DNA of 64,000 nt from Clostridia bacterium (GTDB lineage Bacteria; Bacillota; Clostridia; Oscillospirales; CAG-272): assembly GCA_017481595.1 (NCBI GenBank), contig JAFUOY010000014.1, positions 1 to 64,000 on the forward strand. Direction: 5' to 3'. Shown in pieces: positions 1-64,000 of the stretch. A model generated the notes under the pieces. The model was given only the letters and a program-made list of their open reading frames with translations, made no database searches and was not told where the DNA came from. A program made the translations under genes and the position numbers. Every line of letters begins with the position of its first letter. The first letter of the stretch is position 1.

Positions 1-123
1 GCCTCCGCCCCGAACTCAAAGTAAGGTCGGACGTGCAGGTCCTGCGTTAAAGGACGCATATTGATTGATATGTGAATAGGTGGTATAGATGTAATTTCCC
101 ATTCCGTCGGAATGGTTTTTTTA
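1..123 (+). promoter_or_regulatory. 3' part of a T-box leader controlling ileS
   Basis: The leader is cut by the window start, so stem I and the specifier codon are not visible. A T-box-like block AGGTGGTATAG lies at about 78-88; its TGGT can pair with the ACCA end of a tRNA whose discriminator base is A, as in tRNA-Ile. GAAT(A)GG at 74-80 can pair with CC(C)ATTC near 97-104 as an antiterminator. That pairing competes with a 7-bp terminator stem CCATTCC/GGAATGG (99-105 and 109-115) followed by a run of T. The switch logic and the downstream ileS fit a T-box. The T-box core departs from the usual GGTGGNACCGCG, so the call is good but not certain. Confidence 0.65.
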
Positions 124-153
124 TTTGTTTAATTTTAGAATTGGAGATATAAA

Positions 154-3100
154 ATGAAAGAGCTTTACACAAAGGTTGACACTAATCTCAACTTCGTTGA
201 AAGAGAAAAGGCGACTCGCAGATTCTGGGAGGAAAACAAAATCTTCGAGAAGAGTATTGACAAAAGAGAAAAAGGGGAGAATTTCACGTTCTATGACGGC
301 CCCCCAACAGCAAACGGAAAACCGCACATTGGTCACGTTTTAACCCGTGTTATTAAGGATATGATACCGAGATACCAGACTATGAAGGGTAAAAGGGTTA
401 TCCGTAAGGCAGGATGGGATACTCACGGTCTTCCCGTTGAATTGGAGGTTGAAAAGCTTCTCGGTCTTGACGGCAAGGAGCAGATCGAGCAATACGGTCT
501 TGATCCCTTTATCGGCAAATGTAAGGAAAGCGTATGGAAGTATAAAGGAATGTGGGAAGACTTTTCTTCTACTGTTGGCTTTTGGGCTGATATGGACAAT
601 CCTTACGTTACTTACCATAATGACTTTATTGAATCCGAATGGTGGGCACTTAAGCAGATTTGGGATAAGGGTCTTCTCTATAAGGGCTTTAAGATAGTTC
701 CCTATTGCCCCCGTTGCGGTACTCCCCTTTCCTCACACGAGGTTGCGCAGGGATATAAATCAGTTAAAGAAAGATCTGCGGTTGTAAGATTTAAAAAGGT
801 TGATGAGGATGCATACTTCCTTGCTTGGACAACAACTCCCTGGACTCTTCCTTCAAACGTTGCGCTTTGTGTAAATCCCGATGAAGCTTACTGCAAGGTA
901 AAGGCTGCAGACGGTAAGGTTTACTACATGGCTAAGGCATTACTTGATAAGGTTCTTTCTCCTCTTGCAAAGGAAGGTGAAAAGGCTTATGAGATAATTG
1001 CAGAATTCACAGGAAAAGACCTTGAATACAGCGAATACGAGCCTCTCTTTGAGTGCGCAGGTGTTGCAGCAAAGAAGCAGGGTAAGAAAGCTCACTTTGT
1101 AACCTGCGATCACTACGTTACAATGGGTGACGGTACAGGTATAGTTCATATTGCTCCCGCTTTTGGTGAAGACGACTCCAAGGTAGGAAGGATATATGAC
1201 CTTCCCTTCGTTCAGTTCGTAAACGGAAAGGGAGAAATGACTGCAGATACTCCCTATGCGGGAATGTTTGTAAAGAAGGCAGACCCTATAATTCTTAAGG
1301 ATCTTGAGGCAGAGGGAAAATTGTTTGACGCTCCTAAATTTGAACACGATTATCCTTTCTGCTGGAGATGCGATACCCCCCTTATTTACTACGCACGCGA
1401 ATCCTGGTTTATCAAGATGAGCGCAGTAAGAGACAATCTTATCAAAAATAACAATACAATCAACTGGATTCCCGAGTCTATCGGTAAGGGCCGCTTTGGC
1501 GCTTGGATTGAAAACGTTCAGGACTGGGGCATAAGCAGAAACAGATATTGGGGTACTCCTCTTAATATTTGGGAATGCGAATGCGGTCATAAGCATTCTA
1601 TCGGTTCTATCGAAGAGTTGAAATCCATGTCTGATAACTGTCCCGACAATATTGAATTACACCGTCCCTACGTTGATGCGGTTACAATAAAATGTGAAAA
1701 GTGCGGTGGACAGATGCACCGTGTACCCGAGGTTATTGACTGTTGGTTCGACTCTGGCGCTATGCCCTTTGCTCAGCATCACTATCCATTTGAGAATAAG
1801 GATCTCTTTGAGGCGCAGTTCCCTGCAGACTTCATTTCAGAGGCTGTTGACCAGACAAGAGGTTGGTTTTATTCCCTCCTTGCAATTTCCACTCTTATTT
1901 TTGACAAAGCACCCTACAAAAACGTAATTGTTCTTGGACATGTTCAAGACGAAAATGGACAAAAAATGTCCAAGTCCAAGGGAAATGCAGTCGACCCGTT
2001 TGAAGCTCTTGAAACCTTTGGAGCTGACGCAATCAGATGGTATTTCTACACCAATTCCGCTCCTTGGCTTCCTAACAGATTCCATGGTAAAGCTGTTATA
2101 GAAGGACAGCGCAAATTTATGGGAACGCTTTGGAATACCTATGCTTTCTATGTTCTTTATGCTAATATTGACAATTTCAACCCCGCAAACTACAAGTTAG
2201 AGGATGCAAAGCTTACCGTAATGGATAAATGGCTTCTTTCCAGAATGAACTCTACAGTTAAGTCTGTTGATAATTATCTTGAAAACTACAAAATTCCTGA
2301 AGCTTGTAAGGCTCTTGAGTCCTTTGTAGACGATATGTCCAACTGGTATGTACGTAGGGGTCGTGAAAGATACTGGGCGCAAGATATGACTGATGATAAG
2401 ATAAGCGCATATCTTACACTTTACACTGCGCTCGTAACAACGGCTAAGGCAAGCGCTCCCATGATTCCTTTTATGGCTGAAGATATTTACAGAAACCTCG
2501 TATGCAACGTATATAAGGATGCTCCCGAAAGTGTTCATCTCTGTGACTTCCCTGCTTATGATGAAAGCATGATAGATACACAGCTTGAAGAGGATATGAA
2601 GGAAGTACTTGATATTGTTGTTATGGGACGTGCTGCACGTAATAATGCTGCACTTAAGAATCGTCAGCCTCTTGCGACAATGTACGTAAAAGCAAACAAG
2701 ACTCTTTCCGATATTTATTTGGATATTATCAGAGATGAGCTTAACATCAAGGAAGTTGAGTTTGTTTCCGATATGTCATCCTTCTCCTCTTATTCATTCA
2801 AGCCTCAGCTTAAAACTGTAGGTCCTAAGTATGGTAAATTCCTTGGGAAAATCAGAACAATCCTTGCTGAGCTTGATGGAAATAAGGCAAAGGCAGAGCT
2901 TGATACAAACGGAGCCCTTAAGTTTGACGTGGACGGAAACGAAATCGTTCTTACTGAACAGGATCTCCTTATCGAAACAAAGCAGAAGGAAAATTACTGC
3001 TCAATTTCCGACAGAAACACTACTGTTGCTCTTGATACCAACCTTACAAAAGAGCTTATTGAGGAAGGCTACGTAAATGAGATCATAAGCAAGCTTCAGA

Positions 3101-3312
3101 CAATGAGAAAGGATTCCGGATTCAATGTAACCGACCACATCAAGGTCAGTGTAACAAATAATGATAATATCGTTTCTTATGTTAAGGCAAATGAAGACAA
3201 AATCGGCAAAGTAGTTTTGTGCGAAGCATTTACCTACTCCGATAACGCAAAGCATAATAAAGAATGGGATATTAACGGAGAAAAAGTTATCCTTGGTGTT
3301 GAAGTAGTTTAA
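154..3312 (+). CDS. ileS: Isoleucyl-tRNA synthetase (IleRS2-like)
   Basis: Class I aminoacyl-tRNA synthetase charging tRNA-Ile with isoleucine in the cytoplasm. The HIGH signature (PHIGH, residues 57-61) and KMSKS (residues 604-608) are intact. An editing (CP1) domain lies between them, with the TTTPWTLPSN motif near residue 230. Cysteine pairs CPRCG and CWRC occur within and after this domain. At 1052 residues, with this C-terminal region, it resembles the longer eukaryote-like IleRS2 type, which in other bacteria is linked to mupirocin tolerance; that link is family knowledge, not shown here. The ATG follows GGAG at a normal distance. It stands alone behind the T-box leader and ends at a strong hairpin terminator, so tRNA-Ile charging probably controls it. 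Confidence 0.97.
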   Translation: MKELYTKVDTNLNFVEREKATRRFWEENKIFEKSIDKREKGENFTFYDGPPTANGKPHIGHVLTRVIKDMIPRYQTMKGKRVIRKAGWDTHGLPVELEVEKLLGLDGKEQIEQYGLDPFIGKCKESVWKYKGMWEDFSSTVGFWADMDNPYVTYHNDFIESEWWALKQIWDKGLLYKGFKIVPYCPRCGTPLSSHEVAQGYKSVKERSAVVRFKKVDEDAYFLAWTTTPWTLPSNVALCVNPDEAYCKVKAADGKVYYMAKALLDKVLSPLAKEGEKAYEIIAEFTGKDLEYSEYEPLFECAGVAAKKQGKKAHFVTCDHYVTMGDGTGIVHIAPAFGEDDSKVGRIYDLPFVQFVNGKGEMTADTPYAGMFVKKADPIILKDLEAEGKLFDAPKFEHDYPFCWRCDTPLIYYARESWFIKMSAVRDNLIKNNNTINWIPESIGKGRFGAWIENVQDWGISRNRYWGTPLNIWECECGHKHSIGSIEELKSMSDNCPDNIELHRPYVDAVTIKCEKCGGQMHRVPEVIDCWFDSGAMPFAQHHYPFENKDLFEAQFPADFISEAVDQTRGWFYSLLAISTLIFDKAPYKNVIVLGHVQDENGQKMSKSKGNAVDPFEALETFGADAIRWYFYTNSAPWLPNRFHGKAVIEGQRKFMGTLWNTYAFYVLYANIDNFNPANYKLEDAKLTVMDKWLLSRMNSTVKSVDNYLENYKIPEACKALESFVDDMSNWYVRRGRERYWAQDMTDDKISAYLTLYTALVTTAKASAPMIPFMAEDIYRNLVCNVYKDAPESVHLCDFPAYDESMIDTQLEEDMKEVLDIVVMGRAARNNAALKNRQPLATMYVKANKTLSDIYLDIIRDELNIKEVEFVSDMSSFSSYSFKPQLKTVGPKYGKFLGKIRTILAELDGNKAKAELDTNGALKFDVDGNEIVLTEQDLLIETKQKENYCSISDRNTTVALDTNLTKELIEEGYVNEIISKLQTMRKDSGFNVTDHIKVSVTNNDNIVSYVKANEDKIGKVVLCEAFTYSDNAKHNKEWDINGEKVILGVEVV

Positions 3313-3332
3313 TTTCTGAAACATACAATGAC

Positions 3333-3372
3333 AAAAAAGATGTGAATGGCAGCCATTCACATCTTTTTTTAT
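3333..3372 (+). terminator. Bidirectional terminator between ileS and the DUF4330-like gene
   Basis: A near-perfect inverted repeat, AAAAAAGATGTGAATGG / CCATTCACATCTTTTTT with a very short loop. A and T runs on both sides let it stop both converging genes. Confidence 0.9.
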
Positions 3373-3379
3373 TATTTCA

Positions 3380-3841
3380 TTACTTAGATTCAATCTTTTT
3401 AATTGATAAAACCTCAGCATAAAATTCGTCATATCCGTTATTGATTTTAATAACGTCACCTGCCGAAAGAAGCACTGCGCCATTGAGCTTGAATCCGTTT
3501 TCATTTGAATATGTACCTATAGAGTGAAGCTTTAAATCATAGCAATTCTCTTTTTCATCATCAATTTCATATTTGACCACAGATCCTAAAAAAGTATTAG
3601 AGCTACTTATACAATATTCATGATAGGCCTTAAAATAGCTTAATCCTGAAATTTGGTCATTATCTATACAAATACTGATCTCATATTTATCCATAGTTAA
3701 CGGCTCGCTGCCGTCAAATCCATATCTGTCATTTAAAAATATAAGTACGTATCCTACTAAAAGGCATATTATCATAAGAACGAGAAAAACAGTTATAGCG
3801 TTAGCATTTTTTAAAGCCTTGATTTTACTTTGTTTTTTCAT
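3380..3841 (-). CDS. DUF4330-like membrane-anchored protein
   Basis: A 153-residue protein with a basic N-terminus, one transmembrane helix (about residues 16-37) and an extracytoplasmic remainder. The C-terminal part has the pattern of DUF4330-type proteins: a beta-rich segment ending in a hydrophobic-G-D-V-I-K-I turn (near residue 130) and a final E-V-L-S-I-K-K strand. The match is by eye, so the family is probable rather than certain. The function of the family is not known to me. It is monocistronic and convergent with ileS. It is divergent from prfB and has its own sigma-A-type promoter. Confidence 0.75.
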   Translation of the reverse strand: MKKQSKIKALKNANAITVFLVLMIICLLVGYVLIFLNDRYGFDGSEPLTMDKYEISICIDNDQISGLSYFKAYHEYCISSSNTFLGSVVKYEIDDEKENCYDLKLHSIGTYSNENGFKLNGAVLLSAGDVIKINNGYDEFYAEVLSIKKIESK

Positions 3842-3873
3842 AATATCACATTTTTCCTGTATTTATTTTTTTC

Positions 3874-3902
3874 AGTATATCACAAATAACAGTAAATTTC
3901 AA
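3874..3902 (-). promoter_or_regulatory. Sigma-A promoter for the DUF4330-like gene
   Basis: On the minus strand, TTGAAA, a 17-bp spacer, then TATACT, about 30 bases before the start codon. Confidence 0.6.
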
Positions 3903-3940
3903 TATCAAGTAAAAAATTTCGCATTTTGAGAAAAAAGTAT

Positions 3941-3968
3941 TTGATTTTTATCGTATGTATGATATAAT
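3941..3968 (+). promoter_or_regulatory. Sigma-A promoter for prfB
   Basis: TTGATT, a 16-bp spacer and TATAAT, about 45 bases before the chosen prfB start. It lies back to back with the promoter of the neighbouring minus-strand gene. Confidence 0.7.
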
Positions 3969-4013
3969 ATATTGAAATATAAATTTATAATACTTCGTTT
4001 TGGAGGAATTATT

Positions 4014-5123
4014 TTGATTATCGCACTTGAAAACGCTAAATACGAATTACAAAATTTTCGCGACAACATAATTGAACTTGGAAATGCTTTAAGAATTGAA
4101 GAACTGAAGGAAACTGTTGCTTCATTGGAGCAGCTCACGTTTGAACCTGATTTTTGGTCAAACCAGGAAACTTCTACTAAAACTCTTCAAAAAATCAAAC
4201 AGTCCAAGGACAAAATAGAAAAGTACGAGGCTTTGGCAGCGCGTCTTGAGGATGCTATTGTTATGGCTGAAATGGCAATTGAAGAAAATGACGAAAGCAT
4301 GACAGATGAGATCCTTGAGGACCAAAAGAATATTATGAAGGAAGAAGAACAGATGAGAATAGAGGTTCTTCTTTCCGGAGAATATGACAAAAACAATGCA
4401 ATCATTTCCTTCCATCCCGGTGCAGGTGGTACTGAAGCTCAGGACTGGGCACTCATGCTCTACCGTTTGTATACGAGATGGGGTGAAAAGCACGGCTATA
4501 ACGTTAAGCTCATTGACTGGCTTGACGGCGAAGAAGCAGGCTTAAAGAGCGCAACCGTTCTTGTTGAAGGCCTTAACGCATACGGATACTTAAAAAGTGA
4601 AAACGGCGTTCACAGACTTGTACGTGTTTCGCCATTCGACTCCTCCGGAAGACGTCATACGTCCTTTGCTTCCGTTGAGGTTATGCCTGAATTTGATGAT
4701 GATAACTCAATTGAGTTAAAGGAAGAGGACCTTGAAATCACTGCTCACCGTTCTTCGGGTGCGGGTGGACAGCACGTTAATAAAACTGACTCCGCAATCA
4801 GAATTATGCATATTCCTACCGGTATAGTTGTTGGATGTCAGACAGAAAGAAGCCAGCTTCAGAACAAAGAAACTGCTTTGAAAATGCTCAAATCAAAGCT
4901 TATGGAAATCAAGGAACGTGAAAAGCTTGACAGAATTGAGGATATTAAGGGTAACAAGACAAACATTGAATGGGGCTCGCAGATCAGATCTTACGTATTC
5001 ATGCCCTATACACTTGTTAAGGACACACGCACAGGATATGAAGACGGAAATATTCAAGCAGTAATGGATGGTGATATAGATGAATTTATCAATGCGTATC
5101 TCAAAGAAAACTCAAAAAAGTGA
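4014..5123 (+). CDS. prfB: Peptide chain release factor 2
   Basis: RF2 recognises UGA and UAA stop codons in the ribosomal A site and triggers peptide release. The stop-codon tripeptide SPF (residues 206-208 from this start) marks it as RF2 rather than RF1. The universal GGQ motif is at residues 251-253. The start is TTG at 4014, seven bases after GGAGG; an upstream in-frame TTG at 3972 has no ribosome-binding site. The reading frame is uninterrupted. The in-frame UGA and +1 frameshift site that many bacteria carry near codon 25 are absent, so the classic RF2 autoregulation is missing. A small membrane-protein gene overlaps its 3' end and an RNA methylase follows. Confidence 0.95.
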   Translation: MIIALENAKYELQNFRDNIIELGNALRIEELKETVASLEQLTFEPDFWSNQETSTKTLQKIKQSKDKIEKYEALAARLEDAIVMAEMAIEENDESMTDEILEDQKNIMKEEEQMRIEVLLSGEYDKNNAIISFHPGAGGTEAQDWALMLYRLYTRWGEKHGYNVKLIDWLDGEEAGLKSATVLVEGLNAYGYLKSENGVHRLVRVSPFDSSGRRHTSFASVEVMPEFDDDNSIELKEEDLEITAHRSSGAGGQHVNKTDSAIRIMHIPTGIVVGCQTERSQLQNKETALKMLKSKLMEIKEREKLDRIEDIKGNKTNIEWGSQIRSYVFMPYTLVKDTRTGYEDGNIQAVMDGDIDEFINAYLKENSKK

Positions 5124-5382
5124 GTGTAAAATCATAAAGAAGGTTAAATCCTTCTTCATCAGATTGTCAAAGGTTAAATACGATATTCTTATTCTTATAG
5201 AGAGTATTTCTCTTGTTATGGCTGTTCTTGCCTGCCTTTTCCGTAAGGATAGAGACACCTCCTTCTTTGCATCAGTTTCTGCCCTTATCGGCGCATACCT
5301 TGTTTTGTGTGCAACATACCGTTCTAAAACAAATTCTCAAAGCAAGAAGTTTGAGTATATTATATCCGTAGACAATGATTAA
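5080..5382 (+). CDS. Small membrane protein overlapping prfB
   Basis: Up to 100 residues: a Lys/Arg-rich N-terminus, then two hydrophobic segments (about residues 35-52 and 62-77). The N-terminus is probably cytoplasmic. I do not recognise the family. Its first codons overlap the last 44 bases of prfB in another frame, and its stop overlaps the start of the next gene by 8 bases. This points to translational coupling within a prfB operon. An in-frame ATG at 5092 is an alternative start, and neither start has a strong ribosome-binding site. The basic-then-hydrophobic composition supports a real protein, but the start is uncertain. Confidence 0.6.
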   Translation: MNLSMRISKKTQKSECKIIKKVKSFFIRLSKVKYDILILIESISLVMAVLACLFRKDRDTSFFASVSALIGAYLVLCATYRSKTNSQSKKFEYIISVDND

Positions 5383-6145
5383 GGAAAACAGCAGATTTGC
5401 GGACTCCACAGTATTTGAAGGGATGACTTCTATAAGGGCTCTTATTGACAATTTGAAAAACAACGTTGAAAATGCCCGAAAAATCAATAAAATACTGTAT
5501 GATGAATCAAAAGCAAGATCCAAATACAAGGAGCTTGGATATTTGAAGAAAATGGGGGAGTTTTTCTCATTTGATGTTGAAGCTGTAAGTGAAGAAACCA
5601 TCTCTTCTCTATCTATCGGCAATTCCCATGGCGGAATAATCGCTCTTTGCGGAAACAGAACATACCCTATTCTGACAAAAGATTCCATTAAAGAAAATGG
5701 GTTTTACGTTATGATAGAGGGCATTGAGGATCCTTATAATTTCGGATATGCTCTCCGCTCTATATATGCATCGGGAGTCGACGGTATAATTTTATCGGAG
5801 CGCAATTGGCTAAGCGCAGCCGGTGTTGTATGCCGCTCATCCGCGGGAGCAAGCGAAAGAGCTGATGTCTATATCGCAAACGATAGCTTTATTGAAACTT
5901 TTAAAGAAAAGGGATATAAGGTTGTATGCGCAGATATAAAAAACTCTGTAAGCATCTATGACGCTGACCTTAAAAAGCCTATTTTCCTTATAGTTGGCGG
6001 TGAAAAAAGAGGAATATCATCTTCGGTCATATCGAAAGCTGATCAAATTGTACGAATAGACTACGGCAGAAGCTTTGATGCCGCGCTCTCCGCCGCATCG
6101 GCATCTACTATTATAGCATTTGAAGTTTATAAACAAAACAGATAA
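5375..6145 (+). CDS. SpoU/TrmH-family RNA 2'-O-methyltransferase
   Basis: SPOUT-class methyltransferase that moves a methyl group from SAM to a ribose 2'-OH of tRNA or rRNA. The three family motifs are visible: motif 1 with the N-F-G-x-x-x-R pattern (residues 114-130), motif 2 IVGGEKRGIS (206-215) and a motif 3 equivalent (229-250). In motif 3 the usual N-x-S-x-A-A reads FDAALSAA, so the knot-forming region is slightly unusual. The N-terminal 95 residues lack the typical substrate-binding L30e-like look and may be a variant domain. The target nucleotide cannot be read from sequence. It is the last gene of the prfB cluster, overlaps its upstream neighbour and ends before a terminator. Confidence 0.85.
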   Translation: MIKENSRFADSTVFEGMTSIRALIDNLKNNVENARKINKILYDESKARSKYKELGYLKKMGEFFSFDVEAVSEETISSLSIGNSHGGIIALCGNRTYPILTKDSIKENGFYVMIEGIEDPYNFGYALRSIYASGVDGIILSERNWLSAAGVVCRSSAGASERADVYIANDSFIETFKEKGYKVVCADIKNSVSIYDADLKKPIFLIVGGEKRGISSSVISKADQIVRIDYGRSFDAALSAASASTIIAFEVYKQNR

Positions 6146-6203
6146 AAAATCTTGCATTAATAGTGTGTGTTCTTAATGACATACTTATCTATCGATAAAA
6201 AAG

Positions 6204-6234
6204 CAGAGAATATTTTTATGTTCTCTGTTTTTTT
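6204..6234 (+). terminator. Terminator of the prfB cluster
   Basis: A 7-bp stem CAGAGAA/TTCTCTG with a 10-base loop, followed by seven T. Confidence 0.75.
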
Positions 6235-6393
6235 CTTGACAGGCACTTCATTTGTGGATACAAAAGCTTTTATGTAGACTAATTTATTTTTTTGATATAA
6301 TAATAAAAAATTTATTTTAAGTTCGAACCAACAATACATTTCTACGACTATATAGTTGAACGTTCAAAAGCATTCCGGAAAGCAGGTAATTTT

Positions 6394-8022
6394 ATGACAA
6401 ATAATGAAATAATTCAATATTATGATTATCTGATAAGACTTGCGACGTCAAAATGCAACTCGCAAAATGATGCCGAAGATCTTGTAGGGGACACAATGCT
6501 TGCAGCTTTTGCCTATATGCACCGTGGTGGAACCATTGAGCACCCCAAAACTTGGCTCACTAATACGCTTTACCACAAACATAATGATAATCTGAGAAAA
6601 AAGTATCGGGCTCCCGTTACTGTATATTTAGATGAAAGTATTGAGGCTGCAGAAGAACAAGATGATGAGTACTTCACATCGGAAGAAGCATCAAAGGTTC
6701 GCAAAGAACTAAATCATCTTAGCTTTATTACACGAGAGGTTTTAATCCGCTTTTATTTTGGAAATCAAAGTGTTTCGGATATTGCCGAAGATCTTGATAT
6801 ACCTGAAGGAACGGTAAAAAGCCGATTGTCAGCAGGTCGTAATCAGATGAAGAAAGGACTTGAAACTATGGAAACAAGAGAAAACTATTTGCCCGGAAGA
6901 TTAAATCTTTCTTTCGGAGGTTCGGATGGACTTAAGGGAGAGCCTATATCCCTCGTTGAAGGCGATTTAATTGCACAAAATCTATTGATTCTTTCATATG
7001 ATAAACCCATGAAAATCAGTGAGCTTTCCAAAGCAATCGGTATTCCTGCTGCTTACATTGAACCGATCGTCACCAAACTCGTGGATGGCGAGCTGATGGT
7101 ACAGATGGATAGCGGCAAAGTATATTCTGATTTCATTATAAGCAGGGCTCAGGATATTCTAAAAAATTTTGAATTACAGAAAAATTTCGCGCATAAGAAG
7201 TTCGATATTATATGGAGCATTATAGAGAAAATGTCCAATAAGATTTCCAAAATGGATTTTGTAAAAGCCATGGACGAAGAGCAACGGACAAAGCTTGACA
7301 GATATGCTGTTTTGAAGGCTTTGCAAGATTTTCAACATTTTGGAACCGGAAAAATTGAATTTCCCAAGTTTCCAAAACGAAGAGACGGCGGTTGGTGGTT
7401 TGCTCATGCAATAGCCTTTGATGCCGGATATAATACAAAGGAGTACATGGAAGCGTCTGAATACTGTATACATGGAGGCCATCGCACAAAGGAAGTCGCA
7501 TCTATCGGACGGACAAAGCGTATTCGTTTCTATGAATTTGATACTACGTTGTGGGATAGCCCTCACCGTTACGGTGGCGCATATGATCTGTATTTCAAGC
7601 ATATCATTCCTTTGCTGTGGAGCATTTACGATTGCATTTCACTTGAAACATCAGATATCCCCAATGAGTTTATCTCTTATATACCCACTCTTGAACGCTT
7701 GGGTGTAATAGGACACTCAGAGGATAAGTTATGCGTTAAGATACCCGTGTTAAAGAAAACGGAATATGATGAAGTGTGTACGGTGATTAGAAACGCGACC
7801 GAAGAAATAAAAGCGGCAATAGGAGACGAATTTGCGTCCTTTATCGCTTCCTTAAAAACCCCTGTTCCGAAGCACCTAACATCTGTTCCCGAGCTTTTCA
7901 GATATTTGGAAGCAACTGTTTATTTTGTAATGTCCATCGTGCGTGAAGCATATGAAAAAGGGTTACATTTGAAGGATGTGGATTACTGTTGTCCACCTGT
8001 TGTGTTGGAATACGAAGAATAA
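6394..8022 (+). CDS. ECF-type sigma factor with long C-terminal extension
   Basis: The first 155 residues are an ECF sigma factor. Region 2 spans about residues 7-75, with the DAEDLVGDT core and the W of PKTWL. Region 4 spans about 100-155, with helix-turn-helix SVSDIAEDLDIPEGTVKSRL. A further ~385 residues follow. The stretch at about 190-250 (KISELSKAIGIP...KLVDGELM) looks like a winged helix, and the rest is an unassigned, apparently soluble domain rich in aromatic residues. ECF sigma factors are usually under 200 residues. Similar long ones occur in Clostridia but I know of no assigned role. No anti-sigma gene is adjacent. The extension may act as a built-in regulator; that is inference. 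The ATG follows a weak AGCAGG site. Confidence 0.8.
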   Translation: MTNNEIIQYYDYLIRLATSKCNSQNDAEDLVGDTMLAAFAYMHRGGTIEHPKTWLTNTLYHKHNDNLRKKYRAPVTVYLDESIEAAEEQDDEYFTSEEASKVRKELNHLSFITREVLIRFYFGNQSVSDIAEDLDIPEGTVKSRLSAGRNQMKKGLETMETRENYLPGRLNLSFGGSDGLKGEPISLVEGDLIAQNLLILSYDKPMKISELSKAIGIPAAYIEPIVTKLVDGELMVQMDSGKVYSDFIISRAQDILKNFELQKNFAHKKFDIIWSIIEKMSNKISKMDFVKAMDEEQRTKLDRYAVLKALQDFQHFGTGKIEFPKFPKRRDGGWWFAHAIAFDAGYNTKEYMEASEYCIHGGHRTKEVASIGRTKRIRFYEFDTTLWDSPHRYGGAYDLYFKHIIPLLWSIYDCISLETSDIPNEFISYIPTLERLGVIGHSEDKLCVKIPVLKKTEYDEVCTVIRNATEEIKAAIGDEFASFIASLKTPVPKHLTSVPELFRYLEATVYFVMSIVREAYEKGLHLKDVDYCCPPVVLEYEE

Positions 8023-8035
8023 AATTCAAGAAAAA

Positions 8036-8071
8036 TCCGCCGAGAGGTGCCGTTTGGTCGCTCTCGGCGGA
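8036..8071 (+). terminator. Strong hairpin after the sigma-factor gene
   Basis: An 11-bp perfect stem, TCCGCCGAGAG/CTCTCGGCGGA, with a 14-base loop. Only AATTTG follows, so it may terminate weakly or stabilise the 3' end. The rest of the gap to 8245 holds smaller hairpins (AACCA/TGGTT near 8090-8110; CTCCC/GGGAG near 8143-8160) and no gene that I can support. Confidence 0.55.
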
Positions 8072-8245
8072 AATTTGTTCTATAACGCACAACCATTTTT
8101 GTTGGTTAGTAAGTGCGCACTTGCAGATGAACAAAAAGCCTCCCCTATATAAAGGGAGACTCTGGAGATGTTCGCTCGTCTACCTGCTATTCCATTTTTG
8201 AAGCTGTCCTCAAGAACAGGCCGCAAGACTGCAAGTTTTTTTGTG

Positions 8246-8935
8246 TTATGCATCTAAAAGAAACTTCTCTATTATTTCCATGGATTTTTTAGCGGCAGAA
8301 ACTGCAAAAGTCTGATAATCCATTGCTTCTCCCTTACCATCGGATATAGTTCTCATAACGCAAAACGGAACTTTATTTACGTAGCAAACCTGTGCTATTG
8401 ACGCACCTTCCATTTCACACGCGATTGCACCAAATAAGGACACAATTTCTGCTTTTCTGTCCGGATCCGCAATAAACTGATCTCCCGAAGCAATAATGCC
8501 TCTTGCAGTGCGTACCTTAAGCTCATTAGCCGCTTTTTCAAGCTGAGATGAAACATCAGCGTCACTTTCTATTTCTACAACGTTTATGCCTGAAATAAGA
8601 CCTTTAGGATCGCCAAGGGGACTTGTGTCCATATCGTGTTGAACCATCTTCGTGGCAATTACGGCATCTAAAATGTTAAGTTCCTTGGATAATGCTCCTG
8701 CAACACCTGAATTTATAATATATCTGGGCGCATATTTAAGTATCATAGTCTGCGCGCACATAGCAGCAAAAACCTTACCTATACCGCATTTAGAGATAAC
8801 AACGTCCTTACCGCAAAGAGTTCCTTTTGTAAACGTTATACCGCCAACAATCTCCTGCACGGGCTTATCCATTTTTTCTATAAGCGCGGATACCTCAATA
8901 TCCATAGCTCCAATAATACCTATAATATTATTCAT
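8246..8935 (-). CDS. mtnN: 5'-methylthioadenosine/S-adenosylhomocysteine nucleosidase
   Basis: Hydrolyses MTA and SAH to adenine plus methylthioribose or S-ribosylhomocysteine; the latter feeds LuxS. The 229-residue length and the motifs fit the family: N-terminal IIGAMDIEV, NSGVAGAL near residue 76, the ASGDQF block near 150, the CEMEGA substrate loop near 175 (with catalytic Glu) and RTISD near 197 (with catalytic Asp). It is the last gene of the minus-strand operon and overlaps the end of luxS by 8 bases. A GGAGG lies rather far upstream (about 12 bases), so coupling to luxS translation is likely. Confidence 0.95.
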   Translation of the reverse strand: MNNIIGIIGAMDIEVSALIEKMDKPVQEIVGGITFTKGTLCGKDVVISKCGIGKVFAAMCAQTMILKYAPRYIINSGVAGALSKELNILDAVIATKMVQHDMDTSPLGDPKGLISGINVVEIESDADVSSQLEKAANELKVRTARGIIASGDQFIADPDRKAEIVSLFGAIACEMEGASIAQVCYVNKVPFCVMRTISDGKGEAMDYQTFAVSAAKKSMEIIEKFLLDA

Positions 8936-9380
8936 AGCTGAATGTTTCCTCCGATGATTCCAATACGTCCAAATATCTTTGGCATTCCAATTTTGCCGCG
9001 TCGAGATTTAAATTTCTGTAATTACCGCATTCCTCACGTTTATTACCGAAAATCTCTCCTTCATGATTTATAATTCTTCTCAAAACGGACTTCACTACGG
9101 AAAGCACGTCCTCGCTCTGCTCGTTTCTCACAAGAAGATAAAAGCCTGTTTGACAACCCATAGGTCCAAAATATATAACATTATCAGAAATCTCAGAGTT
9201 TCTTATATAGGTGGCAAACATATGCTCCACAGAATGCATAGTAAGATTATCCATATAATCTCCCATATTCGGCTTTCTCGTTCTCATATCATAAGTAACG
9301 ATATCACCGTCTATTCTTGATATATAAATTCCCGGTTCAATTTTATCGTGATCAACTGTAAAACTTGCTATTTTTTCCAT
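8928..9380 (-). CDS. luxS: S-ribosylhomocysteine lyase LuxS
   Basis: Cleaves S-ribosylhomocysteine to homocysteine and the AI-2 precursor DPD. Metal ligands are visible: HSVEH (His49 and His53) and Cys118 in REECGN. The catalytic Cys76 sits in MGCQTGF. At 150 residues it has typical length. It has AAGGAG at a good distance and lies directly before mtnN, which makes its substrate. Together with metK elsewhere in this window it completes much of the activated methyl cycle. The pairing shows a detoxification or recycling role; AI-2 signalling cannot be read from sequence. Confidence 0.96.
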   Translation of the reverse strand: MEKIASFTVDHDKIEPGIYISRIDGDIVTYDMRTRKPNMGDYMDNLTMHSVEHMFATYIRNSEISDNVIYFGPMGCQTGFYLLVRNEQSEDVLSVVKSVLRRIINHEGEIFGNKREECGNYRNLNLDAAKLECQRYLDVLESSEETFSYE

Positions 9381-9389
9381 TTTATCTCC

Positions 9390-10301
9390 TTATTTGCTCG
9401 TTTCTGCAATAAAGCATTCAAGAGCCCTCTTAACACCCTTTTCATCTACAAGGAATGAATATCCGTGGGTAGCATTTTCAACAAGCACTATTGTTTTATT
9501 TGAGCTACAAGCCGCATAGTTTTGTTCTGTCATATATGAAGGCACAAAGTCATCTGCAAGACCGTGAACAAAAATCACGGGAATATTCGTTTTTGCAAGA
9601 GACGTTTTCGTACTGTAGCTGTAATCAAATCCTCCAAATATTCTTGCAAGAATTCCCACAGGATGTACAAATAATTTTGGAACATGCATTGATTTTGCAA
9701 CCTCGATTATTATTTCTTTAGGGGATGTATATCCGCAATCCGCAATTATCCCTTTAACGTCTTTCACAATGTCAGATGCCATCATAACAGTTGATGCGCC
9801 CATAGAAATACCATCCAAGTATATATCAACGTCGTTACCAAATCTTTCTTTTGCATATTCGACCCAGGATACAACGTCATATCTTTCCTTGACACCGTAT
9901 GAAATCAGCTTACCCTCGCTTAACCCGTGTGATCTTTGATCAACAACCATCATACCAAATCCAAGTGAATGGTAATATTCAAACGCGCATGCAAAATCCT
10001 TAAATGAGGAACGGTATCCGTGAAACATTATTATTAATTTTCCAGGTGAAAGATCCGACTTTATATATACAGAATGTAGCTTAAGATCATCGTAGCTTTT
10101 TATATAGATATCCTCTTTTTCCTTGGAATTAAACCATTCAATTCCCTCGGCTATTCTCCTTTTATGCTCGGGATCGTTACTTCCCGAAAATGAAAAGCCT
10201 GCGGATTTTGGTTTCTTTCTTGCAAATGCAAGGCGAAAGTAATACGTATATATTACTGCTAAAACAACCAATAAAAATATGCTTATGTACAAAGCTATCA
10301 T
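9390..10301 (-). CDS. Membrane-anchored alpha/beta hydrolase
   Basis: A 303-residue protein with an N-terminal hydrophobic helix (residues 3-22) and an alpha/beta-hydrolase fold. The nucleophile elbow is GISMGAS (Ser166), with acid candidates Asp250/Asp251 in HGLADDFVP and His279 in NATHGYS. MFHGYRSS near residue 92 supplies the oxyanion region. It resembles the BAAT/YqkD-like alpha/beta hydrolases of Firmicutes; the substrate is unknown. Its ATG overlaps the stop of the upstream aldolase gene by one base (TAATG), so the two are coupled. It lies between a sugar-aldolase-like gene and luxS in the operon. Confidence 0.85.
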   Translation of the reverse strand: MIALYISIFLLVVLAVIYTYYFRLAFARKKPKSAGFSFSGSNDPEHKRRIAEGIEWFNSKEKEDIYIKSYDDLKLHSVYIKSDLSPGKLIIMFHGYRSSFKDFACAFEYYHSLGFGMMVVDQRSHGLSEGKLISYGVKERYDVVSWVEYAKERFGNDVDIYLDGISMGASTVMMASDIVKDVKGIIADCGYTSPKEIIIEVAKSMHVPKLFVHPVGILARIFGGFDYSYSTKTSLAKTNIPVIFVHGLADDFVPSYMTEQNYAACSSNKTIVLVENATHGYSFLVDEKGVKRALECFIAETSK

Positions 10302-11428
10302 TATTTTTCTCCGTTGTTAAGGGCAACCTTACTTCTGTAGCTTTCAACTTCCCAGTTAACGATAAAATCAACCATATCGGGAGCCATATGTCTTACTCCA
10401 CCGAAGTTCTGCGCGTAAACGGAAATCTTCACGGCATCAAGCCACACACTCTTAACTGTTGATGCGTCCTTTTCATTGTTTCCAATGGCAAACATACCAA
10501 CGTTTTTAGCAAATGCTATCTTAGGCAAATATCCGTGTTCCTTTTCGAAATTGGAATATTGCTTACAAATTGCGTCCTTGTCAAAGCATTCAATAAACAA
10601 AGGTACCGCTTTGCAATATACAATATGGTCAGGGCTCATAGGTTGCATTAAAACAGCAAATTTCTCATTGGAAGCGCAAAGTCTTTCAATTTCCTTATTC
10701 AACGTAAAATTAACCGTAACACCATTACCATATGCATACGCTATATATTCCTTAAGTATATTTACTAATTTTTCATCCTTAGCAGCAACGTATGAAAGAT
10801 CCGGAGTGACTGTAATCTTACCCTCTATAGCTCCCATAACGTAAGAAACGAGTGCGTCTATTCCCTCTTTATCGTTTGCTGCAAAGAAAATTCCGTGATT
10901 CTGTAAAAAAAGCAAATCAGCCATTTTGCCTGTTTTTTCTTCATACTCATTTATTCTTTCACGGCATTTTGCGGCAAGAACGTAACCGGGCTCTGTTTCC
11001 TCGATCCATATTGCATTGTCAAAAAGCTGCTCAACTACTTTTTTTCCATCAACTGAGCAGGTAATACCGTTTACCATTGTCGGATGAACATGAAGAACAA
11101 ACTGCTGCTTGAACAAATTATGTAACAAGGTCTCAACTGAAGGACGCTTATTTTCTTCTCCCTCGCATCTTGCATTCATCATATCCTTAAGGACTTCAGC
11201 TTCTCTTTCATCCTTGTTTTTGGAATATGTTTTATTCCAGATGTCTCCAAGCTTAGATCTTGACATTTTAACAAATCCATTGGGTGTTATGGTAGCAAGA
11301 GAAGTACCCGAACCCTTGATGTAAAGATTTTCTTCGTTTTTAAAGGAAGTATTACCTCCGCCGGCAAGAACGTATCTGTCATCGGAGCCGTATTTGTGTG
11401 ATATTTCAGCAATTGTATTAAGTCCCAT
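10301..11428 (-). CDS. Class II aldolase/adducin-family protein
   Basis: A zinc-dependent class II aldolase-type domain. The metal-binding HVHPTMVNG motif lies near residue 118, and a second histidine in FLQNHGIFF near 178. An N-terminal GGGNTS loop for a phosphate group is also present. At 375 residues it is longer than FucA or AraD. The C-terminal region (PMSPDHIVYCK near residue 265 and onward) matches the aldolase half of RhaD/YuxG-like bifunctional proteins, without the dehydrogenase half. The substrate is probably a phosphorylated or free sugar, perhaps a methylpentose, but this is not resolved. It is co-transcribed with a hydrolase, luxS and mtnN. Confidence 0.85.
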   Translation of the reverse strand: MGLNTIAEISHKYGSDDRYVLAGGGNTSFKNEENLYIKGSGTSLATITPNGFVKMSRSKLGDIWNKTYSKNKDEREAEVLKDMMNARCEGEENKRPSVETLLHNLFKQQFVLHVHPTMVNGITCSVDGKKVVEQLFDNAIWIEETEPGYVLAAKCRERINEYEEKTGKMADLLFLQNHGIFFAANDKEGIDALVSYVMGAIEGKITVTPDLSYVAAKDEKLVNILKEYIAYAYGNGVTVNFTLNKEIERLCASNEKFAVLMQPMSPDHIVYCKAVPLFIECFDKDAICKQYSNFEKEHGYLPKIAFAKNVGMFAIGNNEKDASTVKSVWLDAVKISVYAQNFGGVRHMAPDMVDFIVNWEVESYRSKVALNNGEK

Positions 11429-11429
11429 T

Positions 11430-12599
11430 TTACTCTTCTCCTATCAAAAATTTTCTTGTAAGGATATATCTTTCCTTAAGCTTATCCATTCTCTCCAAGT
11501 TGGGATTTTCCTTTTTTATAGCTTTAATAATAATATTTTTAGGCGTATCCTCGGGATCTATAAGTTCCATTGCGGCAACCTCATATCCCTCTGACTCCAA
11601 TTTAAGAAGTCGTAATGCATCCGTCGCAGCATCACATAGCTTTTGCCTTAACATAGAATGCTTTGTAATAAAGGATAGTGGCGCACACTTTATCTTCTGA
11701 TTAAGCTCGTGATGGCAACAGGGAGTTGAAAGAATAACGCCCGCGCCATTACTGCTCGCCTTATTTAAAACTATATCAGTAGCTATATCACAAGCATGCA
11801 ATGAAATAACAAGGTCTGGCTTGTTAACCATTTCATACTCGTTTATATCCATACAAATAAATTCCATCTCATCAAATCCCATTCGACTCGCAAGATTAGA
11901 ACAGTATTCAATTACGTCTGCTTTTAAATCAATGCATATCATTTTGAAGTTTTTCTTTTTGTAGAATTTAAAATAATGATATACCGCAAAGCTTAAATAG
12001 CTTTTTCCGCAACAGAGGTCATAAATATTTATGTTATCCTCAGGAAGCTTGTCTGCAATCGAATCAACATACTCAAGGAACTTGTTTATCTGTCTGAATT
12101 TTGATTGCATTCTGTCTCTTACACGTCCGGTGTCATCACTGATACCAAGCTTTTTTAAAAAATCCTCTCCTCCAAGGAGTATATAATTTTTTGTTCTGTT
12201 GTTTTTTTGAACAAAAGCCTCTTCTCCTATGCCCTTTTTAAGATTTTCCTTTATTTTATGACAACCGATAAAGGTTTCTTTTCCTTTTTTGGAAAACATA
12301 TATTGACAGTTACCTACAGTAGACATAACGTTTATCTGATAATGTCTGTAAAACAGGTCACGGAATTCCATACGGTAATTATCTCTTATGTTTTGATGAT
12401 ATACTTTATTATCCTTTGAAAAGGTTTCGACCTGCAAAACTATGGTTCCTGATATAATTTTTGGAGTAATGACGCTTTTTATCTCATCTTCCATAATAGG
12501 CTTTGAAAGAACTATTTTTTGCAAAAACTTTTTTTCAAATAATTCTACACAAACGTCACAAAGAGTCTCTACCGATTCATATACGATATTCTTTCTCAT
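11430..12599 (-). CDS. SAM-dependent methyltransferase (GSTCD/METTL25-like)
   Basis: A 389-residue protein with a C-terminal class I methyltransferase domain. SAM-binding motif I reads DLCCGKSYLSFAVYHYF (about residue 190) and the acidic strand ICIDLK (about 221). SLHACDIATD (about 265) and STPCCHHELN (about 290) follow. This LHACD-PCCHHE pattern is characteristic of the Methyltransf_32 group that includes METTL25 and GSTCD. The N-terminal ~150 residues are an unassigned domain with cysteines. The likely substrate is RNA or protein, but unknown. Its SD sequence GGGAGG lies inside the last codons of plsY, so translation is probably coupled. Confidence 0.82.
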   Translation of the reverse strand: MRKNIVYESVETLCDVCVELFEKKFLQKIVLSKPIMEDEIKSVITPKIISGTIVLQVETFSKDNKVYHQNIRDNYRMEFRDLFYRHYQINVMSTVGNCQYMFSKKGKETFIGCHKIKENLKKGIGEEAFVQKNNRTKNYILLGGEDFLKKLGISDDTGRVRDRMQSKFRQINKFLEYVDSIADKLPEDNINIYDLCCGKSYLSFAVYHYFKFYKKKNFKMICIDLKADVIEYCSNLASRMGFDEMEFICMDINEYEMVNKPDLVISLHACDIATDIVLNKASSNGAGVILSTPCCHHELNQKIKCAPLSFITKHSMLRQKLCDAATDALRLLKLESEGYEVAAMELIDPEDTPKNIIIKAIKKENPNLERMDKLKERYILTRKFLIGEE

Positions 12600-13307
12600 T
12601 TATTCCTCCCCATCAGAAGATTGATCCTCGGCTTTTTTCTTTTCCTTTTTATGAAAATCCAACTTTGATTCCGTATGGTCTATAATTCTTCTGATATTAG
12701 TTCTATGCAAGTATATTACAAAAGCTCCTGCAAAGAACGAAATAAGTGCGCCTATACTTGGTCCTGCCAATGCATATAATACCAAAGGATATAATGCTGC
12801 AACCATACATGATGCAAGGGAAACCATCTTATATCCAAAGAGTATTATAAAATAGATTACAAACATTATAAGGAAAACTCTCCAATCAGTCCAAAAGCAC
12901 AGAGCAACAGTTGTTACTACACCCTTACCGCCCTTGAACTTGAAAAATATAGGATAAGCGTGACCTACAATGCAGAAAAAACCACCAATGTACGCACCAA
13001 CGATACCTAAAAGTATTCTACATAAAAACGATGCAACAGTAGCCTTTAAAAAATCAAGTAAGAATGTTTTTGCGCCTGCCTTTTTACCATAGGTTCTCAT
13101 CATGTTGGTGGCACCCGCGTTTCCGCTACCGTAATTTCTTACGTCACCACCGTATTTTCTTGAAAGAATAACTCCCCAGTTTATACTGCCAAGCAAATAT
13201 CCTATTGCTGCGCAAGCAATACACATCCACACAATTATGCGAACGTCCTGCGAGTCAGACTCTATTCTACCAAAATAACCATACTTTAAAACCTCAATAA
13301 TGGTCAT
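12600..13307 (-). CDS. plsY: Acyl-phosphate:glycerol-3-phosphate acyltransferase PlsY
   Basis: Integral membrane enzyme that transfers an acyl group from acyl-phosphate to glycerol-3-phosphate, the first step of phospholipid synthesis. The PlsY motifs are present: GSINWG, SGNAGATN near residue 62 and GHAYPIFFKFKGGKGV near 113. Several transmembrane helices run through the protein. The start overlaps the der stop (ATGA), which gives an N-terminal extension of about 30 residues compared with typical PlsY; a later Met at residue 28 has no SD sequence. The C-terminal tail is Lys/Glu-rich. The der-plsY neighbourhood is common in Clostridia. Confidence 0.94.
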   Translation of the reverse strand: MTIIEVLKYGYFGRIESDSQDVRIIVWMCIACAAIGYLLGSINWGVILSRKYGGDVRNYGSGNAGATNMMRTYGKKAGAKTFLLDFLKATVASFLCRILLGIVGAYIGGFFCIVGHAYPIFFKFKGGKGVVTTVALCFWTDWRVFLIMFVIYFIILFGYKMVSLASCMVAALYPLVLYALAGPSIGALISFFAGAFVIYLHRTNIRRIIDHTESKLDFHKKEKKKAEDQSSDGEE

Positions 13308-14644
13308 ATTTTTGTTTCCTCGCTTTCTCCACGCTGTCTTATAACAAGCTTAATTGGAGTTCCCTTAAATCCAAAAGTATCTCTTAAACAGTTTTCTATA
13401 TATCTCTGGTACGAGAAATGGAACAAAGGTGCGCTATTACAGAACAAAACGAATGTAGGAGGAGCTACACTTGTTTGAGTCATATAGTATACCTTGAGTC
13501 TTCTTCCCTTATCAGACGGAGGCTGAACTCGTGTAATAGCCTCGTTAAGAACGTCATTGAGCATACCTGTTGATATTCTGAGCTTAGACTGCTCATAAAC
13601 GTAGTTTATTTGTTCAAAAAGCTTTACAACTCTCTGTCCTGTAAGCGCAGAAACATAAATAATGGGAGCATACGTCAAGTATGACAATGCATTATACACC
13701 TTCTTTGAATACTCAACTGTATTCTTTTCATCAGTTTCGGGCAGATCCCATTTGTTTACAACGATAATAACAGCTTTTCCCGCCTCATGCGCTATACCTG
13801 CTATTTTTTCATCCTGCTCTGTAACACCTTCTGTTGCGTCAATTACAAGCATACAAACGTCTGCTCTTTCAACCGCCATATGGGCGCGCAAAACGCTGAA
13901 TTTCTCTATTCTGTCATCAATCTTGCTCTGACGTCTGATTCCTGCAGTATCAATAAAATTATACTTGCCGTACTCATTTTCATATCTTGTATCAATAGCG
14001 TCTCGCGTTGTTCCCGCCATTGAAGATACGATAAGTCTGTCTGTACCAAGAATCTTGTTTATAAGTGAGGATTTTCCTGCATTGGGCTTACCGATAACGG
14101 CAACGTTAATAAGATCCTCCTCTTCATTTTCATCCTCTTTTTCGGGGATGTTGCGAAGAACCGCATCTAAAAGGTCGCCGCTTCCCGTTCCGTGAATTGA
14201 AGAAACCGCAATGGGATCTTCATCAAATCCAAGCTCATAAAACTCATAAAACGTAGGATCAACCTCTCCGATCTTATCGCATTTATTTACACAGATAACA
14301 GTTGGCTTTCCGCTCTTTTTGAGCATAATCGCAATATCTCTGTCATCAGCTACAAGACCAACGTTTATATCACACATAAATATTATCGCATCCGCAGTAT
14401 CTATAGCTATCTGCGCCTGCTCCCTCATTTTTTGAAGGATCATATTATCGGTCTTAGGCTCAATACCTCCTGTGTCAATAAGGATAAACTTTCTTCCGCA
14501 CCATTCACCCTCGCCATATATTCTGTCTCTGGTAACGCCTGGTGTATCCTCAACTATAGATTTTCTTTCTCCAATTATTTTGTTAAAAAGCGTGCTTTTA
14601 CCAACGTTAGGTCGACCAACAACCGCTATTATAGGTTTTGACAT
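13304..14644 (-). CDS. der: Ribosome-assembly GTPase Der (EngA)
   Basis: Double-GTPase needed for 50S subunit maturation. Two tandem G domains are visible. The first has GRPNVGKST, DTPG and NKCD. The second has GKPNAGKSS, DTAGIR and NKWD. A KH-like C-terminal domain with KVYYMTQT and RDTFGFKGTPI follows. The start is the ATG preceded by AAGGAGG; an in-frame upstream ATG would add 17 residues inside the previous gene and lacks an SD sequence. The 446-residue length is typical. The gene begins one base after the DUF512 stop codon, so the two are certainly co-transcribed. Confidence 0.97.
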   Translation of the reverse strand: MSKPIIAVVGRPNVGKSTLFNKIIGERKSIVEDTPGVTRDRIYGEGEWCGRKFILIDTGGIEPKTDNMILQKMREQAQIAIDTADAIIFMCDINVGLVADDRDIAIMLKKSGKPTVICVNKCDKIGEVDPTFYEFYELGFDEDPIAVSSIHGTGSGDLLDAVLRNIPEKEDENEEEDLINVAVIGKPNAGKSSLINKILGTDRLIVSSMAGTTRDAIDTRYENEYGKYNFIDTAGIRRQSKIDDRIEKFSVLRAHMAVERADVCMLVIDATEGVTEQDEKIAGIAHEAGKAVIIVVNKWDLPETDEKNTVEYSKKVYNALSYLTYAPIIYVSALTGQRVVKLFEQINYVYEQSKLRISTGMLNDVLNEAITRVQPPSDKGRRLKVYYMTQTSVAPPTFVLFCNSAPLFHFSYQRYIENCLRDTFGFKGTPIKLVIRQRGESEETKI

Positions 14645-14645
14645 T

Positions 14646-15956
14646 TTATACCTCCTTAAGTCCAAGAATAGCATCCACAAAGCTTGCGCCGTCAATTTCT
14701 GCTATTCCTACTCTTATATCAAGCTTGCTCGATAGTTCATCTACTGAGGTATTGCAAAGGAACAGATCACCCTCTGCCCTTAACATATTTCTCGGTAGAA
14801 TAAGCTCCTCGCCAAGTGTTTTTCCCTTTAATTGATTTATCATATCCACACCAGTGATAAGTCCGCTTACGGTAATCGTGTGGCCAAAATAATCATTAAC
14901 TATCTTATATACGTTGCATTCAACGTGCTTACATTTTTTCTTTATCCTTTTTACCATTTTACATATAAAATCGTAAGCAGCCTCTCCTGTCGCAACGGAA
15001 ACAGTTCTTTTTATTTTTCTTTCGTCTGAGGATAATACCTTAAGATATAAATCAAGCTCCTTTTCAAAGGACGTAAGCATACCTACGCCGTTATCGATCT
15101 GGCTATAATCCTCATAATATTCATCATTGTGAAGCTTTTTTTCTGCCATCAGATAAAATTCATCAGAGCAGAAGAACAGATTTTTGCCATATTTTTTACG
15201 GTAGAATTTATTTATATTTTCTACCTGCTTTATAACCTCTCTGCTTGATGATTTATCAAAGCCTTTAAGAGGATACAATTTTTCTCTGTATTTCGTTAGT
15301 CCCGAGGGTACTATGCATACGCTTCTCAGGTTAGGATAAAACTGTGCAAGATCGTTAAGAGATTTTGTAAGCTCCTCTCCGTCATTTATTCCACGGCAAA
15401 GAACGATCTGTCCACATATTTCAATACCAGCGTCTGAAAGCATTTTTATATACGAAAGAACCTCTCCCGCTCTTTTGTTGTGCATCATTTTACATCTCAA
15501 TTCAGGATTGGTTGTATGCACAGAGATATTAACAGGAGAAATATGCATTTCTATTATTCTGTCAATATCCTTCTTTTCAAGGTTTGTCAAGGTTATATAG
15601 TTACCGTGTAAAAAAGACAAACGAGAGTCATCATCCTTAAAATATAAAGTTTCTCTCATTCCCTTAGGAAGCTGATCGATAAAGCAAAATATGCATTTAT
15701 TCTCACATCTGTGCTTTTTATCCATAAGAGGAGTTTCAAATTCAAGTCCGATATCGTCATATAGCTGTTTTTCGATTATAAATTCGTTTTCTGAATCCCG
15801 TTTGATCTTTATACAAAGTCTTTGATCCGCAAGGTAGAATCTGTAGTCAAGTACATCGTTTATTTCGCGTCCGTTAATACTAACCAGTACGTCGCCTTCC
15901 AAAATGCCAATGTTATCAGCAATAGAATCCTTTATAACCTTTTGTATTTTTACCAT
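14646..15956 (-). CDS. DUF512 radical-SAM protein with N-terminal PDZ domain
   Basis: A 436-residue protein. Residues 1-60 form a PDZ-like domain (GDVLVSINGR). Residues 84-91 are the radical-SAM CxxxCxxC motif (Cys84, Cys88, Cys91) that binds a 4Fe-4S cluster. The C-terminal half is the DUF512 region. The family is widespread in Clostridia and usually sits next to der; its reaction is unknown to me. As first gene of the operon it has its own sigma-A-type promoter, whose -35 box lies in the end of sigK. The ATG has GGAGG at a good distance. Confidence 0.9.
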   Translation of the reverse strand: MVKIQKVIKDSIADNIGILEGDVLVSINGREINDVLDYRFYLADQRLCIKIKRDSENEFIIEKQLYDDIGLEFETPLMDKKHRCENKCIFCFIDQLPKGMRETLYFKDDDSRLSFLHGNYITLTNLEKKDIDRIIEMHISPVNISVHTTNPELRCKMMHNKRAGEVLSYIKMLSDAGIEICGQIVLCRGINDGEELTKSLNDLAQFYPNLRSVCIVPSGLTKYREKLYPLKGFDKSSSREVIKQVENINKFYRKKYGKNLFFCSDEFYLMAEKKLHNDEYYEDYSQIDNGVGMLTSFEKELDLYLKVLSSDERKIKRTVSVATGEAAYDFICKMVKRIKKKCKHVECNVYKIVNDYFGHTITVSGLITGVDMINQLKGKTLGEELILPRNMLRAEGDLFLCNTSVDELSSKLDIRVGIAEIDGASFVDAILGLKEV

Positions 15957-15993
15957 TTGACATCCTCCTTTTGCACATTCTTAACCGATTATA

Positions 15994-16022
15994 ATTATAT
16001 ACTATAATATTATAAAAATCAA
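15994..16022 (-). promoter_or_regulatory. Sigma-A promoter of the DUF512-der-plsY-luxS operon
   Basis: On the minus strand, TTGATT, a 17-bp spacer and TATAAT. The -35 box overlaps the final codons of sigK. It may drive all eight genes down to mtnN, since no internal terminator was seen. Confidence 0.65.
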
Positions 16023-16702
16023 CCGTCAGGACACAAATATTTATTTATTTTTTCAAGGACAGCCTTTTCTATACGCGATACGTATGACCTTGAAATTCCC
16101 AATATAGACGCCACCTCTCTTTGTGTGTAGACACGGGTGTTACCAAGTCCATACCGCATAATAATAATTTGCTTTTCCCTGTCATCAAGCTTATCTCTAA
16201 TGTACTCAAGAGCTTTGTTTATCTTTATCTTTTTGTCAACGTCATCTGCAATAGTGTCATCAGTACAAATTATATCTATATATGTCAGCGGATTTCCATC
16301 CTTATCAACATCTATAGTGTCATCAAGAGATACCTCGTAGCCAAGCTTTTTCTGACTGCGAAACAGCATTAAAATTTCATTTTGAATACATTTTGCCCCA
16401 TAGGTTGCAAATCGTGTTCCGTTTTCATAATTAAAGGTATCAACCGCTTTTATCAGTCCTATCGTTCCTACAGAAATCAAATCGTCCGTGTTTTTATTGG
16501 AAATGTAATATTTTCGTACAATGTGAGCAACAAGCCTCAAATTATGCTCTATCAATTTATCCCGCGCTTTCATATCTCCGCATCGCGCCAACCTAAAGCA
16601 TTCATTTTCCTCTTCCGCCGATAAAGCCTCCGGAAACTTTTGCGTTTGCTCAACTCCTAAAATCATATATGCAATATGCATGATCATTGAAAATATATTC
16701 AT
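16019..16702 (-). CDS. sigK: Sporulation sigma factor SigK (pro-sigma-K)
   Basis: Late mother-cell sigma factor of sporulation. The first ~20 residues are hydrophobic (NIFSMIMHIAYMILG) and precede the FPEALSAEEE segment. This matches the inhibitory pro-sequence that SpoIVFB removes in Bacillus. Region 2 (HNLRLVAHIVRKYY, DLISVGTIGLIKAVDTF) and region 4 (TQREVASILGISRSYVSRIEK) follow. The 227-residue frame is intact, so there is no skin-type prophage inside the gene. A GAGGTGAT ribosome-binding site precedes the ATG. sigK is expected to be under SigE control; a TTGACA-17-TACATA promoter and a CATA-ATA-T match to a SigE -10 overlap upstream. Confidence 0.93.
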   Translation of the reverse strand: MNIFSMIMHIAYMILGVEQTQKFPEALSAEEENECFRLARCGDMKARDKLIEHNLRLVAHIVRKYYISNKNTDDLISVGTIGLIKAVDTFNYENGTRFATYGAKCIQNEILMLFRSQKKLGYEVSLDDTIDVDKDGNPLTYIDIICTDDTIADDVDKKIKINKALEYIRDKLDDREKQIIIMRYGLGNTRVYTQREVASILGISRSYVSRIEKAVLEKINKYLCPDG

Positions 16703-16725
16703 AACATCACCTCAACACAATATAT

Positions 16726-16754
16726 TATGTAAGATTTGTATTTTTGCTTGTCAA
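16726..16754 (-). promoter_or_regulatory. Putative sigK promoter
   Basis: On the minus strand, TTGACA, a 17-bp spacer and TACATA. The same -10 region also reads CATAATAT, compatible with a SigE -10 element, but I see no convincing SigE -35. Confidence 0.45.
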
Positions 16755-16838
16755 ATAAAAATTTGTGTTTTGTGTATACCAAAAAATTTTATGAGAACAA
16801 TAACTATGACGTTAAGTCAATAATACGGAGGATTAAAT

Positions 16839-17063
16839 ATGCTTATAGACAGAATAGCCTTACTCCTTCTCATAGTGGGAGGATTGAATTGGGGCAGCAT
16901 CGGTCTTTTCCAATTCGATCTTGTTGCCTGGATATTCGGAGGACAGGATGCACTTGGCGCAAGAATAGTTTATGTAGTTGTTGCCCTTTGTGCACTTTGG
17001 TGTGTATCTCTTCTTTTCAGAGAAAGAGAAACAGAAGACGAATCAGTACACCATATGAAATAA
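16839..17063 (+). CDS. DUF378 small membrane protein (YuzA-like)
   Basis: A 74-residue protein with two predicted transmembrane helices (residues 5-23 and 40-60). The conserved LLLIVGGLNWG motif of DUF378 is at the N-terminus. The tail is acidic and ends in HHMK. The function of the family is unknown. It has a good GGAGG site and is monocistronic, with its own terminator shared with the converging tmcAL gene. Confidence 0.9.
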   Translation: MLIDRIALLLLIVGGLNWGSIGLFQFDLVAWIFGGQDALGARIVYVVVALCALWCVSLLFRERETEDESVHHMK

Positions 17064-17066
17064 AAC

Positions 17067-17102
17067 AAAAAGCGAATGGGTCAAATAACTCATTCGCTTT
17101 TT
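17067..17102 (+). terminator. Bidirectional terminator between the DUF378 gene and tmcAL
   Basis: A 12-bp stem, AAAAAGCGAATG/CATTCGCTTTTT, with a 12-base loop. It serves both converging genes. Confidence 0.85.
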
Positions 17103-17125
17103 ATTTTTGTTAAGTTAAGTTTAAC

Positions 17126-18295
17126 TTAACTTATATAAGGATTTTTTCTTATAAAATCGGACGGAACAGAGCCGTTTTTTAAAAATGACGTAAATAATCT
17201 GTCCGCCTTGGCAGAAAGCTCGAATTGTTCTATAACGGATTTATCCATTTTTGTGTAATCAGCCAATTTTGTAATAATTGGAAAATCTGTATGCTTTTTC
17301 AAAATTTTAAGAAGTTCTCTTCCCTTTTCATTCAGCGCCAAAACAGATGTGTAAGAAGGGTAATCGTCCATTTTGCTAACACCAAATAATGAGTATAGTA
17401 CTATTCTCCTTAACCGTGCGTAAGTATAAGTTTTAGTAGTTAATTTACCAAAGAATTCATCGGCGTTTTTACTGTTATTAGCCGTTTCTGTTATAAAATA
17501 TCCCGCTCCGGATGGCGCATCATACAAATTCTCCATATATGAAGGATCCATAGTTATCACGGATCTGAAAATTAAATCCTTTACGTCTTTTTCATTTACG
17601 TAGCTACCATTATCGATACATTCGGAATAGAGCTTGTCAATTTCGTTTGGAATCGACACAAACGAATTATTATTCATAAAATATGCACGAATTGCAGTGG
17701 CAGACATATTCTTTCCAACGCTCAAATCGTTATATCCCAAGCCTTCTCTTTTTATTGCTACGGGAATAATTGAGTTCCCGTATTTTTTTATGGCTCTTAT
17801 ATACTCAACACCCAAAATCTTGTTGGATGAATTTGGCAATTCCTTGCCCAGTTCACGGCACGCAATTTCTCTGAGTTTTGGATAAGATATAGACTTATCT
17901 TGCTTTAATTCTTCAAACTTCTTTGTAAATTCTTCGCTATCAATTGTATCTGCAATTTCGGTAAGATCCTTTATATCCCCATCTTCAATTCCAAAGCACA
18001 AATGAGTAGCGCCAAGCTTTGAGGCAATATAAACTCCCGCTTTTGCAAAAACCTCTGCATTTGATGCGCAAAAGGGATAAGGAAGCTCCATAATGCAGTC
18101 AACACCGCAAATAACAGCTGCTTTTGCTCTTGTATATTTATCAAATAAAGCAAATTCTCCTCTTTGTGTAAAATTACCCGACATTATGGAAACCACGATA
18201 GAGTTGGGAAACATTTCCTTTATTTTATCTACTTGATACTTGTGTCCGTTATGAAACGGATTATACTCACATATTATTGCTACTATTTCCTTCAC
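17126..18295 (-). CDS. tmcAL: tRNA(Met) cytidine acetate ligase TmcAL (YlbM family)
   Basis: Activates acetate with ATP and acetylates the wobble cytidine of elongator tRNA-Met (ac4C34). The nucleotidyltransferase HNGH motif is at residues 15-18. MSGNFTQRGEFA (about 38-49), the ELPYPF block near 70 and an IKREG motif near 180 follow. At 389 residues the length is typical. The start is GTG, six bases after AGGAGGTG. It is divergent from ackA, with overlapping core promoters. The pairing is notable because both enzymes handle acetate, but the link is inference. Confidence 0.93.
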   Translation of the reverse strand: MKEIVAIICEYNPFHNGHKYQVDKIKEMFPNSIVVSIMSGNFTQRGEFALFDKYTRAKAAVICGVDCIMELPYPFCASNAEVFAKAGVYIASKLGATHLCFGIEDGDIKDLTEIADTIDSEEFTKKFEELKQDKSISYPKLREIACRELGKELPNSSNKILGVEYIRAIKKYGNSIIPVAIKREGLGYNDLSVGKNMSATAIRAYFMNNNSFVSIPNEIDKLYSECIDNGSYVNEKDVKDLIFRSVITMDPSYMENLYDAPSGAGYFITETANNSKNADEFFGKLTTKTYTYARLRRIVLYSLFGVSKMDDYPSYTSVLALNEKGRELLKILKKHTDFPIITKLADYTKMDKSVIEQFELSAKADRLFTSFLKNGSVPSDFIRKNPYIS

Positions 18296-18339
18296 AACGG
18301 CACCTCCTAAAAAAAGACAAAGTTTTTTCCTTTATATGC

Positions 18340-18368
18340 TTGAAATTATACATCTTTTATTATATAAT
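18340..18368 (+). promoter_or_regulatory. Sigma-A promoter for ackA
   Basis: TTGAAA, a 17-bp spacer and TATAAT. Its -10 box occupies almost the same bases as the -10 box of the opposite-strand tmcAL promoter. Confidence 0.7.
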
Positions 18369-18392
18369 ATACTTGATTTGATAATTTGTCAA
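18364..18392 (-). promoter_or_regulatory. Sigma-A promoter for tmcAL, overlapping the ackA promoter
   Basis: On the minus strand, TTGACA, a 17-bp spacer and TATTAT. It shares its -10 region with ackA, so RNA polymerase can occupy only one of the two at a time. Confidence 0.65.
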
Positions 18393-18419
18393 GCAACATT
18401 TTTATTTGGAGGATTAAAA

Positions 18420-19682
18420 ATGAAAGTACTCGTTGTTAACGCAGGTAGCTCATCACTCAAGTATCAGTTGATGGACACCAACACAGAGGAGGTTCTTGCA
18501 AAAGGTATTTGCGAAAGAATCGGTATTGAAGGAAGCCTTATTGAGCACAAGAAGGCTGACGGAACAAAGATTAAGAAAGTAACACCTATGGCTGACCATT
18601 CCGTTGCTACTGAAATAGTTGTAAGCATGCTTACAGATGCAGAATACGGTTGTATCAAGTCTATGGACGAAATTGAAGCAGTAGGTCACAGAATAGTACA
18701 CGGTGGTCCTTACTTCTTTGAAAGCACCATCGTTACACCCGAGGTTGTAGACATCATTGATGAATGCTCTGAGTTTGCTCCTCTCCATAACCCCGCACAC
18801 ATTATGGGTATCAAGGGCTGTACAAAAGTAATGCCCAACACACCTCAGGTAGTTGTATTTGATACTGCATTCCACCAGACAATGCCCGCTAAGGCATATA
18901 CTTACCCCCTTCCCATCAAGATGGTAGAAGAGGATCACATCAGAAGATACGGTATGCACGGTACATCCCACCGTTTCGTTGCTACTGAGGCTATAAAGCT
19001 TCTTGGTAACAAGAAGGATACCAAGATCATCACTTGTCATATCGGTAACGGTTCTTCCATCTCCGCTGTACGCGACGGTAAGGTTCTCGATACAAGTATG
19101 GGCTTTACTCCCCTTGACGGTGTTGAAATGGGTACACGTTGCGGCGCTATCGACCCTGCAATAGTTCCTTACATTATGCAGAAGTATGATATCCCCGTTG
19201 AAAAGATCTCTGACTTCCTCAACAAGAAGTGCGGTTTCCTTGGCGTTTCCGGATATTCATCAGACAGCCGTGATATTGAGGCTGCTATCCTTGGCAACTT
19301 TGATGAGTCTCTTCCAACTTGTCCTAAGACAGAGGAAGAAAAGGCAGCAGTACAGAAGCACGCTCTTCTCGCTGCTGAAATTCTTGCATACCAGGTTAAG
19401 AAGTACATTGGCTCCTACTCCGCTGCAATGAACGGTCTTGACGCAGTTATCTTTACTGCAGGTATGGGCGAAAACAATCCCGAGCTTCGTGAAAGAGCTT
19501 GCGCTGATATGGAATTCTTCGGAATCAAGATCGATAAGGAGCTCAACGCTAAGACACTCAGACAGCCTAACATTGTTGAGCTTTCTACTCCTGACTCCAA
19601 GGTTAAGGTATTCGTTCTTCCTACAAACGAAGAGCTTATGATTGCAAGAGATACAGAAGCTTGCGTAAACAAGGCTAAATAA
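18420..19682 (+). CDS. ackA: Acetate kinase
   Basis: Interconverts acetyl-phosphate plus ADP with acetate plus ATP, the energy-yielding end of acetate fermentation. The ASKHA-fold signatures are present: VLVVNAGSSSLKYQL at the N-terminus, a HRIVHGG block near residue 90, an AFHQTMP block near 175, HGTSHRFV near 208, CHIGNGSS near 235 and FTAGMGENN near 330. The ATG follows GGAGG; the 28 upstream in-frame codons are leader. At 420 residues it is slightly longer than the usual ~400. No pta gene is adjacent. Many codons end in C, in keeping with high expression. Confidence 0.97.
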   Translation: MKVLVVNAGSSSLKYQLMDTNTEEVLAKGICERIGIEGSLIEHKKADGTKIKKVTPMADHSVATEIVVSMLTDAEYGCIKSMDEIEAVGHRIVHGGPYFFESTIVTPEVVDIIDECSEFAPLHNPAHIMGIKGCTKVMPNTPQVVVFDTAFHQTMPAKAYTYPLPIKMVEEDHIRRYGMHGTSHRFVATEAIKLLGNKKDTKIITCHIGNGSSISAVRDGKVLDTSMGFTPLDGVEMGTRCGAIDPAIVPYIMQKYDIPVEKISDFLNKKCGFLGVSGYSSDSRDIEAAILGNFDESLPTCPKTEEEKAAVQKHALLAAEILAYQVKKYIGSYSAAMNGLDAVIFTAGMGENNPELRERACADMEFFGIKIDKELNAKTLRQPNIVELSTPDSKVKVFVLPTNEELMIARDTEACVNKAK

Positions 19683-19692
19683 AATAAGCTAT

Positions 19693-19723
19693 AAAAAAAG
19701 AGGTGAAATTCACCTCTTTTTTT
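19693..19723 (+). terminator. Bidirectional terminator between ackA and fucU
   Basis: A 15-bp perfect stem, AAAAAAAGAGGTGAA/TTCACCTCTTTTTTT, with a one-base centre. It serves both converging genes. Confidence 0.9.
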
Positions 19724-19729
19724 GTTTTG

Positions 19730-20164
19730 TCAAATTACACCCTTTTGAAGCATTACGTTAGCGTATATTGCCTTTTCGCTTGTAGCGATTATTGCGTATG
19801 CTTTTTTTGCTTCCTCATAAAAAGCAAATCTTTCGATTGTACCTACGGTATCAGCGCCTCTTTCGTCGTGTTTGGCGATGATTTCCTTGTATGTATCCCA
19901 TATAGGTGTTTTTGCATTGTCACCCTTCATAACCTCCATAAGAGAAACGGGCTTCTCTACGTAGGTGTCAAGCGGGAAAACCTGCAAAATAGCGTCAAGA
20001 AGCTCAGGTACACCGTGTCCGTCGCATCTAATCACTATAGCATTCTTACCCATGGATTCTGCAGGGAAATTACCGTCTGCAATTACGATTCTGTCGCTGT
20101 GCCCCATCTCACAAAGTACCTTTAAAAGCTGGGGAGACAGAATATTTGGAATTCCTTTTAACAT
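19730..20164 (-). CDS. fucU: L-fucose mutarotase FucU (RbsD/FucU family)
   Basis: Interconverts anomers of L-fucose (or a related sugar) before isomerisation. The 144-residue protein has the FucU-type sequence: MLKGIP start, EMGHSDRIVIADGNFPA with its conserved His and Asp, RCDGHGVPELL, and the FERFAFYEEAKKAYAI-type C-terminal region here as IERFAFYEEAKKAYAI. FucU rather than RbsD is favoured by the MLKGIP and GHGVPELL pattern. No other fucose catabolic gene is adjacent. A GH95 fucosidase and a class II aldolase lie elsewhere in the window. Confidence 0.88.
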   Translation of the reverse strand: MLKGIPNILSPQLLKVLCEMGHSDRIVIADGNFPAESMGKNAIVIRCDGHGVPELLDAILQVFPLDTYVEKPVSLMEVMKGDNAKTPIWDTYKEIIAKHDERGADTVGTIERFAFYEEAKKAYAIIATSEKAIYANVMLQKGVI

Positions 20165-20181
20165 TTTTATTTCCTCCTAAA

Positions 20182-20901
20182 TTAAATATCCTTAGCAAAA
20201 CAAACAGCTACAACACTCTTGGCGCCTTTTTCCTTAAGCAACGTGGAGCAAGCGCTGATAGTTGATCCTGTCGTTAATACATCATCAATTATAATAAATT
20301 TTTTATCCTTAACGTCTATGTTTTTCTTAAGAGAATATGACTGCTTTGCATTAGCGTACCTTTCTCTTCTGTCAAGTGTCTTTTGTTCCTTTTTGCCAGA
20401 ATTATCAAAGCAATCCATATAAGAAAGCCCCAACTTTTTGGCAAATAGCCTTGCTACCTCTCTTCCGTGATCATATCCGTATTTCAGAATGGCTTTCTTT
20501 CGTCTTTTTGGATAAACCACTATGTAATCGTTAAAGGAAAGATTTCTCTTTGCAAACATCTTTTTGGCTTTTGCAGCCATAAGGTCAGCGCAGAAATTAA
20601 ATACCTCGCCGATATATTCCTCTTTTAGCTTGTATACAATGTGATTAACGGGATTTTCCGAATTGCTTTTATAAAAAATACAAAACGTAACAAAATCAAC
20701 ACCTATCAGCATTCTTTTACTTGCACAGGTGCAGTATTCACTTTCATACCCACATTTATCGCATAGAATATCAAGAGTGCTTACCCAATATTTATGACAT
20801 TCATCACATATAGGCAGCTTTATGTTGTAGCTTATGGCGTCGTCACAAATGATACATTTTCTTACAATAAACGCTCTTTTTAAACATTCTAAAAGCTTCA
20901 T
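20182..20901 (-). CDS. comF: ComF-family phosphoribosyltransferase-like protein
   Basis: A 239-residue protein. The N-terminus holds zinc-ribbon cysteine pairs (CIIC, CDEC, CDKCG, CTC; residues 16-60). The C-terminus has a type I phosphoribosyltransferase fold with a PRPP-binding FIIIDDVLTTGST loop near residue 203. ComF proteins act with DNA helicases in uptake of transforming DNA, though many non-competent Firmicutes carry one. Its start overlaps the recD2 stop by 4 bases (ATGA), and its SD sequence is weak, so it is probably translated by coupling. The partnership with a helicase gene is the usual family context. Confidence 0.92.
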   Translation of the reverse strand: MKLLECLKRAFIVRKCIICDDAISYNIKLPICDECHKYWVSTLDILCDKCGYESEYCTCASKRMLIGVDFVTFCIFYKSNSENPVNHIVYKLKEEYIGEVFNFCADLMAAKAKKMFAKRNLSFNDYIVVYPKRRKKAILKYGYDHGREVARLFAKKLGLSYMDCFDNSGKKEQKTLDRRERYANAKQSYSLKKNIDVKDKKFIIIDDVLTTGSTISACSTLLKEKGAKSVVAVCFAKDI

Positions 20902-23126
20902 ATGTCGTTACTCTCAAGAAACATTCTAAGGCCTGTATTTCTGTTGATCTGGGTATTATTATTAACCATAGCTTCAAGTACCTCAGAGTCACCAATAAGC
21001 AGTACCATGCTTTCCGCTCTTGTAATTGCAGTATAAATAAGATTTCTCGTCAGTAATATCGGCGCACATTTTACAAGAGGGATAATTATGATAGGATACT
21101 CGCTGCCTTGACTTTTATGAACAGTTACTGCATAGGCGTGATCTATCTCGTCAAGTGCAGACAAATCATATGATGCAATCTTACCGTCATAATTTATTTT
21201 CATAAGCTTTTCTTCGTTGTCTATTTCATATACAAAGCCTATGTCACCGTTAAAGATTCCTCTTCCGCTTTCGTTTTCTCTTTCCCACTCAACGTCATAA
21301 TTGTTTCTTATCTGCATTACCTTGTCGCCAATTTTATATATCTTTTGTGTTCTGGTCACATATTGCTTTTTCGACTTTGAGTTAAGCTCGTTTTGTAATA
21401 CAGAATTTAAGTTTTGTGTTCCACAATATCCTTTTTTTGTGGGAGTAATAATTTGTATTCCATCCTCTATATCCTTGCCGTATTTGGCAGGCAAACGGTT
21501 TTTGCACATATTCGCAATATAAGAGGGAATTAAGGATTCATCTTGTATAGATACAAAAAAGAAATCGTTGTACCTTTCTTTTATATCTGGGACAATACCG
21601 CGGTTGATCTTATGCGCATTTACAACTATACCGCTGTTTTCCGACTGTCTGAATATCTCATTTAAAGTAATAACGCTGAATTTTTCAGAGCGGATAATAT
21701 CATTAAGCACGTTTCCCTCACCTACCGAAGGTAATTGATAAACATCACCAATTAAAAGAAGCTTACTTCCAGGCTTTATCGCCTTTAAAAGCGCGGTCAT
21801 TAAGGAAACGTCGATCATAGATGTTTCATCAACTATTATAACCTCGTACTCAAGATGATTCTTTTCGTTTCGTACAAACTCGGGACCTCTTGAATATTCG
21901 TTTCCTGTATCAACCTCAAGAAGTCTGTGTATGGTTTTAGCTTCATATGAGGTAGTTTCGCTCATTCTTTTGGCTGCTCTTCCTGTGGGAGCGCATAATG
22001 CGCACTTATAACCAAGACGCTTAAATATATTCAGTACAGCCTTTATAATGGTTGTTTTGCCCGTACCTGGACCACCCGTTAATACAGTCACCCCGTTTTT
22101 AAGGCTTTCGCATATGGCTTTTTTCTGCATTGATGCATATGAAATATCATTTTCACGTTCTATTTGCTCTATCAATGATATTGCGTTATACTCACCTACT
22201 GAAACGTTACTTCTTTCAAGCACCAACAATTTTCTTGCAATGTATTCCTCATTATTGAAATTTTCCGTCAAATAAACGTGGCTCTGCCTCAAATACTCTA
22301 CGATTTTTATTTTATTTTCCTTTGCAAGCTCTGTAATTTGCGTAAGGATAAGCTCGCCGCCCACCTCGATAAGCTTAGAGGTTGCATTTACAAGAACATC
22401 ATTATTTACGTAAGTATGTCCGTCACGAGATGCAAAAACTCCTAAAACATACAGAATTCCGCTTCTTATGCGATTTTCATTATCCTTACTTAAGCCCGCC
22501 TCCATAGCGATTTCATCAGCACGCTTAAATCCTATACCGTCGATCTCGTTACAAAGACAATACGGATTTTCTTTAAGTATTCCAAGAGCATTTCTTCCCC
22601 ATTTTTTATAAATTTTCATAGCCGTATTTGGGGAAAAGCTATCCTTACAATACATTATTATCTCGCGCACACCCGATTTTTCTTTAAAATCATTGCTCAT
22701 TTCCACGGCTTTTTTTAAAGAAATACCGTTTATATCGGCAAGCCAGGTAGGATGATTTGATATAACGTCAAAGGCATCCTCACCATATTTATCAACAATT
22801 TTTTTCGCAGTTTTGGGGCCTATTCCCTTTATAGCACCGGAAGATAAATATCTTAAAATATCATTTTTCTCCGTCGGTAATATTTTTTCAAATCTTTCTG
22901 CCTTAAACTGCCTTCCGTACACCTTATGGTGAGCCCAATATCCGTATAATTCTACCTGCTCACCAACAGAAATGAAAGGAACGGTACCCACTACGGTAAC
23001 AAGCTCACCATTTTCATCTTCCAAGTCAAAAACACCGTATCCTGTTTCATCACTATGAAACACAATATTTTCAACAGTACCGCGGATAACTATAATTCCA
23101 TCCGTATTCAGACCAAGCTGCTCCAT
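20898..23126 (-). CDS. recD2: RecD2-type ATP-dependent DNA helicase
   Basis: SF1B 5'-to-3' helicase of the RecD/TraA type that acts without RecBC in DNA repair. The N-terminus is an OB-like region (residues 12-75) followed by tandem helix-hairpin-helix repeats (GIGPKTAKKI near 101; DGIGFKRADEI near 196). Walker A is GGPGTGKTT (351-359), Walker B is VDETSM near 430, and the UvrD-like end has YAVTVHKSQGSEYP near 672. The 742-residue length is typical. It is the first gene of a two-gene operon with comF, with AGGAGG before the ATG. Confidence 0.95.
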   Translation of the reverse strand: MEQLGLNTDGIIVIRGTVENIVFHSDETGYGVFDLEDENGELVTVVGTVPFISVGEQVELYGYWAHHKVYGRQFKAERFEKILPTEKNDILRYLSSGAIKGIGPKTAKKIVDKYGEDAFDVISNHPTWLADINGISLKKAVEMSNDFKEKSGVREIIMYCKDSFSPNTAMKIYKKWGRNALGILKENPYCLCNEIDGIGFKRADEIAMEAGLSKDNENRIRSGILYVLGVFASRDGHTYVNNDVLVNATSKLIEVGGELILTQITELAKENKIKIVEYLRQSHVYLTENFNNEEYIARKLLVLERSNVSVGEYNAISLIEQIERENDISYASMQKKAICESLKNGVTVLTGGPGTGKTTIIKAVLNIFKRLGYKCALCAPTGRAAKRMSETTSYEAKTIHRLLEVDTGNEYSRGPEFVRNEKNHLEYEVIIVDETSMIDVSLMTALLKAIKPGSKLLLIGDVYQLPSVGEGNVLNDIIRSEKFSVITLNEIFRQSENSGIVVNAHKINRGIVPDIKERYNDFFFVSIQDESLIPSYIANMCKNRLPAKYGKDIEDGIQIITPTKKGYCGTQNLNSVLQNELNSKSKKQYVTRTQKIYKIGDKVMQIRNNYDVEWERENESGRGIFNGDIGFVYEIDNEEKLMKINYDGKIASYDLSALDEIDHAYAVTVHKSQGSEYPIIIIPLVKCAPILLTRNLIYTAITRAESMVLLIGDSEVLEAMVNNNTQINRNTGLRMFLESNDI

Positions 23127-23156
23127 AGTAACTACCTCCTTTCTTTTTATATTATT

Positions 23157-23185
23157 ATTTTATCATATATCATTTATCAAATCAA
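23157..23185 (-). promoter_or_regulatory. Sigma-A promoter of recD2-comF
   Basis: On the minus strand, TTGATT, a 17-bp spacer and TAAAAT, about 30 bases before the recD2 start. Confidence 0.55.
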
Positions 23186-23240
23186 GTAATACAGTATGTA
23201 AAATTTAATTCAGCTTACAATTTTACGGCTTAATAAAAAT

Positions 23241-23318
23241 CGAGGGCGGATCTTGGAACCCCCAAAGCTCAATTCTCGCTTCGGGGAACCCCGCGTACTC
23301 CGCCCTCGCCCTTTTTTT
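23241..23318. other. Structured GC-rich intergenic element, possible terminator or small RNA
   Basis: A 10-bp closing stem CGAGGGCGGA/TCCGCCCTCG encloses about 48 bases that hold a GGGGTTCCCC-type palindrome (minus-strand reading) and C-rich or G-rich tracts. It is bounded by CCC plus a run of T on the plus side and by AAAAATC on the other. It is clearly more GC-rich than the surrounding spacer. It lies upstream of recD2 and downstream of the small membrane-protein gene, so on the minus strand it could end that gene's transcript. The internal arms are more elaborate than a simple terminator needs. No coding potential was seen. Confidence 0.5.
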
Positions 23319-23366
23319 GCAAACTTTTTGGGATTTACTTCACCGTTTTCCGTCTTCCCTTAAGTC

Positions 23367-23765
23367 TCAATATCTCTTATCAAATCTCGAAACACGATCT
23401 GAATTGAAATTTATATGGACTATTACACTTAGGATTATCTTAACCATAATAAACACACCATAAAGTATTATCGATGCATAATAAGAAACCAGATAAACTA
23501 TAAATCCAATAATATATTGAGGAATCAAGGAAATTAATACCAATACCCACATACGATAAAAAAAGTTAAAATGCTTTGGATAAATTGCATATTCTTTTAT
23601 ATAGCTCAACAAAATTCTTTTTATTTTTGTCTGAGCTTTATGTATTTTTTTTGCTCCAGCAATATTTCTTTTGGATAGTAAAAAGCTATAAACAAGTTTT
23701 CTCAAATCGACTATAAGAATACAGTCAATAATCATTAAAAACAAATTCAAATACAAAACTACCAT
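23367..23765 (-). CDS. Hypothetical membrane protein
   Basis: A 132-residue protein with a hydrophobic N-terminal segment (residues 3-20), a basic middle region (SKRNIAGAKKIHKAQTKIKR) and two long hydrophobic stretches (about 72-92 and 96-116). I do not recognise the family. It has an AAGGAAG ribosome-binding site and two upstream sigma-A-type promoters, which supports its being expressed. Codon use is A+T-rich compared with neighbouring metK and recD2. It lies between the structured intergenic element and what may be a decayed mobile sequence. Confidence 0.6.
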   Translation of the reverse strand: MVVLYLNLFLMIIDCILIVDLRKLVYSFLLSKRNIAGAKKIHKAQTKIKRILLSYIKEYAIYPKHFNFFYRMWVLVLISLIPQYIIGFIVYLVSYYASIILYGVFIMVKIILSVIVHINFNSDRVSRFDKRY

Positions 23766-23837
23766 CCAAACACTTCCTTAATGTGATTTTTTCCTATAAT
23801 ACCTATTGATCCTAATGCGCTTTTTCCAGAAGACTTT

Positions 23838-23865
23838 GGAAACAGGGGACGGTTCCTTGTCCTCT
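23838..23865. other. Possible scar of a REP/IS200-type mobile element
   Basis: The segment GGGGACGGTTCCTTGTCC resembles the conserved ends often found with REP-associated (Y1-transposase-like) elements in Firmicutes. It can form a short GGAC/GTCC hairpin. No transposase gene accompanies it. The assignment rests on recall of the motif and is tentative. Confidence 0.25.
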
Positions 23866-23891
23866 TAGGAATACGAAGCTTTCTATATTTC

Positions 23892-23967
23892 ATTATAGAG
23901 TTCTCCAACGATTCTGTCAAGTTTCTGCTATCATATGTATTCTAACATATCAATGATTTTTTGTCAA
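23892..23967 (-). promoter_or_regulatory. Tandem sigma-A promoters upstream of the 132-residue membrane protein
   Basis: On the minus strand there are two units. The upstream one is TTGACA-17-TAGAAT (23962-23967 and 23939-23944). The downstream one is a full-consensus TTGACA-17-TATAAT (23915-23920 and 23892-23897). The transcript leader would be over 100 bases and would cross the possible mobile-element scar. Confidence 0.55.
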
Positions 23968-23983
23968 CTACCGCTGTTCTATA

Positions 23984-24013
23984 TAAAAAATTGAGAAAAC
24001 AATACGTTTTCTC
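23984..24013 (-). terminator. Terminator of metK
   Basis: On the minus strand, stem GAGAAAAC/GTTTTCTC with a 5-base loop, followed by AATTTTTT. Confidence 0.75.
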
Positions 24014-24024
24014 CATTTTTATAA

Positions 24025-25194
24025 TTAAAGAAGCTCTGTCTTGATTTTTTCTGCAAGGTCTGTCTTTTCCCAAGGAATATCAAGATCCTCTCTACCAACG
24101 TGACCGTAAGCAGCAAGCTGACGATAGATAGGACGTCTCAAGCCAAACTTTTCGATAATGGCAGTAGGACGAAGATCAACGTTATTCTCTACAAATTCAG
24201 CAATTTTGCTTTCATCCACCTTTGCAGTACCAAAGGTATCAACCATTACAGAAACGGGCTTTGCAACGCCAATGGCATAAGCAATCTGAACCTCGCACTT
24301 GTCAGCAACGCCTGATGCAACGATATTCTTTGCAATATATCTTGCAGCGTAGGATGCGCTTCTGTCTACCTTAGTGGGGTCCTTACCTGAGAAAGCGCCG
24401 CCACCGTGACGGGAGTATCCACCGTATGTATCAACGATAATCTTTCTACCTGTAAGACCTGTATCACCGTTAGGTCCACCGATTACAAATCTACCTGTAG
24501 GATTTACATAAATCTTTGTATTATCATCCATCATTTCAGCAGGGATGATAGGAATAATTACGTTGTTTATAATATCTCTGCGAATTGTTTCAAGTGTAAC
24601 GTCAGGGCTGTGCTGGGATGAAACAACTATTGCCTCAATTCTTGCAGGAACACCATCTACATACTCAACTGTTACCTGTGTTTTTCCGTCGGGACGAAGA
24701 TAAGCCATTAAGCCATCCTTTCTAACGGCTGTAAGACGCTTTGCAAGGCTATGCGCCAAGGAAATGGGAAGGGGCATAAGCTCCTTTGTTTCGTTACAAG
24801 CATAACCGAACATAAGTCCCTGGTCGCCTGCGCCATTACCATCCTCTTCACCGCTCTTTGCCTCTGCGCTCTTATCAACGCCAAGGGCAATATCAGCGCT
24901 CTGCTCGTGAATGGAGCTTAATACAGCGCAAGTGTCGGCATCAAAGCCATACTTTGCTCTGTCATATCCAATATCTCTTACAGTATTTCTTACAATGGAC
25001 TGAAGGTCGTAGGTTGCATTTGTTGTTATCTCACCCATTACCATTACCATACCTGTGGTACAGAAGGTTTCGCAAGCTACTCTTGAATAAGGATCCTTTG
25101 CAAGAATCGCATCAAGCACAGCATCAGAGATCTGGTCGCATATTTTATCGGGATGTCCCTCAGTTACGGACTCGGATGTAAAAAACATTCTCAT
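24025..25194 (-). CDS. metK: S-adenosylmethionine synthetase
   Basis: Makes SAM from methionine and ATP. Signatures are clear: [21 protein letters not shown] at the N-terminus, [12 protein letters not shown] near residue 120, [19 protein letters not shown] near 240 and [16 protein letters not shown] near 270. The 389-residue length is standard. The start is the ATG after AAGGAGG; an upstream in-frame extension of 30 codons runs through the riboswitch terminator and is not real. A SAM-I riboswitch and an intrinsic terminator precede it, so high SAM should switch the gene off. Confidence 0.98.
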
Positions 25195-25215
25195 AATATC
25201 CTCCTTACTTAGTGA

Positions 25216-25342
25216 AAAAGAAAGCCCACGGTCTCCCGTGGGCTGAAGTAAAAATCTCATCTCACGGAATTGGCACCTTGTCACTTGATAGGTTGCCGTA
25301 GTATCATAGGGCCTGTCCCTCCACTACTCTTGATAAGTCTAA
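25216..25342 (-). promoter_or_regulatory. SAM-I (S-box) riboswitch with terminator upstream of metK
   Basis: On the minus strand the aptamer begins CTTATCAAGAG near 25337. It continues with TGGAGGGACAGGCCC, CGGCAACC and AAGGTGCCAATTCC, and closes with GAGATGAG near 25254-25263 pairing back to the first block. These are the conserved SAM-I blocks in order and spacing. Downstream, AGCCCACGG/CCGTGGGCT plus T-rich sequence (25216-25245) forms the terminator used when SAM is bound. Confidence 0.95.
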
Positions 25343-25358
25343 ATTTTTTAACGGACAC

Positions 25359-25387
25359 AGTATAACATACTGTTTATAATATTGCAA
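25359..25387 (-). promoter_or_regulatory. Sigma-A promoter of the metK transcript
   Basis: On the minus strand, TTGCAA, a 17-bp spacer and TATACT. The predicted transcript start is about 10-15 bases before the SAM-I aptamer. Confidence 0.6.
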
Positions 25388-25413
25388 TAGTTTTCTGAAA
25401 AAAATTTTATTTT

Positions 25414-25920
25414 TTAGAAAATTGCCGCAACACCGTAAGATGCAATAGTCATGATCACACCCGCAATCATAACTCCGAGAAGGCAGGATACAAATGCCTT
25501 CCAGAATTTCATATCTATCATTGCAGCAACAAGTGACCCTGTCCAAGCACCTGTAACCGGTAAAGGAACAGCTACGAACAGGCACACACCCCAGAAGGAA
25601 TACTTTTCTATTTTATCCCTTCTCTTCTCAACCCTGTTAAGCAAGAAATTTGCTACCTTGTTGAAGAATTTGATCTTAGACTGTGACATCCATCTTATTA
25701 CCTTTTTGATAAATAAAAGTATAAATGGAACAGGTAACATATTTCCCGCAACACTAAGGATATAAGTAAACCAAAACGGCATACCGCCAAGTGTACTATC
25801 GAATACTGCGCCCATAGGAATTGCGCCTCGTAATTCAATAATCGGTATCATGGAGCAGAAAAATACGCAAAGCTCCTTACCAACCGTTTCAAGAAAAAAT
25901 TGTTTTATTGCCTCTGTCAT
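25414..25920 (-). CDS. Small multi-drug export family membrane protein (COG2426)
   Basis: A 168-residue integral membrane protein with about four hydrophobic segments and a basic cytoplasmic loop (residues 72-105). The MIPIIELRGAIPMG motif near residue 24 and the VAVPLPVTGAWTGSL motif near 115 are characteristic of the small multidrug export family. The transported compound is not known for this family. It is the last gene of a three-gene run with a GH20 enzyme and a phosphoesterase, with AAGGAG before the ATG. Confidence 0.88.
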   Translation of the reverse strand: MTEAIKQFFLETVGKELCVFFCSMIPIIELRGAIPMGAVFDSTLGGMPFWFTYILSVAGNMLPVPFILLFIKKVIRWMSQSKIKFFNKVANFLLNRVEKRRDKIEKYSFWGVCLFVAVPLPVTGAWTGSLVAAMIDMKFWKAFVSCLLGVMIAGVIMTIASYGVAAIF

Positions 25921-25929
25921 TTTATCTCC

Positions 25930-27642
25930 TTATGCAAGAAATTTCTGCGCAAGCGCATAGAATACACGTATAGTTTCTACAAGCTCTCCCATTTTACTCT
26001 CGCTTAAGTACTCTTCCTTAAATTCCTTGAGCCAATTTTCAGCATCCTCAAGGTTGACTCCAAACTTTTCACCGCATACGTAAGACATCGTCATAGCTAT
26101 CATAAGCTCAACACCGTTAGCAACGCATAGGAGCGCCTTGCGTGCCTTTTCGTTTTCCCATTTTGAAGCCATAAGATAAGGAATTGTTGATTCGCAAAGA
26201 TTAAAGCATTCTGTAAGATCATCGGGAGAAGGCTTAAATCCTGTCTTCATACAAGTGTCCTTATAATTGTCAGCGCAATAATGAGCAAGCAAATGATACC
26301 AATATCTGTCAAGGTGTGATCTTGCAATTTTATTATAAAGATCTGTTGCGCCCTCATATCCGAAATAATGAAGATCAAGCTTCTTACCAAACTCATCATT
26401 ATTGGAATTTACGTTCCAGCCCTTCTCCGCTCCGAAAACAAGTCCGTGCAAGCAAGCATAGTAAGGTGACAAATGTCCGTGGTCACCCCAACAGGTTGTA
26501 AGAAGTCCCTCTGCTCCACATTCGTATCCGCACTTTGCCATTTTTGAGATATTGGGAACAGATACTTGTGTAAATTCAATAAGACCGCTCCAGTTGGTAA
26601 TACCTGGACAAACAAACTGAGTCTTTCCCTTGTTTGCGCAATTGTAGATCATCTTTGTATAAGGCTCGGCACTGTAGTTCCAGTTAAGGAATACGGTATC
26701 CTCGTCTATTTCACCGATAAGATCGGAATGTTGATCTATAATATCTCCCCACATCATAGCAATCTTTCCGTGGGTCTTAACGTGAGCGATAATCTTCTTT
26801 ACAAAATCTACGTAAAGTCTTGCCTTATCCTTACCCTCGTTTCTTCCTCTGCCCAAATCAAATGTCTCGTCACAGCAAATGTTAAAATATTTGCTACTAA
26901 ACAAAGGCGCGTACTGATCAATAAGGCTCTTAATGATCTCAATACTTTCAGGATCGGAAGGATTTATAGTGTGGTGAGGCATTCTTTCGTGCCAATAGTG
27001 TGAAGTGTCCTTATAGTCAATAAGCTCACAAAGATGCTTATACTTTTCCGTTGAAAGAAGCTCATAAAGGTGTCCAAAGCAAGAAAGCGAAGGAACAAAA
27101 TCAATAAAGTTTTCCTTACAGTATCTGTCAAGCTCTTTTATTTCCTCTGCGGTAATATAGCCTGTTCTCTGATAAATACCGTCGTATTCCTTAAATTCAA
27201 ATACATGCTCAACGTAAAGCTGAAGCATATTTGCCTTTGCATAAGCTATATTATCAACAAGCTCCTTAAGAGTTTCAAGAGTAGGTATTCTACCTCTTGT
27301 GATATCGAAATAAATACCTCGGTTCTTAAAATCGGGCGCATCATCGATTTCACAAGCGTCACAATAGCCGTTTTTAATTATCTGTCTTATTGTCTGTATT
27401 CCGTAATACGCCGCCGCCTGAGACTGGGCTGTAAGAACGATTTTCTCCTTTGAAAGAGTAAGCTTGTATGCATCGCTTCCGTTTTCTTCAACCTTAACCT
27501 CTACGTTAGTATCGCCAACAGTAACCTTTTTTGCAAGGATCTTTACTCTTTCATCAATATTTTCTATAAATGTAAAATTACATCCATCAATAACAAATTT
27601 GTCACAGGGTGTATAGCTTTTTACCTCTGGAATTATATACAT
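25930..27642 (-). CDS. GH20 family beta-N-acetylhexosaminidase
   Basis: Glycoside hydrolase that removes terminal N-acetylhexosamine residues by substrate-assisted catalysis. The N-terminal GH20b-like domain covers about residues 1-100. The TIM barrel starts near DFKNRGIYFDITRGRIPT (104-121). The catalytic Asp-Glu pair lies in CCDETFDLG (Asp258, Glu259). There is no signal peptide, so it is cytoplasmic and probably acts on imported oligosaccharides. At 570 residues it belongs to the group with a C-terminal helical region after the barrel. It is preceded by GAGGTAA and follows a metallophosphoesterase gene in the same operon. Confidence 0.9.
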   Translation of the reverse strand: MYIIPEVKSYTPCDKFVIDGCNFTFIENIDERVKILAKKVTVGDTNVEVKVEENGSDAYKLTLSKEKIVLTAQSQAAAYYGIQTIRQIIKNGYCDACEIDDAPDFKNRGIYFDITRGRIPTLETLKELVDNIAYAKANMLQLYVEHVFEFKEYDGIYQRTGYITAEEIKELDRYCKENFIDFVPSLSCFGHLYELLSTEKYKHLCELIDYKDTSHYWHERMPHHTINPSDPESIEIIKSLIDQYAPLFSSKYFNICCDETFDLGRGRNEGKDKARLYVDFVKKIIAHVKTHGKIAMMWGDIIDQHSDLIGEIDEDTVFLNWNYSAEPYTKMIYNCANKGKTQFVCPGITNWSGLIEFTQVSVPNISKMAKCGYECGAEGLLTTCWGDHGHLSPYYACLHGLVFGAEKGWNVNSNNDEFGKKLDLHYFGYEGATDLYNKIARSHLDRYWYHLLAHYCADNYKDTCMKTGFKPSPDDLTECFNLCESTIPYLMASKWENEKARKALLCVANGVELMIAMTMSYVCGEKFGVNLEDAENWLKEFKEEYLSESKMGELVETIRVFYALAQKFLA

Positions 27643-27650
27643 AGCTTACC

Positions 27651-28499
27651 TCATTTAATAATAATTTCTCTTCCGTAGCCAATAAGGGCGCTTGATGTTG
27701 TGTACTGCTTAAGATTGTCAGTAATGTTATATTCCACAGATGCGTGGATATGTCCTGCAAGAACACCGATAAAGTGCGTATCGTTGGCTCTTACAAGCTC
27801 AACAAACTCTCTTGCCTCCTCAGAATCGTACTGAGAGCCCATTACAAAGTAGTGATTTACCTTTTTACCAACCTCTTCGCTAAACTGTCCAAGCTTCAAG
27901 GGTGCGTGGATAAGAAGAAGTATCTTTTTGTTTTTATCTATTTCAGCCTGCATAAGATCAAGCTGCTCTCTTGTGATTTCCTTTGTGCCGTTATCAACGA
28001 CAACAATTTCAAATTCACCGTAATCTATAACGTCAAAAGCGGGATTGTCCATAAGGCCCACAAAACGCTCATACATTTTTCTATGTACTCCAAATTCGTC
28101 TGTACGGGCGTGATTTCCGGGGCAATAAATAACGGGAATAGGATAATTATCCTTGAATTTCTTAAGATATCTTATATTACTCTCGCTTACTCTGTCCATT
28201 ATATCACCGGAAAGAATAAGAGCATCCGCACCGAAATCAAGGGCGTGCTTAGTAAGAGCCTCAAACATTACGTAAGGCTCCTTTTGATATCTGCCATCAT
28301 AGTATTCGCCAAATCTTTCAGCATAATGTATCTTAAGTGTGTCCCACTGCTCGTGAGAACGCTTATATTCCGCAAGGTCCGCCTCAGAGCTCATTTCATC
28401 TATGCAAGCCATATGAGCATCGCTTATCTGAAAAAATTTATACTCACGCTCAAGACCCAAATCAATTACCGTTTTACTTAATTGTACAAGTTCATTCAT
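27651..28499 (-). CDS. Calcineurin-like metallophosphoesterase
   Basis: A 282-residue cytoplasmic phosphoesterase. Motifs in order are: DAH (ISDAHMA, near residue 26), GDIMD near 100, GNHAR near 130, the H of LIHAP near 205, and AGHIH near 253. These supply the two-metal site. The substrate could be a phosphomonoester, phosphodiester or nucleotide. The ATG at 28499 follows GAGG; the 23 upstream in-frame codons cross the promoter and are not coding. It leads an operon with the GH20 enzyme and the small exporter and has a full-consensus promoter. Confidence 0.88.
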   Translation of the reverse strand: MNELVQLSKTVIDLGLEREYKFFQISDAHMACIDEMSSEADLAEYKRSHEQWDTLKIHYAERFGEYYDGRYQKEPYVMFEALTKHALDFGADALILSGDIMDRVSESNIRYLKKFKDNYPIPVIYCPGNHARTDEFGVHRKMYERFVGLMDNPAFDVIDYGEFEIVVVDNGTKEITREQLDLMQAEIDKNKKILLLIHAPLKLGQFSEEVGKKVNHYFVMGSQYDSEEAREFVELVRANDTHFIGVLAGHIHASVEYNITDNLKQYTTSSALIGYGREIIIK

Positions 28500-28529
28500 A
28501 ACAATAACCTCATATACATAGTCAGTTAT

Positions 28530-28558
28530 ATTATATCCTACCTTAACTCCAATGTCAA
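28530..28558 (-). promoter_or_regulatory. Consensus sigma-A promoter of the phosphoesterase-GH20 operon
   Basis: On the minus strand, TTGACA, a 17-bp spacer and TATAAT, ending 30 bases before the start codon. Confidence 0.8.
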
Positions 28559-28653
28559 TATTTATCAAAAAATGTAAATGGAAAAAGTCTTTTTATCCCC
28601 TTATTTCAACATATTTTTCATATAAAACATTTTAAAATACTTTAGGAAGGAAG

Positions 28654-29004
28654 GTGATTACTTTGTTAAAGCAAAGGCTAACGGAAATAGAGCTTGATGG
28701 ATACATTTTAAAGGTAAAAATACACGGAGATATTGATCATCACACGGTAAAGGGTGTAAGAGAGCAAATAGACAGCGCAATACTCTCCCACAGACCGCGA
28801 TTTGTAATACTGAATCTAAGCTGCGTGGAATTTATGGATTCCTCAGGACTTGGCTTGATTCTCGGCAGATATACCTGCGCAAGTGATGTCGGCGCAAAGC
28901 TGGTTTTATATAAGCCCACTATGCGAATAAAAAGAATACTTGAGCTTGCAGGTATAGAAAGAATAATTGATATTAAAGGAGATGACTACGATGAAATGCT
29001 GTAA
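28654..29004 (+). CDS. spoIIAA: Anti-sigma-F factor antagonist SpoIIAA
   Basis: STAS-domain protein that, when unphosphorylated, frees SigF from SpoIIAB in the forespore. The conserved phosphorylation loop reads FMDSSGLGLILGRY, with the target serine in DSSG. It has the usual length. GTG at 28654 and TTG at 28663 are both possible starts. The AAGGTGAT sequence pairs well with 16S rRNA and sits at the right distance for the TTG, so the shorter form may be the real one (two rare start codons in competition). Its 3' end overlaps spoIIAB, giving the standard spoIIA order. No clear SigH or Spo0A site was identified upstream. Confidence 0.93.
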   Translation: MITLLKQRLTEIELDGYILKVKIHGDIDHHTVKGVREQIDSAILSHRPRFVILNLSCVEFMDSSGLGLILGRYTCASDVGAKLVLYKPTMRIKRILELAGIERIIDIKGDDYDEML

Positions 29005-29419
29005 TAACAATATGAAGCTATATTTACCTTCTCTTTCTGTAAATGAGGGAATGGCAAGACAAGCCGTTGCCTCCTTTGTATCACAGTTAAACCCTACCAT
29101 TGAAGAATTGGCAGATATTAAATGCGCCGTATCCGAGGCTGTAACCAACTCTATTGTACACGGCTATAAATATAAAAACGGAATCGTTTACATAGGGGTC
29201 AAATATTATAACGACAGGACGGTGGTTATTGAGATAAGGGATAAAGGATGCGGTATAGAGAACGTAAAAAAAGCTATGACTCCGCTTTTTACAACCGATA
29301 CGTCAGGAGAACGAAGTGGAATGGGCTTTGCAGTTATGCAAACATTTATGGACAAGCTTGACGTTTACTCAAAGGTTAATGAAGGTGTACGCATTCTTAT
29401 GACTAAGCATCTCAGTTAA
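28991..29419 (+). CDS. spoIIAB: Anti-sigma-F factor and kinase SpoIIAB
   Basis: GHKL-type serine kinase that binds SigF and phosphorylates SpoIIAA. The ATP-binding N-box is AVSEAVTNSIVHGY, followed by the G1-box EIRDKGCGI and the glycine-rich lid GERSGMGFAVM. The start is the ATG after AAAGGAG; it lies inside the last codons of spoIIAA (14-base overlap), typical of translational coupling in this operon. The 142-residue length is standard. sigF begins one base after its stop. Confidence 0.94.
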   Translation: MKCCNNNMKLYLPSLSVNEGMARQAVASFVSQLNPTIEELADIKCAVSEAVTNSIVHGYKYKNGIVYIGVKYYNDRTVVIEIRDKGCGIENVKKAMTPLFTTDTSGERSGMGFAVMQTFMDKLDVYSKVNEGVRILMTKHLS

Positions 29420-29420
29420 A

Positions 29421-30140
29421 ATGGATTTTACTACTAATCAGGAATTATTAAAACGAGCTTCCTCGGGAGATAACCTTGCGGAAAGTGAGCTTATGGAAAG
29501 AAATCTTGGTCTTGTCAGATCAATAGCCCTAAGATTTCGTGACAGAGGTGTTGAATACGAGGATCTTGTTCAGATTGGCTCAATCGGAATGTTCAAGGCT
29601 ATAAAAAGCTTTGATATAAGTAAAGGAACTGCCTTTTCAACGTATGCAGTTCCTCTTATCATTGGTGAAATACGCAGATTTATCCGTGATGACGGACTAA
29701 TAAAGGTAAGCAGAATTTACAAGCAGCACGGTGCTCTGCTCATGAAGGAAAGAGAAAAATACGTTTCTGAATTTGGTTGCGAGCCAAAAATAGAAATATT
29801 AGCGCAAAGATGCGGTATTACGGTTGAGGAGGCAGCAATTGCAATAGACGCATCCTCCCCTGTCACTTCTCTTTCAGCGTCAATAAACGGTGACGACGAA
29901 GGATACACATTAGAAAATATTCTGAGTGAAGAAAAAAGCGAGATTGATACAAGGATTGAGCATATTGCCTTATCACAGGCTATCTCTACACTTCCTCCAT
30001 TATGGCGTAAAATAGTAGTGCTTCGATACTTAAAGGAATACTCACAGCAAAAAACCGCTCTCGTTTTAGGCTTGACACAAGTAAAAATCTCACGAGAAGA
30101 AAAGAAAATTTTTGAAGCTTTACGAAAAGAATTATCATAA
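29421..30140 (+). CDS. sigF: Forespore sigma factor SigF
   Basis: First compartment-specific sigma factor of sporulation. Region 2 reads NLGLVRSIALRFRDRGVEYEDLVQIGSIGMFKAIKSFD, shown in part at about residues 28-66. Region 3 (KQHGALLMKER near 95) and region 4 (LKEYSQQKTALVLGLTQ near 208) follow. In region 4 the helix-turn-helix is present, though the usual SQ-x-E-I-A pattern reads SQQKTALVLGL. The order after spoIIAA-spoIIAB confirms identity. The 239-residue length is typical, and a strong terminator follows. Confidence 0.95.
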   Translation: MDFTTNQELLKRASSGDNLAESELMERNLGLVRSIALRFRDRGVEYEDLVQIGSIGMFKAIKSFDISKGTAFSTYAVPLIIGEIRRFIRDDGLIKVSRIYKQHGALLMKEREKYVSEFGCEPKIEILAQRCGITVEEAAIAIDASSPVTSLSASINGDDEGYTLENILSEEKSEIDTRIEHIALSQAISTLPPLWRKIVVLRYLKEYSQQKTALVLGLTQVKISREEKKIFEALRKELS

Positions 30141-30181
30141 AAAAGAATGACTTCGGGAAACTATACCGAAGTCATTCTTTT
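30141..30181 (+). terminator. Bidirectional terminator after sigF
   Basis: A 16-bp stem, AAAAGAATGACTTCGG/CCGAAGTCATTCTTTT, with a 9-base loop. It serves sigF and the converging ABC permease gene. Confidence 0.9.
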
Positions 30182-31077
30182 TATTTATCCTTTTTTCTGA
30201 AAACGTTAAGAAGAATATATCCGCCGACAAGCAAAGCTATTGATACAAAAAGAACTATATACATAACGTATGGCTCTACCTTTGTGTCGAAGAAATATAT
30301 ATTACAGTCAACCGCATCTCTTAATCCGTCAATTACCTCGTTGGGAATACCCTCTTCGCCCAAAGCCTTAAGGGCTCCATCCATTGCGTGATTACGGAAT
30401 AATGACGTTCCATAGGTACCGGGCAAGAATGAAATAACCTTCTGAAGTCCGTCGCTAAAGGAGGAAATAGGCATGTACGCGCCGCATATAAATCCGTATC
30501 CTGCGCTTATGATAGTACCAACTGCGGATATCTGACCCTGAGTTGATAAAAAGAAGTTTATAAGGGACGATAATGCCGTTCCAAAGAACACAAGTATAAT
30601 TACGTCAAGGAATAAGAGTAAAACGTCAAGGGCAGACATATACCATCCTATTGCCGCTACATAAACTAAGCATATAACAGTTGCCGTAAAGCAGATAAGT
30701 AAGGTGGAAATAAGTGTTGCAACGTAATAGCTTAACGAAAGAACGGACGTACTGATGGGAGCTATACGAAGATCCTTTATTGTTCCGTTTGCTCTGTCCT
30801 GTACCATTAAGAAATTGGAGCAAAAGGCTACGGTTATACACGATACGGCAAGCAAGGAGGAAATAAGCTGTCCACCAACCAAGCCGTCAATAATATCCTC
30901 GGGAACAGGTATTCCCTGTGGGAAATTCATCGTAAAGCTGTCTCTGTAAACGTTACTTAAAAACGTTGCGTACAAAACAAGCAAAATTGCAGGAGTAATA
31001 AGCGCGGTAAGAAACATTCCCTTATCCTTAAAAAACAGCTTGATATTTCTTTTTATAAGAGTCAATACTACCTTCAT
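30181..31077 (-). CDS. ABC-2 type exporter permease
   Basis: A 298-residue membrane protein with about six transmembrane segments: one near residue 22 and five in the C-terminal two thirds. A large external loop lies between the first two (DSFTMNFPQGIPVPEDIID). It has the ABC-2/DrrB arrangement. It is coupled to the ATPase gene by a 4-base ATGA overlap, so the pair forms an exporter. The substrate is unknown; drugs, peptides or lipids are exported by relatives. Confidence 0.88.
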   Translation of the reverse strand: MKVVLTLIKRNIKLFFKDKGMFLTALITPAILLVLYATFLSNVYRDSFTMNFPQGIPVPEDIIDGLVGGQLISSLLAVSCITVAFCSNFLMVQDRANGTIKDLRIAPISTSVLSLSYYVATLISTLLICFTATVICLVYVAAIGWYMSALDVLLLFLDVIILVFFGTALSSLINFFLSTQGQISAVGTIISAGYGFICGAYMPISSFSDGLQKVISFLPGTYGTSLFRNHAMDGALKALGEEGIPNEVIDGLRDAVDCNIYFFDTKVEPYVMYIVLFVSIALLVGGYILLNVFRKKDK

Positions 31078-31988
31078 TTTTCCGTACCTCCTACAAGTTT
31101 CTTTCCCGTTACGGACAAAAATACGTCATCCATCTTACCCTTTGTTATCTCATAATCAACAAAAACCTCAGGATATTTTATTATAAGCTCCGTTGCGGCC
31201 TTGGTATTGGGAACAGATACTCTGTATGCATCTCGAATAGGCTCATATTCATATCCGAATTTCTTGACAGTTGCCTCATCAATTCCGTATACGGTTATAA
31301 AGTCACCCGTATAGGTATTCTTAAGTTCAAGAGGAGTGCCCTCTGCAGATATCTTACCGCTATCTATAATAACCACAAAATCAGCCTCCGCCGCCTCTTC
31401 CATATAGTGCGTCGTCAGAAATACGGTCATTTGCTCATTCTTACGAAGGTCCGATATTACGTTCCAAAGTATTTTTCTCGTCTGTGGGTCAAGTCCTGTT
31501 GTGGGCTCGTCAAGAACAAGAATTTTCGGCTTGTGAAGTAGGGCTCTTGCTATATCTATTCTTCTTCTCTGTCCACCTGAAAGCTTTGATACCGATCTTT
31601 TCAATAGGTCCTTAAAATCAAGAAGTTCAGAAAGCTCATCAAGCCTTGACTTAAACTCATCACCTATTATACCGTACAAAGCGGCGCGGCTCTGTAGATT
31701 ATCATAAACACTCAAAGCTCCGTCAAGCACGGAATTCTGGAACACAACGCCAAGCTCTCTTTTAATGCCGTCCACGTTTTTATCAAGGTCATACCCGTCA
31801 ATTACTATGCTTCCGCTATCCTTAGTCAACTGCGCGCACATAATGTTTATGGTAGTTGACTTGCCTGCTCCGTTAACGCCAAGAAAAGCAAAAAGCTCTC
31901 CTTCCTTAACTCGAAAGCTCAGGTCCTGTACCGCCTTCACCTCTCCAAAGCTTTTTGAAAGGTGATTTATTTCAATGATATTTTTCAT
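31074..31988 (-). CDS. ABC exporter ATP-binding protein (DrrA-like)
   Basis: A 304-residue ATPase. Walker A is GVNGAGKST (37-45). The Q-loop is VFQNS, the signature is KLSGGQRRR and Walker B is KILVLDEPTTGLD, with the H-loop in LTTHYME. A C-terminal DrrA-type extension of about 90 residues follows. The start is the ATG behind AAGGGGA; the 19 upstream in-frame codons overlap the promoter. It forms a two-gene operon with the permease. Confidence 0.93.
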   Translation of the reverse strand: MKNIIEINHLSKSFGEVKAVQDLSFRVKEGELFAFLGVNGAGKSTTINIMCAQLTKDSGSIVIDGYDLDKNVDGIKRELGVVFQNSVLDGALSVYDNLQSRAALYGIIGDEFKSRLDELSELLDFKDLLKRSVSKLSGGQRRRIDIARALLHKPKILVLDEPTTGLDPQTRKILWNVISDLRKNEQMTVFLTTHYMEEAAEADFVVIIDSGKISAEGTPLELKNTYTGDFITVYGIDEATVKKFGYEYEPIRDAYRVSVPNTKAATELIIKYPEVFVDYEITKGKMDDVFLSVTGKKLVGGTEK

Positions 31989-32016
31989 TTTCGTCCCCTT
32001 TTCTCTTTTTGTCTGT

Positions 32017-32045
32017 ATTCTATACTCGATTTGAAAATAATTCAA
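32017..32045 (-). promoter_or_regulatory. Sigma-A promoter of the ABC exporter operon
   Basis: On the minus strand, TTGAAT, a 17-bp spacer and TAGAAT, about 28 bases before the ATPase start. Confidence 0.6.
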
Positions 32046-32156
32046 GGGATTTTTCCCATTCGGTTATTTTAGGCAAATAATCGGCACGTCTATTCATACT
32101 CATTATATCACAAGCAAACAGAAAAATCAAAGACATAAAGATAATTTTTATAAAGC

Positions 32157-32178
32157 AAAAAACTGTGGAAAGCCACAG
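32157..32178 (-). terminator. Terminator of the aminotransferase/SCP2 operon
   Basis: On the minus strand, CTGTGG/CCACAG with a 4-base loop, followed by six T. Confidence 0.8.
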
Positions 32179-32185
32179 CTTTTTG

Positions 32186-33436
32186 TTATGAATGTCTGTT
32201 TTTTATTACGGAAAAGGCTTCATCTGCAATTTCAACAGTTTCTTTTATATCTTCGTCTGTAAGCGAAGCGTTTATAAAATGATTATGATGATTAGTAAAG
32301 AACACTCCTCGTTTAACACACTCTGCTATCCATTCCTGATGAAGCATAAGCGTAGGATCATCCGCTATACGAAGATAAAACAAGGATTCAAGTCCCGTAA
32401 CACGAAGGTCATATCCGTATTTTTTACCCGCTTCTATAAGACCGTTTTTGAGCTTTGCTCCCTTTTCAATAAGAATTTTAGGCGCATCAATCTTTTTAAG
32501 CTTGTTTATACAAGCGATTCCCGCAGCAAAAGGAACGGCGGAAAGCCAATAGCTACCCGTATAAGACATACCCGATACTGTGCTCTTTAAAAACTCCTTA
32601 CCGCAAAGGGCAGAAACGTTATATCCGTTAGCAAGAGCCTTGCAGAAGCATATAAGGTCTGCTTCAAATCCAAAATAATGATCGGAGCCCGCAATATCCA
32701 TTCTGAAGCCTGCTCTTACGTCATCTACTACAAGTACAGTTCCGTTTTCGGTGCATATTTTGCGTACCTTCTGCCAAAAATCCTTAGCAGGCATTTCGTT
32801 ATCCTTGAAATTGCCGTGCATATAAGGCTGACTTATAACCGCGGCAATCTGTCCCTTATACTTTTCAAAGGCTTCCTCAACTGCATTAAAATCGTTCCAA
32901 TCAAGATAGATATTGTTGCATACGTCCTCTTCTATAATTCCGGAGTAATCTATTTTCTGCGTCCAGGGGGAAACCCCGTGATAATATCCTTTAAAGAAAA
33001 TTATCTTTTTCCTCTTGGTATATGCTCTTGACGCCATAATAGCCATTGTTGTAACGTCGTTGCCGTTCTTGGCAAAAAACGCCCAATCCGCACTTGCCAC
33101 CGTATCCACCAGAAGCTCTGCAAATTCTATCATTTTTGTTGAAGGAAAGGTTATGCAGTCACCCTTCTCTCTCTGCTTTGCCGCAGCCTCGTCAACGTCG
33201 GGGTCATTGTATCCGAGTATATTAGGACCGTATGCGCACATATAGTCAATAAATCTGTTTCCGTCCACGTCCCAGATATAGGAGCCCTTTGCTTTTTCAG
33301 AGAAAAATGGGAATGCCTCTATTGGAACGTAGCACCCCTCGGCAGGTCCCTGATGACCATATATTCCGGAAGGAATAACGTTAGCCGCGCGAGCAAAAAA
33401 ATCTCTGCTTTTTGTATAATCGTTGATCTTTCGCAA
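32186..33436 (-). CDS. Class III PLP aminotransferase (glutamate-1-semialdehyde aminomutase-like)
   Basis: A 416-residue fold-type I PLP enzyme. The PLP-anchoring lysine lies in FCKALANGY (near residue 263). The cofactor Asp is in VVDDVRAGFR near 237, and the GNDVTTMAIMASRAYT block near 123 matches the class III phosphate-binding region. The sequence is closest in pattern to glutamate-1-semialdehyde 2,1-aminomutases and related decarboxylase or transaminase groups. No haem genes are nearby, so a tetrapyrrole role is not supported. The start is TTG, eight bases after AAGGAGG. It follows an SCP2-like gene by 13 bases. Confidence 0.85.
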   Translation of the reverse strand: MRKINDYTKSRDFFARAANVIPSGIYGHQGPAEGCYVPIEAFPFFSEKAKGSYIWDVDGNRFIDYMCAYGPNILGYNDPDVDEAAAKQREKGDCITFPSTKMIEFAELLVDTVASADWAFFAKNGNDVTTMAIMASRAYTKRKKIIFFKGYYHGVSPWTQKIDYSGIIEEDVCNNIYLDWNDFNAVEEAFEKYKGQIAAVISQPYMHGNFKDNEMPAKDFWQKVRKICTENGTVLVVDDVRAGFRMDIAGSDHYFGFEADLICFCKALANGYNVSALCGKEFLKSTVSGMSYTGSYWLSAVPFAAGIACINKLKKIDAPKILIEKGAKLKNGLIEAGKKYGYDLRVTGLESLFYLRIADDPTLMLHQEWIAECVKRGVFFTNHHNHFINASLTDEDIKETVEIADEAFSVIKNRHS

Positions 33437-33449
33437 TGTTTATTCCTCC

Positions 33450-34205
33450 TTATGCTAAATAGTATGAAACTCTGTCAAGTATTCTGTTAACGTTATCTAC
33501 CATTGAAATCATGCCGCCTACCCTTACTTGTCCAAGTCCAACCGCGGCAACTGCATTTACCTTGCCGTCAAACAGATCGCGGGCAAGCTCTATGCTCTCA
33601 AATGACATATATGACGTAAAGGTATCGGGGGTCGTATGATACGCGGTGAGTATATGATCCTTTGCGGTAATATACGCAGATTCAGATCCTGTAATTTCAA
33701 TTTTAACGTTTCCGTCAGTTATATATGATGCGCTCGCCTTACCAACCCTATCGTGATTACCTATCTGCGCCATTGCCTCCGTAATAACGTTAAACATTAC
33801 GAGAGTACTGATATTAAAAAATTCCTTGTCTTTAAGATCCTCTTCTGTTGCTCTTAAATACTTTGAAAGTATGTCTGTAAGAGGCATAAATTTCTTCAAA
33901 AGGAACATAACCTTAAGTAAGCCCTTGCGTGGAATGGGAGTAACAGTTCCATCTATCATTCCGTTAAATTTTTCACAGGTGGAAAAGCATAATTTTATGT
34001 TACACTTTTTAACACCCTCAACCATATAGCAGCTTCCCTTATCAAAAACGAGAGTTGCCTGCGGACCGTTCTTAACGGAAAATCCTAAAGAAATCTTATC
34101 ATCCTTTATTAAATCTCTCGCTTCCTTACACTCTTTACAAAGCTTAGGAATCGATCCGAGAATTGCAAACATGTTTATATATGCCAGAGTTTTTTGATCC
34201 TTCAT
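33450..34205 (-). CDS. SCP2-like sterol/lipid-binding protein
   Basis: A 251-residue soluble protein with cysteine-rich segments (CKECKEA near 25; CYMVEGVKKCNIKLCFSTC near 63). The pattern of a charged beta sheet followed by a C-terminal hydrophobic segment (LFDGKVNAVAAVGLGQVRVGG) resembles SCP2-type carriers, with the region at 50-90 possibly a first copy of the fold. This is a fold-level guess. The start is the ATG after GGAGG; a longer in-frame extension of 66 codons crosses the promoter and is rejected. It leads a two-gene operon with a class III aminotransferase, so it may bind the substrate or product of that enzyme (inference). Confidence 0.6.
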   Translation of the reverse strand: MKDQKTLAYINMFAILGSIPKLCKECKEARDLIKDDKISLGFSVKNGPQATLVFDKGSCYMVEGVKKCNIKLCFSTCEKFNGMIDGTVTPIPRKGLLKVMFLLKKFMPLTDILSKYLRATEEDLKDKEFFNISTLVMFNVITEAMAQIGNHDRVGKASASYITDGNVKIEITGSESAYITAKDHILTAYHTTPDTFTSYMSFESIELARDLFDGKVNAVAAVGLGQVRVGGMISMVDNVNRILDRVSYYLA

Positions 34206-34239
34206 TAATACCTCCGAAAATAAAGATTTATATAATAAA

Positions 34240-34268
34240 ATATTATCATTTTTCCTTATCTCTGTCAA
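34240..34268 (-). promoter_or_regulatory. Sigma-A promoter of the SCP2-like/aminotransferase operon
   Basis: On the minus strand, TTGACA, a 17-bp spacer and TAATAT, about 35 bases before the start codon. Confidence 0.65.
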
Positions 34269-34297
34269 CACTTTTTTATTTTTAAGGTTAAAATCCC

Positions 34298-34326
34298 TTG
34301 ACAGATGAACATAATAAGTATATAAT
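34298..34326 (+). promoter_or_regulatory. Consensus sigma-A promoter of ppa
   Basis: TTGACA, a 17-bp spacer and TATAAT, a perfect match at both boxes, about 40 bases before the start codon. Strong expression is expected. Confidence 0.85.
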
Positions 34327-34364
34327 ATGCTTAATGATTTTTTAGTAATAAATGGAGGTTTAGT

Positions 34365-34898
34365 ATGAATCCTTGGCATGATTTTGATGATGAAAGAATA
34401 CAAGAAAATGATTTTATAGCTGTTATTGAGATTCCGAGAGGAAGCAAGAATAAATACGAGCTCGATAAACGCAGCGGTCTTTTAAAGCTTGACAGAATTC
34501 TTTATACATCTACACACTACCCTGCCAACTATGGCTTTATACCTCGCACCCTTTCTGAGGATCATGACCCTCTTGATGTACTTGTAATTTGTCAGGAACC
34601 CCTTGAGCCTATGTCCATCGTTGAATGCTACCCTATTGGTATTCTCTATATGATAGACGATAACGAGGTTGATGAAAAGATAATTGCTATTCCCGTTAAG
34701 GACCCCAACCTTAACTCTTATAACGATATTACCGAGCTTCCCAAGCATCAGTTTGAAGAAATCAAGCATTTCTTTGAGGTTTATAAATTCCTTGAAAACA
34801 AAACTACAAGAGTTGACAAGATTGAAGGACGCGAAGCTGCAGTTGAAGCAATAAGAAAGTGTAAGCTTGCATATAAAGAAAGATTTCTTGGTAGATAA
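34365..34898 (+). CDS. ppa: Inorganic pyrophosphatase (class I)
   Basis: Hydrolyses pyrophosphate to phosphate and drives biosynthetic reactions. Family I features are clear: EIPRGSKNKYELD near residue 23, the YPANYGFIP block near 51, and the metal-binding DHDPLDVLV (the D-x-D-P-x-D signature) near 66. A further Asp pair lies in VKDPN near 110. At 177 residues it is typical. GGAGG precedes the ATG. It is monocistronic, with a perfect-consensus promoter, followed by tRNA-Leu. Confidence 0.95.
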   Translation: MNPWHDFDDERIQENDFIAVIEIPRGSKNKYELDKRSGLLKLDRILYTSTHYPANYGFIPRTLSEDHDPLDVLVICQEPLEPMSIVECYPIGILYMIDDNEVDEKIIAIPVKDPNLNSYNDITELPKHQFEEIKHFFEVYKFLENKTTRVDKIEGREAAVEAIRKCKLAYKERFLGR

Positions 34899-34900
34899 AT

Positions 34901-34928
34901 AATAGCAAGTTGGCGACAACTTGCTATT
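34901..34928 (+). other. Hairpin between ppa and tRNA-Leu
   Basis: A perfect 11-bp stem, AATAGCAAGTT/AACTTGCTATT, with a 6-base loop and no T run. It ends 5 bases before the tRNA. It could be a 3' end stabiliser for ppa, a processing site, or a weak terminator. Confidence 0.55.
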
Positions 34929-34933
34929 AGTAT

Positions 34934-35018
34934 GCAGGAGTGGCGGAATTGGCATACGCGTTGGTCTCAGAAGCCAATGAAGAAATTCTTGTGAGTTCAA
35001 ATCTCATTTCCTGCACCA
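34934..35018 (+). tRNA. tRNA-Leu (anticodon CAG)
   Basis: The 85-base cloverleaf includes an encoded CCA end. The acceptor is GCAGGAG/TTCCTGC with discriminator A. The anticodon arm is TTGGT-CTCAGAA-GCCAA, which puts CAG at positions 34-36 and so decodes CUG. A long class II variable arm and a T arm GTGAG-TTCAAAT-CTCAT follow. The long variable arm fits leucine. It has no promoter of its own that I can see and may be read from ppa. Confidence 0.95.
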
Positions 35019-35022
35019 TATC

Positions 35023-35055
35023 AAAAGCGAGTGCTTATAATCAGCACTCGCTTTT
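35023..35055. terminator. Bidirectional terminator after tRNA-Leu (hairpin copy 1)
   Basis: Stem AAAAGCGAGTGCT/AGCACTCGCTTTT with a 7-base loop. The 25-base core is nearly identical to the hairpin at 37331-37355. It ends the tRNA and the converging PP2C gene. Confidence 0.9.
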
Positions 35056-35065
35056 TACATATATC

Positions 35066-35806
35066 TCAGTGTTTGTATATTACCAATGTAATATCATCAT
35101 ATTGAATTCTTTTGTGTTCTTCTATTGAGTTTGATTTCGCTTTTTCTATGATTGCGTTTGTGCTATCAGTCAATTTATTACCGTCAATTAACGCTACCAA
35201 TTCTTTTTCTGTTAAATAGTCACTTAAACCATCACAACAAAGGACTACCACATCGTTTAAATTTAAAATATATTCTTCTACTGCATATTTTGGGACAACC
35301 GAAGGAATAAATGTATCAAACATTGACCATAAATGCTCGGGCAATCTGTGAACATATTCTTCCAATTGACTTTCGGTAAAGATACCCATTTGTATTAAAT
35401 TATCGTATTTCTTTTTCGTTTTTGCTATTCTTTCTATGGTATTTTCCTTTATAAGATAGGCAGGGGAATCTCCAACAGAAGTAACTGTTAACGTATTATT
35501 TTCTATTATACATACAATTACAGTACCAAATATATACTTGTTACTCTCTTGGGAGAGATTGATTAAATCATTATTTATTTTCCAAATAATTTTATCAATA
35601 TATTCTTTTGGAGTTAAACCCGACTCATGATAAGGAAAGGCTTTTATATTTTCAATACAGCAGCTTGACATAGCCACCTTTCCGTCAGCACCTGCACCTG
35701 ATGCTCCGTCTGATAAAACAAGTGTAGAATTGTCTGACGATATATAAAAAGCATCTCCGTTAATTCCGCTTGTTCCTACTATACTTTTTCCGTAAGATAT
35801 TGGCAT
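35066..35806 (-). CDS. PP2C-family protein phosphatase
   Basis: A 246-residue Ser/Thr phosphatase-type protein of the PPM fold. The metal-binding motifs are visible: NGDAF (near residue 16), LSDGASGAGADG (near 31), VGDSPAYLI (near 112), CCDGLSDYL (near 190) and DDITLVI at the C-terminus. It has no transmembrane or sensory domain. It starts one base after the HIT gene's stop. The gene looks more A+T-rich than the housekeeping genes around it, and no partner kinase is adjacent. Role unknown. Confidence 0.88.
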   Translation of the reverse strand: MPISYGKSIVGTSGINGDAFYISSDNSTLVLSDGASGAGADGKVAMSSCCIENIKAFPYHESGLTPKEYIDKIIWKINNDLINLSQESNKYIFGTVIVCIIENNTLTVTSVGDSPAYLIKENTIERIAKTKKKYDNLIQMGIFTESQLEEYVHRLPEHLWSMFDTFIPSVVPKYAVEEYILNLNDVVVLCCDGLSDYLTEKELVALIDGNKLTDSTNAIIEKAKSNSIEEHKRIQYDDITLVIYKH

Positions 35807-35807
35807 A

Positions 35808-36269
35808 TTAGTTCCTTTCGCTTAATAGGTTTTCAATTTCATTTAATAAAATTGTTTTATACTCAGCAAGCTCGGCCTCTGTTGGTCTGTATTTTTCGTT
35901 CCACATTTCTTCTCTTGGCAACCACCAAACAGGACCTTTTTGCGGAGTGTCTCCTGTGTTTCTCGGAAACAAGTGCCAATGTACGTGTGTATCACCGTTT
36001 CCGAGTAGCTCGTAGTTCATTTTTTCGGCATTAAAAACTTTTTGAACTGCTTCTGCAACAAGAGACATTTCCTCTAAATATTTCATTTTGAAATTGTCGT
36101 CTAAATGATGAAGCTCTGTTACGTGCTTTTTACATAAGAACAATGTATATCCCTTGAATCTTTGATGGTCACCCAAAACAACGTATCCCGTTTCAAGCTC
36201 TTTTACAAAGTATGTATTTTCATTGTTTTTTATCATTTCAATGCGCTTGCAAATTAAACAATCTTTCAT
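35808..36269 (-). CDS. HIT-family hydrolase
   Basis: A 153-residue histidine-triad protein. The catalytic motif is HVHWHLFPR near residue 95. An N-terminal CLICK pair (Cys4 and Cys7) resembles the metal site of other HIT proteins. HIT proteins cleave nucleotide phosphoramidates or dinucleoside polyphosphates. Its coding region overlaps the end of the GNAT gene by 32 bases, and the PP2C gene starts one base after its stop, so the three genes form a tight operon. Confidence 0.9.
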   Translation of the reverse strand: MKDCLICKRIEMIKNNENTYFVKELETGYVVLGDHQRFKGYTLFLCKKHVTELHHLDDNFKMKYLEEMSLVAEAVQKVFNAEKMNYELLGNGDTHVHWHLFPRNTGDTPQKGPVWWLPREEMWNEKYRPTEAELAEYKTILLNEIENLLSERN

Positions 36270-37257
36270 TACTTTTTCCCAACTCCAATTCTAAATATCT
36301 ATCGTTTGGCGAGTCCAAAAATTCATTTGGTAAATTTATCGCATCCTTGCATCCCATAGCCATATAAAATGCAACTGTGTCTTGTGAGGGTATGGCAGAT
36401 ATAAATAGCTTTTTAACATCTAATGTCTGTGCTTTTTCAACGATTGATAAAAACAGTTCTTTACCTATACCTAAGCGTTTGTAATTATCATCAACAAAAA
36501 GCATTGTCATATTCGCATATCCATCTCGCAAAACTCCGTCAACAGAACAAAATCCAACTAATTTGTCTTTTACATAGGATCCAATTACAATTCCGCCTCT
36601 GTTGATTTGATTAAGCAAATATGAAGGAATCCAATTTCTTTTTTCTTTGTCCCACTCTCTTGACATTTTACAGCCTTTAAGTATCCAATTGTTATTTTCC
36701 TTTACCCACTGCTTACTCCAATTTTGATTATGGCTAAATCCATTCAGAAAATCTATTTTTAAATCTTCACAGGTTAATTCTTTTATAGTAGGTTTATTAT
36801 ATTGATAATACCAAGCATCTCCGTCGGGATGAGAGCCTGTATATTTAAATCCTGCCTTTTCAAAAGCTTTTTGACTTGGTATATTTTCAGGGTATATTAC
36901 AGCATTAGCGGTATAAATTTCCTCGCCTAAAATGTCTTTTGAACAATTTAATAACTCTTTCAGTATTTTAGTGCCGTTTCCTTGTCCGCGCTTGGCTGGA
37001 GAAACTATCAATTCCGATATTGTAAATTCATTTTCAGGAGATTTTCCAATGGAAACAACAGCTATGGACGTATCGTTTTCAAAAATAATTTTACACCAAA
37101 AATTTTCATTTAATTTGGTTTCTGTTTCGTTTATCCAATATTCGAAATAAGTATTAAATCCCTCATCACAGCCAGTATTTCTTACAGCTTCTTTGTCAAG
37201 AAAAGAGTCGGCAATTTCTGCAAAATTCTTTGAATAATCCGACCATTTATATTTCAT
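36238..37257 (-). CDS. Tandem GNAT N-acetyltransferase
   Basis: A 339-residue protein with two GNAT domains. The N-terminal domain has the acetyl-CoA loop RGQGNGTKIL near residue 91. The C-terminal domain has YKRLGIGKELFLSIV near 260 and the AFYMAMGCK-type helix near 297. In the first domain the GFKYTGSHPDG end resembles ribosomal-protein-type acetyltransferases. The substrate is unknown and the second domain may have diverged. The ATG at 37257 has a seven-base spacing from GGGGG; the upstream TTG is too close to the SD sequence. It leads the GNAT-HIT-PP2C operon. Confidence 0.85.
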   Translation of the reverse strand: MKYKWSDYSKNFAEIADSFLDKEAVRNTGCDEGFNTYFEYWINETETKLNENFWCKIIFENDTSIAVVSIGKSPENEFTISELIVSPAKRGQGNGTKILKELLNCSKDILGEEIYTANAVIYPENIPSQKAFEKAGFKYTGSHPDGDAWYYQYNKPTIKELTCEDLKIDFLNGFSHNQNWSKQWVKENNNWILKGCKMSREWDKEKRNWIPSYLLNQINRGGIVIGSYVKDKLVGFCSVDGVLRDGYANMTMLFVDDNYKRLGIGKELFLSIVEKAQTLDVKKLFISAIPSQDTVAFYMAMGCKDAINLPNEFLDSPNDRYLELELGKSNERLFNLQAH

Positions 37258-37330
37258 TCTCAATCCCCCTTTGTCATTATGAGAATTATATCATATATTT
37301 TTAGTTATTTCAAGTGAGAATCAAAGATAA

Positions 37331-37355
37331 GCGAGTGCTGAAGATCAGCACTCGC
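37331..37355. repeat. Hairpin copy 2, near-identical to the tRNA-Leu terminator core
   Basis: Stem GCGAGTGCT/AGCACTCGC with 7-base loop, matching the core at 35027-35051 in 22 of 25 positions. It is followed on the plus side by CCATTTTTATTTT. It lies between the GNAT and XRE genes. On the minus strand it can end the XRE transcript. Confidence 0.8.
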
Positions 37356-37360
37356 CATTT

Positions 37361-38497
37361 TTATTTTCTATCCTTTGCAAAGGGGGTATATTTTTCAATT
37401 ATATCCTTAAACCATTGCTCGTTACGAACTCTGTTGAAAAATCTGTTTTTCCCTACAAAGATTAAGTGTTTTTTTACGAAATTATATTCATATCCGGAAT
37501 TAACATCAGAGCATTTAAATAAACAACCTTCAATAAGAAACGATGAATGAATTGTCGTTTCGGGCAACTCATCATAAGCCTTTGCATATAAAAATGCTAA
37601 TTCGAAGTATTTTTTACAATTTTCGTAATCATTTAATCTACAATAACGAACTGACAAGCTCATATAAAGTTCACCCAAATAATAGGTAGTGAATCCATAA
37701 TCGCCATCGTCATAAATAAGGTGAGTAAGTTCTTCGGCTTTTTTATAAAATTTGATAGACTTTTCCAAATCACTATCTAAAAAAGTGCCGTAAATCCTAA
37801 TGGCACAGAAAAGTCCATCTGCTCTACGTTTTATGCCTTTTCTTATTTGCTCTCGCCATTTCTCACTACCTTTTTCGTAAAGGTCTTCCATCATTTCTTC
37901 CCGATTACAGGTAGGAAACATTTGTATATATTCTATAGCCTTTTCATAATTTCCTAAATCTCGATATATACCGCTTAGCATGGATATTGCTTCATATTTC
38001 ATAGGCGCGTCTATACATTCATTTAGTATGCGATTACATATATTTAAAAGCTCATCCTTATGTGGTACTTTTTCGTGATTTTCCGGAAGTTCTCCCTTTG
38101 ATTCCTTTTCCCAATAATCTTCCCAAAAGTATGGATCATAATATCTCATCCACATATACTTTTCCAAAATTCTATAATCATTGGGATATTCACGGTATGC
38201 TTGGCAAATAAAATCAAATTTTTCTTTTTCCTTACCGAGATTTGAAAGTCTCCCGTATTCTTCTATTATTTCATCTATTTTTGCCTGCTTTTTTGCCAGG
38301 TCAACACCTAAAAGCTCATCTGTTGTAACATTGAAAAAATTTGCAAGTACAGGAAGCATAGTTACATCTGGTAATGATGCATTCGTCTCCCATTTCGATA
38401 CCGCTTGAAATGATATATTAAGCCTTTCCGCAAGCTCCTCTTGCGTTAAATTCATTTTTCTGCGCAAGGCTTTTATTTTGTTGCCAAAGTTTTTCAT
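37361..38497 (-). CDS. XRE-family regulator with TPR-like C-terminal domain
   Basis: A 378-residue protein. Residues 6-60 form an XRE helix-turn-helix (KIKALRRKMNLTQEELAERLNIS, shown in part), with QAVSKWE as the recognition end. The rest is helical with TPR-like repeats: YRDLGNYEKAIEYIQ near 187, SIKFYKKAEELTHLI near 255 and CRLNDYENCKKYFELA near 295. This layout is common in Firmicutes regulators that respond to peptides or metabolites, but the ligand is unknown. It has an AAGGAG site. It sits next to the hairpin-flanked cassette and may belong to that accessory block. Confidence 0.88.
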   Translation of the reverse strand: MKNFGNKIKALRRKMNLTQEELAERLNISFQAVSKWETNASLPDVTMLPVLANFFNVTTDELLGVDLAKKQAKIDEIIEEYGRLSNLGKEKEKFDFICQAYREYPNDYRILEKYMWMRYYDPYFWEDYWEKESKGELPENHEKVPHKDELLNICNRILNECIDAPMKYEAISMLSGIYRDLGNYEKAIEYIQMFPTCNREEMMEDLYEKGSEKWREQIRKGIKRRADGLFCAIRIYGTFLDSDLEKSIKFYKKAEELTHLIYDDGDYGFTTYYLGELYMSLSVRYCRLNDYENCKKYFELAFLYAKAYDELPETTIHSSFLIEGCLFKCSDVNSGYEYNFVKKHLIFVGKNRFFNRVRNEQWFKDIIEKYTPFAKDRK

Positions 38498-38655
38498 AAG
38501 AAAACTCCTTTAAGATTATTTCCTCGAGGTTAATTATATTTTAGCACATTTACTTAAGATGTCCATGTAAAGCCAAGAGAATATTTTTCTAATTACAGTT
38601 GAATTTTCTATTTACATACATTATTTTACTTATCAATAATATAAAACGAATTATG

Positions 38656-38689
38656 TTTAGTTGACTAAACAAAAACAATATGTTATAAT
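38656..38689 (+). promoter_or_regulatory. GH3 promoter overlapping a palindromic operator
   Basis: Promoter TTGACT, a 17-bp spacer and TATAAT. The -35 box lies inside an inverted repeat TTTAGT-TG-ACTAAA, which looks like the site of a sugar-responsive repressor. A related half-palindrome ATTTGACTAAAT lies before the MFS gene at about 40681-40692. No regulator gene was identified. Confidence 0.65.
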
Positions 38690-38732
38690 TCAATTGAATA
38701 ATACATTATGCTATTGTTAAGGAGAATAAACT

Positions 38733-40610
38733 ATGAACTTTATGGAAAGAGCAAAAGAATTAGTGGCTAAAATGACCATTGAAGAAAAAATGGCTCAAAT
38801 GAGATTTGATGCTCCCGCAATTCCACGACTCAATATCCCTGCATATAACTGGTGGAACGAATGCTTGCACGGTGTTGCAAGACAGGGCTGCGCAACTGTA
38901 TTCCCTCAGGCTATCGGTCTTGCGGCAAGCTATAATACGGAGCTTATGGAAGAGGTTGCTACCGCTATATCCGACGAAGCAAGAGCAAAATATAATGAAT
39001 TTAAAAAATTCGGCAATACTGAGCTTTATCAGGGACTTACCTTCTGGTCACCCAATATCAACATTTTCAGAGACCCAAGATGGGGACGCGGACACGAAAC
39101 CTACGGTGAGGACCCTCTTCTCACGGGTAAAATGGGTACCGCATTTATAAAAGGACTTCAAGGAAACGGAAAATACCGTAAGCTTGACGCAACTATAAAG
39201 CACTATGCCGTACATAGTGGTCCGGAATATGAGCGCCATGGCTTTGATGCGGTAGTATCAAAAAAGGATCTTTACGAAACATATTTAAGCGCATTTAAAT
39301 ACTGTATTGACCACGCTGATCCGTCTGCGGTAATGGGCGCGTACAACAGAGTAAACGGGGAGCCCTGCTGCGGAAGTAAAACACTTTTACAGGATATTCT
39401 CTACGGTGAATTTGGATTCAAGGGTTACGTTGTTTCCGACTGTGGAGCTATAAGAGATATTCATGCAGGACACAAGGTTACCTCAAGTGAGCCCGAAAGC
39501 GTTGCTTTGGCGTTAAATAACGGATGTCAGCTTAACTGTGGTGATGCTTATTTAAGCCTTTGGGATGCATATGAAATGGACCTTATAACAGAAGAAACGA
39601 TTACTGCCGCTGTTGAAAAGCTTTTTGAGGCTCGTTTCCGTCTTGGTATGTTTGATGACGATTGTGAGTATGATAATATCCCTTACGAGGTTGTAGAATG
39701 TGATAAACACCGCGCAATTAACAGAAAAATGGCGCAAGAAAGTATGGTTCTGTTAAAAAACAACGGTATACTGCCCCTTTCCAAGGATGTTAAAACCATT
39801 GCGGTAATCGGTCCAAATGCTGATGACGTACGTATTCTCAAGGGTAACTATAACGGTACTCCCTCAGTATACTCCACACCCTTAAGAGGTCTTCAGGATA
39901 ATTTTGATGGCAAGGTTCTTTATGCGGCAGGATGCCATCCCCACGATCCCAATAGCGGTAACTGGAGCGGCAGCCCTATGAGAGAGGCTGAAATAATCGC
40001 AAATAAGGCTGACGTTGTAATTATGTGTATGGGACTTAATCCTTCTATGGAAGGCGAAGAGGGCGACACATTTAACGGTGACGTAGCAGGAGATAAGAAG
40101 GATATTTATCTTCCCATCCCTCAAAGACAGCTTTTTGAAAAGATAAAGGCTATTGGCAAGCCCATAATTTTTGTTAACATCAGCGGAAGCTGTCTCTCAC
40201 TTTATGAGCAAGACAAATATTGCGATGCAGTTATTCAATGCTTCTATCCCGGCGCAGAGGGTGGAAATGCTTTGGCTGACGTTATTTTGGGTAAGGTTTC
40301 ACCAAGCGGAAGACTTCCCGTTACCTTCTACAGAGACGATAAGGATCTTCCTCCCTTCCGTGATTACAGTATGGAAAACCGCACCTACAAGTATTTCAAG
40401 GGCAATCCCCTTTATCCATTCGGTTATGGTCTTACATACGGAAAAACAGAGGAAAACTGGGTATCTGACACTAAGGTTGAAATAACAAACAAGGGCGGTA
40501 TGGATACAAGCTATTCCGTTTTGAAATTCAAAACCGTTCCAAATCCCGAGCTTGTAGACTTTAAAAAGATCTTTATTAAAGTTGGCGAAACAATTACCGT
40601 AGAATTTTAA
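38733..40610 (+). CDS. GH3 family beta-glycosidase (beta-xylosidase/glucosidase-like)
   Basis: A 625-residue cytoplasmic glycosidase with no signal peptide. The catalytic nucleophile is Asp236 in VVSDCGAI. The WWNECLHGVAR and YNRVNGEPCC motifs are typical of the bacterial xylosidase branch of GH3. The second alpha/beta domain contains the AEGEGG-like equivalent EGEEGDTF near residue 448. The C-terminal fibronectin-III-like domain common in such enzymes is short here (about 70 residues ending in DFKKIFIKVGETITVEF), so the enzyme is shorter than the usual ~700 residues. It is preceded by an operator-bearing promoter and is followed by a terminator and a separately promoted transporter. Confidence 0.9.
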   Translation: MNFMERAKELVAKMTIEEKMAQMRFDAPAIPRLNIPAYNWWNECLHGVARQGCATVFPQAIGLAASYNTELMEEVATAISDEARAKYNEFKKFGNTELYQGLTFWSPNINIFRDPRWGRGHETYGEDPLLTGKMGTAFIKGLQGNGKYRKLDATIKHYAVHSGPEYERHGFDAVVSKKDLYETYLSAFKYCIDHADPSAVMGAYNRVNGEPCCGSKTLLQDILYGEFGFKGYVVSDCGAIRDIHAGHKVTSSEPESVALALNNGCQLNCGDAYLSLWDAYEMDLITEETITAAVEKLFEARFRLGMFDDDCEYDNIPYEVVECDKHRAINRKMAQESMVLLKNNGILPLSKDVKTIAVIGPNADDVRILKGNYNGTPSVYSTPLRGLQDNFDGKVLYAAGCHPHDPNSGNWSGSPMREAEIIANKADVVIMCMGLNPSMEGEEGDTFNGDVAGDKKDIYLPIPQRQLFEKIKAIGKPIIFVNISGSCLSLYEQDKYCDAVIQCFYPGAEGGNALADVILGKVSPSGRLPVTFYRDDKDLPPFRDYSMENRTYKYFKGNPLYPFGYGLTYGKTEENWVSDTKVEITNKGGMDTSYSVLKFKTVPNPELVDFKKIFIKVGETITVEF

Positions 40611-40617
40611 TAATTTA

Positions 40618-40650
40618 CCCCGAATTTTAAAATGAAATTCGGGGTTTTTA
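40618..40650 (+). terminator. Terminator after the GH3 gene
   Basis: A 10-bp stem, CCCCGAATTT/AAATTCGGGG, with a 7-base loop and TTTTT after it. It is followed at once by the promoter of the MFS gene. Confidence 0.85.
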
Positions 40651-40679
40651 TTTACATATGTAATATTTTGTGCTATACT
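40651..40679 (+). promoter_or_regulatory. Promoter of the MFS gene
   Basis: TTTACA, a 17-bp spacer and TATACT. Directly downstream is ATTTGACTAAAT, a partial repeat of the operator motif of the GH3 promoter. Confidence 0.55.
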
Positions 40680-40713
40680 TATTTGACTAAATACATAGAT
40701 CGAGGTGTTGATC

Positions 40714-41946
40714 TTGAAAATAACAAAGGAAGCAAAAAACGCCATTATGATTGGCGGTCTTTGCTCCGCATCCTACCTTGCAGTATATTTTGCAAGAAAT
40801 ATTTTAAGTGCCGTCACCCCCAAGATTGTAAACGGTGACGAAGCCATGGTGGAATACATTGGAGTCGTTTCCTCTCTTTATTTTATATTCTACGCAGTAG
40901 GTCAGTTAATAAACGGAATAATCGGCGACAAGATAAAGGCGAAATATATGATATCCTTTGGATTGCTTCTGGCAGGAGCGACAAATATTGTTTTCCCTTA
41001 TATTTTCCATATTCAAAATGTCGCTAAATTTCTTTACGCAATGACAGGATTTTTCCTATCAATGATATACGCTCCTATGACTAAAGTAGTGGCAGAAAAC
41101 ACAAATCCTATACATACCGTGCGTTGTAGCTTAGGATACGAGCTTGCCGCTCTCCTCGGCTCTCCCTTTGCAGGACTAGTTGCATCATTCCTCGTTTGGC
41201 AAAGCGTTTTTTTTGTAGGAAGTATTGCCCTCTTTGTTATGGCAGGGCTTTGTATGATCTTCTTTATTTATTTTGAGAGAAAGGGCATTGTAACATATGG
41301 AAAATACGTTCCTACATATACTCAAAGCACGCAAAATCACAGCTTTTTCTCAAAAATAAATATTCTTATCAAGCACAGAATAATAATTTTCTCTTTGATA
41401 TCAATTATTACAGGTGTTATAAGAACTACTGTTGTATTCTGGCTTCCTACGTATTTTTCACAATATCTTGGATACAGTCAGGACGAAGCGCCAGTTATTT
41501 TCTCTGTTGCAACTCTTTTAATATCTTTTTCCGCATTTATAGCAGTTTTCGTATATGAAAGACTGCACAGAAATATGGACCTTACCATTCTTATTATGTT
41601 TACCGCCTCTGCTCTTTTCTTCCTTGGTGTGTATTTCTTAAAAAATCCTGTAATAAACATAATATTTATAGTCCTTGCTGTTATAGCATCCAATTGCTGC
41701 GCATCTATGCTTTGGAGCAGATATTGCCCAAGCCTTCGCGATACGGGTATGGTATCAAGCGCAACAGGATACCTTGATTTTCTAAGCTATATGGCTGCCG
41801 CCGCATCAAGCACTATATTTGCAAATTCCGTATCTACCATCGGATGGGGCAATCTTATACTCATATGGATGGGACTAATGGTATTCGGTATATTTATAAT
41901 GATACCTTACAAAAAAATCTTTAATAAAAAATGGAGGTTAAGATGA
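40714..41946 (+). CDS. MFS transporter (OPA/GlpT-UhpC-like)
   Basis: A 410-residue membrane protein with about 12 transmembrane helices. The N-terminus has YLAVYFARNILSAVTP, the pattern of organophosphate-phosphate antiporter (OPA) family members. A GDKIKAKYM-type loop lies between helices 2 and 3. The substrate may be a phosphorylated or free sugar linked to the upstream GH3 enzyme; this is inference. The start is TTG at 40714, eight bases after GAGG; GTG and TTG codons just upstream overlap the SD sequence. Its stop overlaps the start of the next gene by 4 bases. Confidence 0.85.
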   Translation: MKITKEAKNAIMIGGLCSASYLAVYFARNILSAVTPKIVNGDEAMVEYIGVVSSLYFIFYAVGQLINGIIGDKIKAKYMISFGLLLAGATNIVFPYIFHIQNVAKFLYAMTGFFLSMIYAPMTKVVAENTNPIHTVRCSLGYELAALLGSPFAGLVASFLVWQSVFFVGSIALFVMAGLCMIFFIYFERKGIVTYGKYVPTYTQSTQNHSFFSKINILIKHRIIIFSLISIITGVIRTTVVFWLPTYFSQYLGYSQDEAPVIFSVATLLISFSAFIAVFVYERLHRNMDLTILIMFTASALFFLGVYFLKNPVINIIFIVLAVIASNCCASMLWSRYCPSLRDTGMVSSATGYLDFLSYMAAAASSTIFANSVSTIGWGNLILIWMGLMVFGIFIMIPYKKIFNKKWRLR

Positions 41947-42797
41947 AAAATTTATTTTCCGTAAACGCTTACTCAGATGATGATGGATTACTTCCCGAGC
42001 TTAAAGCCACAGAAGCAAGAACCATAAGTGAAGAAACCGCGCAAAGCTTAGAAAATTCTATTGATGCCCTTCACGAGATAAACAAAAAGATATTTCTTCC
42101 TATGGTATTGCTTATAATCAAATACGTTCTCTTTGCTATAGGAATAATATTGCTTTCCGTGTCTGTTTCATCCTGCGCAGAGGTTGGAATAAACAACAGA
42201 GTAAAAATTTGCGTGGGAATAGGAGCCGCTCTCCTTATAGCTGCTGCAATAATATTTATTATAGAAAAAGTGCGTGAGCGCAGAGTAACGGAAAGTGATG
42301 AGTACAAATACGCCATTTCAAAATCAGAAAGTGTGGACAGAAATTCACTTTTGGAATTAAATGTTCCCTCTTTTGCTCCCACTGTAGATATTTTTATGTG
42401 GTTTTATGAAATCAAAAAGGATGGTACAAAAAAGAACGCGCTATCCGCAGAATACGATCCTACAGAAATGTACGTTTTTGAAGAAAACGGAAATCTTTGC
42501 CTGGCTGACCTTAGTTCGGTATACAGCATAGCTCCAATATCATCATTTAAAAAGATCGAATATATTACTAAAAAATCAAGCTTTTCTTGTTGGAACAAGG
42601 ATGTACCTTATAATAAAGGAGAATATAAGGAATATAGAATTTCTGCAGATAAATACGAAACGGAATTTTATATAAAAAATCTTTGCTCCGTTCAGCTTGA
42701 GTTAAATGGTGAGGAATATGAAATAATCGTTCCGCCATATGATATCTACGCATTCGAAACCATATTAGGATTAAAAGCACAATTTCCCATTGAATAA
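41943..42797 (+). CDS. Hypothetical membrane protein
   Basis: A 284-residue protein with an acidic N-terminus, two adjacent transmembrane helices (about residues 53-78 and 92-112) and a C-terminal soluble domain of about 170 residues. The last includes FAPTVDIFMWFYEIKKDG near 143 and a serine-rich SSFSCWNKD region near 219. I do not recognise the family. The start is ATG within the last codons of the MFS gene (ATGA overlap), with GGAGG; the pair is certainly one operon. It may regulate or sense transport. Confidence 0.7.
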   Translation: MKNLFSVNAYSDDDGLLPELKATEARTISEETAQSLENSIDALHEINKKIFLPMVLLIIKYVLFAIGIILLSVSVSSCAEVGINNRVKICVGIGAALLIAAAIIFIIEKVRERRVTESDEYKYAISKSESVDRNSLLELNVPSFAPTVDIFMWFYEIKKDGTKKNALSAEYDPTEMYVFEENGNLCLADLSSVYSIAPISSFKKIEYITKKSSFSCWNKDVPYNKGEYKEYRISADKYETEFYIKNLCSVQLELNGEEYEIIVPPYDIYAFETILGLKAQFPIE

Positions 42798-42835
42798 AAA
42801 CAAGGTGTTTCCCAAGAAGGAAACACCTTGTTTTT
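42796..42835. terminator. Bidirectional terminator between the MFS operon and the serine operon
   Basis: A 17-bp stem, AAAAACAAGGTGTTTCC/GGAAACACCTTGTTTTT, with a 6-base loop. It stops both converging transcripts. Confidence 0.9.
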
Positions 42836-44078
42836 ATATTTTATGAATCAATAATCCGCTTCTCAATTTCGGCTCAAACCAGGTTGATTTCGGAGGCATT
42901 ACAGCGCCTGAATCGGCAACCGCCATAAGCTCATCAAGGGATGTGGGATACATTGAAATTGCGCATACCATATCCTGATTACACCTTTCCTCCAAATATT
43001 CAAGTCCGCGAATTCCGCCTGCAAAATCTATTCTCTTATCGCTTCTTGGATCATTTATACCAAGAATAGCAGATAGAACGTTCTTTTGTAAAATAGCACA
43101 ATCAAGACGCTCAACCGCTGAGCCTTCTTTACAAATACTGTCGTAAAATTTAACCTTATACCATTTTTTATTTACATATATGCCGACAGTGTGTACACCT
43201 TCGGGGCTATATGGCTCAAAGCCCTCATACGCCTCTACCGTACCGACTGTTTTAGATATTAAGCTCAAAAACTCATCAGGTGTAAGACCGTTAAGATCCT
43301 TAATAAGTCTGTTATAATCAAGAATTTCAAGAGATTTAGAGGGGAAAATAACGGATAAGAAGAAATTAAATTCTTCACTACCTGTGTAGCTTGGATTTTC
43401 TTCTCTTCTCTTTAATCCCACCTTAACGGCAGATGCGGCGCGGTGATGTCCGTCCGCAATATACAAAGCATCGAGTGAAGCAAACGCATCCTCTATTGCC
43501 TTATCAACAGAAGCATCCTCGGTTGCCCATACAGTATGTCTTATTCCATCATCTGCGATAAAGTCGTATAAAGGAGTCTTTTCCGTTTCCTTTGCGATTA
43601 TTTCATCAAGAGAAGCACTATCCTTGTAAGCAAGAAAAATCGGACCGGTATGAGCAGAACAGGTATCTACGTGCTTTATTCTGTCTATTTCCTTATCAGC
43701 GCGGGTAAACTCGTGCTTTTTAATTCTGTTTTCAAGATAATCATCTATTGACGCGCATCCGACTATACCTGTCTGTGCTCTGCCATTCATGATCTGACGG
43801 TAGAAATAGTATCTTTTCTTGCCATCATTTACGTATACGCCCTTTTCTTCAAACTCTTTCAAATTTGAGGCAGCCTTTGCATATACGCTTTCATCATAAA
43901 TGTCAACGCTCTTATCAAGATCGATCTCAGCCTTATCAATGTGTAAAAATGAGTATGGCTTGCCTTCAACCTCAACTCTGGCTTCATCACTTGACATAAC
44001 GTCATAAGGAAGCGCGGCGCACTCCTTTACGAAATCCGAATGAGGTCTCAATGCAAAAAAAGGTTTAACAGTAATCAT
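42834..44078 (-). CDS. DUF1015 family protein, serine-operon member
   Basis: A 414-residue cytoplasmic protein. The N-terminus (KPFFALRP, AALPYDVMSSDEA) and the central ADGHHRAASA motif (near residue 200) are characteristic of DUF1015. A KHEFTRADKE block lies near 119. DGHHR resembles the active-site motif of the ParB/SerK-type ATP-dependent fold, so it may bind a nucleotide or phosphoserine (inference). It follows serA by 15 bases in an operon with serC, and no serB is visible in the window. It may therefore supply or replace the final step of serine synthesis. The start has GGTGG. Confidence 0.88.
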   Translation of the reverse strand: MITVKPFFALRPHSDFVKECAALPYDVMSSDEARVEVEGKPYSFLHIDKAEIDLDKSVDIYDESVYAKAASNLKEFEEKGVYVNDGKKRYYFYRQIMNGRAQTGIVGCASIDDYLENRIKKHEFTRADKEIDRIKHVDTCSAHTGPIFLAYKDSASLDEIIAKETEKTPLYDFIADDGIRHTVWATEDASVDKAIEDAFASLDALYIADGHHRAASAVKVGLKRREENPSYTGSEEFNFFLSVIFPSKSLEILDYNRLIKDLNGLTPDEFLSLISKTVGTVEAYEGFEPYSPEGVHTVGIYVNKKWYKVKFYDSICKEGSAVERLDCAILQKNVLSAILGINDPRSDKRIDFAGGIRGLEYLEERCNQDMVCAISMYPTSLDELMAVADSGAVMPPKSTWFEPKLRSGLLIHKI

Positions 44079-44093
44079 AAATCCACCAAAAAA

Positions 44094-45254
44094 TTAATAA
44101 CAGTTTACTTTAATAACTCCGTCAATGTTCATAACTGTGCTTACAACGTCCTCGCTAACCTTTTCGTTAGTTTCAACAATTGTATATGCAGCATCGCCCT
44201 TAGATCCGTTAGCAAGGTTTTCGATGTTAACGTTTACAGAAGCAAATGCAGCTGTGATCTGGGAGAGCATATTAGGAATATTTTTGTGCATTACGCATAC
44301 ACGAGCGCTTGCTGTGTGAGGAATTGCAACGTTAGGATAGTTTACGCTATTCTTGATATTACCGTTTGTAAGGTATTCATCAAGCTGCTTTGCAGCCATA
44401 ACAGCGCAATGATCCTCAGACTCATTTGTAGAAGCGCCAAGATGAGGAATGTTGATAATTCCATCTACGCCAACAGTCTCGTCTGTAGGGAAGTCTGTAA
44501 CGTACTTAGCAACCTTCTTGCTTTCAAGAGCCTTCTTAATATCCTCTGCATTTACAAGCTCTGCTCTTGCAAGGTTGATGATTCTTACTCCGTCCTTCAT
44601 CATAGAAAGTGTCTTTTCGGAGATCATATTCTTTGTCTGTGCAGTTGCAGGAACGTGAAGAGTGATGTAATCACAAGTCTTGAATATTTCTTCATAGTTT
44701 GCTGCCTGCTCAATGGCGGGAGCAAGATGCCAAGCTGCAGCAGGTGTAATGTAAGGATCACAACCCATTACAACCATACCAAGGGCATTAGCTGCGTTAG
44801 CTACCATACCGCCGATAGCGCCAAGACCGATTACGCCGAGCTTCTTGCCAATAAGCTCGTTACCTACGTAAGCGCCCTTACCAGCCTCAACAGCCTTTGC
44901 AACGCCTTCTGTACCCTTAAGTGTCTTAACCCATTCAATACCACCTACAACATCTCTTGCCGCAAGAATAAGAGCGCAGATTGCAAGCTCCTTAACACCG
45001 TTAGCATTAGCGCCGGGAGTATTGAATACTACAATACCCTTCTCTGTGCATTTTTCAACGGGAATATTGTTAACTCCAGCTCCGCAACGTGCGATTGCGG
45101 TAAGAGTTTCGGGCATTTCCATATCGTGAAGCTTTGCGGAACGAACCATTATTGCATCGGGTGTTTCGCAAGCATCGGATACTGTATATTTCGCAGGGCT
45201 GAATACGTCAGTACCAACCTTTGCGATTTTATTCATAAGCTTAATATTTTTCAT
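44094..45254 (-). CDS. serA: D-3-phosphoglycerate dehydrogenase (serA)
   Basis: Oxidises 3-phosphoglycerate to 3-phosphohydroxypyruvate, the first step of serine synthesis. NAD-binding GLGAIGG lies near residue 145. The Arg site is NLARAEL near 230 and the catalytic His is in IPHLGAST near 275. The usual acidic-partner stretch reads TDFPTDETV in place of the common DVFExEP. A C-terminal ACT domain (about residues 315-386) suggests serine feedback. The start is the ATG after GAAGG; the 13 upstream in-frame codons lie in the end of serC. It is the second gene of the serC-serA-DUF1015 operon. Confidence 0.95.
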   Translation of the reverse strand: MKNIKLMNKIAKVGTDVFSPAKYTVSDACETPDAIMVRSAKLHDMEMPETLTAIARCGAGVNNIPVEKCTEKGIVVFNTPGANANGVKELAICALILAARDVVGGIEWVKTLKGTEGVAKAVEAGKGAYVGNELIGKKLGVIGLGAIGGMVANAANALGMVVMGCDPYITPAAAWHLAPAIEQAANYEEIFKTCDYITLHVPATAQTKNMISEKTLSMMKDGVRIINLARAELVNAEDIKKALESKKVAKYVTDFPTDETVGVDGIINIPHLGASTNESEDHCAVMAAKQLDEYLTNGNIKNSVNYPNVAIPHTASARVCVMHKNIPNMLSQITAAFASVNVNIENLANGSKGDAAYTIVETNEKVSEDVVSTVMNIDGVIKVNCY

Positions 45255-45267
45255 TTCTATACCTTCT

Positions 45268-46356
45268 TTATGCTTTGGGATTTTCAGCTGCAAACTTCTT
45301 CATAAATTCAACGAGAGCAACAACACCTTCATAGGGCATTGCATTGTAAATAGAAGCTCTCATACCGCCAACTGAACGGTGTCCCTTAAGATTCTTAAGT
45401 CCTGCCTTACCCGCCTCGGAAGCAAACTTCTTATCAAGATCAGCGTCGCCTGTTACAAATGTAACGTTCATCATAGAACGGCTTTCCTTCTGTACGGGAG
45501 CAATGTAGTAATCCTGGCTATCAAGATAATCGTAAAGAACCTTTGCCTTCTTTTCATTCATTTCCTTCATCTTTTCAAGACCGCCAAGGCTATCGATCCA
45601 CTCATATACAAGCTTTGCAATGTAAATGCAGTAGCAAGGAGGAGTGTTGTACATAGAATCATTGTCTGCCATTGTCTTGTAATCAAGCATTGTGGGGATA
45701 TCTTCGCGTGCGTTACCCATAAGGTCTTCTCTTACGATGGCAATTGTAAGACCTGCGGGAGCCATATTCTTCTGTGCGCCTGCATAGATCACACCGAACT
45801 TACTTACGTCAACAGGCTCGGAAATGATGCAAGAGGACATATCAGCAACAAGGGGAATATCTCCTGTGTCGGGTATGTATGGGAACTTTGTACCGTAAAT
45901 TGTGTTGTTGAAGCATACATGTACATAGTCTGCGTCAGGTCTGATATTGGATTTATCAAACTTAGGAATGTATGAGAAGTTAGCATCCTTGCTGGAAGCT
46001 GCAACTACAACGTCACCATACTTCTGCGCTTCTTTATATGCTTTGTTTGAGAACTGACCGGAAACAACGTAGTCAGCCTTCTTGTTCTTATTCATAAGAT
46101 TCAAGGGAACTGCCGCAAACTGTGTAGACGCGCCACCTTGAAGGAAAAGCACCTTGTAGTTGTCGGGAATGTTCATTATTTTGCGAAGAAGTCTTTCCGC
46201 GTCCTTGATAATCTCGTCGTATACGGGGGAACGGTGGCTCATCTCCATAACTGACATTCCGCTATCTCCATAGCAAAGCATTTCGTTAGCTGCTCTATTC
46301 AAAACCTCGATAGGAAGCATGGAAGGACCAGCTGAAAAGTTATAAACTCTTTCCAT
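45268..46356 (-). CDS. serC: Phosphoserine aminotransferase
   Basis: Converts 3-phosphohydroxypyruvate plus glutamate to phosphoserine. Fold-type I PLP motifs are NFSAGPSMLP (5-14), FLQGGASTQF near 70, VADMSS near 168 and the PLP lysine in AGAQKNMAPAG near 190. The 362-residue length is standard. TTGGAGG precedes the ATG. It leads the serine operon behind a consensus promoter and no T-box was seen. Confidence 0.96.
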   Translation of the reverse strand: MERVYNFSAGPSMLPIEVLNRAANEMLCYGDSGMSVMEMSHRSPVYDEIIKDAERLLRKIMNIPDNYKVLFLQGGASTQFAAVPLNLMNKNKKADYVVSGQFSNKAYKEAQKYGDVVVAASSKDANFSYIPKFDKSNIRPDADYVHVCFNNTIYGTKFPYIPDTGDIPLVADMSSCIISEPVDVSKFGVIYAGAQKNMAPAGLTIAIVREDLMGNAREDIPTMLDYKTMADNDSMYNTPPCYCIYIAKLVYEWIDSLGGLEKMKEMNEKKAKVLYDYLDSQDYYIAPVQKESRSMMNVTFVTGDADLDKKFASEAGKAGLKNLKGHRSVGGMRASIYNAMPYEGVVALVEFMKKFAAENPKA

Positions 46357-46397
46357 AATTGAGAAACCTCCAAATAAATTTAAAAATATAATATTAG

Positions 46398-46426
46398 ATT
46401 ATACAACTTATGACTCTTTAAGTCAA
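46398..46426 (-). promoter_or_regulatory. Sigma-A promoter of serC-serA-DUF1015
   Basis: On the minus strand, TTGACT, a 17-bp spacer and TATAAT, about 40 bases before the serC start. Confidence 0.75.
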
Positions 46427-46457
46427 TATATTTGTAAAATTATTTTAAAATATTTAT

Positions 46458-46483
46458 GGGAAACTGCAATTAAGCAGTTTCCC
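46458..46483 (-). terminator. Terminator of the purine operon
   Basis: A 10-bp stem, GGGAAACTGC/GCAGTTTCCC, with a 6-base loop, directly after purL. The trailing T run is weak. Confidence 0.7.
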
Positions 46484-46491
46484 GTAAATTT

Positions 46492-49400
46492 TTACTTAAA
46501 ATACTTCACAGCAGACTTAAACATCTTAATGTCATAATCGCCGTATACGTTTTTATAAAGACCGTTGGCAATACGCTCAGAGTGACCCATCTTACCGATT
46601 ACACGTCCGTCGGGAGAAAGGATACCCTCTATTGCAAGGCTTGAACCGTTGGGGTTAAAGTCTATATCGTATGTAGCTTCGCCGTTAAGATCAACGTACT
46701 GTGTCGCAATTTGACCGTTCTTGATAAGCTCTGCTATAGTAGCGTCATTAGCTAAGAATTTACCCTCACCGTGAGAAATTGCAACATTATATATATCGCC
46801 AACATTACACTCGGAAAGCCAAGGAGAATTGTTGGATGCCACACGAGTTCTTACGATCTTGGACTGGTGTCTTGCAATATTGTTAAATGTAAGCGTAGGA
46901 CAATTTTCGTCTGTATCTATAATCTTACCGTAGGGTACAAGACCAAGCTTTACAAGCGCCTGGAATCCGTTACAAATACCGCACATAAGACCGTCACGAT
47001 TTTCAAGAAGGTCTGTAACTGCTTCCTTAACGTCTGCGCCTCTAAAGAAAGCTGTAATGAACTTACCGCTTCCGTCGGGCTCGTCGCCGCCGGAGAAACC
47101 ACCGGGAACAAAGATCATCTGGGACTCCTTAACAAGGCCTACAAACTCCTCAGAGCTTCTCTTGATATCGTCTGCGCTCAAGTTGTTTATAACGAATATT
47201 TTAGCCTCTGCCCCCGCATTTTCAACTGCTTTAGCAGAATCATATTCACAGTTTGTACCAGGGAATACAGGAATAAGAACCTTGGGCTTTGCTACTTTAA
47301 TAGCAGGCGCAAGCTTTTTATCTGTTTCATAAGAAACGGTTTCAGGCTTCTCTGTGCTTGACTTGATATTGCAGGGATATACGCTTTCAAGCTTATCCTC
47401 GTAAAGCTTAGTCAATTCACACATACATACCTTAACGCCATTATATGAAATAGCCTTATCGTCTGTTACTGTACCAAGAGCAGTACCAATTTCAATATTT
47501 TCTGCAAGCTCGAGAATGAATGAACCATAATTATAACCGAATATATCATCAAGTGTAATATTGGAGTTGTACTCAAATCCAAAGCCATTACCTATTGCCA
47601 TCTTATAAACAGCCTCTGCTACACCACCGATTGTAGGCGTATATGCGCTAAGGATCTTACCGCTTCTCATAAGACAAGTAACCTTGTTATAAAGAGCAAG
47701 AAGAGATTCCGTCTTGGGAAGCATATTTTCATCATATTCAGGCTTAACGATCACAACCTTTGAGCCAGCCTTTTTAAATTCGGGAGAAACAACCTCGCTT
47801 GTTTTACCGTTTGTAACCGCGAAGGAAATGAGTGTGGGAGGAACGTCAAGCTTCTCAAAAGATCCGCTCATAGAGTCCTTACCGCCAATAGCGCCTATAC
47901 CGAGATCCTTCTGCGCTTTAAACGCGCCAAGGAGGGCGGACAAGGGCTTGCCCCATCTCTTAGGATCCTTCAAGGGCTTTTCAAAATATTCCTGGAACGT
48001 AAGATATACGTCCTCAAACTTAGCACCCGTTGCAATAAGCTTGGAAACTGATTCAATTACCGCAAGATAAGCACCGTGGAAGGGGCTCTTTTCGGAAACG
48101 AAGGGGTTATATCCCCACGCCATATAAGAACAATCATCTGTATGACCCTTTTCACAGGAAATAAGGTGTACCATAGACTGAATAGGCGTTCTCTGATACT
48201 TACCACCAAATGGCATAAGTACTGTTCCTGCACCAATCGTACTGTCAAAGCGTTCACTCAAGCCTCTCTTAGAGCAAGTATTTATATCATCACAAATGGA
48301 CTTGATTCCACTTTCAAAATCAGCAGGAATTGTCTTGTTGTAATCTTCTATTTTTGCAGGAGCTATATCAATATGCTTTTCTGCGCCGTTGGAGTTAAGG
48401 AACTCTCTGCTTATATCTACAATAGCCTTTCCATTATGGAACATACGGAGTCTTGGCTCTGCCTTAACAGTTGCAACAACAGTCGCCTCAAGGTTTTCAC
48501 TGTGAGCAAGCGCTAAGAATGCATCAATATTTTCCTTTTCGATTACAACAGCCATTCTTTCCTGAGATTCGCTGATTGCAAGCTCAGTACCGTCAAGACC
48601 GTCATACTTTTTAGGAACTGCATTAAGGTTGATTTCAAGTCCGTCAGCAAGCTCGCCTATAGCAACGGATACACCGCCTGCTCCAAAGTCATTACAACGC
48701 TTTATCATACGGCAAGCGTCATAATTTCTGAAGAGACGCTGAAGCTTTCTTTCTTCAGGAGCATTACCCTTCTGAACCTCTGCGCCGCACTGCTCAAGAG
48801 AATCAACCGTATGGGATTTGGATGAGCCTGTTGCTCCGCCGCATCCGTCACGACCTGTACGGCCGCCAAGCAAGATTACAACGTCGCCGTCTTCGGGTCT
48901 TTCTCTACGTACGTTTCTTTCGGGAGCAGCAGCGATTACTGCGCCTACCTCAAGATGCTTTGCCGCATATCCGTCGTGATAAATTTCATCAACTATACCA
49001 GTAGCAAGACCAATCTGGTTACCGTAGGAGGAATAACCTGCAGCAGCAGTTGTTACGATCTTTCTCTGAGGAAGCTTACCCTCAATAGTTTCATCAAGAG
49101 ATCTCAAAGGATCAGCAGCTCCTGTAAGACGCATAGCGCCGTAAACGTAGGATCTGCCCGACAAGGGGTCACGGATAGCACCGCCGATACAAGTAGCCGC
49201 GCCACCAAAGGGCTCAATTTCAGTAGGATGGTTATGCGTTTCATTTTTGAAGAGCAAGAGCCAGGGCTCAGCCTTACCGTCAACCTCTACTGTGATCTTA
49301 ACAGTACATGCATTGATTTCTTCACTCTCATCAAGCTTGTCAAGCTTACCCTCTTTCTTAAGATACTTAACCGCTAAGGTTGCAATATCCATAAGGTTTA

Positions 49401-50181
49401 CAGGCTTTGTTCTGTTAAGTATCTTTCTTGTATTGATATAATCGTCATACGTATCCTGAAGAAGCTTATCTTCAAATTTAACGTTATCAATAGTTGTCAA
49501 GAACGTTGTATGACGACAATGGTCTGACCAATATGTGTCTATCATACGAATTTCTGTTACCGTGGGATTTCTACCCTCTGTTTTAAAGTAATCCTGGCAG
49601 AATTTAATATCGTCATTATCCATAGCAAGAGCGTAGGATTTAACAAAATCAGCAAGACCGTCCTTATCAAGATCAATAAATCCGTCGATAGTTTTTACAT
49701 CCTCGGGAACGTCGTATTCAGCCTTTATGGTATCCTTTTCCTCAAGAGAAGCTTCACGCGCTTCTACAGGGTTAATAACGTGCTTCTTTATAGCCTTTAC
49801 TTCACCCTCTGTAAGATCTCCGTAAAGCATATATACTCTTGCGCTCTGTACGGAGGGCTTATCTCCCTTTGAAATAAGCTGAATACATTGAGCCGCAGAG
49901 TCTGCTCTTTGATCAAACTGACCGGGCAAATACTCTGTCGCGAATACTACCGCTCCGTCGTTTTCAAGTGAAAAATAAACATTGTCAAGCTGAGGCTCTG
50001 AAAATACTGTTTTTACAGAGTAATCAAAAAGTTCCTTCGTGATATTTTCCACATCATAGCGGTTCATGATTCTTACTTTTTCTATATTCTTTATTCCAAG
50101 AAATGTCTTGATTTCGGAAAATAATGCATTAGCCTCATTTTCAAGACCCTTTTTCTTTTCTACATAAACGCGGTAAACCAT
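46492..50181 (-). CDS. purL: Phosphoribosylformylglycinamidine synthase, single-chain PurL
   Basis: Converts FGAR, glutamine and ATP to FGAM. At 1229 residues it is the large type with synthetase and glutaminase on one chain. The ammonia-accepting half has the ENTHNHP-like motif here as NETHNHPTEIEPFGG (about residue 330) and GRTGRDGCGGATGSS. The C-terminal glutaminase has PGTNCEYDSA, the catalytic Cys in CGICNGFQ, and His-Glu in the MGHSER end. The glutaminase triad is intact here, unlike in PurF. The start is the ATG after GGAGG; 22 upstream in-frame codons lie inside purD. It is the last gene of the purine operon. Confidence 0.96.
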   Translation of the reverse strand: MVYRVYVEKKKGLENEANALFSEIKTFLGIKNIEKVRIMNRYDVENITKELFDYSVKTVFSEPQLDNVYFSLENDGAVVFATEYLPGQFDQRADSAAQCIQLISKGDKPSVQSARVYMLYGDLTEGEVKAIKKHVINPVEAREASLEEKDTIKAEYDVPEDVKTIDGFIDLDKDGLADFVKSYALAMDNDDIKFCQDYFKTEGRNPTVTEIRMIDTYWSDHCRHTTFLTTIDNVKFEDKLLQDTYDDYINTRKILNRTKPVNLMDIATLAVKYLKKEGKLDKLDESEEINACTVKITVEVDGKAEPWLLLFKNETHNHPTEIEPFGGAATCIGGAIRDPLSGRSYVYGAMRLTGAADPLRSLDETIEGKLPQRKIVTTAAAGYSSYGNQIGLATGIVDEIYHDGYAAKHLEVGAVIAAAPERNVRRERPEDGDVVILLGGRTGRDGCGGATGSSKSHTVDSLEQCGAEVQKGNAPEERKLQRLFRNYDACRMIKRCNDFGAGGVSVAIGELADGLEINLNAVPKKYDGLDGTELAISESQERMAVVIEKENIDAFLALAHSENLEATVVATVKAEPRLRMFHNGKAIVDISREFLNSNGAEKHIDIAPAKIEDYNKTIPADFESGIKSICDDINTCSKRGLSERFDSTIGAGTVLMPFGGKYQRTPIQSMVHLISCEKGHTDDCSYMAWGYNPFVSEKSPFHGAYLAVIESVSKLIATGAKFEDVYLTFQEYFEKPLKDPKRWGKPLSALLGAFKAQKDLGIGAIGGKDSMSGSFEKLDVPPTLISFAVTNGKTSEVVSPEFKKAGSKVVIVKPEYDENMLPKTESLLALYNKVTCLMRSGKILSAYTPTIGGVAEAVYKMAIGNGFGFEYNSNITLDDIFGYNYGSFILELAENIEIGTALGTVTDDKAISYNGVKVCMCELTKLYEDKLESVYPCNIKSSTEKPETVSYETDKKLAPAIKVAKPKVLIPVFPGTNCEYDSAKAVENAGAEAKIFVINNLSADDIKRSSEEFVGLVKESQMIFVPGGFSGGDEPDGSGKFITAFFRGADVKEAVTDLLENRDGLMCGICNGFQALVKLGLVPYGKIIDTDENCPTLTFNNIARHQSKIVRTRVASNNSPWLSECNVGDIYNVAISHGEGKFLANDATIAELIKNGQIATQYVDLNGEATYDIDFNPNGSSLAIEGILSPDGRVIGKMGHSERIANGLYKNVYGDYDIKMFKSAVKYFK

Positions 50182-50182
50182 T

Positions 50183-51454
50183 TTATTTAACCTCCGTTGC
50201 TTTAAGCGCTTTTTGTCCAATGTCACTTCTGTAAAAAGCGTTATCAAATTTAATCATAGAAACCTTTTTATATGCACCGTCTATTGCTGATTTCAAATCA
50301 TTTGCAACATCGGTTACACCGAGTACTCTTCCGCCTGCGCTAAGGAGCTTTTTATCAGAAAGCTTTGCTCCCGCTACGTATACGGAATCAGATATTTCCT
50401 CGGGAATAACTATTTCAAATCCGTTTTCATATTTTTCGGGATAACCCTTGGATGCCATAATTACACAGCAAGCGCTCTTGTCTGCAAACTTAACGTCACA
50501 CTTATCAAGTGTTCCGTTGGTTACACTCTGCATAACCTCAAAAAGATCACTTTCAAGCAAGGGCAAAACTACCTGAGTTTCAGGGTCACCGAATCTGCAG
50601 TTATATTCAATAACCTTGGGACCGTTCTTTGTAAGCATAAGACCGAAGTACAAGCATCCCTTGAATAGCCTATCTTCCTTTTTCATAGCCTCAATAGTAG
50701 GCAAGAAAATAGTTTTCATACATTCATCGGCAATATCCTTTGTGTAGTAAGGATTAGGAGCTACCGTTCCCATGCCTCCCGTATTAAGACCCTTGTCAAA
50801 ATCAAGCGCTCTCTTATGGTCCATAGAAGATACCATAGGCTTTACAACGTTTCCGTCTGTAAATGCAAGCACGGAAACCTCAGGACCCTCAAGATATTCT
50901 TCAATAACTATATTGTTTCCGCTATCACCGAACTTTTTGTCCTCCATTATGCTCTTTACAGCATCAATGGCCTCTTCCTTTGTAAATGCTATTACAACGC
51001 CCTTTCCAAGCGCAAGACCGTCTGCCTTAATTACTGTGGGAATGGGAGCTGATTCAAGATACTTAAGAGCATCCTCTGCTTTTGTGAATACCTGGTATTC
51101 AGCAGTTGGAATACCATATTTTTTCATAAGGTTTTTAGAGAATACCTTACTGCCCTCAATAATCGCAGCCGCCTTTGATGGACCAAAGCAAGGAATACCT
51201 ATTTCATTAAGAGCATCAACACAACCAAGTACGAGAGGATCATCGGGAGCTACCACCGCGTAATCAATGGAATTTTCCTTTGCAAAGCTTACGATACCCT
51301 CAATATCCTTTGCACCGATGTTTACACAAGTAGCATCATGCGCTATTCCACCGTTACCGGGAAGCGCAAAAATTTTTTCTATGGATTTGTTTTCTTTAAG
51401 CTTTTTTATAATGGCGTGTTCTCTGCCACCGCCACCAACAACTATTACTCTCAT
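50183..51454 (-). CDS. purD: Phosphoribosylamine-glycine ligase
   Basis: ATP-grasp enzyme joining glycine to phosphoribosylamine, the step after PurF. N-terminal VVGGGGREHAI and the ATP-grasp motifs (KADGLALGKGVV near residue 145, NTGGMG near 225 and EYNCRFGDPETQ near 285) are present. The 423-residue length is standard. AAGGAG precedes the ATG. It starts 13 bases after the AICAR formyltransferase gene and ends one base before purL. Confidence 0.97.
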   Translation of the reverse strand: MRVIVVGGGGREHAIIKKLKENKSIEKIFALPGNGGIAHDATCVNIGAKDIEGIVSFAKENSIDYAVVAPDDPLVLGCVDALNEIGIPCFGPSKAAAIIEGSKVFSKNLMKKYGIPTAEYQVFTKAEDALKYLESAPIPTVIKADGLALGKGVVIAFTKEEAIDAVKSIMEDKKFGDSGNNIVIEEYLEGPEVSVLAFTDGNVVKPMVSSMDHKRALDFDKGLNTGGMGTVAPNPYYTKDIADECMKTIFLPTIEAMKKEDRLFKGCLYFGLMLTKNGPKVIEYNCRFGDPETQVVLPLLESDLFEVMQSVTNGTLDKCDVKFADKSACCVIMASKGYPEKYENGFEIVIPEEISDSVYVAGAKLSDKKLLSAGGRVLGVTDVANDLKSAIDGAYKKVSMIKFDNAFYRSDIGQKALKATEVK

Positions 51455-51467
51455 CGCATGCTCCTTA

Positions 51468-52655
51468 TTAATGGTGGAATAATCTCATTTTTGTAAACGC
51501 CATTACCATACCGTACTTATTACAGCAATTTATAACAACGTCATCTCTGATAGATCCACCGGGCTCTGCGATATATGTAACGCCGCTTCTTCTTGCTCTT
51601 TCAATATTATCACTGAAGGGGAAGAAAGCATCGGAGCCAACGCTTACGCCTGTAATAGTGTCAAGATATTCTCTCATTTCCTCAGCTGTGAAGGGCTCAG
51701 GCTGCTTTGAGAAATATTTCTGCCAATTTCCGTCAGCGCATACATCTTCCTCATTCTTATTGATATATCCGTCAATAACATTATCTCTGTCGGGACGGGA
51801 AACTGTAGGTAAGAAAGGAAGGTTAAGCACCTTTTCGTGCTGTCTTAAATGCCATGTATCAGCCTTTGTACCTGCAAGACGTGTACAATGGATTCTTGAC
51901 TGCTGACCTGCTCCAACACCGATAGCCTGTCCGTTATATGCATAGCATACGGAGTTTGACTGTGTGTATTTAAGAGTTATAAGAGCGATTATAAGGTCTG
52001 TAACCGCATTATCGGGAAGCTCCTTGTTTTCAGTTACGATATCAGTAAAGAGCTCCTTGTCAATTTTAAAGTTATTTCTTCCCTGCTCAAAGGTTATGCC
52101 GTAAACCTGCTTACGTTCAATAGGGTCGGGAACGAAGTCAGGATCGATCTTTACGATATTGTAATTACCCTTCTTCTTTGTCTTAAGAATTTCAAGAGCC
52201 TCATCTGTGTATCCGGGAGCGATAACACCGTCGGAAATTTCTCTCTTTATGAGCAATGCAGTAGTGACATCGCATACGTCAGAAAGAGCGATCCAGTCAC
52301 CAAAGGAGCTCATTCTGTCCGTTCCTCTTGCTCTTGCATATGCACAAGCCAAGGGAGAATCATCAAGGCCTTCAATATCATCTACAAAGCAAGCCTTTTT
52401 GAGCTTTTCGGGGAGCTTGATTCCAACTGCTGCAGATGTGGGGCTTACGTGCTTAAAGGATGTAGCGCAAGGAAGTCCTGTTGCTTCCTTCAATTCCTTA
52501 ACGAGCTGCCATGAGTTGAAAGCATCAAGGAAGTTAATATATCCGGGTCTGCCACAAAGTATTTCTATAGGCAACTCTGCGCCATTTTCCATAAAAATTT
52601 TGGAAGGCTTCTGATTGGGGTTGCAGCCGTATTTAAGTTCAAATTCTTTCATCAT
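51468..52655 (-). CDS. purH: AICAR formyltransferase (stand-alone PurH C-terminal domain)
   Basis: Transfers a formyl group to AICAR to make FAICAR, the ninth step of purine synthesis. The 395-residue protein matches only the AICARFTase half of bifunctional PurH. It starts MMKEFELKYGCNPNQKP, with FKHVSP, SFGDWIALSD, the GVGAGQQSRI and SVGSDAFFPF motifs, and the active-site Lys-His of TSFKHVS. The N-terminal MGS-like IMP cyclohydrolase domain is absent. Cyclohydrolase activity is supplied by the gene directly upstream. It has AAGGG before either of two adjacent ATG starts. The symbol purH is used for the domain homology. Confidence 0.92.
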   Translation of the reverse strand: MMKEFELKYGCNPNQKPSKIFMENGAELPIEILCGRPGYINFLDAFNSWQLVKELKEATGLPCATSFKHVSPTSAAVGIKLPEKLKKACFVDDIEGLDDSPLACAYARARGTDRMSSFGDWIALSDVCDVTTALLIKREISDGVIAPGYTDEALEILKTKKKGNYNIVKIDPDFVPDPIERKQVYGITFEQGRNNFKIDKELFTDIVTENKELPDNAVTDLIIALITLKYTQSNSVCYAYNGQAIGVGAGQQSRIHCTRLAGTKADTWHLRQHEKVLNLPFLPTVSRPDRDNVIDGYINKNEEDVCADGNWQKYFSKQPEPFTAEEMREYLDTITGVSVGSDAFFPFSDNIERARRSGVTYIAEPGGSIRDDVVINCCNKYGMVMAFTKMRLFHH

Positions 52656-52673
52656 TATGTACCGACCCTTTCA

Positions 52674-53390
52674 TCATTTATTTTTGTTTACGATTCTTGT
52701 TTCAGCTTCGCCTGTTGCAATATCTATATATCTTACAAAAAGTGAAACCTTGTTATCTTCATTGAGGTTAGTCCAGATAAGTTCTGTCAATTCATCAATG
52801 CCAACGTCGGGAAGGATAAGTGTTTTAGGCTCACCCTCAAAGGAAGGAAGGGGATTTCCGTCTCCGTTATAAGTATGAATAAACTTTGCCATTCCCGCCT
52901 TGGGATTTGAATAAGCATATGTAAATCTTTCGCAAGAGGAGTCATCTCCCTCAGCACTCTTAAGAATAGACATTGCAAAATTCATTCCATCCTCTTCACG
53001 ACGAATAATACCTGAAATACGGGGTGTAAAATTAGGCTTATCATCCTCAAACTCTCTTGTACGAAGAGCCTGCTCAAACGTCATCTGCTTATCCATAAGC
53101 TTATAAATCGTGTCTGTCTGATCACCATTAGTTACGATAGTCTTGTTGCCGAGAACTCTTACGGGATAATAAATAATAAGATGGGGATCTATCATTTTGG
53201 ATTCGTCAAATGCCTTTGTACGCATAGCATCGCCTTCGGCAACGAATACTCTGTTACGGCTGTTTTCACTTCTTCCCATAATAAAGTAAGCGGCTACTGC
53301 CTTCTTGGAGTCTGCGCTTTTACCAATAATAATTCCTCTGCCATGATAAGCAAGAGAATTAAGCTCATTTACAATAGTTGAAACCTTCAT
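52674..53390 (-). CDS. purO: Archaeal-type IMP cyclohydrolase (PurO-like)
   Basis: Closes the ring of FAICAR to make IMP. The 238-residue sequence matches the IMP_cyclohyd (PurO) family known mainly from archaea: GRGIIIGKS near residue 18, AYFIMGRSENSRNR near 34, and the C-terminal PLPSFEGEPKTLILP block. It is not homologous to the MGS-fold domain of PurH. Its position just before the stand-alone AICAR formyltransferase explains the missing half of PurH. The SD sequence GAGGAGAT is strong. Lateral transfer from archaea to Clostridia is plausible but old. Confidence 0.88.
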   Translation of the reverse strand: MKVSTIVNELNSLAYHGRGIIIGKSADSKKAVAAYFIMGRSENSRNRVFVAEGDAMRTKAFDESKMIDPHLIIYYPVRVLGNKTIVTNGDQTDTIYKLMDKQMTFEQALRTREFEDDKPNFTPRISGIIRREEDGMNFAMSILKSAEGDDSSCERFTYAYSNPKAGMAKFIHTYNGDGNPLPSFEGEPKTLILPDVGIDELTELIWTNLNEDNKVSLFVRYIDIATGEAETRIVNKNK

Positions 53391-53401
53391 TCTTTATCTC
53401 C

Positions 53402-54028
53402 TCATTTTTCTACATAAACCTTGTTATCCCTGACAGTAAGCTTATCATCACAGAAAAGTCTTACGGCCTCGGGCAATATTTTCCATTCTGCCTCTTCCAT
53501 AATTCTCTTTTGAAGAGCTTCGGGAGTGTCATCCTCCATAACGCAAACTGCCTTTTGAAGGATAATAGGACCGGCATCACATTCGGGAGTAACAATGTGA
53601 ACTGTTGCGCCGGAAACCTTAACTCCCTTTTCAAGCGCAGCCTCGTGAACGTGAAGTCCATAATACCCCTTGCCGCAGAAGGAGGGGATCAATGCGGGAT
53701 GAACATTTATTATTTTGTTTGTAAAAGCCTCATATACCTGTTCATCAAATATAGTTAAAAACCCTGCTAAAACTACAAGATCTATTTTTTCTTCCAAAAG
53801 AGCGTCTGTAAGCGCCCTTGAATAAGATTTAATGCTGTCATAATCCTTACGGGGAAGAACAACAGATTTTATGCTGTTATTCTCCGCTCTTTCAAGAGCA
53901 TAAATACCGGGCTTTGATGCAACAACAAGAGAAATTTTGCCGTTTCCAAGCATTCCGTTCTTCTCTGCATCAATTAAAGCCTGTAAATTTGTTCCTCCGC
54001 CGGATACAAGAACTGCTATTCTTTTCAT
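53402..54028 (-). CDS. purN: Phosphoribosylglycinamide formyltransferase (10-formyl-THF dependent)
   Basis: Formylates GAR with 10-formyl-THF. N-terminal VLVSGGGTNLQALID, the FLTIFDEQ block near residue 95 and INVHPALIPSF, with GATVHIVTPECDAGPII, contain the catalytic Asn/His/Asp. The 208-residue length is typical. Its start overlaps the purM stop by one base (TAATG). Confidence 0.95.
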   Translation of the reverse strand: MKRIAVLVSGGGTNLQALIDAEKNGMLGNGKISLVVASKPGIYALERAENNSIKSVVLPRKDYDSIKSYSRALTDALLEEKIDLVVLAGFLTIFDEQVYEAFTNKIINVHPALIPSFCGKGYYGLHVHEAALEKGVKVSGATVHIVTPECDAGPIILQKAVCVMEDDTPEALQKRIMEEAEWKILPEAVRLFCDDKLTVRDNKVYVEK

Positions 54029-55074
54029 TAGCAGAACACCACGCCTTCGTCACCCTTGATGATCTCGCCGATTACGTAAGCATCATCACCGTGAGCCTTA
54101 AGTATCTCGATTGCTGTGTCAACCTCATCCGCAGGAACTACTATGCTCATACCTACACCCATATTGTACGTGTTATACATATCTCTTTCAGGAACATTTC
54201 CTGTCTTTGCAATAAGATCAAAAATAGGAAGAACCTTAACTGCGGATTTTGTAATCTTAGCAGAAAGTCCCTTAGGAATAGATCTCGGAATATTTTCGTA
54301 AAATCCACCGCCTGTAATATGACTGATACCCTTTACGTTAACCTTTTCGATAAGCGCAAGAACAGACTTAACGTAAATTCTTGTAGGTGTAAGAAGTGTT
54401 TCCGCAATGGAAGCTCCGCCAAGATCAGCGCAAGGCTCATAAAGAGATGCGGGGTTATTATCTATATCAAATACCTTACGAACAAGTGAAAAACCATTCG
54501 AGTGAACGCCGCTTGAAGGAAGCGCAATAACAACGTCACCCTCAACCATTTTGGTGTTATCAAGAATTTTCTTTTTGTCTACTATACCAACAGCAAATCC
54601 TGCAAGATCGTAATCATCAACGGGCATAAGGCCTGGGTGCTCAGCTGTTTCTCCACCGATAAGAGCCGCTCCGGACTGTACGCATCCCTCGGCAACACCG
54701 CCGACAATAGAAGCTATCTTTTCGGGAATATTCTTACCACAAGCAATATAGTCAAGGAAGAACAAGGGCTTTGCGCCTACGCAAATGATATCGTTAACAC
54801 ACATAGCAACTGCGTCAATACCAATAGTATCATGCTTGTCCATCAAAATTGCCATCTTAACCTTTGTACCGCAACCGTCAGTACCTGAAACAAGTACAGG
54901 CTCTTCCATTCCTGCAACAGGGAGTCCGAAGCATCCGCCAAATCCACCTACGTCATCAAGGCAACCCTCATTCTTTGTACGTGCGATATGGGATTTCATA
55001 AGTTCAACTGCTTTGTAACCTGCTGTAATATCAACGCCAGCAGCTGCGTAGCTCTCAGATCTTGAATTTTTCAC
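54028..55074 (-). CDS. purM: Phosphoribosylformylglycinamidine cyclo-ligase (AIR synthetase)
   Basis: Converts FGAM to AIR with ATP. Motifs are AAAGVDITAGYKAVELMK (shown in part) near residue 11, VGGFGGCFGL near 42, LVSGTDGCGTK near 60, GGETAEHPGLM near 140 and HITGGGFYENIPRS near 255. The start is GTG, with only a weak upstream GTGAG as SD sequence, and lies just after purF, so coupling is likely. The 348-residue length is standard. Confidence 0.96.
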   Translation of the reverse strand: MKNSRSESYAAAGVDITAGYKAVELMKSHIARTKNEGCLDDVGGFGGCFGLPVAGMEEPVLVSGTDGCGTKVKMAILMDKHDTIGIDAVAMCVNDIICVGAKPLFFLDYIACGKNIPEKIASIVGGVAEGCVQSGAALIGGETAEHPGLMPVDDYDLAGFAVGIVDKKKILDNTKMVEGDVVIALPSSGVHSNGFSLVRKVFDIDNNPASLYEPCADLGGASIAETLLTPTRIYVKSVLALIEKVNVKGISHITGGGFYENIPRSIPKGLSAKITKSAVKVLPIFDLIAKTGNVPERDMYNTYNMGVGMSIVVPADEVDTAIEILKAHGDDAYVIGEIIKGDEGVVFC

Positions 55075-55076
55075 TT

Positions 55077-56489
55077 TTATGTCTCACTTTCTGATAATTT
55101 TATATCGTATTTATTTCTTTGTGTTGTTGATGGAGGATTTGTTGGGTATTTACCATCAAAGCATGCCTTACAATATCCTTTACAGGTTCCGCCCTCTCCG
55201 AGCTTTTCTACGTCCTCGATGTTTAAGAATCCTAAAGAATCAACACCGAATATCTTTTCCATTTCCTCGGTTGTATGATTACAAGCAATAAGAACATCCT
55301 TTGAATCAATATCCGTACCGTAGTAGCATGGATTAAGGAATTTTGGCGCAGATGAACGAAGATGTATTTCCTTTGCGCCTGCATCACGCAAAAGCTTAAC
55401 GATTCTTGCGCAGGTTGTTCCTCTTACAATTGAGTCATCTACAAGAACTATTCTCTTTCCCTTTACCGTATTAGCAACGGGATTAAGCTTAATTCTAACC
55501 TTATCTTCTCTTACGTTTTGCCCCGGAGCAATAAACGTTCTGCCTATATATTTATTTTTAATAAGTCCTATTCCGTAAGGTATACCGGACTCCTCTGAAT
55601 ATCCAATCGCCGCTTCAAGTCCGGAATCGGGCACGCCTATTACAACGTCTGCTTCGGCAGGACAGGTTTTAGCAAGGAAAGCCCCCGCTCTTTTTCTTGC
55701 AGCCTGTACAGCGCAATTGCTGATAATTGAGTCGGGGCGCGCCGTATAGAGATATTCAAACACACATAATCTTTCGGGCTGCTTATTGCAATGATCCCTT
55801 ATCGTTTTGATTCCGTCCTTTGAAAATACAATTATCTCACCGGGCATTACGTCTCTTATGTACGTTGCTCCAACTGCATCAAGAGCGCAGCTTTCACTTG
55901 CGATAACATATTCATTTTCTCCGCGCATACCGTAGCACAAAGGATGCATACCCATTTCATCTCTTGCAGCTATAAGCTTCTGAGATGACATAATTATCAT
56001 TGAATACGCTCCCTTAAGGTGATCCATAGCCTTGTTGAGTGCTTCCTCAATAGAACCGGATGTTAAACGTTCTCTTGTTATTACGTATGAAATTACCTCT
56101 GCATCACATGAGCTATGAAATATAGCTCCGTTAAGCTCAAGCTCCTTACGAAGTTCAGGATAATTAACCAAAGAGCTTTGCGTTGCTACTGCAAGCTTAC
56201 CCTTTATGTGATTTACCACAAAGGGCTCAGTATTTACTTTATCCTTGGTTTGTAATGTTCCGTAGCGAACGTGACCTAACGCCATCCTTCCCTTTCCAAG
56301 ATGATTCATTGCGTTATGTGTAAAAACATCGTTAACAAGACCTGTGTCCTTATGTACACGGAAAAGTCCGTCGTCATTCACAACAATACCGCAGCTTTCC
56401 TGACCTCTGTGCTGAAGTGCATATAAACCATAATATGTACTGGAGGCAACATCAGCCGTTTTGTTTCCCATGATACCAAAAACTGACAT
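55077..56489 (-). CDS. purF: Amidophosphoribosyltransferase PurF with degenerate glutaminase site
   Basis: Normally makes phosphoribosylamine from PRPP and glutamine-derived ammonia. The phosphoribosyltransferase half is intact: PRPP loop RIVLVDDSIVRGTT (346-359), VPDSG near 286 and CVFEYLYTARPDS (242-254). The Fe-S-type cysteines Cys242, Cys388, Cys440 and Cys443 match the Bacillus-type enzyme. The glutaminase half is not: the mature N-terminal Cys is Ser2, and the oxyanion HNGN motif reads TQSS (103-106), although Arg75 and Asp129 remain. The ATG has AGGAG and an in-frame stop (TAA) two codons upstream, so no hidden start restores Cys. It is expected to need free ammonia or a partner glutaminase. 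Confidence 0.9.
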   Translation of the reverse strand: MSVFGIMGNKTADVASSTYYGLYALQHRGQESCGIVVNDDGLFRVHKDTGLVNDVFTHNAMNHLGKGRMALGHVRYGTLQTKDKVNTEPFVVNHIKGKLAVATQSSLVNYPELRKELELNGAIFHSSCDAEVISYVITRERLTSGSIEEALNKAMDHLKGAYSMIIMSSQKLIAARDEMGMHPLCYGMRGENEYVIASESCALDAVGATYIRDVMPGEIIVFSKDGIKTIRDHCNKQPERLCVFEYLYTARPDSIISNCAVQAARKRAGAFLAKTCPAEADVVIGVPDSGLEAAIGYSEESGIPYGIGLIKNKYIGRTFIAPGQNVREDKVRIKLNPVANTVKGKRIVLVDDSIVRGTTCARIVKLLRDAGAKEIHLRSSAPKFLNPCYYGTDIDSKDVLIACNHTTEEMEKIFGVDSLGFLNIEDVEKLGEGGTCKGYCKACFDGKYPTNPPSTTQRNKYDIKLSESET

Positions 56490-56514
56490 ATTTTATTTCT
56501 CCTGTAAAATGGAT

Positions 56515-57009
56515 TTACTTGTTAAATCTTTCTTCAATTTCTTTGTTTTTCAAGAGAACCTTTTCAGTTCCTTTTTTTCTTGCATCTATAAGCTTACTAT
56601 ACAAATCAGCATCAGAAAGCGCAAGCATTTGAATAGAAAGCAATGCTGCATTTGCCGCGCCGTCTATAGCAACTGTCGCAACAGGAATACCGGATGGCAT
56701 CTGTACGGTAGCAAGAAGCGCATCCATTCCGCCTGTGTTCTTGCATGAAACGGGAATTCCTATTACCGGAAGAACTGTGTTTGCAGCGATAGCGCCCGCA
56801 AGATGCGCAGCCATACCTGCAGCAGCTATAATAACGCCAAATCCATTATCCTTTGCAGACTTTACAAACTCTGCAGTTTCATAAGGCGTTCTATGTGCGG
56901 AATAAACGTGAACCTCAAAAGGAACACCGTATTCCTTAAGAACGTTAATACCCTTTTCGACAATGGGCAAATCACTGTCGCTACCCATAATGATTGCAAC
57001 TTTTTTCAT
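56515..57009 (-). CDS. purE: N5-carboxyaminoimidazole ribonucleotide mutase / AIR carboxylase PurE
   Basis: Converts N5-CAIR (or AIR plus CO2) to CAIR. The 164-residue protein has the GSDSDLP loop (9-15), SAHRTP (residues 37-42) and AGMAAHLAG near 64. No purK is visible next to it. The family includes class I enzymes that need PurK and class II enzymes that use CO2 directly. The AGMAAHLAG variant, with no purK in the window, leaves the class open. It is the first gene of the operon, directly after the ZTP riboswitch and terminator. Confidence 0.95.
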
Positions 57010-57045
57010 ACTTTTCTCCTCAAAAATAATATTTAAAACAAAAAA

Positions 57046-57135
57046 GGGCAGTTCACCCTATAAAGGTAAACTGCCCAGACGGTCGGCATACAACGATTTT
57101 TGCTTCCATGCGGTTATCCGCTTCCGTCAGTCACA
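57046..57135 (-). promoter_or_regulatory. ZTP (pfl) riboswitch with terminator before the purine operon
   Basis: On the minus strand, GTGACTGACGG at about 57134-57124 is followed by a GCGG/CCGC-type hairpin region. It ends with TGCCGACCGTCTGGGC (57088-57073), a hallmark of the ZTP aptamer. The last part, GGGCAGTTTACC, pairs with GGTGAACTGCCC (57046-57076), followed by six T. The terminator therefore shares bases with the aptamer. ZTP rises when folate is short, and binding should allow readthrough into purE. Confidence 0.92.
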
Positions 57136-57153
57136 AAAACCTTTACACGACAT

Positions 57154-57183
57154 ATTGTACCATAAAAAACAAACTTTTGTCAA
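57154..57183 (-). promoter_or_regulatory. Sigma-A promoter of the purine operon
   Basis: On the minus strand, TTGACA, an 18-bp spacer and TACAAT, placing the transcript start about 10 bases before the ZTP aptamer. Confidence 0.7.
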
Positions 57184-57255
57184 TATATATTACATATTGT
57201 TAGTAAAAAATTTTTATTTATTTATCCTATATATTTCGTTATTTTCCACAAAATG

Positions 57256-58095
57256 TTACCTGTCTGTATATTTAAGATAGTCTTCATACAGCTCATTTTG
57301 AAGTAAGGCAAGAATGTTATTAGCTCTGTTTCCTATTTGAATACCATTTATGCTCTCTACTCCGCGTATTATCTTACCCGAGCTTGTTAAAACGACCTCA
57401 TCAGCCTCTAAGAGCTCATTTACGCTATATCTTCTTTCGCAAACCGCAATACCGTGCTTATTTGCGCATTTGATAAGCTCTGCTCTTGCTACTCCTGGTA
57501 AGATATGGCAGTCCGTCGGATGTGTTATTATCAGTCCGTTTTTTATAATGGACACATTACAATGAGATCCCTCCGTAACTATACCCTCTCTTACAAATAT
57601 AGCCTCATCACACCCTTTATTTTTTGCATATTGGGCGGCAAGAACGCTGGGTAACAGATTCAAGGTTTTTATATTACACATACCGTACCTGTTATCCTCA
57701 TAAGTTACCGCGCATACCTTCTCATGAATATTTCCTAAAGAAAAAGGGGTTATCATAATACATAGATTCCCTTTCCCTTGCTCATAGGTATGAGATCTCA
57801 ACGCGCTGCCGCGGGAAACGTGGAAATATATAAATTTTTCATTGGCATCTACCTTTTTAACAAGCTCCTTTATAAGTAATTCAAGTTCTTCCCTTTCCAT
57901 TGGGATCTGAATATCCAGCTTACCGCAGTTACGGTAAAATCTTTCTAAATGCACGGATAAAAGATAAGGGATATTATTACGGCACAGAACAGCCTCATAT
58001 ACTCCGTCTCCAAAGTAAAACGCTCTATCCGTTATAGGAACGCTTATTTCTTCAATAAGCCCTATAATACCGTTATAATATCCCAAATTATTCAT
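57256..58095 (-). CDS. Class IV PLP aminotransferase (D-alanine transaminase-like)
   Basis: A 279-residue fold-type IV PLP enzyme. DRAFYFGDGVYE (residues 23-34) is the family start block. The PLP lysine lies in NIKTLNLLPS near 141, and EGSHCNVSII near 175 and TSSGKIIRG near 237 follow. The layout is closer to D-amino-acid transaminases than to branched-chain enzymes. A role in D-alanine or D-glutamate supply for the wall is possible. It lies 12 bases after the GH95 gene, with GGAGG; the pairing is unexplained. Confidence 0.85.
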   Translation of the reverse strand: MNNLGYYNGIIGLIEEISVPITDRAFYFGDGVYEAVLCRNNIPYLLSVHLERFYRNCGKLDIQIPMEREELELLIKELVKKVDANEKFIYFHVSRGSALRSHTYEQGKGNLCIMITPFSLGNIHEKVCAVTYEDNRYGMCNIKTLNLLPSVLAAQYAKNKGCDEAIFVREGIVTEGSHCNVSIIKNGLIITHPTDCHILPGVARAELIKCANKHGIAVCERRYSVNELLEADEVVLTSSGKIIRGVESINGIQIGNRANNILALLQNELYEDYLKYTDR

Positions 58096-58107
58096 ATTTA
58101 CCTCCGA

Positions 58108-60396
58108 TTAAGCAACAACATATTCCTCATTAGCGGCAAGCTTGATTTCCATATCCTTGCCGTCTATATTTATTATAGTTGTTTGTTCAATCGGTGTTGA
58201 CAACTTAAGGGAGGAAAGTTTCGAGTCTTTCCACTCTATATCGACCTTAATATTGCCCTTTGCCAATAATCCGCCAATTTTTCCGTTCTTAAAGTCAGAG
58301 GGTAAAGCGGGAAGTATCTTTATCTTTCCATCCTCGCACTGAAGGAACATCTGAGTAATACCTGCAGTTACACCGAAGTTACCGTCAATCTGGAACGGAG
58401 GATGCGCATCAAACATATTTGCGTATGTTCCGCCGCCACCCCAAACCATATCATCATTTGTAGGATCTACAAACTTAAGCTGGGTTTTTACAAGCTTAAA
58501 GGCTCTGTCCCCGTCCTTAAGCTTAGCCCAAAGGCATACCTTCCATCCCATACTCCATCCCGTGCTTTCATCTCCTCTTCTTTCAAGAGTACGTCTGCAA
58601 GCGTTAGCAAGCTCAGGTGTGCTTTCCGTTGTGATGAGCGTTCCCGGATACATACCGTAAAGATGAGATACATGTCTGTGATGTATATCTCTCTCCTCAT
58701 ATTCCTCATCATACTCGAGAAGCTGACCGTCGGAGCCTATCTCATATACGTTGAGCATAGGAGTCTTTGCTGCAACCTCTCTTGTGAATTCATCGTCAAT
58801 TCCAAGTACCTTGGCGCTTTCAGTAATATTTCTGAAAAGGTCCTCAACGATTCCCTGTGACATAGCTGTGTAAAGCGCAATCGAGGTGCCGTAGCCATTC
58901 TTATTAAACGCGTTTTCGGGAGATGTTGAGGGACATACAACAAGCTTGCCATCGATCTCCGTCATAATATCAAGATAGAACTCTGCGCATTTTTTCATAA
59001 TGGGATACGCAGTATTTGCAAGGAATTCCTTATCGAGCGTATACTCATAATGCTCAAAGAGGTGACGGCAAAGCCAACCGCTTGATCCTTTCCAATATGC
59101 GTAGCCTGCGCAGCCAGCCCTCTTGTTACCAACGGGAGTGGTGTTTGCCCAAAGGTCAATATTATGGTGAGATGTAAAGCCCTTAGCGTGATAGAAATGC
59201 TTTGCTGTCTCTTCTCCGTTAATGCTTACGTTTTTAACAAGATCAACCATTGGAAGATTACAGTTTACAAGATTACACATCAAAACAGGCCAATAGTTCA
59301 TCTCCGTATTGATGTTAACTGTGTAGTTTGAGGACCAAGCCGCATAAAATTTTTCATTCCATATACCCTGAAGGTTAGTGGCTCTTGATCCCTCTCTTGA
59401 GGATGCGATTATAAGATATCTGCCGAAATTATAAAGAAGCTCGCAAAGCGCAACATCCTTATTATCCGAGTGAAGGCGCTCATCAGTCATCTTATCGGTT
59501 TCTTCACCGCCAAAATCAACTGTTACTCTGTTGTATAATTCGTTTACGTCCTTGGTGTGCGCAGCCAATATCTCCTCGTAACTCTTTTGAGCAAGCCTTT
59601 CCACTCTCTCAAGACAAGGCTTGAACGTGGGCTTGTCAGGCTTTTTGTCAAAAGCGACAAAGCTTGTTTCCGCGCAGAAATAAATCGTAACGTCAGTTGC
59701 ATCTGTAATTGTAACCTTTTCCCATCCGTACCGACTCTTTCCGTCACAAACTACCTTGGCAATTCCCGTTACCTTAACGCCCTCTCCGTCATAGATTATG
59801 GGCTTTTCGTGACTTGCGTACTCCGGCGCGATCTGTGAAGGACACTCACCTACAAGGTAAAGCTTATCATTATCTGCCGTAACAGCGCTTTTACCAATAC
59901 ATTCGCCCGTAAGCTCGTATGAAACAGGCTTTGAGGAGCGAAGCTTGACCATCACGCAGTTATCAGGGAAGGAAACAAAATATTCTCTTTCAAAATCAAT
60001 GCCGTCCTCCTCGTAATTTACCTTTACAATAGAGTTTTCAAGATCAAGCGTACGAATATATTTTGAGGGAGAAGCAGAAGAGCCTAATCTTTCGATATAC
60101 AATGTGCCAAGGAATAAATAGGAATTAAGCCATGTGCCGGTAAATCCGCATTCAAGCTTCCACTGAGCATCACCGTTTTTTCCATCCATAACAAGCTGCT
60201 TAGCCAATTCGTTTGCTTCATAAGCGCCATCTACCATTGTTTGTCCGGGTTTACCTGACCACAATGTATCGTGGTTCAAAGAAATTCTTTCTTTATCCGT
60301 GCGTCCATATATCATAGCGCCTAACTGTCCGTTACCGAGAGGCAAAGCCTCCTCGAAAACCTTGGCGCTTTTTCCGTATTTAAGAAATTTTTCCAT
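58108..60396 (-). CDS. GH95 family alpha-L-fucosidase
   Basis: A 762-residue inverting glycosidase of the GH95 family, active on alpha-1,2-fucosyl or related galactosyl linkages. Features are the N-terminal EALPLGNGQLGAMIYG block, NHDTLWSG near residue 41, NTEMNYWP near 365, the acid-bearing CPSTSPENAF region near 490 and PPFQIDGNFG near 674. There is no signal peptide, so it probably works on imported fucosylated oligosaccharides, with FucU elsewhere in the window handling the released fucose. AGGAG precedes the ATG. It shares an operon with the aminotransferase downstream. Confidence 0.92.
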   Translation of the reverse strand: MEKFLKYGKSAKVFEEALPLGNGQLGAMIYGRTDKERISLNHDTLWSGKPGQTMVDGAYEANELAKQLVMDGKNGDAQWKLECGFTGTWLNSYLFLGTLYIERLGSSASPSKYIRTLDLENSIVKVNYEEDGIDFEREYFVSFPDNCVMVKLRSSKPVSYELTGECIGKSAVTADNDKLYLVGECPSQIAPEYASHEKPIIYDGEGVKVTGIAKVVCDGKSRYGWEKVTITDATDVTIYFCAETSFVAFDKKPDKPTFKPCLERVERLAQKSYEEILAAHTKDVNELYNRVTVDFGGEETDKMTDERLHSDNKDVALCELLYNFGRYLIIASSREGSRATNLQGIWNEKFYAAWSSNYTVNINTEMNYWPVLMCNLVNCNLPMVDLVKNVSINGEETAKHFYHAKGFTSHHNIDLWANTTPVGNKRAGCAGYAYWKGSSGWLCRHLFEHYEYTLDKEFLANTAYPIMKKCAEFYLDIMTEIDGKLVVCPSTSPENAFNKNGYGTSIALYTAMSQGIVEDLFRNITESAKVLGIDDEFTREVAAKTPMLNVYEIGSDGQLLEYDEEYEERDIHHRHVSHLYGMYPGTLITTESTPELANACRRTLERRGDESTGWSMGWKVCLWAKLKDGDRAFKLVKTQLKFVDPTNDDMVWGGGGTYANMFDAHPPFQIDGNFGVTAGITQMFLQCEDGKIKILPALPSDFKNGKIGGLLAKGNIKVDIEWKDSKLSSLKLSTPIEQTTIINIDGKDMEIKLAANEEYVVA

Positions 60397-60450
60397 AACT
60401 TTTCTCCTGACTTGATTTAGTATATTTTTTTACCCATCTGAATATGCTTT

Positions 60451-60693
60451 TTATGAGTTGTGAAGCTTCTCTATGCACTTTTTACATACTCTTTTTTCAT
60501 GATATAAAACGTTATCCGAGGTGTTGCCGCAAAAAATACAACAGGGCTCGTATTTTTTAAGAACGATTTTATCGCCGTCTATAAAAATTTCCAAGGCATC
60601 TTTAGGGTTGATATTAAATTTATTTCTGATTTCCATAGGGAGAACAATTCTTCCGAGTTCATCCAATTTTCTTGTAATTCCCGTTGAGTTCAT
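60451..60693 (-). CDS. AbrB/SpoVT-family regulator with zinc-type C-terminus
   Basis: An 80-residue transition-state regulator. STGITRKLDELGRIVLPMEIR (in part, residues 3-22) is the SpoVT-AbrB swapped-hairpin DNA-binding domain. The C-terminus has CCIFCG and CKKC, a likely zinc-binding knuckle seen in many clostridial AbrB proteins. The start is the ATG after AGGAG; the 9 upstream in-frame codons have no SD sequence. It is monocistronic behind a consensus promoter. Confidence 0.9.
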   Translation of the reverse strand: MNSTGITRKLDELGRIVLPMEIRNKFNINPKDALEIFIDGDKIVLKKYEPCCIFCGNTSDNVLYHEKRVCKKCIEKLHNS

Positions 60694-60718
60694 AACCTTC
60701 TCCTTTGCTTTTTTTATC

Positions 60719-60747
60719 ATTTTATCATACCCTATATTTTATGTCAA
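60719..60747 (-). promoter_or_regulatory. Sigma-A promoter of the AbrB-family gene
   Basis: On the minus strand, TTGACA, a 17-bp spacer and TAAAAT. Confidence 0.65.
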
Positions 60748-60804
60748 TTAAAAATTACATTTTTTTACATTTTTTCAAGTATATTCTACATAAACGGAGA
60801 AAAT

Positions 60805-61386
60805 ATGATAGGAAAAATATTCTCTGTCCTTGCCATTTCCTCAACCGTTACCGCCGTAATAATGGGAAACTGCGCCGAGCTTTGCAAGGGCATAATAGAA
60901 GGCGCATCAAAGAGCGTAAGCGTAACATTATCCCTTATGGGTATGATGGTGCTTTGGAATGGGATTATGAACGTTTTGAAGGAAAGCGGAGCTATAGGCG
61001 CTTTATCAAGACTGATGCGCCCCTTACTTAAATGGATATTTCCATCCTCGTTCAAGAACGAAACGGCAACGGAAGAAATCACCGCTTGCATAAGCGCAAA
61101 TTTACTTGGTATATCCAATGCGGCTACCCCCTTGGGAATTAAGGCAATAGAAAAAATGAACGATGGCACAAAATACGGTAAGGCAACGGACGATATGATA
61201 ACTCTATGTCTTTTAGGCTGCTCCTGCTTTAACCTTATGCCCACTACTCTGCTTGCATTACGCTCGTCCTTTAACGCTGCCGTAACCTACGAGATCATTT
61301 TGCCCATATGGATCTGCTCGGGCTTATGTATGATGTTTACAATCTTTATTTCAAGGCTGTTTAGAAGAATGCATGAACATACTTAA
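60805..61386 (+). CDS. spmA: Spore maturation protein A
   Basis: Membrane protein needed for core dehydration of the spore. It is a 193-residue protein with several transmembrane helices and the nucleoside-recognition (Gate) domain features: MMVLWNGIMNVLKESG near residue 48, ANLLGISNAATPLGIKA near 97 and LGCSCFNLMPTT near 134. The gene order spmA-spmB is conserved. GGAG precedes the ATG. A sporulation promoter is expected upstream but I could not place one. Confidence 0.93.
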   Translation: MIGKIFSVLAISSTVTAVIMGNCAELCKGIIEGASKSVSVTLSLMGMMVLWNGIMNVLKESGAIGALSRLMRPLLKWIFPSSFKNETATEEITACISANLLGISNAATPLGIKAIEKMNDGTKYGKATDDMITLCLLGCSCFNLMPTTLLALRSSFNAAVTYEIILPIWICSGLCMMFTIFISRLFRRMHEHT

Positions 61387-61900
61387 CTATATTTCCTCTC
61401 TCATTCTTCCCCTGGTTATATCTGTATTTGCATTGATATTGTTAAGCAGAAAAAAAGATTATACCTCTGTTTTTATAGACGGAGCGAGGGAAGGAATAAA
61501 ATCCTCCTTTTCAATATTGCCAAGCTTATGCTTGCTTATTGTGGGAGTAAGCATGTTTACCGCAAGCGGAGCAACTGAGGTTTTGTCAAAGCTGCTTTAC
61601 CCGATATTCGATTTTCTTAAAATACCCGTTGATCTTTTACCGTTGATAGTTACAAGACCCCTTTCTTCCGGCGCTTCCATTGCCGTGTATGAGGAGCTTG
61701 TTCAAAGATGCGGTATAGACTCCTTTGAGGTATTGTGCGGATCCATCATTATGGCATCAACCGATACCGTATTTTACGTTGTGGGCGTATACTTTTCAAC
61801 AATGAGACTGAAGACCCGATATACTATTCCCTGCGCTCTTTTAACTACTGTTTTTTGTATTTTTATTTCCTGCGCCATATGCAGACTATTTTTTGAATAA
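61373..61900 (+). CDS. spmB: Spore maturation protein B
   Basis: A 175-residue partner of SpmA in the spore membrane. It has four or five hydrophobic segments, REGIKSSFSILPSL near residue 39, a TRPLSSGASIAVYEE motif near 94 and a long hydrophobic C-terminus. Its start overlaps the end of spmA by 14 bases, so they are translationally coupled. Confidence 0.93.
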   Translation: MNILNYISSLILPLVISVFALILLSRKKDYTSVFIDGAREGIKSSFSILPSLCLLIVGVSMFTASGATEVLSKLLYPIFDFLKIPVDLLPLIVTRPLSSGASIAVYEELVQRCGIDSFEVLCGSIIMASTDTVFYVVGVYFSTMRLKTRYTIPCALLTTVFCIFISCAICRLFFE

Positions 61901-61951
61901 CATATAATTTTACCGTCTACACTATAGGTAAAATAAGGATGAGGAAAAGAA

Positions 61952-62227
61952 ATGATAAAGGGCTGTCAAAAACGAATAATTCAAATTAAGGATACAAAAA
62001 ACAAATTATTTGAGGAAGCATATTTTGTATTGAAATGTGAAGTAAACGACTCTTTGATTCATAGTAAAGATATTATAAACGAGGCGACAATGGTGATAAA
62101 TAACTATTCGAATGAAGGTAGCTCTTCAAAATCTTCTTCCAAGAAAATCTCCCGTGTTTTATGGTTTTTTATTGGTTTTGTCTTGTCATTTGTAATTACC
62201 CTCAGCGTATATCTTTTATTCTTATGA
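61952..62227 (+). CDS. Small C-terminally anchored protein
   Basis: A 91-residue protein: a charged N-terminal part, a serine-rich linker (GSSSKSSSKK) and one C-terminal transmembrane helix (about residues 70-91). I do not recognise the family. GAGGAAA lies before the ATG. It sits between spmB and the RNase J leader and may be a sporulation accessory, which is inference. Confidence 0.6.
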   Translation: MIKGCQKRIIQIKDTKNKLFEEAYFVLKCEVNDSLIHSKDIINEATMVINNYSNEGSSSKSSSKKISRVLWFFIGFVLSFVITLSVYLLFL

Positions 62228-62230
62228 CTA

Positions 62231-62259
62231 TTGACTAAGTACGGAATTTGTGATATAAT
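62231..62259 (+). promoter_or_regulatory. Sigma-A promoter of the RNase J transcript
   Basis: TTGACT, a 17-bp spacer and TATAAT. The leader from here to the start codon is about 135 bases. Confidence 0.75.
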
Positions 62260-62265
62260 GGCTTC

Positions 62266-62400
62266 ATCAAACATCGTTTAAAAAATATAAACTCTGCGTA
62301 GGGATACTGTGTACGGGGTCGTTTATACGTATCACAGACCTTATGCTTACCGTCGCAGTACGGTCTTTTTGTCGTGCAACGAGCACAGAAAGGAAAAAAT
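62266..62400 (+). promoter_or_regulatory. Structured leader of RNase J, attenuator-like
   Basis: An upper hairpin starts with GCGTAGG and CTGTG (from 62296) and closes with CACAG and CCTTATGC (to about 62346). It encloses ACG/CGT near the loop. A second hairpin uses AGACC (62336-62340) with GGTCT (62362-62366), or ACCGT with ACGGT (62349-62364), followed by CTTTTT. The two share the AGACC bases, so they exclude each other: a terminator-antiterminator arrangement. GTGC/GCAC forms a small hairpin just before AAAGG. No known riboswitch class was recognised. It may sense RNase J itself or a metabolite. Confidence 0.55.
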
Positions 62401-64000
62401 ATGGCAAAAAAGAAAGAAGAAGGCAAGGAAATAAAAAAGCCTGTTAAAGATCAGAGCAAAAAGCCGTCTAAAAAAGAAGCTTTGACAAAAGCATCCGCTA
62501 ACAATACAAAAAAGACGGCAAAGGCTGCTGCAAAGCCGAGCGCTGTAAAGAGCACTAAAAGTGTTAGTTCAAAATCTTCTGCAAGATCATATACAAGAAA
62601 ACCAAAAAAGACTTCTACTCCTAAAAAAGCTATGCCTAAGGTAAAAATCTTCTCTTTAGGCGGTCTTAACGAAATTGGAAAAAACATTACCTGCATTGAG
62701 TGTGAAAACGATATAATCGTAATAGATTGCGGTATTGGATTTCCCGATGACGATATGCTTGGCGTAGATCTGGTAATACCCGATTTTTCATATCTTTCAG
62801 CAAACGTTGAAAAGGTACGCGCCGTGTTTATCACCCACGGCCACGAGGACCATATCGGCTCCCTGCCCTACCTTCTCCGCGCTATGAACGTGCCCGTATA
62901 TGGAACGAAATTGTCCCTCGGCATACTTGAAAATAAGCTTATAGAGCACAAGCTTTTGCAAAGCGCAAGGCTTAATACGGTTTCGGCAGGAGATATAGTT
63001 ACCCTTGGGCACTTTAAGGTAGAGTATATTAGAGTAAACCATTCGATAGCTGACGCCTGCGCCCTTTCAATAACTACACCCCAGGGTATTATTTTCCACA
63101 CGGGTGACTTTAAGCTTGATACAAATCCCATCGAAAGCGAAATGATGGATATAACGAGAATAGGTCAGATAGGTAAGGAAGGAGTTACAATGCTCCTTTG
63201 CGAATCAACAAACGTTGAAAGACCGGGTTACACACCGTCAGAAAGCAAGGTGGGTATTTCACTTGAAAAGATCTATTCATCCGCTACCGATAAGCGTATT
63301 ATAATCGCTACCTTCTCATCAAACGTACATAGAGTTCAGCAAATTATAAACTCAAGTGTACGCCACGGAAGAAAGGTTGCCTTAACAGGCAGAAGTATGT
63401 TAAACGTAATCAATGCGGCAGTTCGCCTTGGATATATGAACGTGCCCGACGGCGCAATAATCGACATTGACGAAATAAAAAAATATCCCCCCGAAAAGCT
63501 TACTATCGTAACTACGGGAAGCCAGGGTGAGCCTATGTCCGCTCTTTACAGAATGGCATTTTCCGAGCACGACAGAGTCGTTTTGTCAGACAAGGACCTT
63601 GTAGTGCTCAGCTCAAGCGCGATACCCGGTAATGAGCCTCTTGTTGGAAAAATAGTAAACGAAATGTATCGCCGCGGCGTTAACGTATATCACGATTCAT
63701 CCGTAGAGGTACACGTTTCGGGACACGCCTGCCAGGAAGAATTGAAGCTTATGCACGCCCTTACAAAGCCAAAATATTTTATGCCCGTCCACGGTGAGTT
63801 CCGCCATCTTATAAGACATAAGGAGCTTGCAGAGGAGATGGGGATGAAGGCAGAAAACATATTCGTATCCGATATCGGCCGTGTGATCGAAATAGATGAT
63901 GACGGCGCAAGATTTGCAGAAAGCGTGCCTGCGGGTAAGGTACTGATCGACGGCTCCGGAATAGGTGACGTTGGCAATATCGTGCTTCGCGACAGAAAAA
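62401..64000 (+). CDS. rnj: Ribonuclease J (partial, cut by window end)
   Basis: Metallo-beta-lactamase/beta-CASP ribonuclease with endo- and 5'-exonuclease activity. The visible part is 533 residues with no stop before the window ends. The HGHEDH motif is at 146-151, and the beta-CASP block includes CESTNVERPG, TFSSNVHR and GNEPLVGK with HVSGHA near 440. Unusually, the first ~75 residues are a low-complexity Lys/Ala/Ser-rich extension before the core begins (PKVKIFSLGGLNEIG). The ATG follows AAAGG. The gene is preceded by a structured leader that may control it. Confidence 0.95.
   Translation, partial: MAKKKEEGKEIKKPVKDQSKKPSKKEALTKASANNTKKTAKAAAKPSAVKSTKSVSSKSSARSYTRKPKKTSTPKKAMPKVKIFSLGGLNEIGKNITCIECENDIIVIDCGIGFPDDDMLGVDLVIPDFSYLSANVEKVRAVFITHGHEDHIGSLPYLLRAMNVPVYGTKLSLGILENKLIEHKLLQSARLNTVSAGDIVTLGHFKVEYIRVNHSIADACALSITTPQGIIFHTGDFKLDTNPIESEMMDITRIGQIGKEGVTMLLCESTNVERPGYTPSESKVGISLEKIYSSATDKRIIIATFSSNVHRVQQIINSSVRHGRKVALTGRSMLNVINAAVRLGYMNVPDGAIIDIDEIKKYPPEKLTIVTTGSQGEPMSALYRMAFSEHDRVVLSDKDLVVLSSSAIPGNEPLVGKIVNEMYRRGVNVYHDSSVEVHVSGHACQEELKLMHALTKPKYFMPVHGEFRHLIRHKELAEEMGMKAENIFVSDIGRVIEIDDDGARFAESVPAGKVLIDGSGIGDVGNIVLRDRK

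Follow-up and report, generated by a model that had tools for sequence, protein, structure and literature searches.

The window (the whole stretch of 64,000 nucleotides analysed here, from the Clostridia bacterium assembly GCA_017481595.1, contig JAFUOY010000014.1) carries a minus-strand purine operon in the order purE-purF-purM-purN-purO-AICARFT-purD-purL. The open reading frame at 55077-56489 encodes a 470-aa PurF, which matched TIGR01134 over its full length with 469.4 bits (curated cut-off, 350) and in which the PRTase domain PF00156 was also matched. In the same operon, IMP formation (51468-53390) is split between a stand-alone AICAR formyltransferase and a PF07826 IMP cyclohydrolase, in place of the bifunctional PurH. 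The features of the locus are as follows:

46492..50247, minus strand: purL, with a class-I glutaminase domain (residues 987-1250) and catalytic motifs (domain match, motifs)
50183..51454, minus strand: purD (profile match)
51468..52655, minus strand: stand-alone AICAR formyltransferase (profile match)
52674..53390, minus strand: IMP cyclohydrolase of the PF07826 (PurO-like) type (profile match)
53402..54028, minus strand: purN (profile match)
54028..55074, minus strand: purM (profile match)
55077..56489, minus strand: purF, 470 aa, without Cys1 and without propeptide (alignment, M1 opposite Cys1)
55413..55448, minus strand: PRPP loop VLVDDSIVRGTT, intact (alignment)
55743..55745, minus strand: codon 249, Thr (E. 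coli F259, which adjoins Tyr258; alignment)
56172..56183, minus strand: codons 103-106, TQSS at the HNGN position (alignment)
56226..56228, minus strand: codon 88, Glu (E. coli Q86; alignment)
56487..56489, minus strand: ATG start codon, Met in place of the catalytic Cys1 (alignment)
56493..56495, minus strand: in-frame TAA, which excludes an upstream propeptide with Cys (sequence)
56499..56503, minus strand: AGGAG, likely ribosome-binding site of the purF ATG (sequence)
56515..57009, minus strand: purE (profile match)

Loss of the glutaminase residues in the window PurF

In the alignment with the PurF proteins of B. subtilis (1ao0, 1gph) and E. coli K-12, the initiator Met lies opposite Cys1 and Ser2 opposite Gly2, and HNGN is replaced by TQSS, so that Gln and Ser stand in the positions of the oxyanion-hole Asn and Gly. 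Two hallmarks of class II (Ntn) glutaminases, the N-terminal catalytic Cys (Met in all 16 full-length Cys-less rows) and the oxyanion-hole pair, are thus missing from the window protein, and the third, the glutamine-binding pair Arg73/Asp127, is present (Arg75/Asp129; 16/16 rows). We take Arg73 and Asp127 of E. coli to be the glutamine ligands, Tyr258 to be a channel residue, and Cys242, Cys388, Cys440, and Cys443, all present in the window PurF, to be the Fe-S ligands. The annotated start is supported by the TAA two codons 5' of the ATG together with the AGGAG box farther upstream; a purine-rich box of the GGAG or GAGG type was also recognized by eye 5' of the ATG in all 16 full-length Cys-less genes.

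A preliminary description of this locus had reported Ser in place of the catalytic Cys. The loss of the nucleophile stands, but the substitution had been read off by one residue, and Ser2 is no conserved replacement, as residue 2 across the 16 full-length Cys-less rows, that of the window among them, is Gly in ten, Ser in five, and Ala in one. The same description was right in placing TQSS (103-106) at the HNGN position, in listing the PRPP loop, Arg75, Asp129, and the Fe-S Cys as retained, in excluding a propeptide Cys by the upstream stop, and in stating that PurL keeps its triad (CGICNGF and ISHGEGKF). HNGN occurs in none of the 17 Cys-less genomes, with TSGK standing there in G298 and with G020 and G022 differing from HNGN in the His only. 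Taken together, the alignments provide good support for a loss of glutaminase activity in this PurF.

Distribution, origin, and selection of the Cys-less PurF

The genus set comprised 23 genomes (G000 to G022, with G000 being the window genome). In 16 of them PurF starts with MGVF, MGIF, MSVF, or MSFF (a fragment, L032, in G009), one (G015) keeps the Cys (EECGVFGI, with HNGN), and no PurF was found in the remaining six, which are 53-76% complete. G298, belonging to another genus of the family, is also Cys-less (MAVFGI, with TSGK), bringing the genomes with Met at Cys1 to 17, i.e., 16 full-length rows plus the G009 fragment. All 57 other PurF N-termini read in the order, G015 included, have the Cys; these reads (12 + 25 + 20) contain a few second copies or interrupted frames and leave out L033 and L031, the latter because its N-terminus is missing. 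Likewise, the Cys was present in 80/80 loci of named relatives (79 by script and L098 by eye) and HNGN in 76/80, these loci being found by pattern with near relatives omitted and hence no random sample. Among the matches listed, the alignment starts at residue 1 only for G000, G016, G003, and G298. A sequencing error or a wrong start, both raised as caveats in the preliminary description, is ruled out by the recurrence of the loss in 17 genomes, the upstream stops, and the ribosome-binding sites. Apart from these, L033 (G033) is a PurF-like paralogue with a 469-aa frame, the N-terminus GGIFGV, no Cys, and about 30% identity to the window PurF, and similar matches of 475-480 aa were detected in G037 and G035.

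In a tree of 53 PurF rows, computed with residue 1 excluded, the 16 full-length Cys-less rows formed one clade (support 100/100), nested among propeptide-bearing Cys-type proteins and with G015 as the nearest row, albeit at weak support (89/66). The PurF tree shows a single origin of the Cys1 loss. Among 197 columns conserved at 90% or more in the 37 Cys-type rows, 22 were kept in fewer than 80% of the Cys-less rows; the glutaminase half accounts for 14 of these 22, which include position 1 and Asn104. His103 and Asn106 vary in Cys-type rows too (conserved in 30/37 and 28/37, respectively), and the HNGN His, absent from 7/37 of these rows, is a weaker sign of loss. Arg28, Arg75, Tyr76, Thr78, and Asp129 are unaltered in all 16 Cys-less rows, and two substitutions are fixed there: Q88E (Glu in 16/16 vs Gln in 36/37 Cys-type rows) and F249T (Thr in 16/16 vs Phe in 35/37). 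The dN/dS values of five pairs were 0.029-0.044 for the whole PurF and 0.021-0.058 for the glutaminase half, both rough as synonymous sites are near saturation; three Cys-type pairs, in which rows differing in length had been compared without alignment, were left out of account. By these ratios, PurF is evidently under purifying selection, and its glutaminase domain is not decaying but appears to have lost one chemical step, in line with the preliminary statement that the operon is not simply in decay.

Other glutaminases and nitrogen genes of the Cys-less genomes

Class-I glutaminases (PF00117) were searched for in all 17 Cys-less genomes. No CarA-, GuaA-, or PyrG-sized match was found in 16 of these, and G004 has three, solely on contig C30. 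A match of 206-221 aa in 16/17 genomes corresponds to HisH where read (G000, G011, G016, and G298) and was assigned to it by length elsewhere. In G019 the sole PF00117 match is PdxT, and a dedicated search found no HisH in this genome. The additional matches were a gamma-glutamyl-GABA-hydrolase-like protein in G011 and G298 and a TrpG-like one in G006; the names of these proteins and of PdxT were given by eye, except in G011.

GuaA was examined in 14 Cys-less genomes and was represented by 12 frames of 334-380 aa and one 50-aa piece at a contig edge, with none in one genome; G004 has an additional 525-aa copy on C30. In G000, G011, and G016, GuaA starts in the synthetase domain, TIGR00884 being matched from the model start, and no separate GATase subunit for GMP synthetase was recognized among the PF00117 matches, several HisH-sized ones of which were named by length only. 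CarB was detected in 13/14 Cys-less genomes searched, and in G000, G011, and G016 pyrC is followed by carB without a carA. The PyrG synthetase domain (PF06418) was found in none of 13 Cys-less genomes (G000, G002, G003, G006, G007, G010-G013, G016, G019, G020, and G022; G004 set aside), as against all 14 control genomes, G015, and G031. AmtB was absent from all 15 Cys-less genomes searched, compared with its presence in 10/13 glutaminase-replete relatives (Fisher p 2e-5, kinship ignored). In G015, pyrG, a small regulator-like gene, glnA, glutamine synthetase III, and amtB are adjacent (L258, C78), so that a single event may account for some of the loss.

Weaker-class GMP_synt_C matches (E about 1e-34 to 1e-38, like those of the short GuaA) occur in many members of the order, according to a survey of 295 genomes in which frame lengths among the matches listed reach down to E ~1e-39. 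G042, G139, G153, G257, G277, and G298 combine such a match with no GuaA-sized PF00117 match, and stand-alone GuaA may be more widespread in the order. G291 has a similar score yet a 513-aa PF00117 match, which indicates that the GMP_synt_C score alone is not diagnostic.

A general loss of glutaminases is ruled out by the intact motifs of PurL (read in G000 and G298), HisH (in the four genomes named above), AsnB-like proteins (MCSICG and YNGEIYN in 9/9 Cys-less genomes looked at), and GlmS (Cys present in the four Cys-less genomes read). Moreover, glutamine synthetase was matched in 13/14 Cys-less genomes, which, together with the intact PurL, HisH, and AsnB glutaminases, indicates that glutamine is both made and used. 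The GlnA frames are 479-492 aa long, with matches near 1e-112, in G000, G002, G003, G007, G010, G011, G012, G013, and G016, and 444-476 aa long (1e-79 to 1e-84) in G015 and G031; G019 and G020 have only a 700-aa GlnA type, and no GlnA match was found in G022. It may be that the Cys-less genomes no longer have their original glnA and that another has taken its place. A GlmS-like match was present in G000, G002, G006, G011, G014, G019, G020, and G022 (four read, the others by match span) and not found in G003, G010, G012, G013, G016, G004, and G007 (the last two in a single search). NagB operating in reverse is an ammonia route to glucosamine-6-phosphate, and it could replace GlmS where the GlmS-like match is missing.

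Free ammonia as the probable substrate

The predicted activity of the window PurF is likely to be that of an ammonia-dependent PRPP aminotransferase, in a lineage in which free ammonia has taken the place of glutamine in much of nucleotide synthesis. The enzyme would form phosphoribosylamine from PRPP and free NH3, as its Ntn glutaminase site would be unable to start catalysis owing to the missing Cys1 and, in the window, the missing oxyanion Asn and Gly. The lineage presumably lives at steadily high ammonia, from the gut or from its own amino-acid breakdown, under which glutamine channelling and the ammonium transporter would be dispensable. Given that the PRPP loop is intact, that no partner glutaminase was seen in the families searched, and that neighbouring pathways have been deprived of theirs, free NH3 as the nitrogen source is the simplest explanation. 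In E. coli PurF, exchange of Cys1 for Ala or Ser abolishes glutamine use and ammonia use remains (PMC3261824, consulted in part), and the synthetase unit of GuaA uses external ammonia in vitro (PMC10526850, in part).

Among the alternatives, a separate glutaminase might dock on PurF and supply its ammonia, in the way that CarA serves CarB. In other families the glutaminase and the synthetase are commonly found as split pairs (PMC3376133, in part), and the glutaminase domain of PurF is conserved. However, the partner search covered both the PF00117 and PF13522 families; the former yielded the HisH, PdxT, TrpG-like, and gamma-glutamyl-GABA-hydrolase-like proteins described above, the latter only PurF, AsnB-like, and (in four) GlmS-like proteins across nine Cys-less genomes, and the pur operon stretches of G000, G011, G016, G019, and G298 contain no extra ORF of at least 110 aa, making such a partner improbable. 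Still less probable is a second, Cys-type PurF in unassembled parts of the genome. The window genome is 62% complete and G004 does carry a second PurF with Cys, but none was found in eight Cys-less genomes of 93-97% completeness (G002, G003, G010, G011, G012, G016, G019, and G298, the last among the matches listed). The Cys-type PurF of G004 branches with that of G189 from another genus, and guaA, pyrG, purF, and carA follow the same order on C30 and in G189; C30 therefore looks like contamination or an acquired island and was treated as foreign. Of the three ways out offered in the preliminary description, the evidence favours free ammonia; only this suspect contig carried a second PurF, and the PF00117 and PF13522 matches contained no candidate partner glutaminase.

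Glutaminase activity through another nucleophile, such as a Ser2 exposed after Met removal, would suit the five of 16 rows that have Ser2, the window among them, but is scarcely credible given that the remaining 11 rows have Gly (10) or Ala (1), that Ser2 lies one residue late, and that HNGN is altered; moreover, the Cys1-to-Ser enzyme of E. coli had no detectable glutamine activity (PMC3261824, in part). Ser as the nucleophile is thus ruled out by the alignment. Hardly more tenable is a decaying purF with purines being salvaged, to which the lost catalytic residues and the six genus members showing no PurF might point, in view of the low dN/dS, the open frame in all 16 full-length genes, and a window pur operon complete in the genes named.

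Several observations complicate the ammonia-dependent reading. In addition to the invariant Arg75 and Asp129, the oxyanion Asn is kept in 10/16 and the Gly (Gly105) in 14/16 Cys-less rows, indicating that the glutamine pocket is not freely drifting; Arg75 and Asp129 may persist because closure of the enzyme over PRPP requires them or because bound glutamine acts as a signal. In G267, the one PF00117 match is HisH-sized, yet PurF keeps Cys1 (its frame holds one TGA); in G015, which has the Cys, CarA and CarB were both not found (170 contigs). Other glutaminases can therefore go before, or without, PurF Cys1, and the species are not independent. G042, G257, G277, and G267 of the family all have only a HisH-sized PF00117 match and no AmtB; among the matches listed, no PurF was found at E 1e-60 in the first three. 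G083, G099, and G311 have glutaminases and no AmtB, and the absence of AmtB could alternatively mean that little external ammonium is taken up.

A wider proposal can be put forward only tentatively, namely that in this clade PurF, GMP synthetase, and carbamoyl-phosphate synthetase all switched to free ammonia, with the dead PurF glutaminase domain retained for a new job and CTP acquired by some route other than the known CTP synthase. The domain might serve as an ammonium entry and channel, consistent with the fixed Glu88 and Thr249, the latter beside Tyr258, or as a glutamine sensor, consistent with the retained Arg75 and Asp129.

Significance and comparison with known systems

Glutamine channelling is usually regarded as essential to these enzymes, since cells typically keep their free ammonia low (PMC3376133, in part). 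The clade, presumably without such channelling in PurF, GuaA, and CarAB, would offer natural ammonia-only enzymes for comparison with their glutamine-using sisters and would test what role the conserved glutaminase domain has besides hydrolysis; ammonia-dependent growth is predicted. Furthermore, profile models label both the short GuaA and the solitary CarB as glutamine-hydrolysing, and the missing Cys goes unmarked by the PurF model, so metabolic models built automatically would come out wrong for this clade. Within a literature in which most subscription journals were outside reach, nothing was found on this clade, nor on bacteria in which CarA, the GuaA glutaminase, and PurF Cys1 had been lost together.

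The window PurF resembles the TIGR01134 PurF proteins (B. subtilis 1ao0/1gph, E. coli 1ecb) in its full-length match, PRPP loop, and operon role, but differs in lacking the propeptide and Cys1, in its altered HNGN, and in the Glu and Thr at Q86 and F259 shared by 16/16 rows. CPS I, which keeps a dead glutaminase domain, is a further parallel. It likewise makes carbamoyl phosphate from ammonia only, but is mitochondrial and needs N-acetylglutamate (PMC6022934, in part), whereas in the bacterial Cys-less clade the carA gene was not found; bacterial CPS consists of glutaminase plus synthase according to the same source. Single-domain NadE provides another likeness, as the proteins of this family that lack a glutaminase draw on free ammonia in vivo; that form is common (44% in the table) and thought to be ancestral (PMC3376133, in part), whereas the form of the PurF clade arose by loss. 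In the accessible part of the same survey table, glutaminase-less forms are listed neither for GuaA (730 genomes) nor for CarAB (600).

The closest likeness is to PurF' of Crenarchaeota, a PurF homologue that also lacks the N-terminal Cys and is also encoded near purine genes, for which Brown et al. (2011) proposed an ammonia-dependent PRPP aminotransferase (PMC3261824, in part). According to the accessible part of that source, however, each crenarchaeon has a Cys-type PurF alongside PurF', whereas the bacterial Cys-less PurF is the only PurF found in its genomes, G004 C30 apart, and is thus no Cys-less paralogue beside a Cys-type enzyme. By the yardsticks of PurF' as a second copy, of a survey without glutaminase-less GuaA or CarAB, and of bacterial CPS as glutaminase plus synthase, the clade departs from the known cases.
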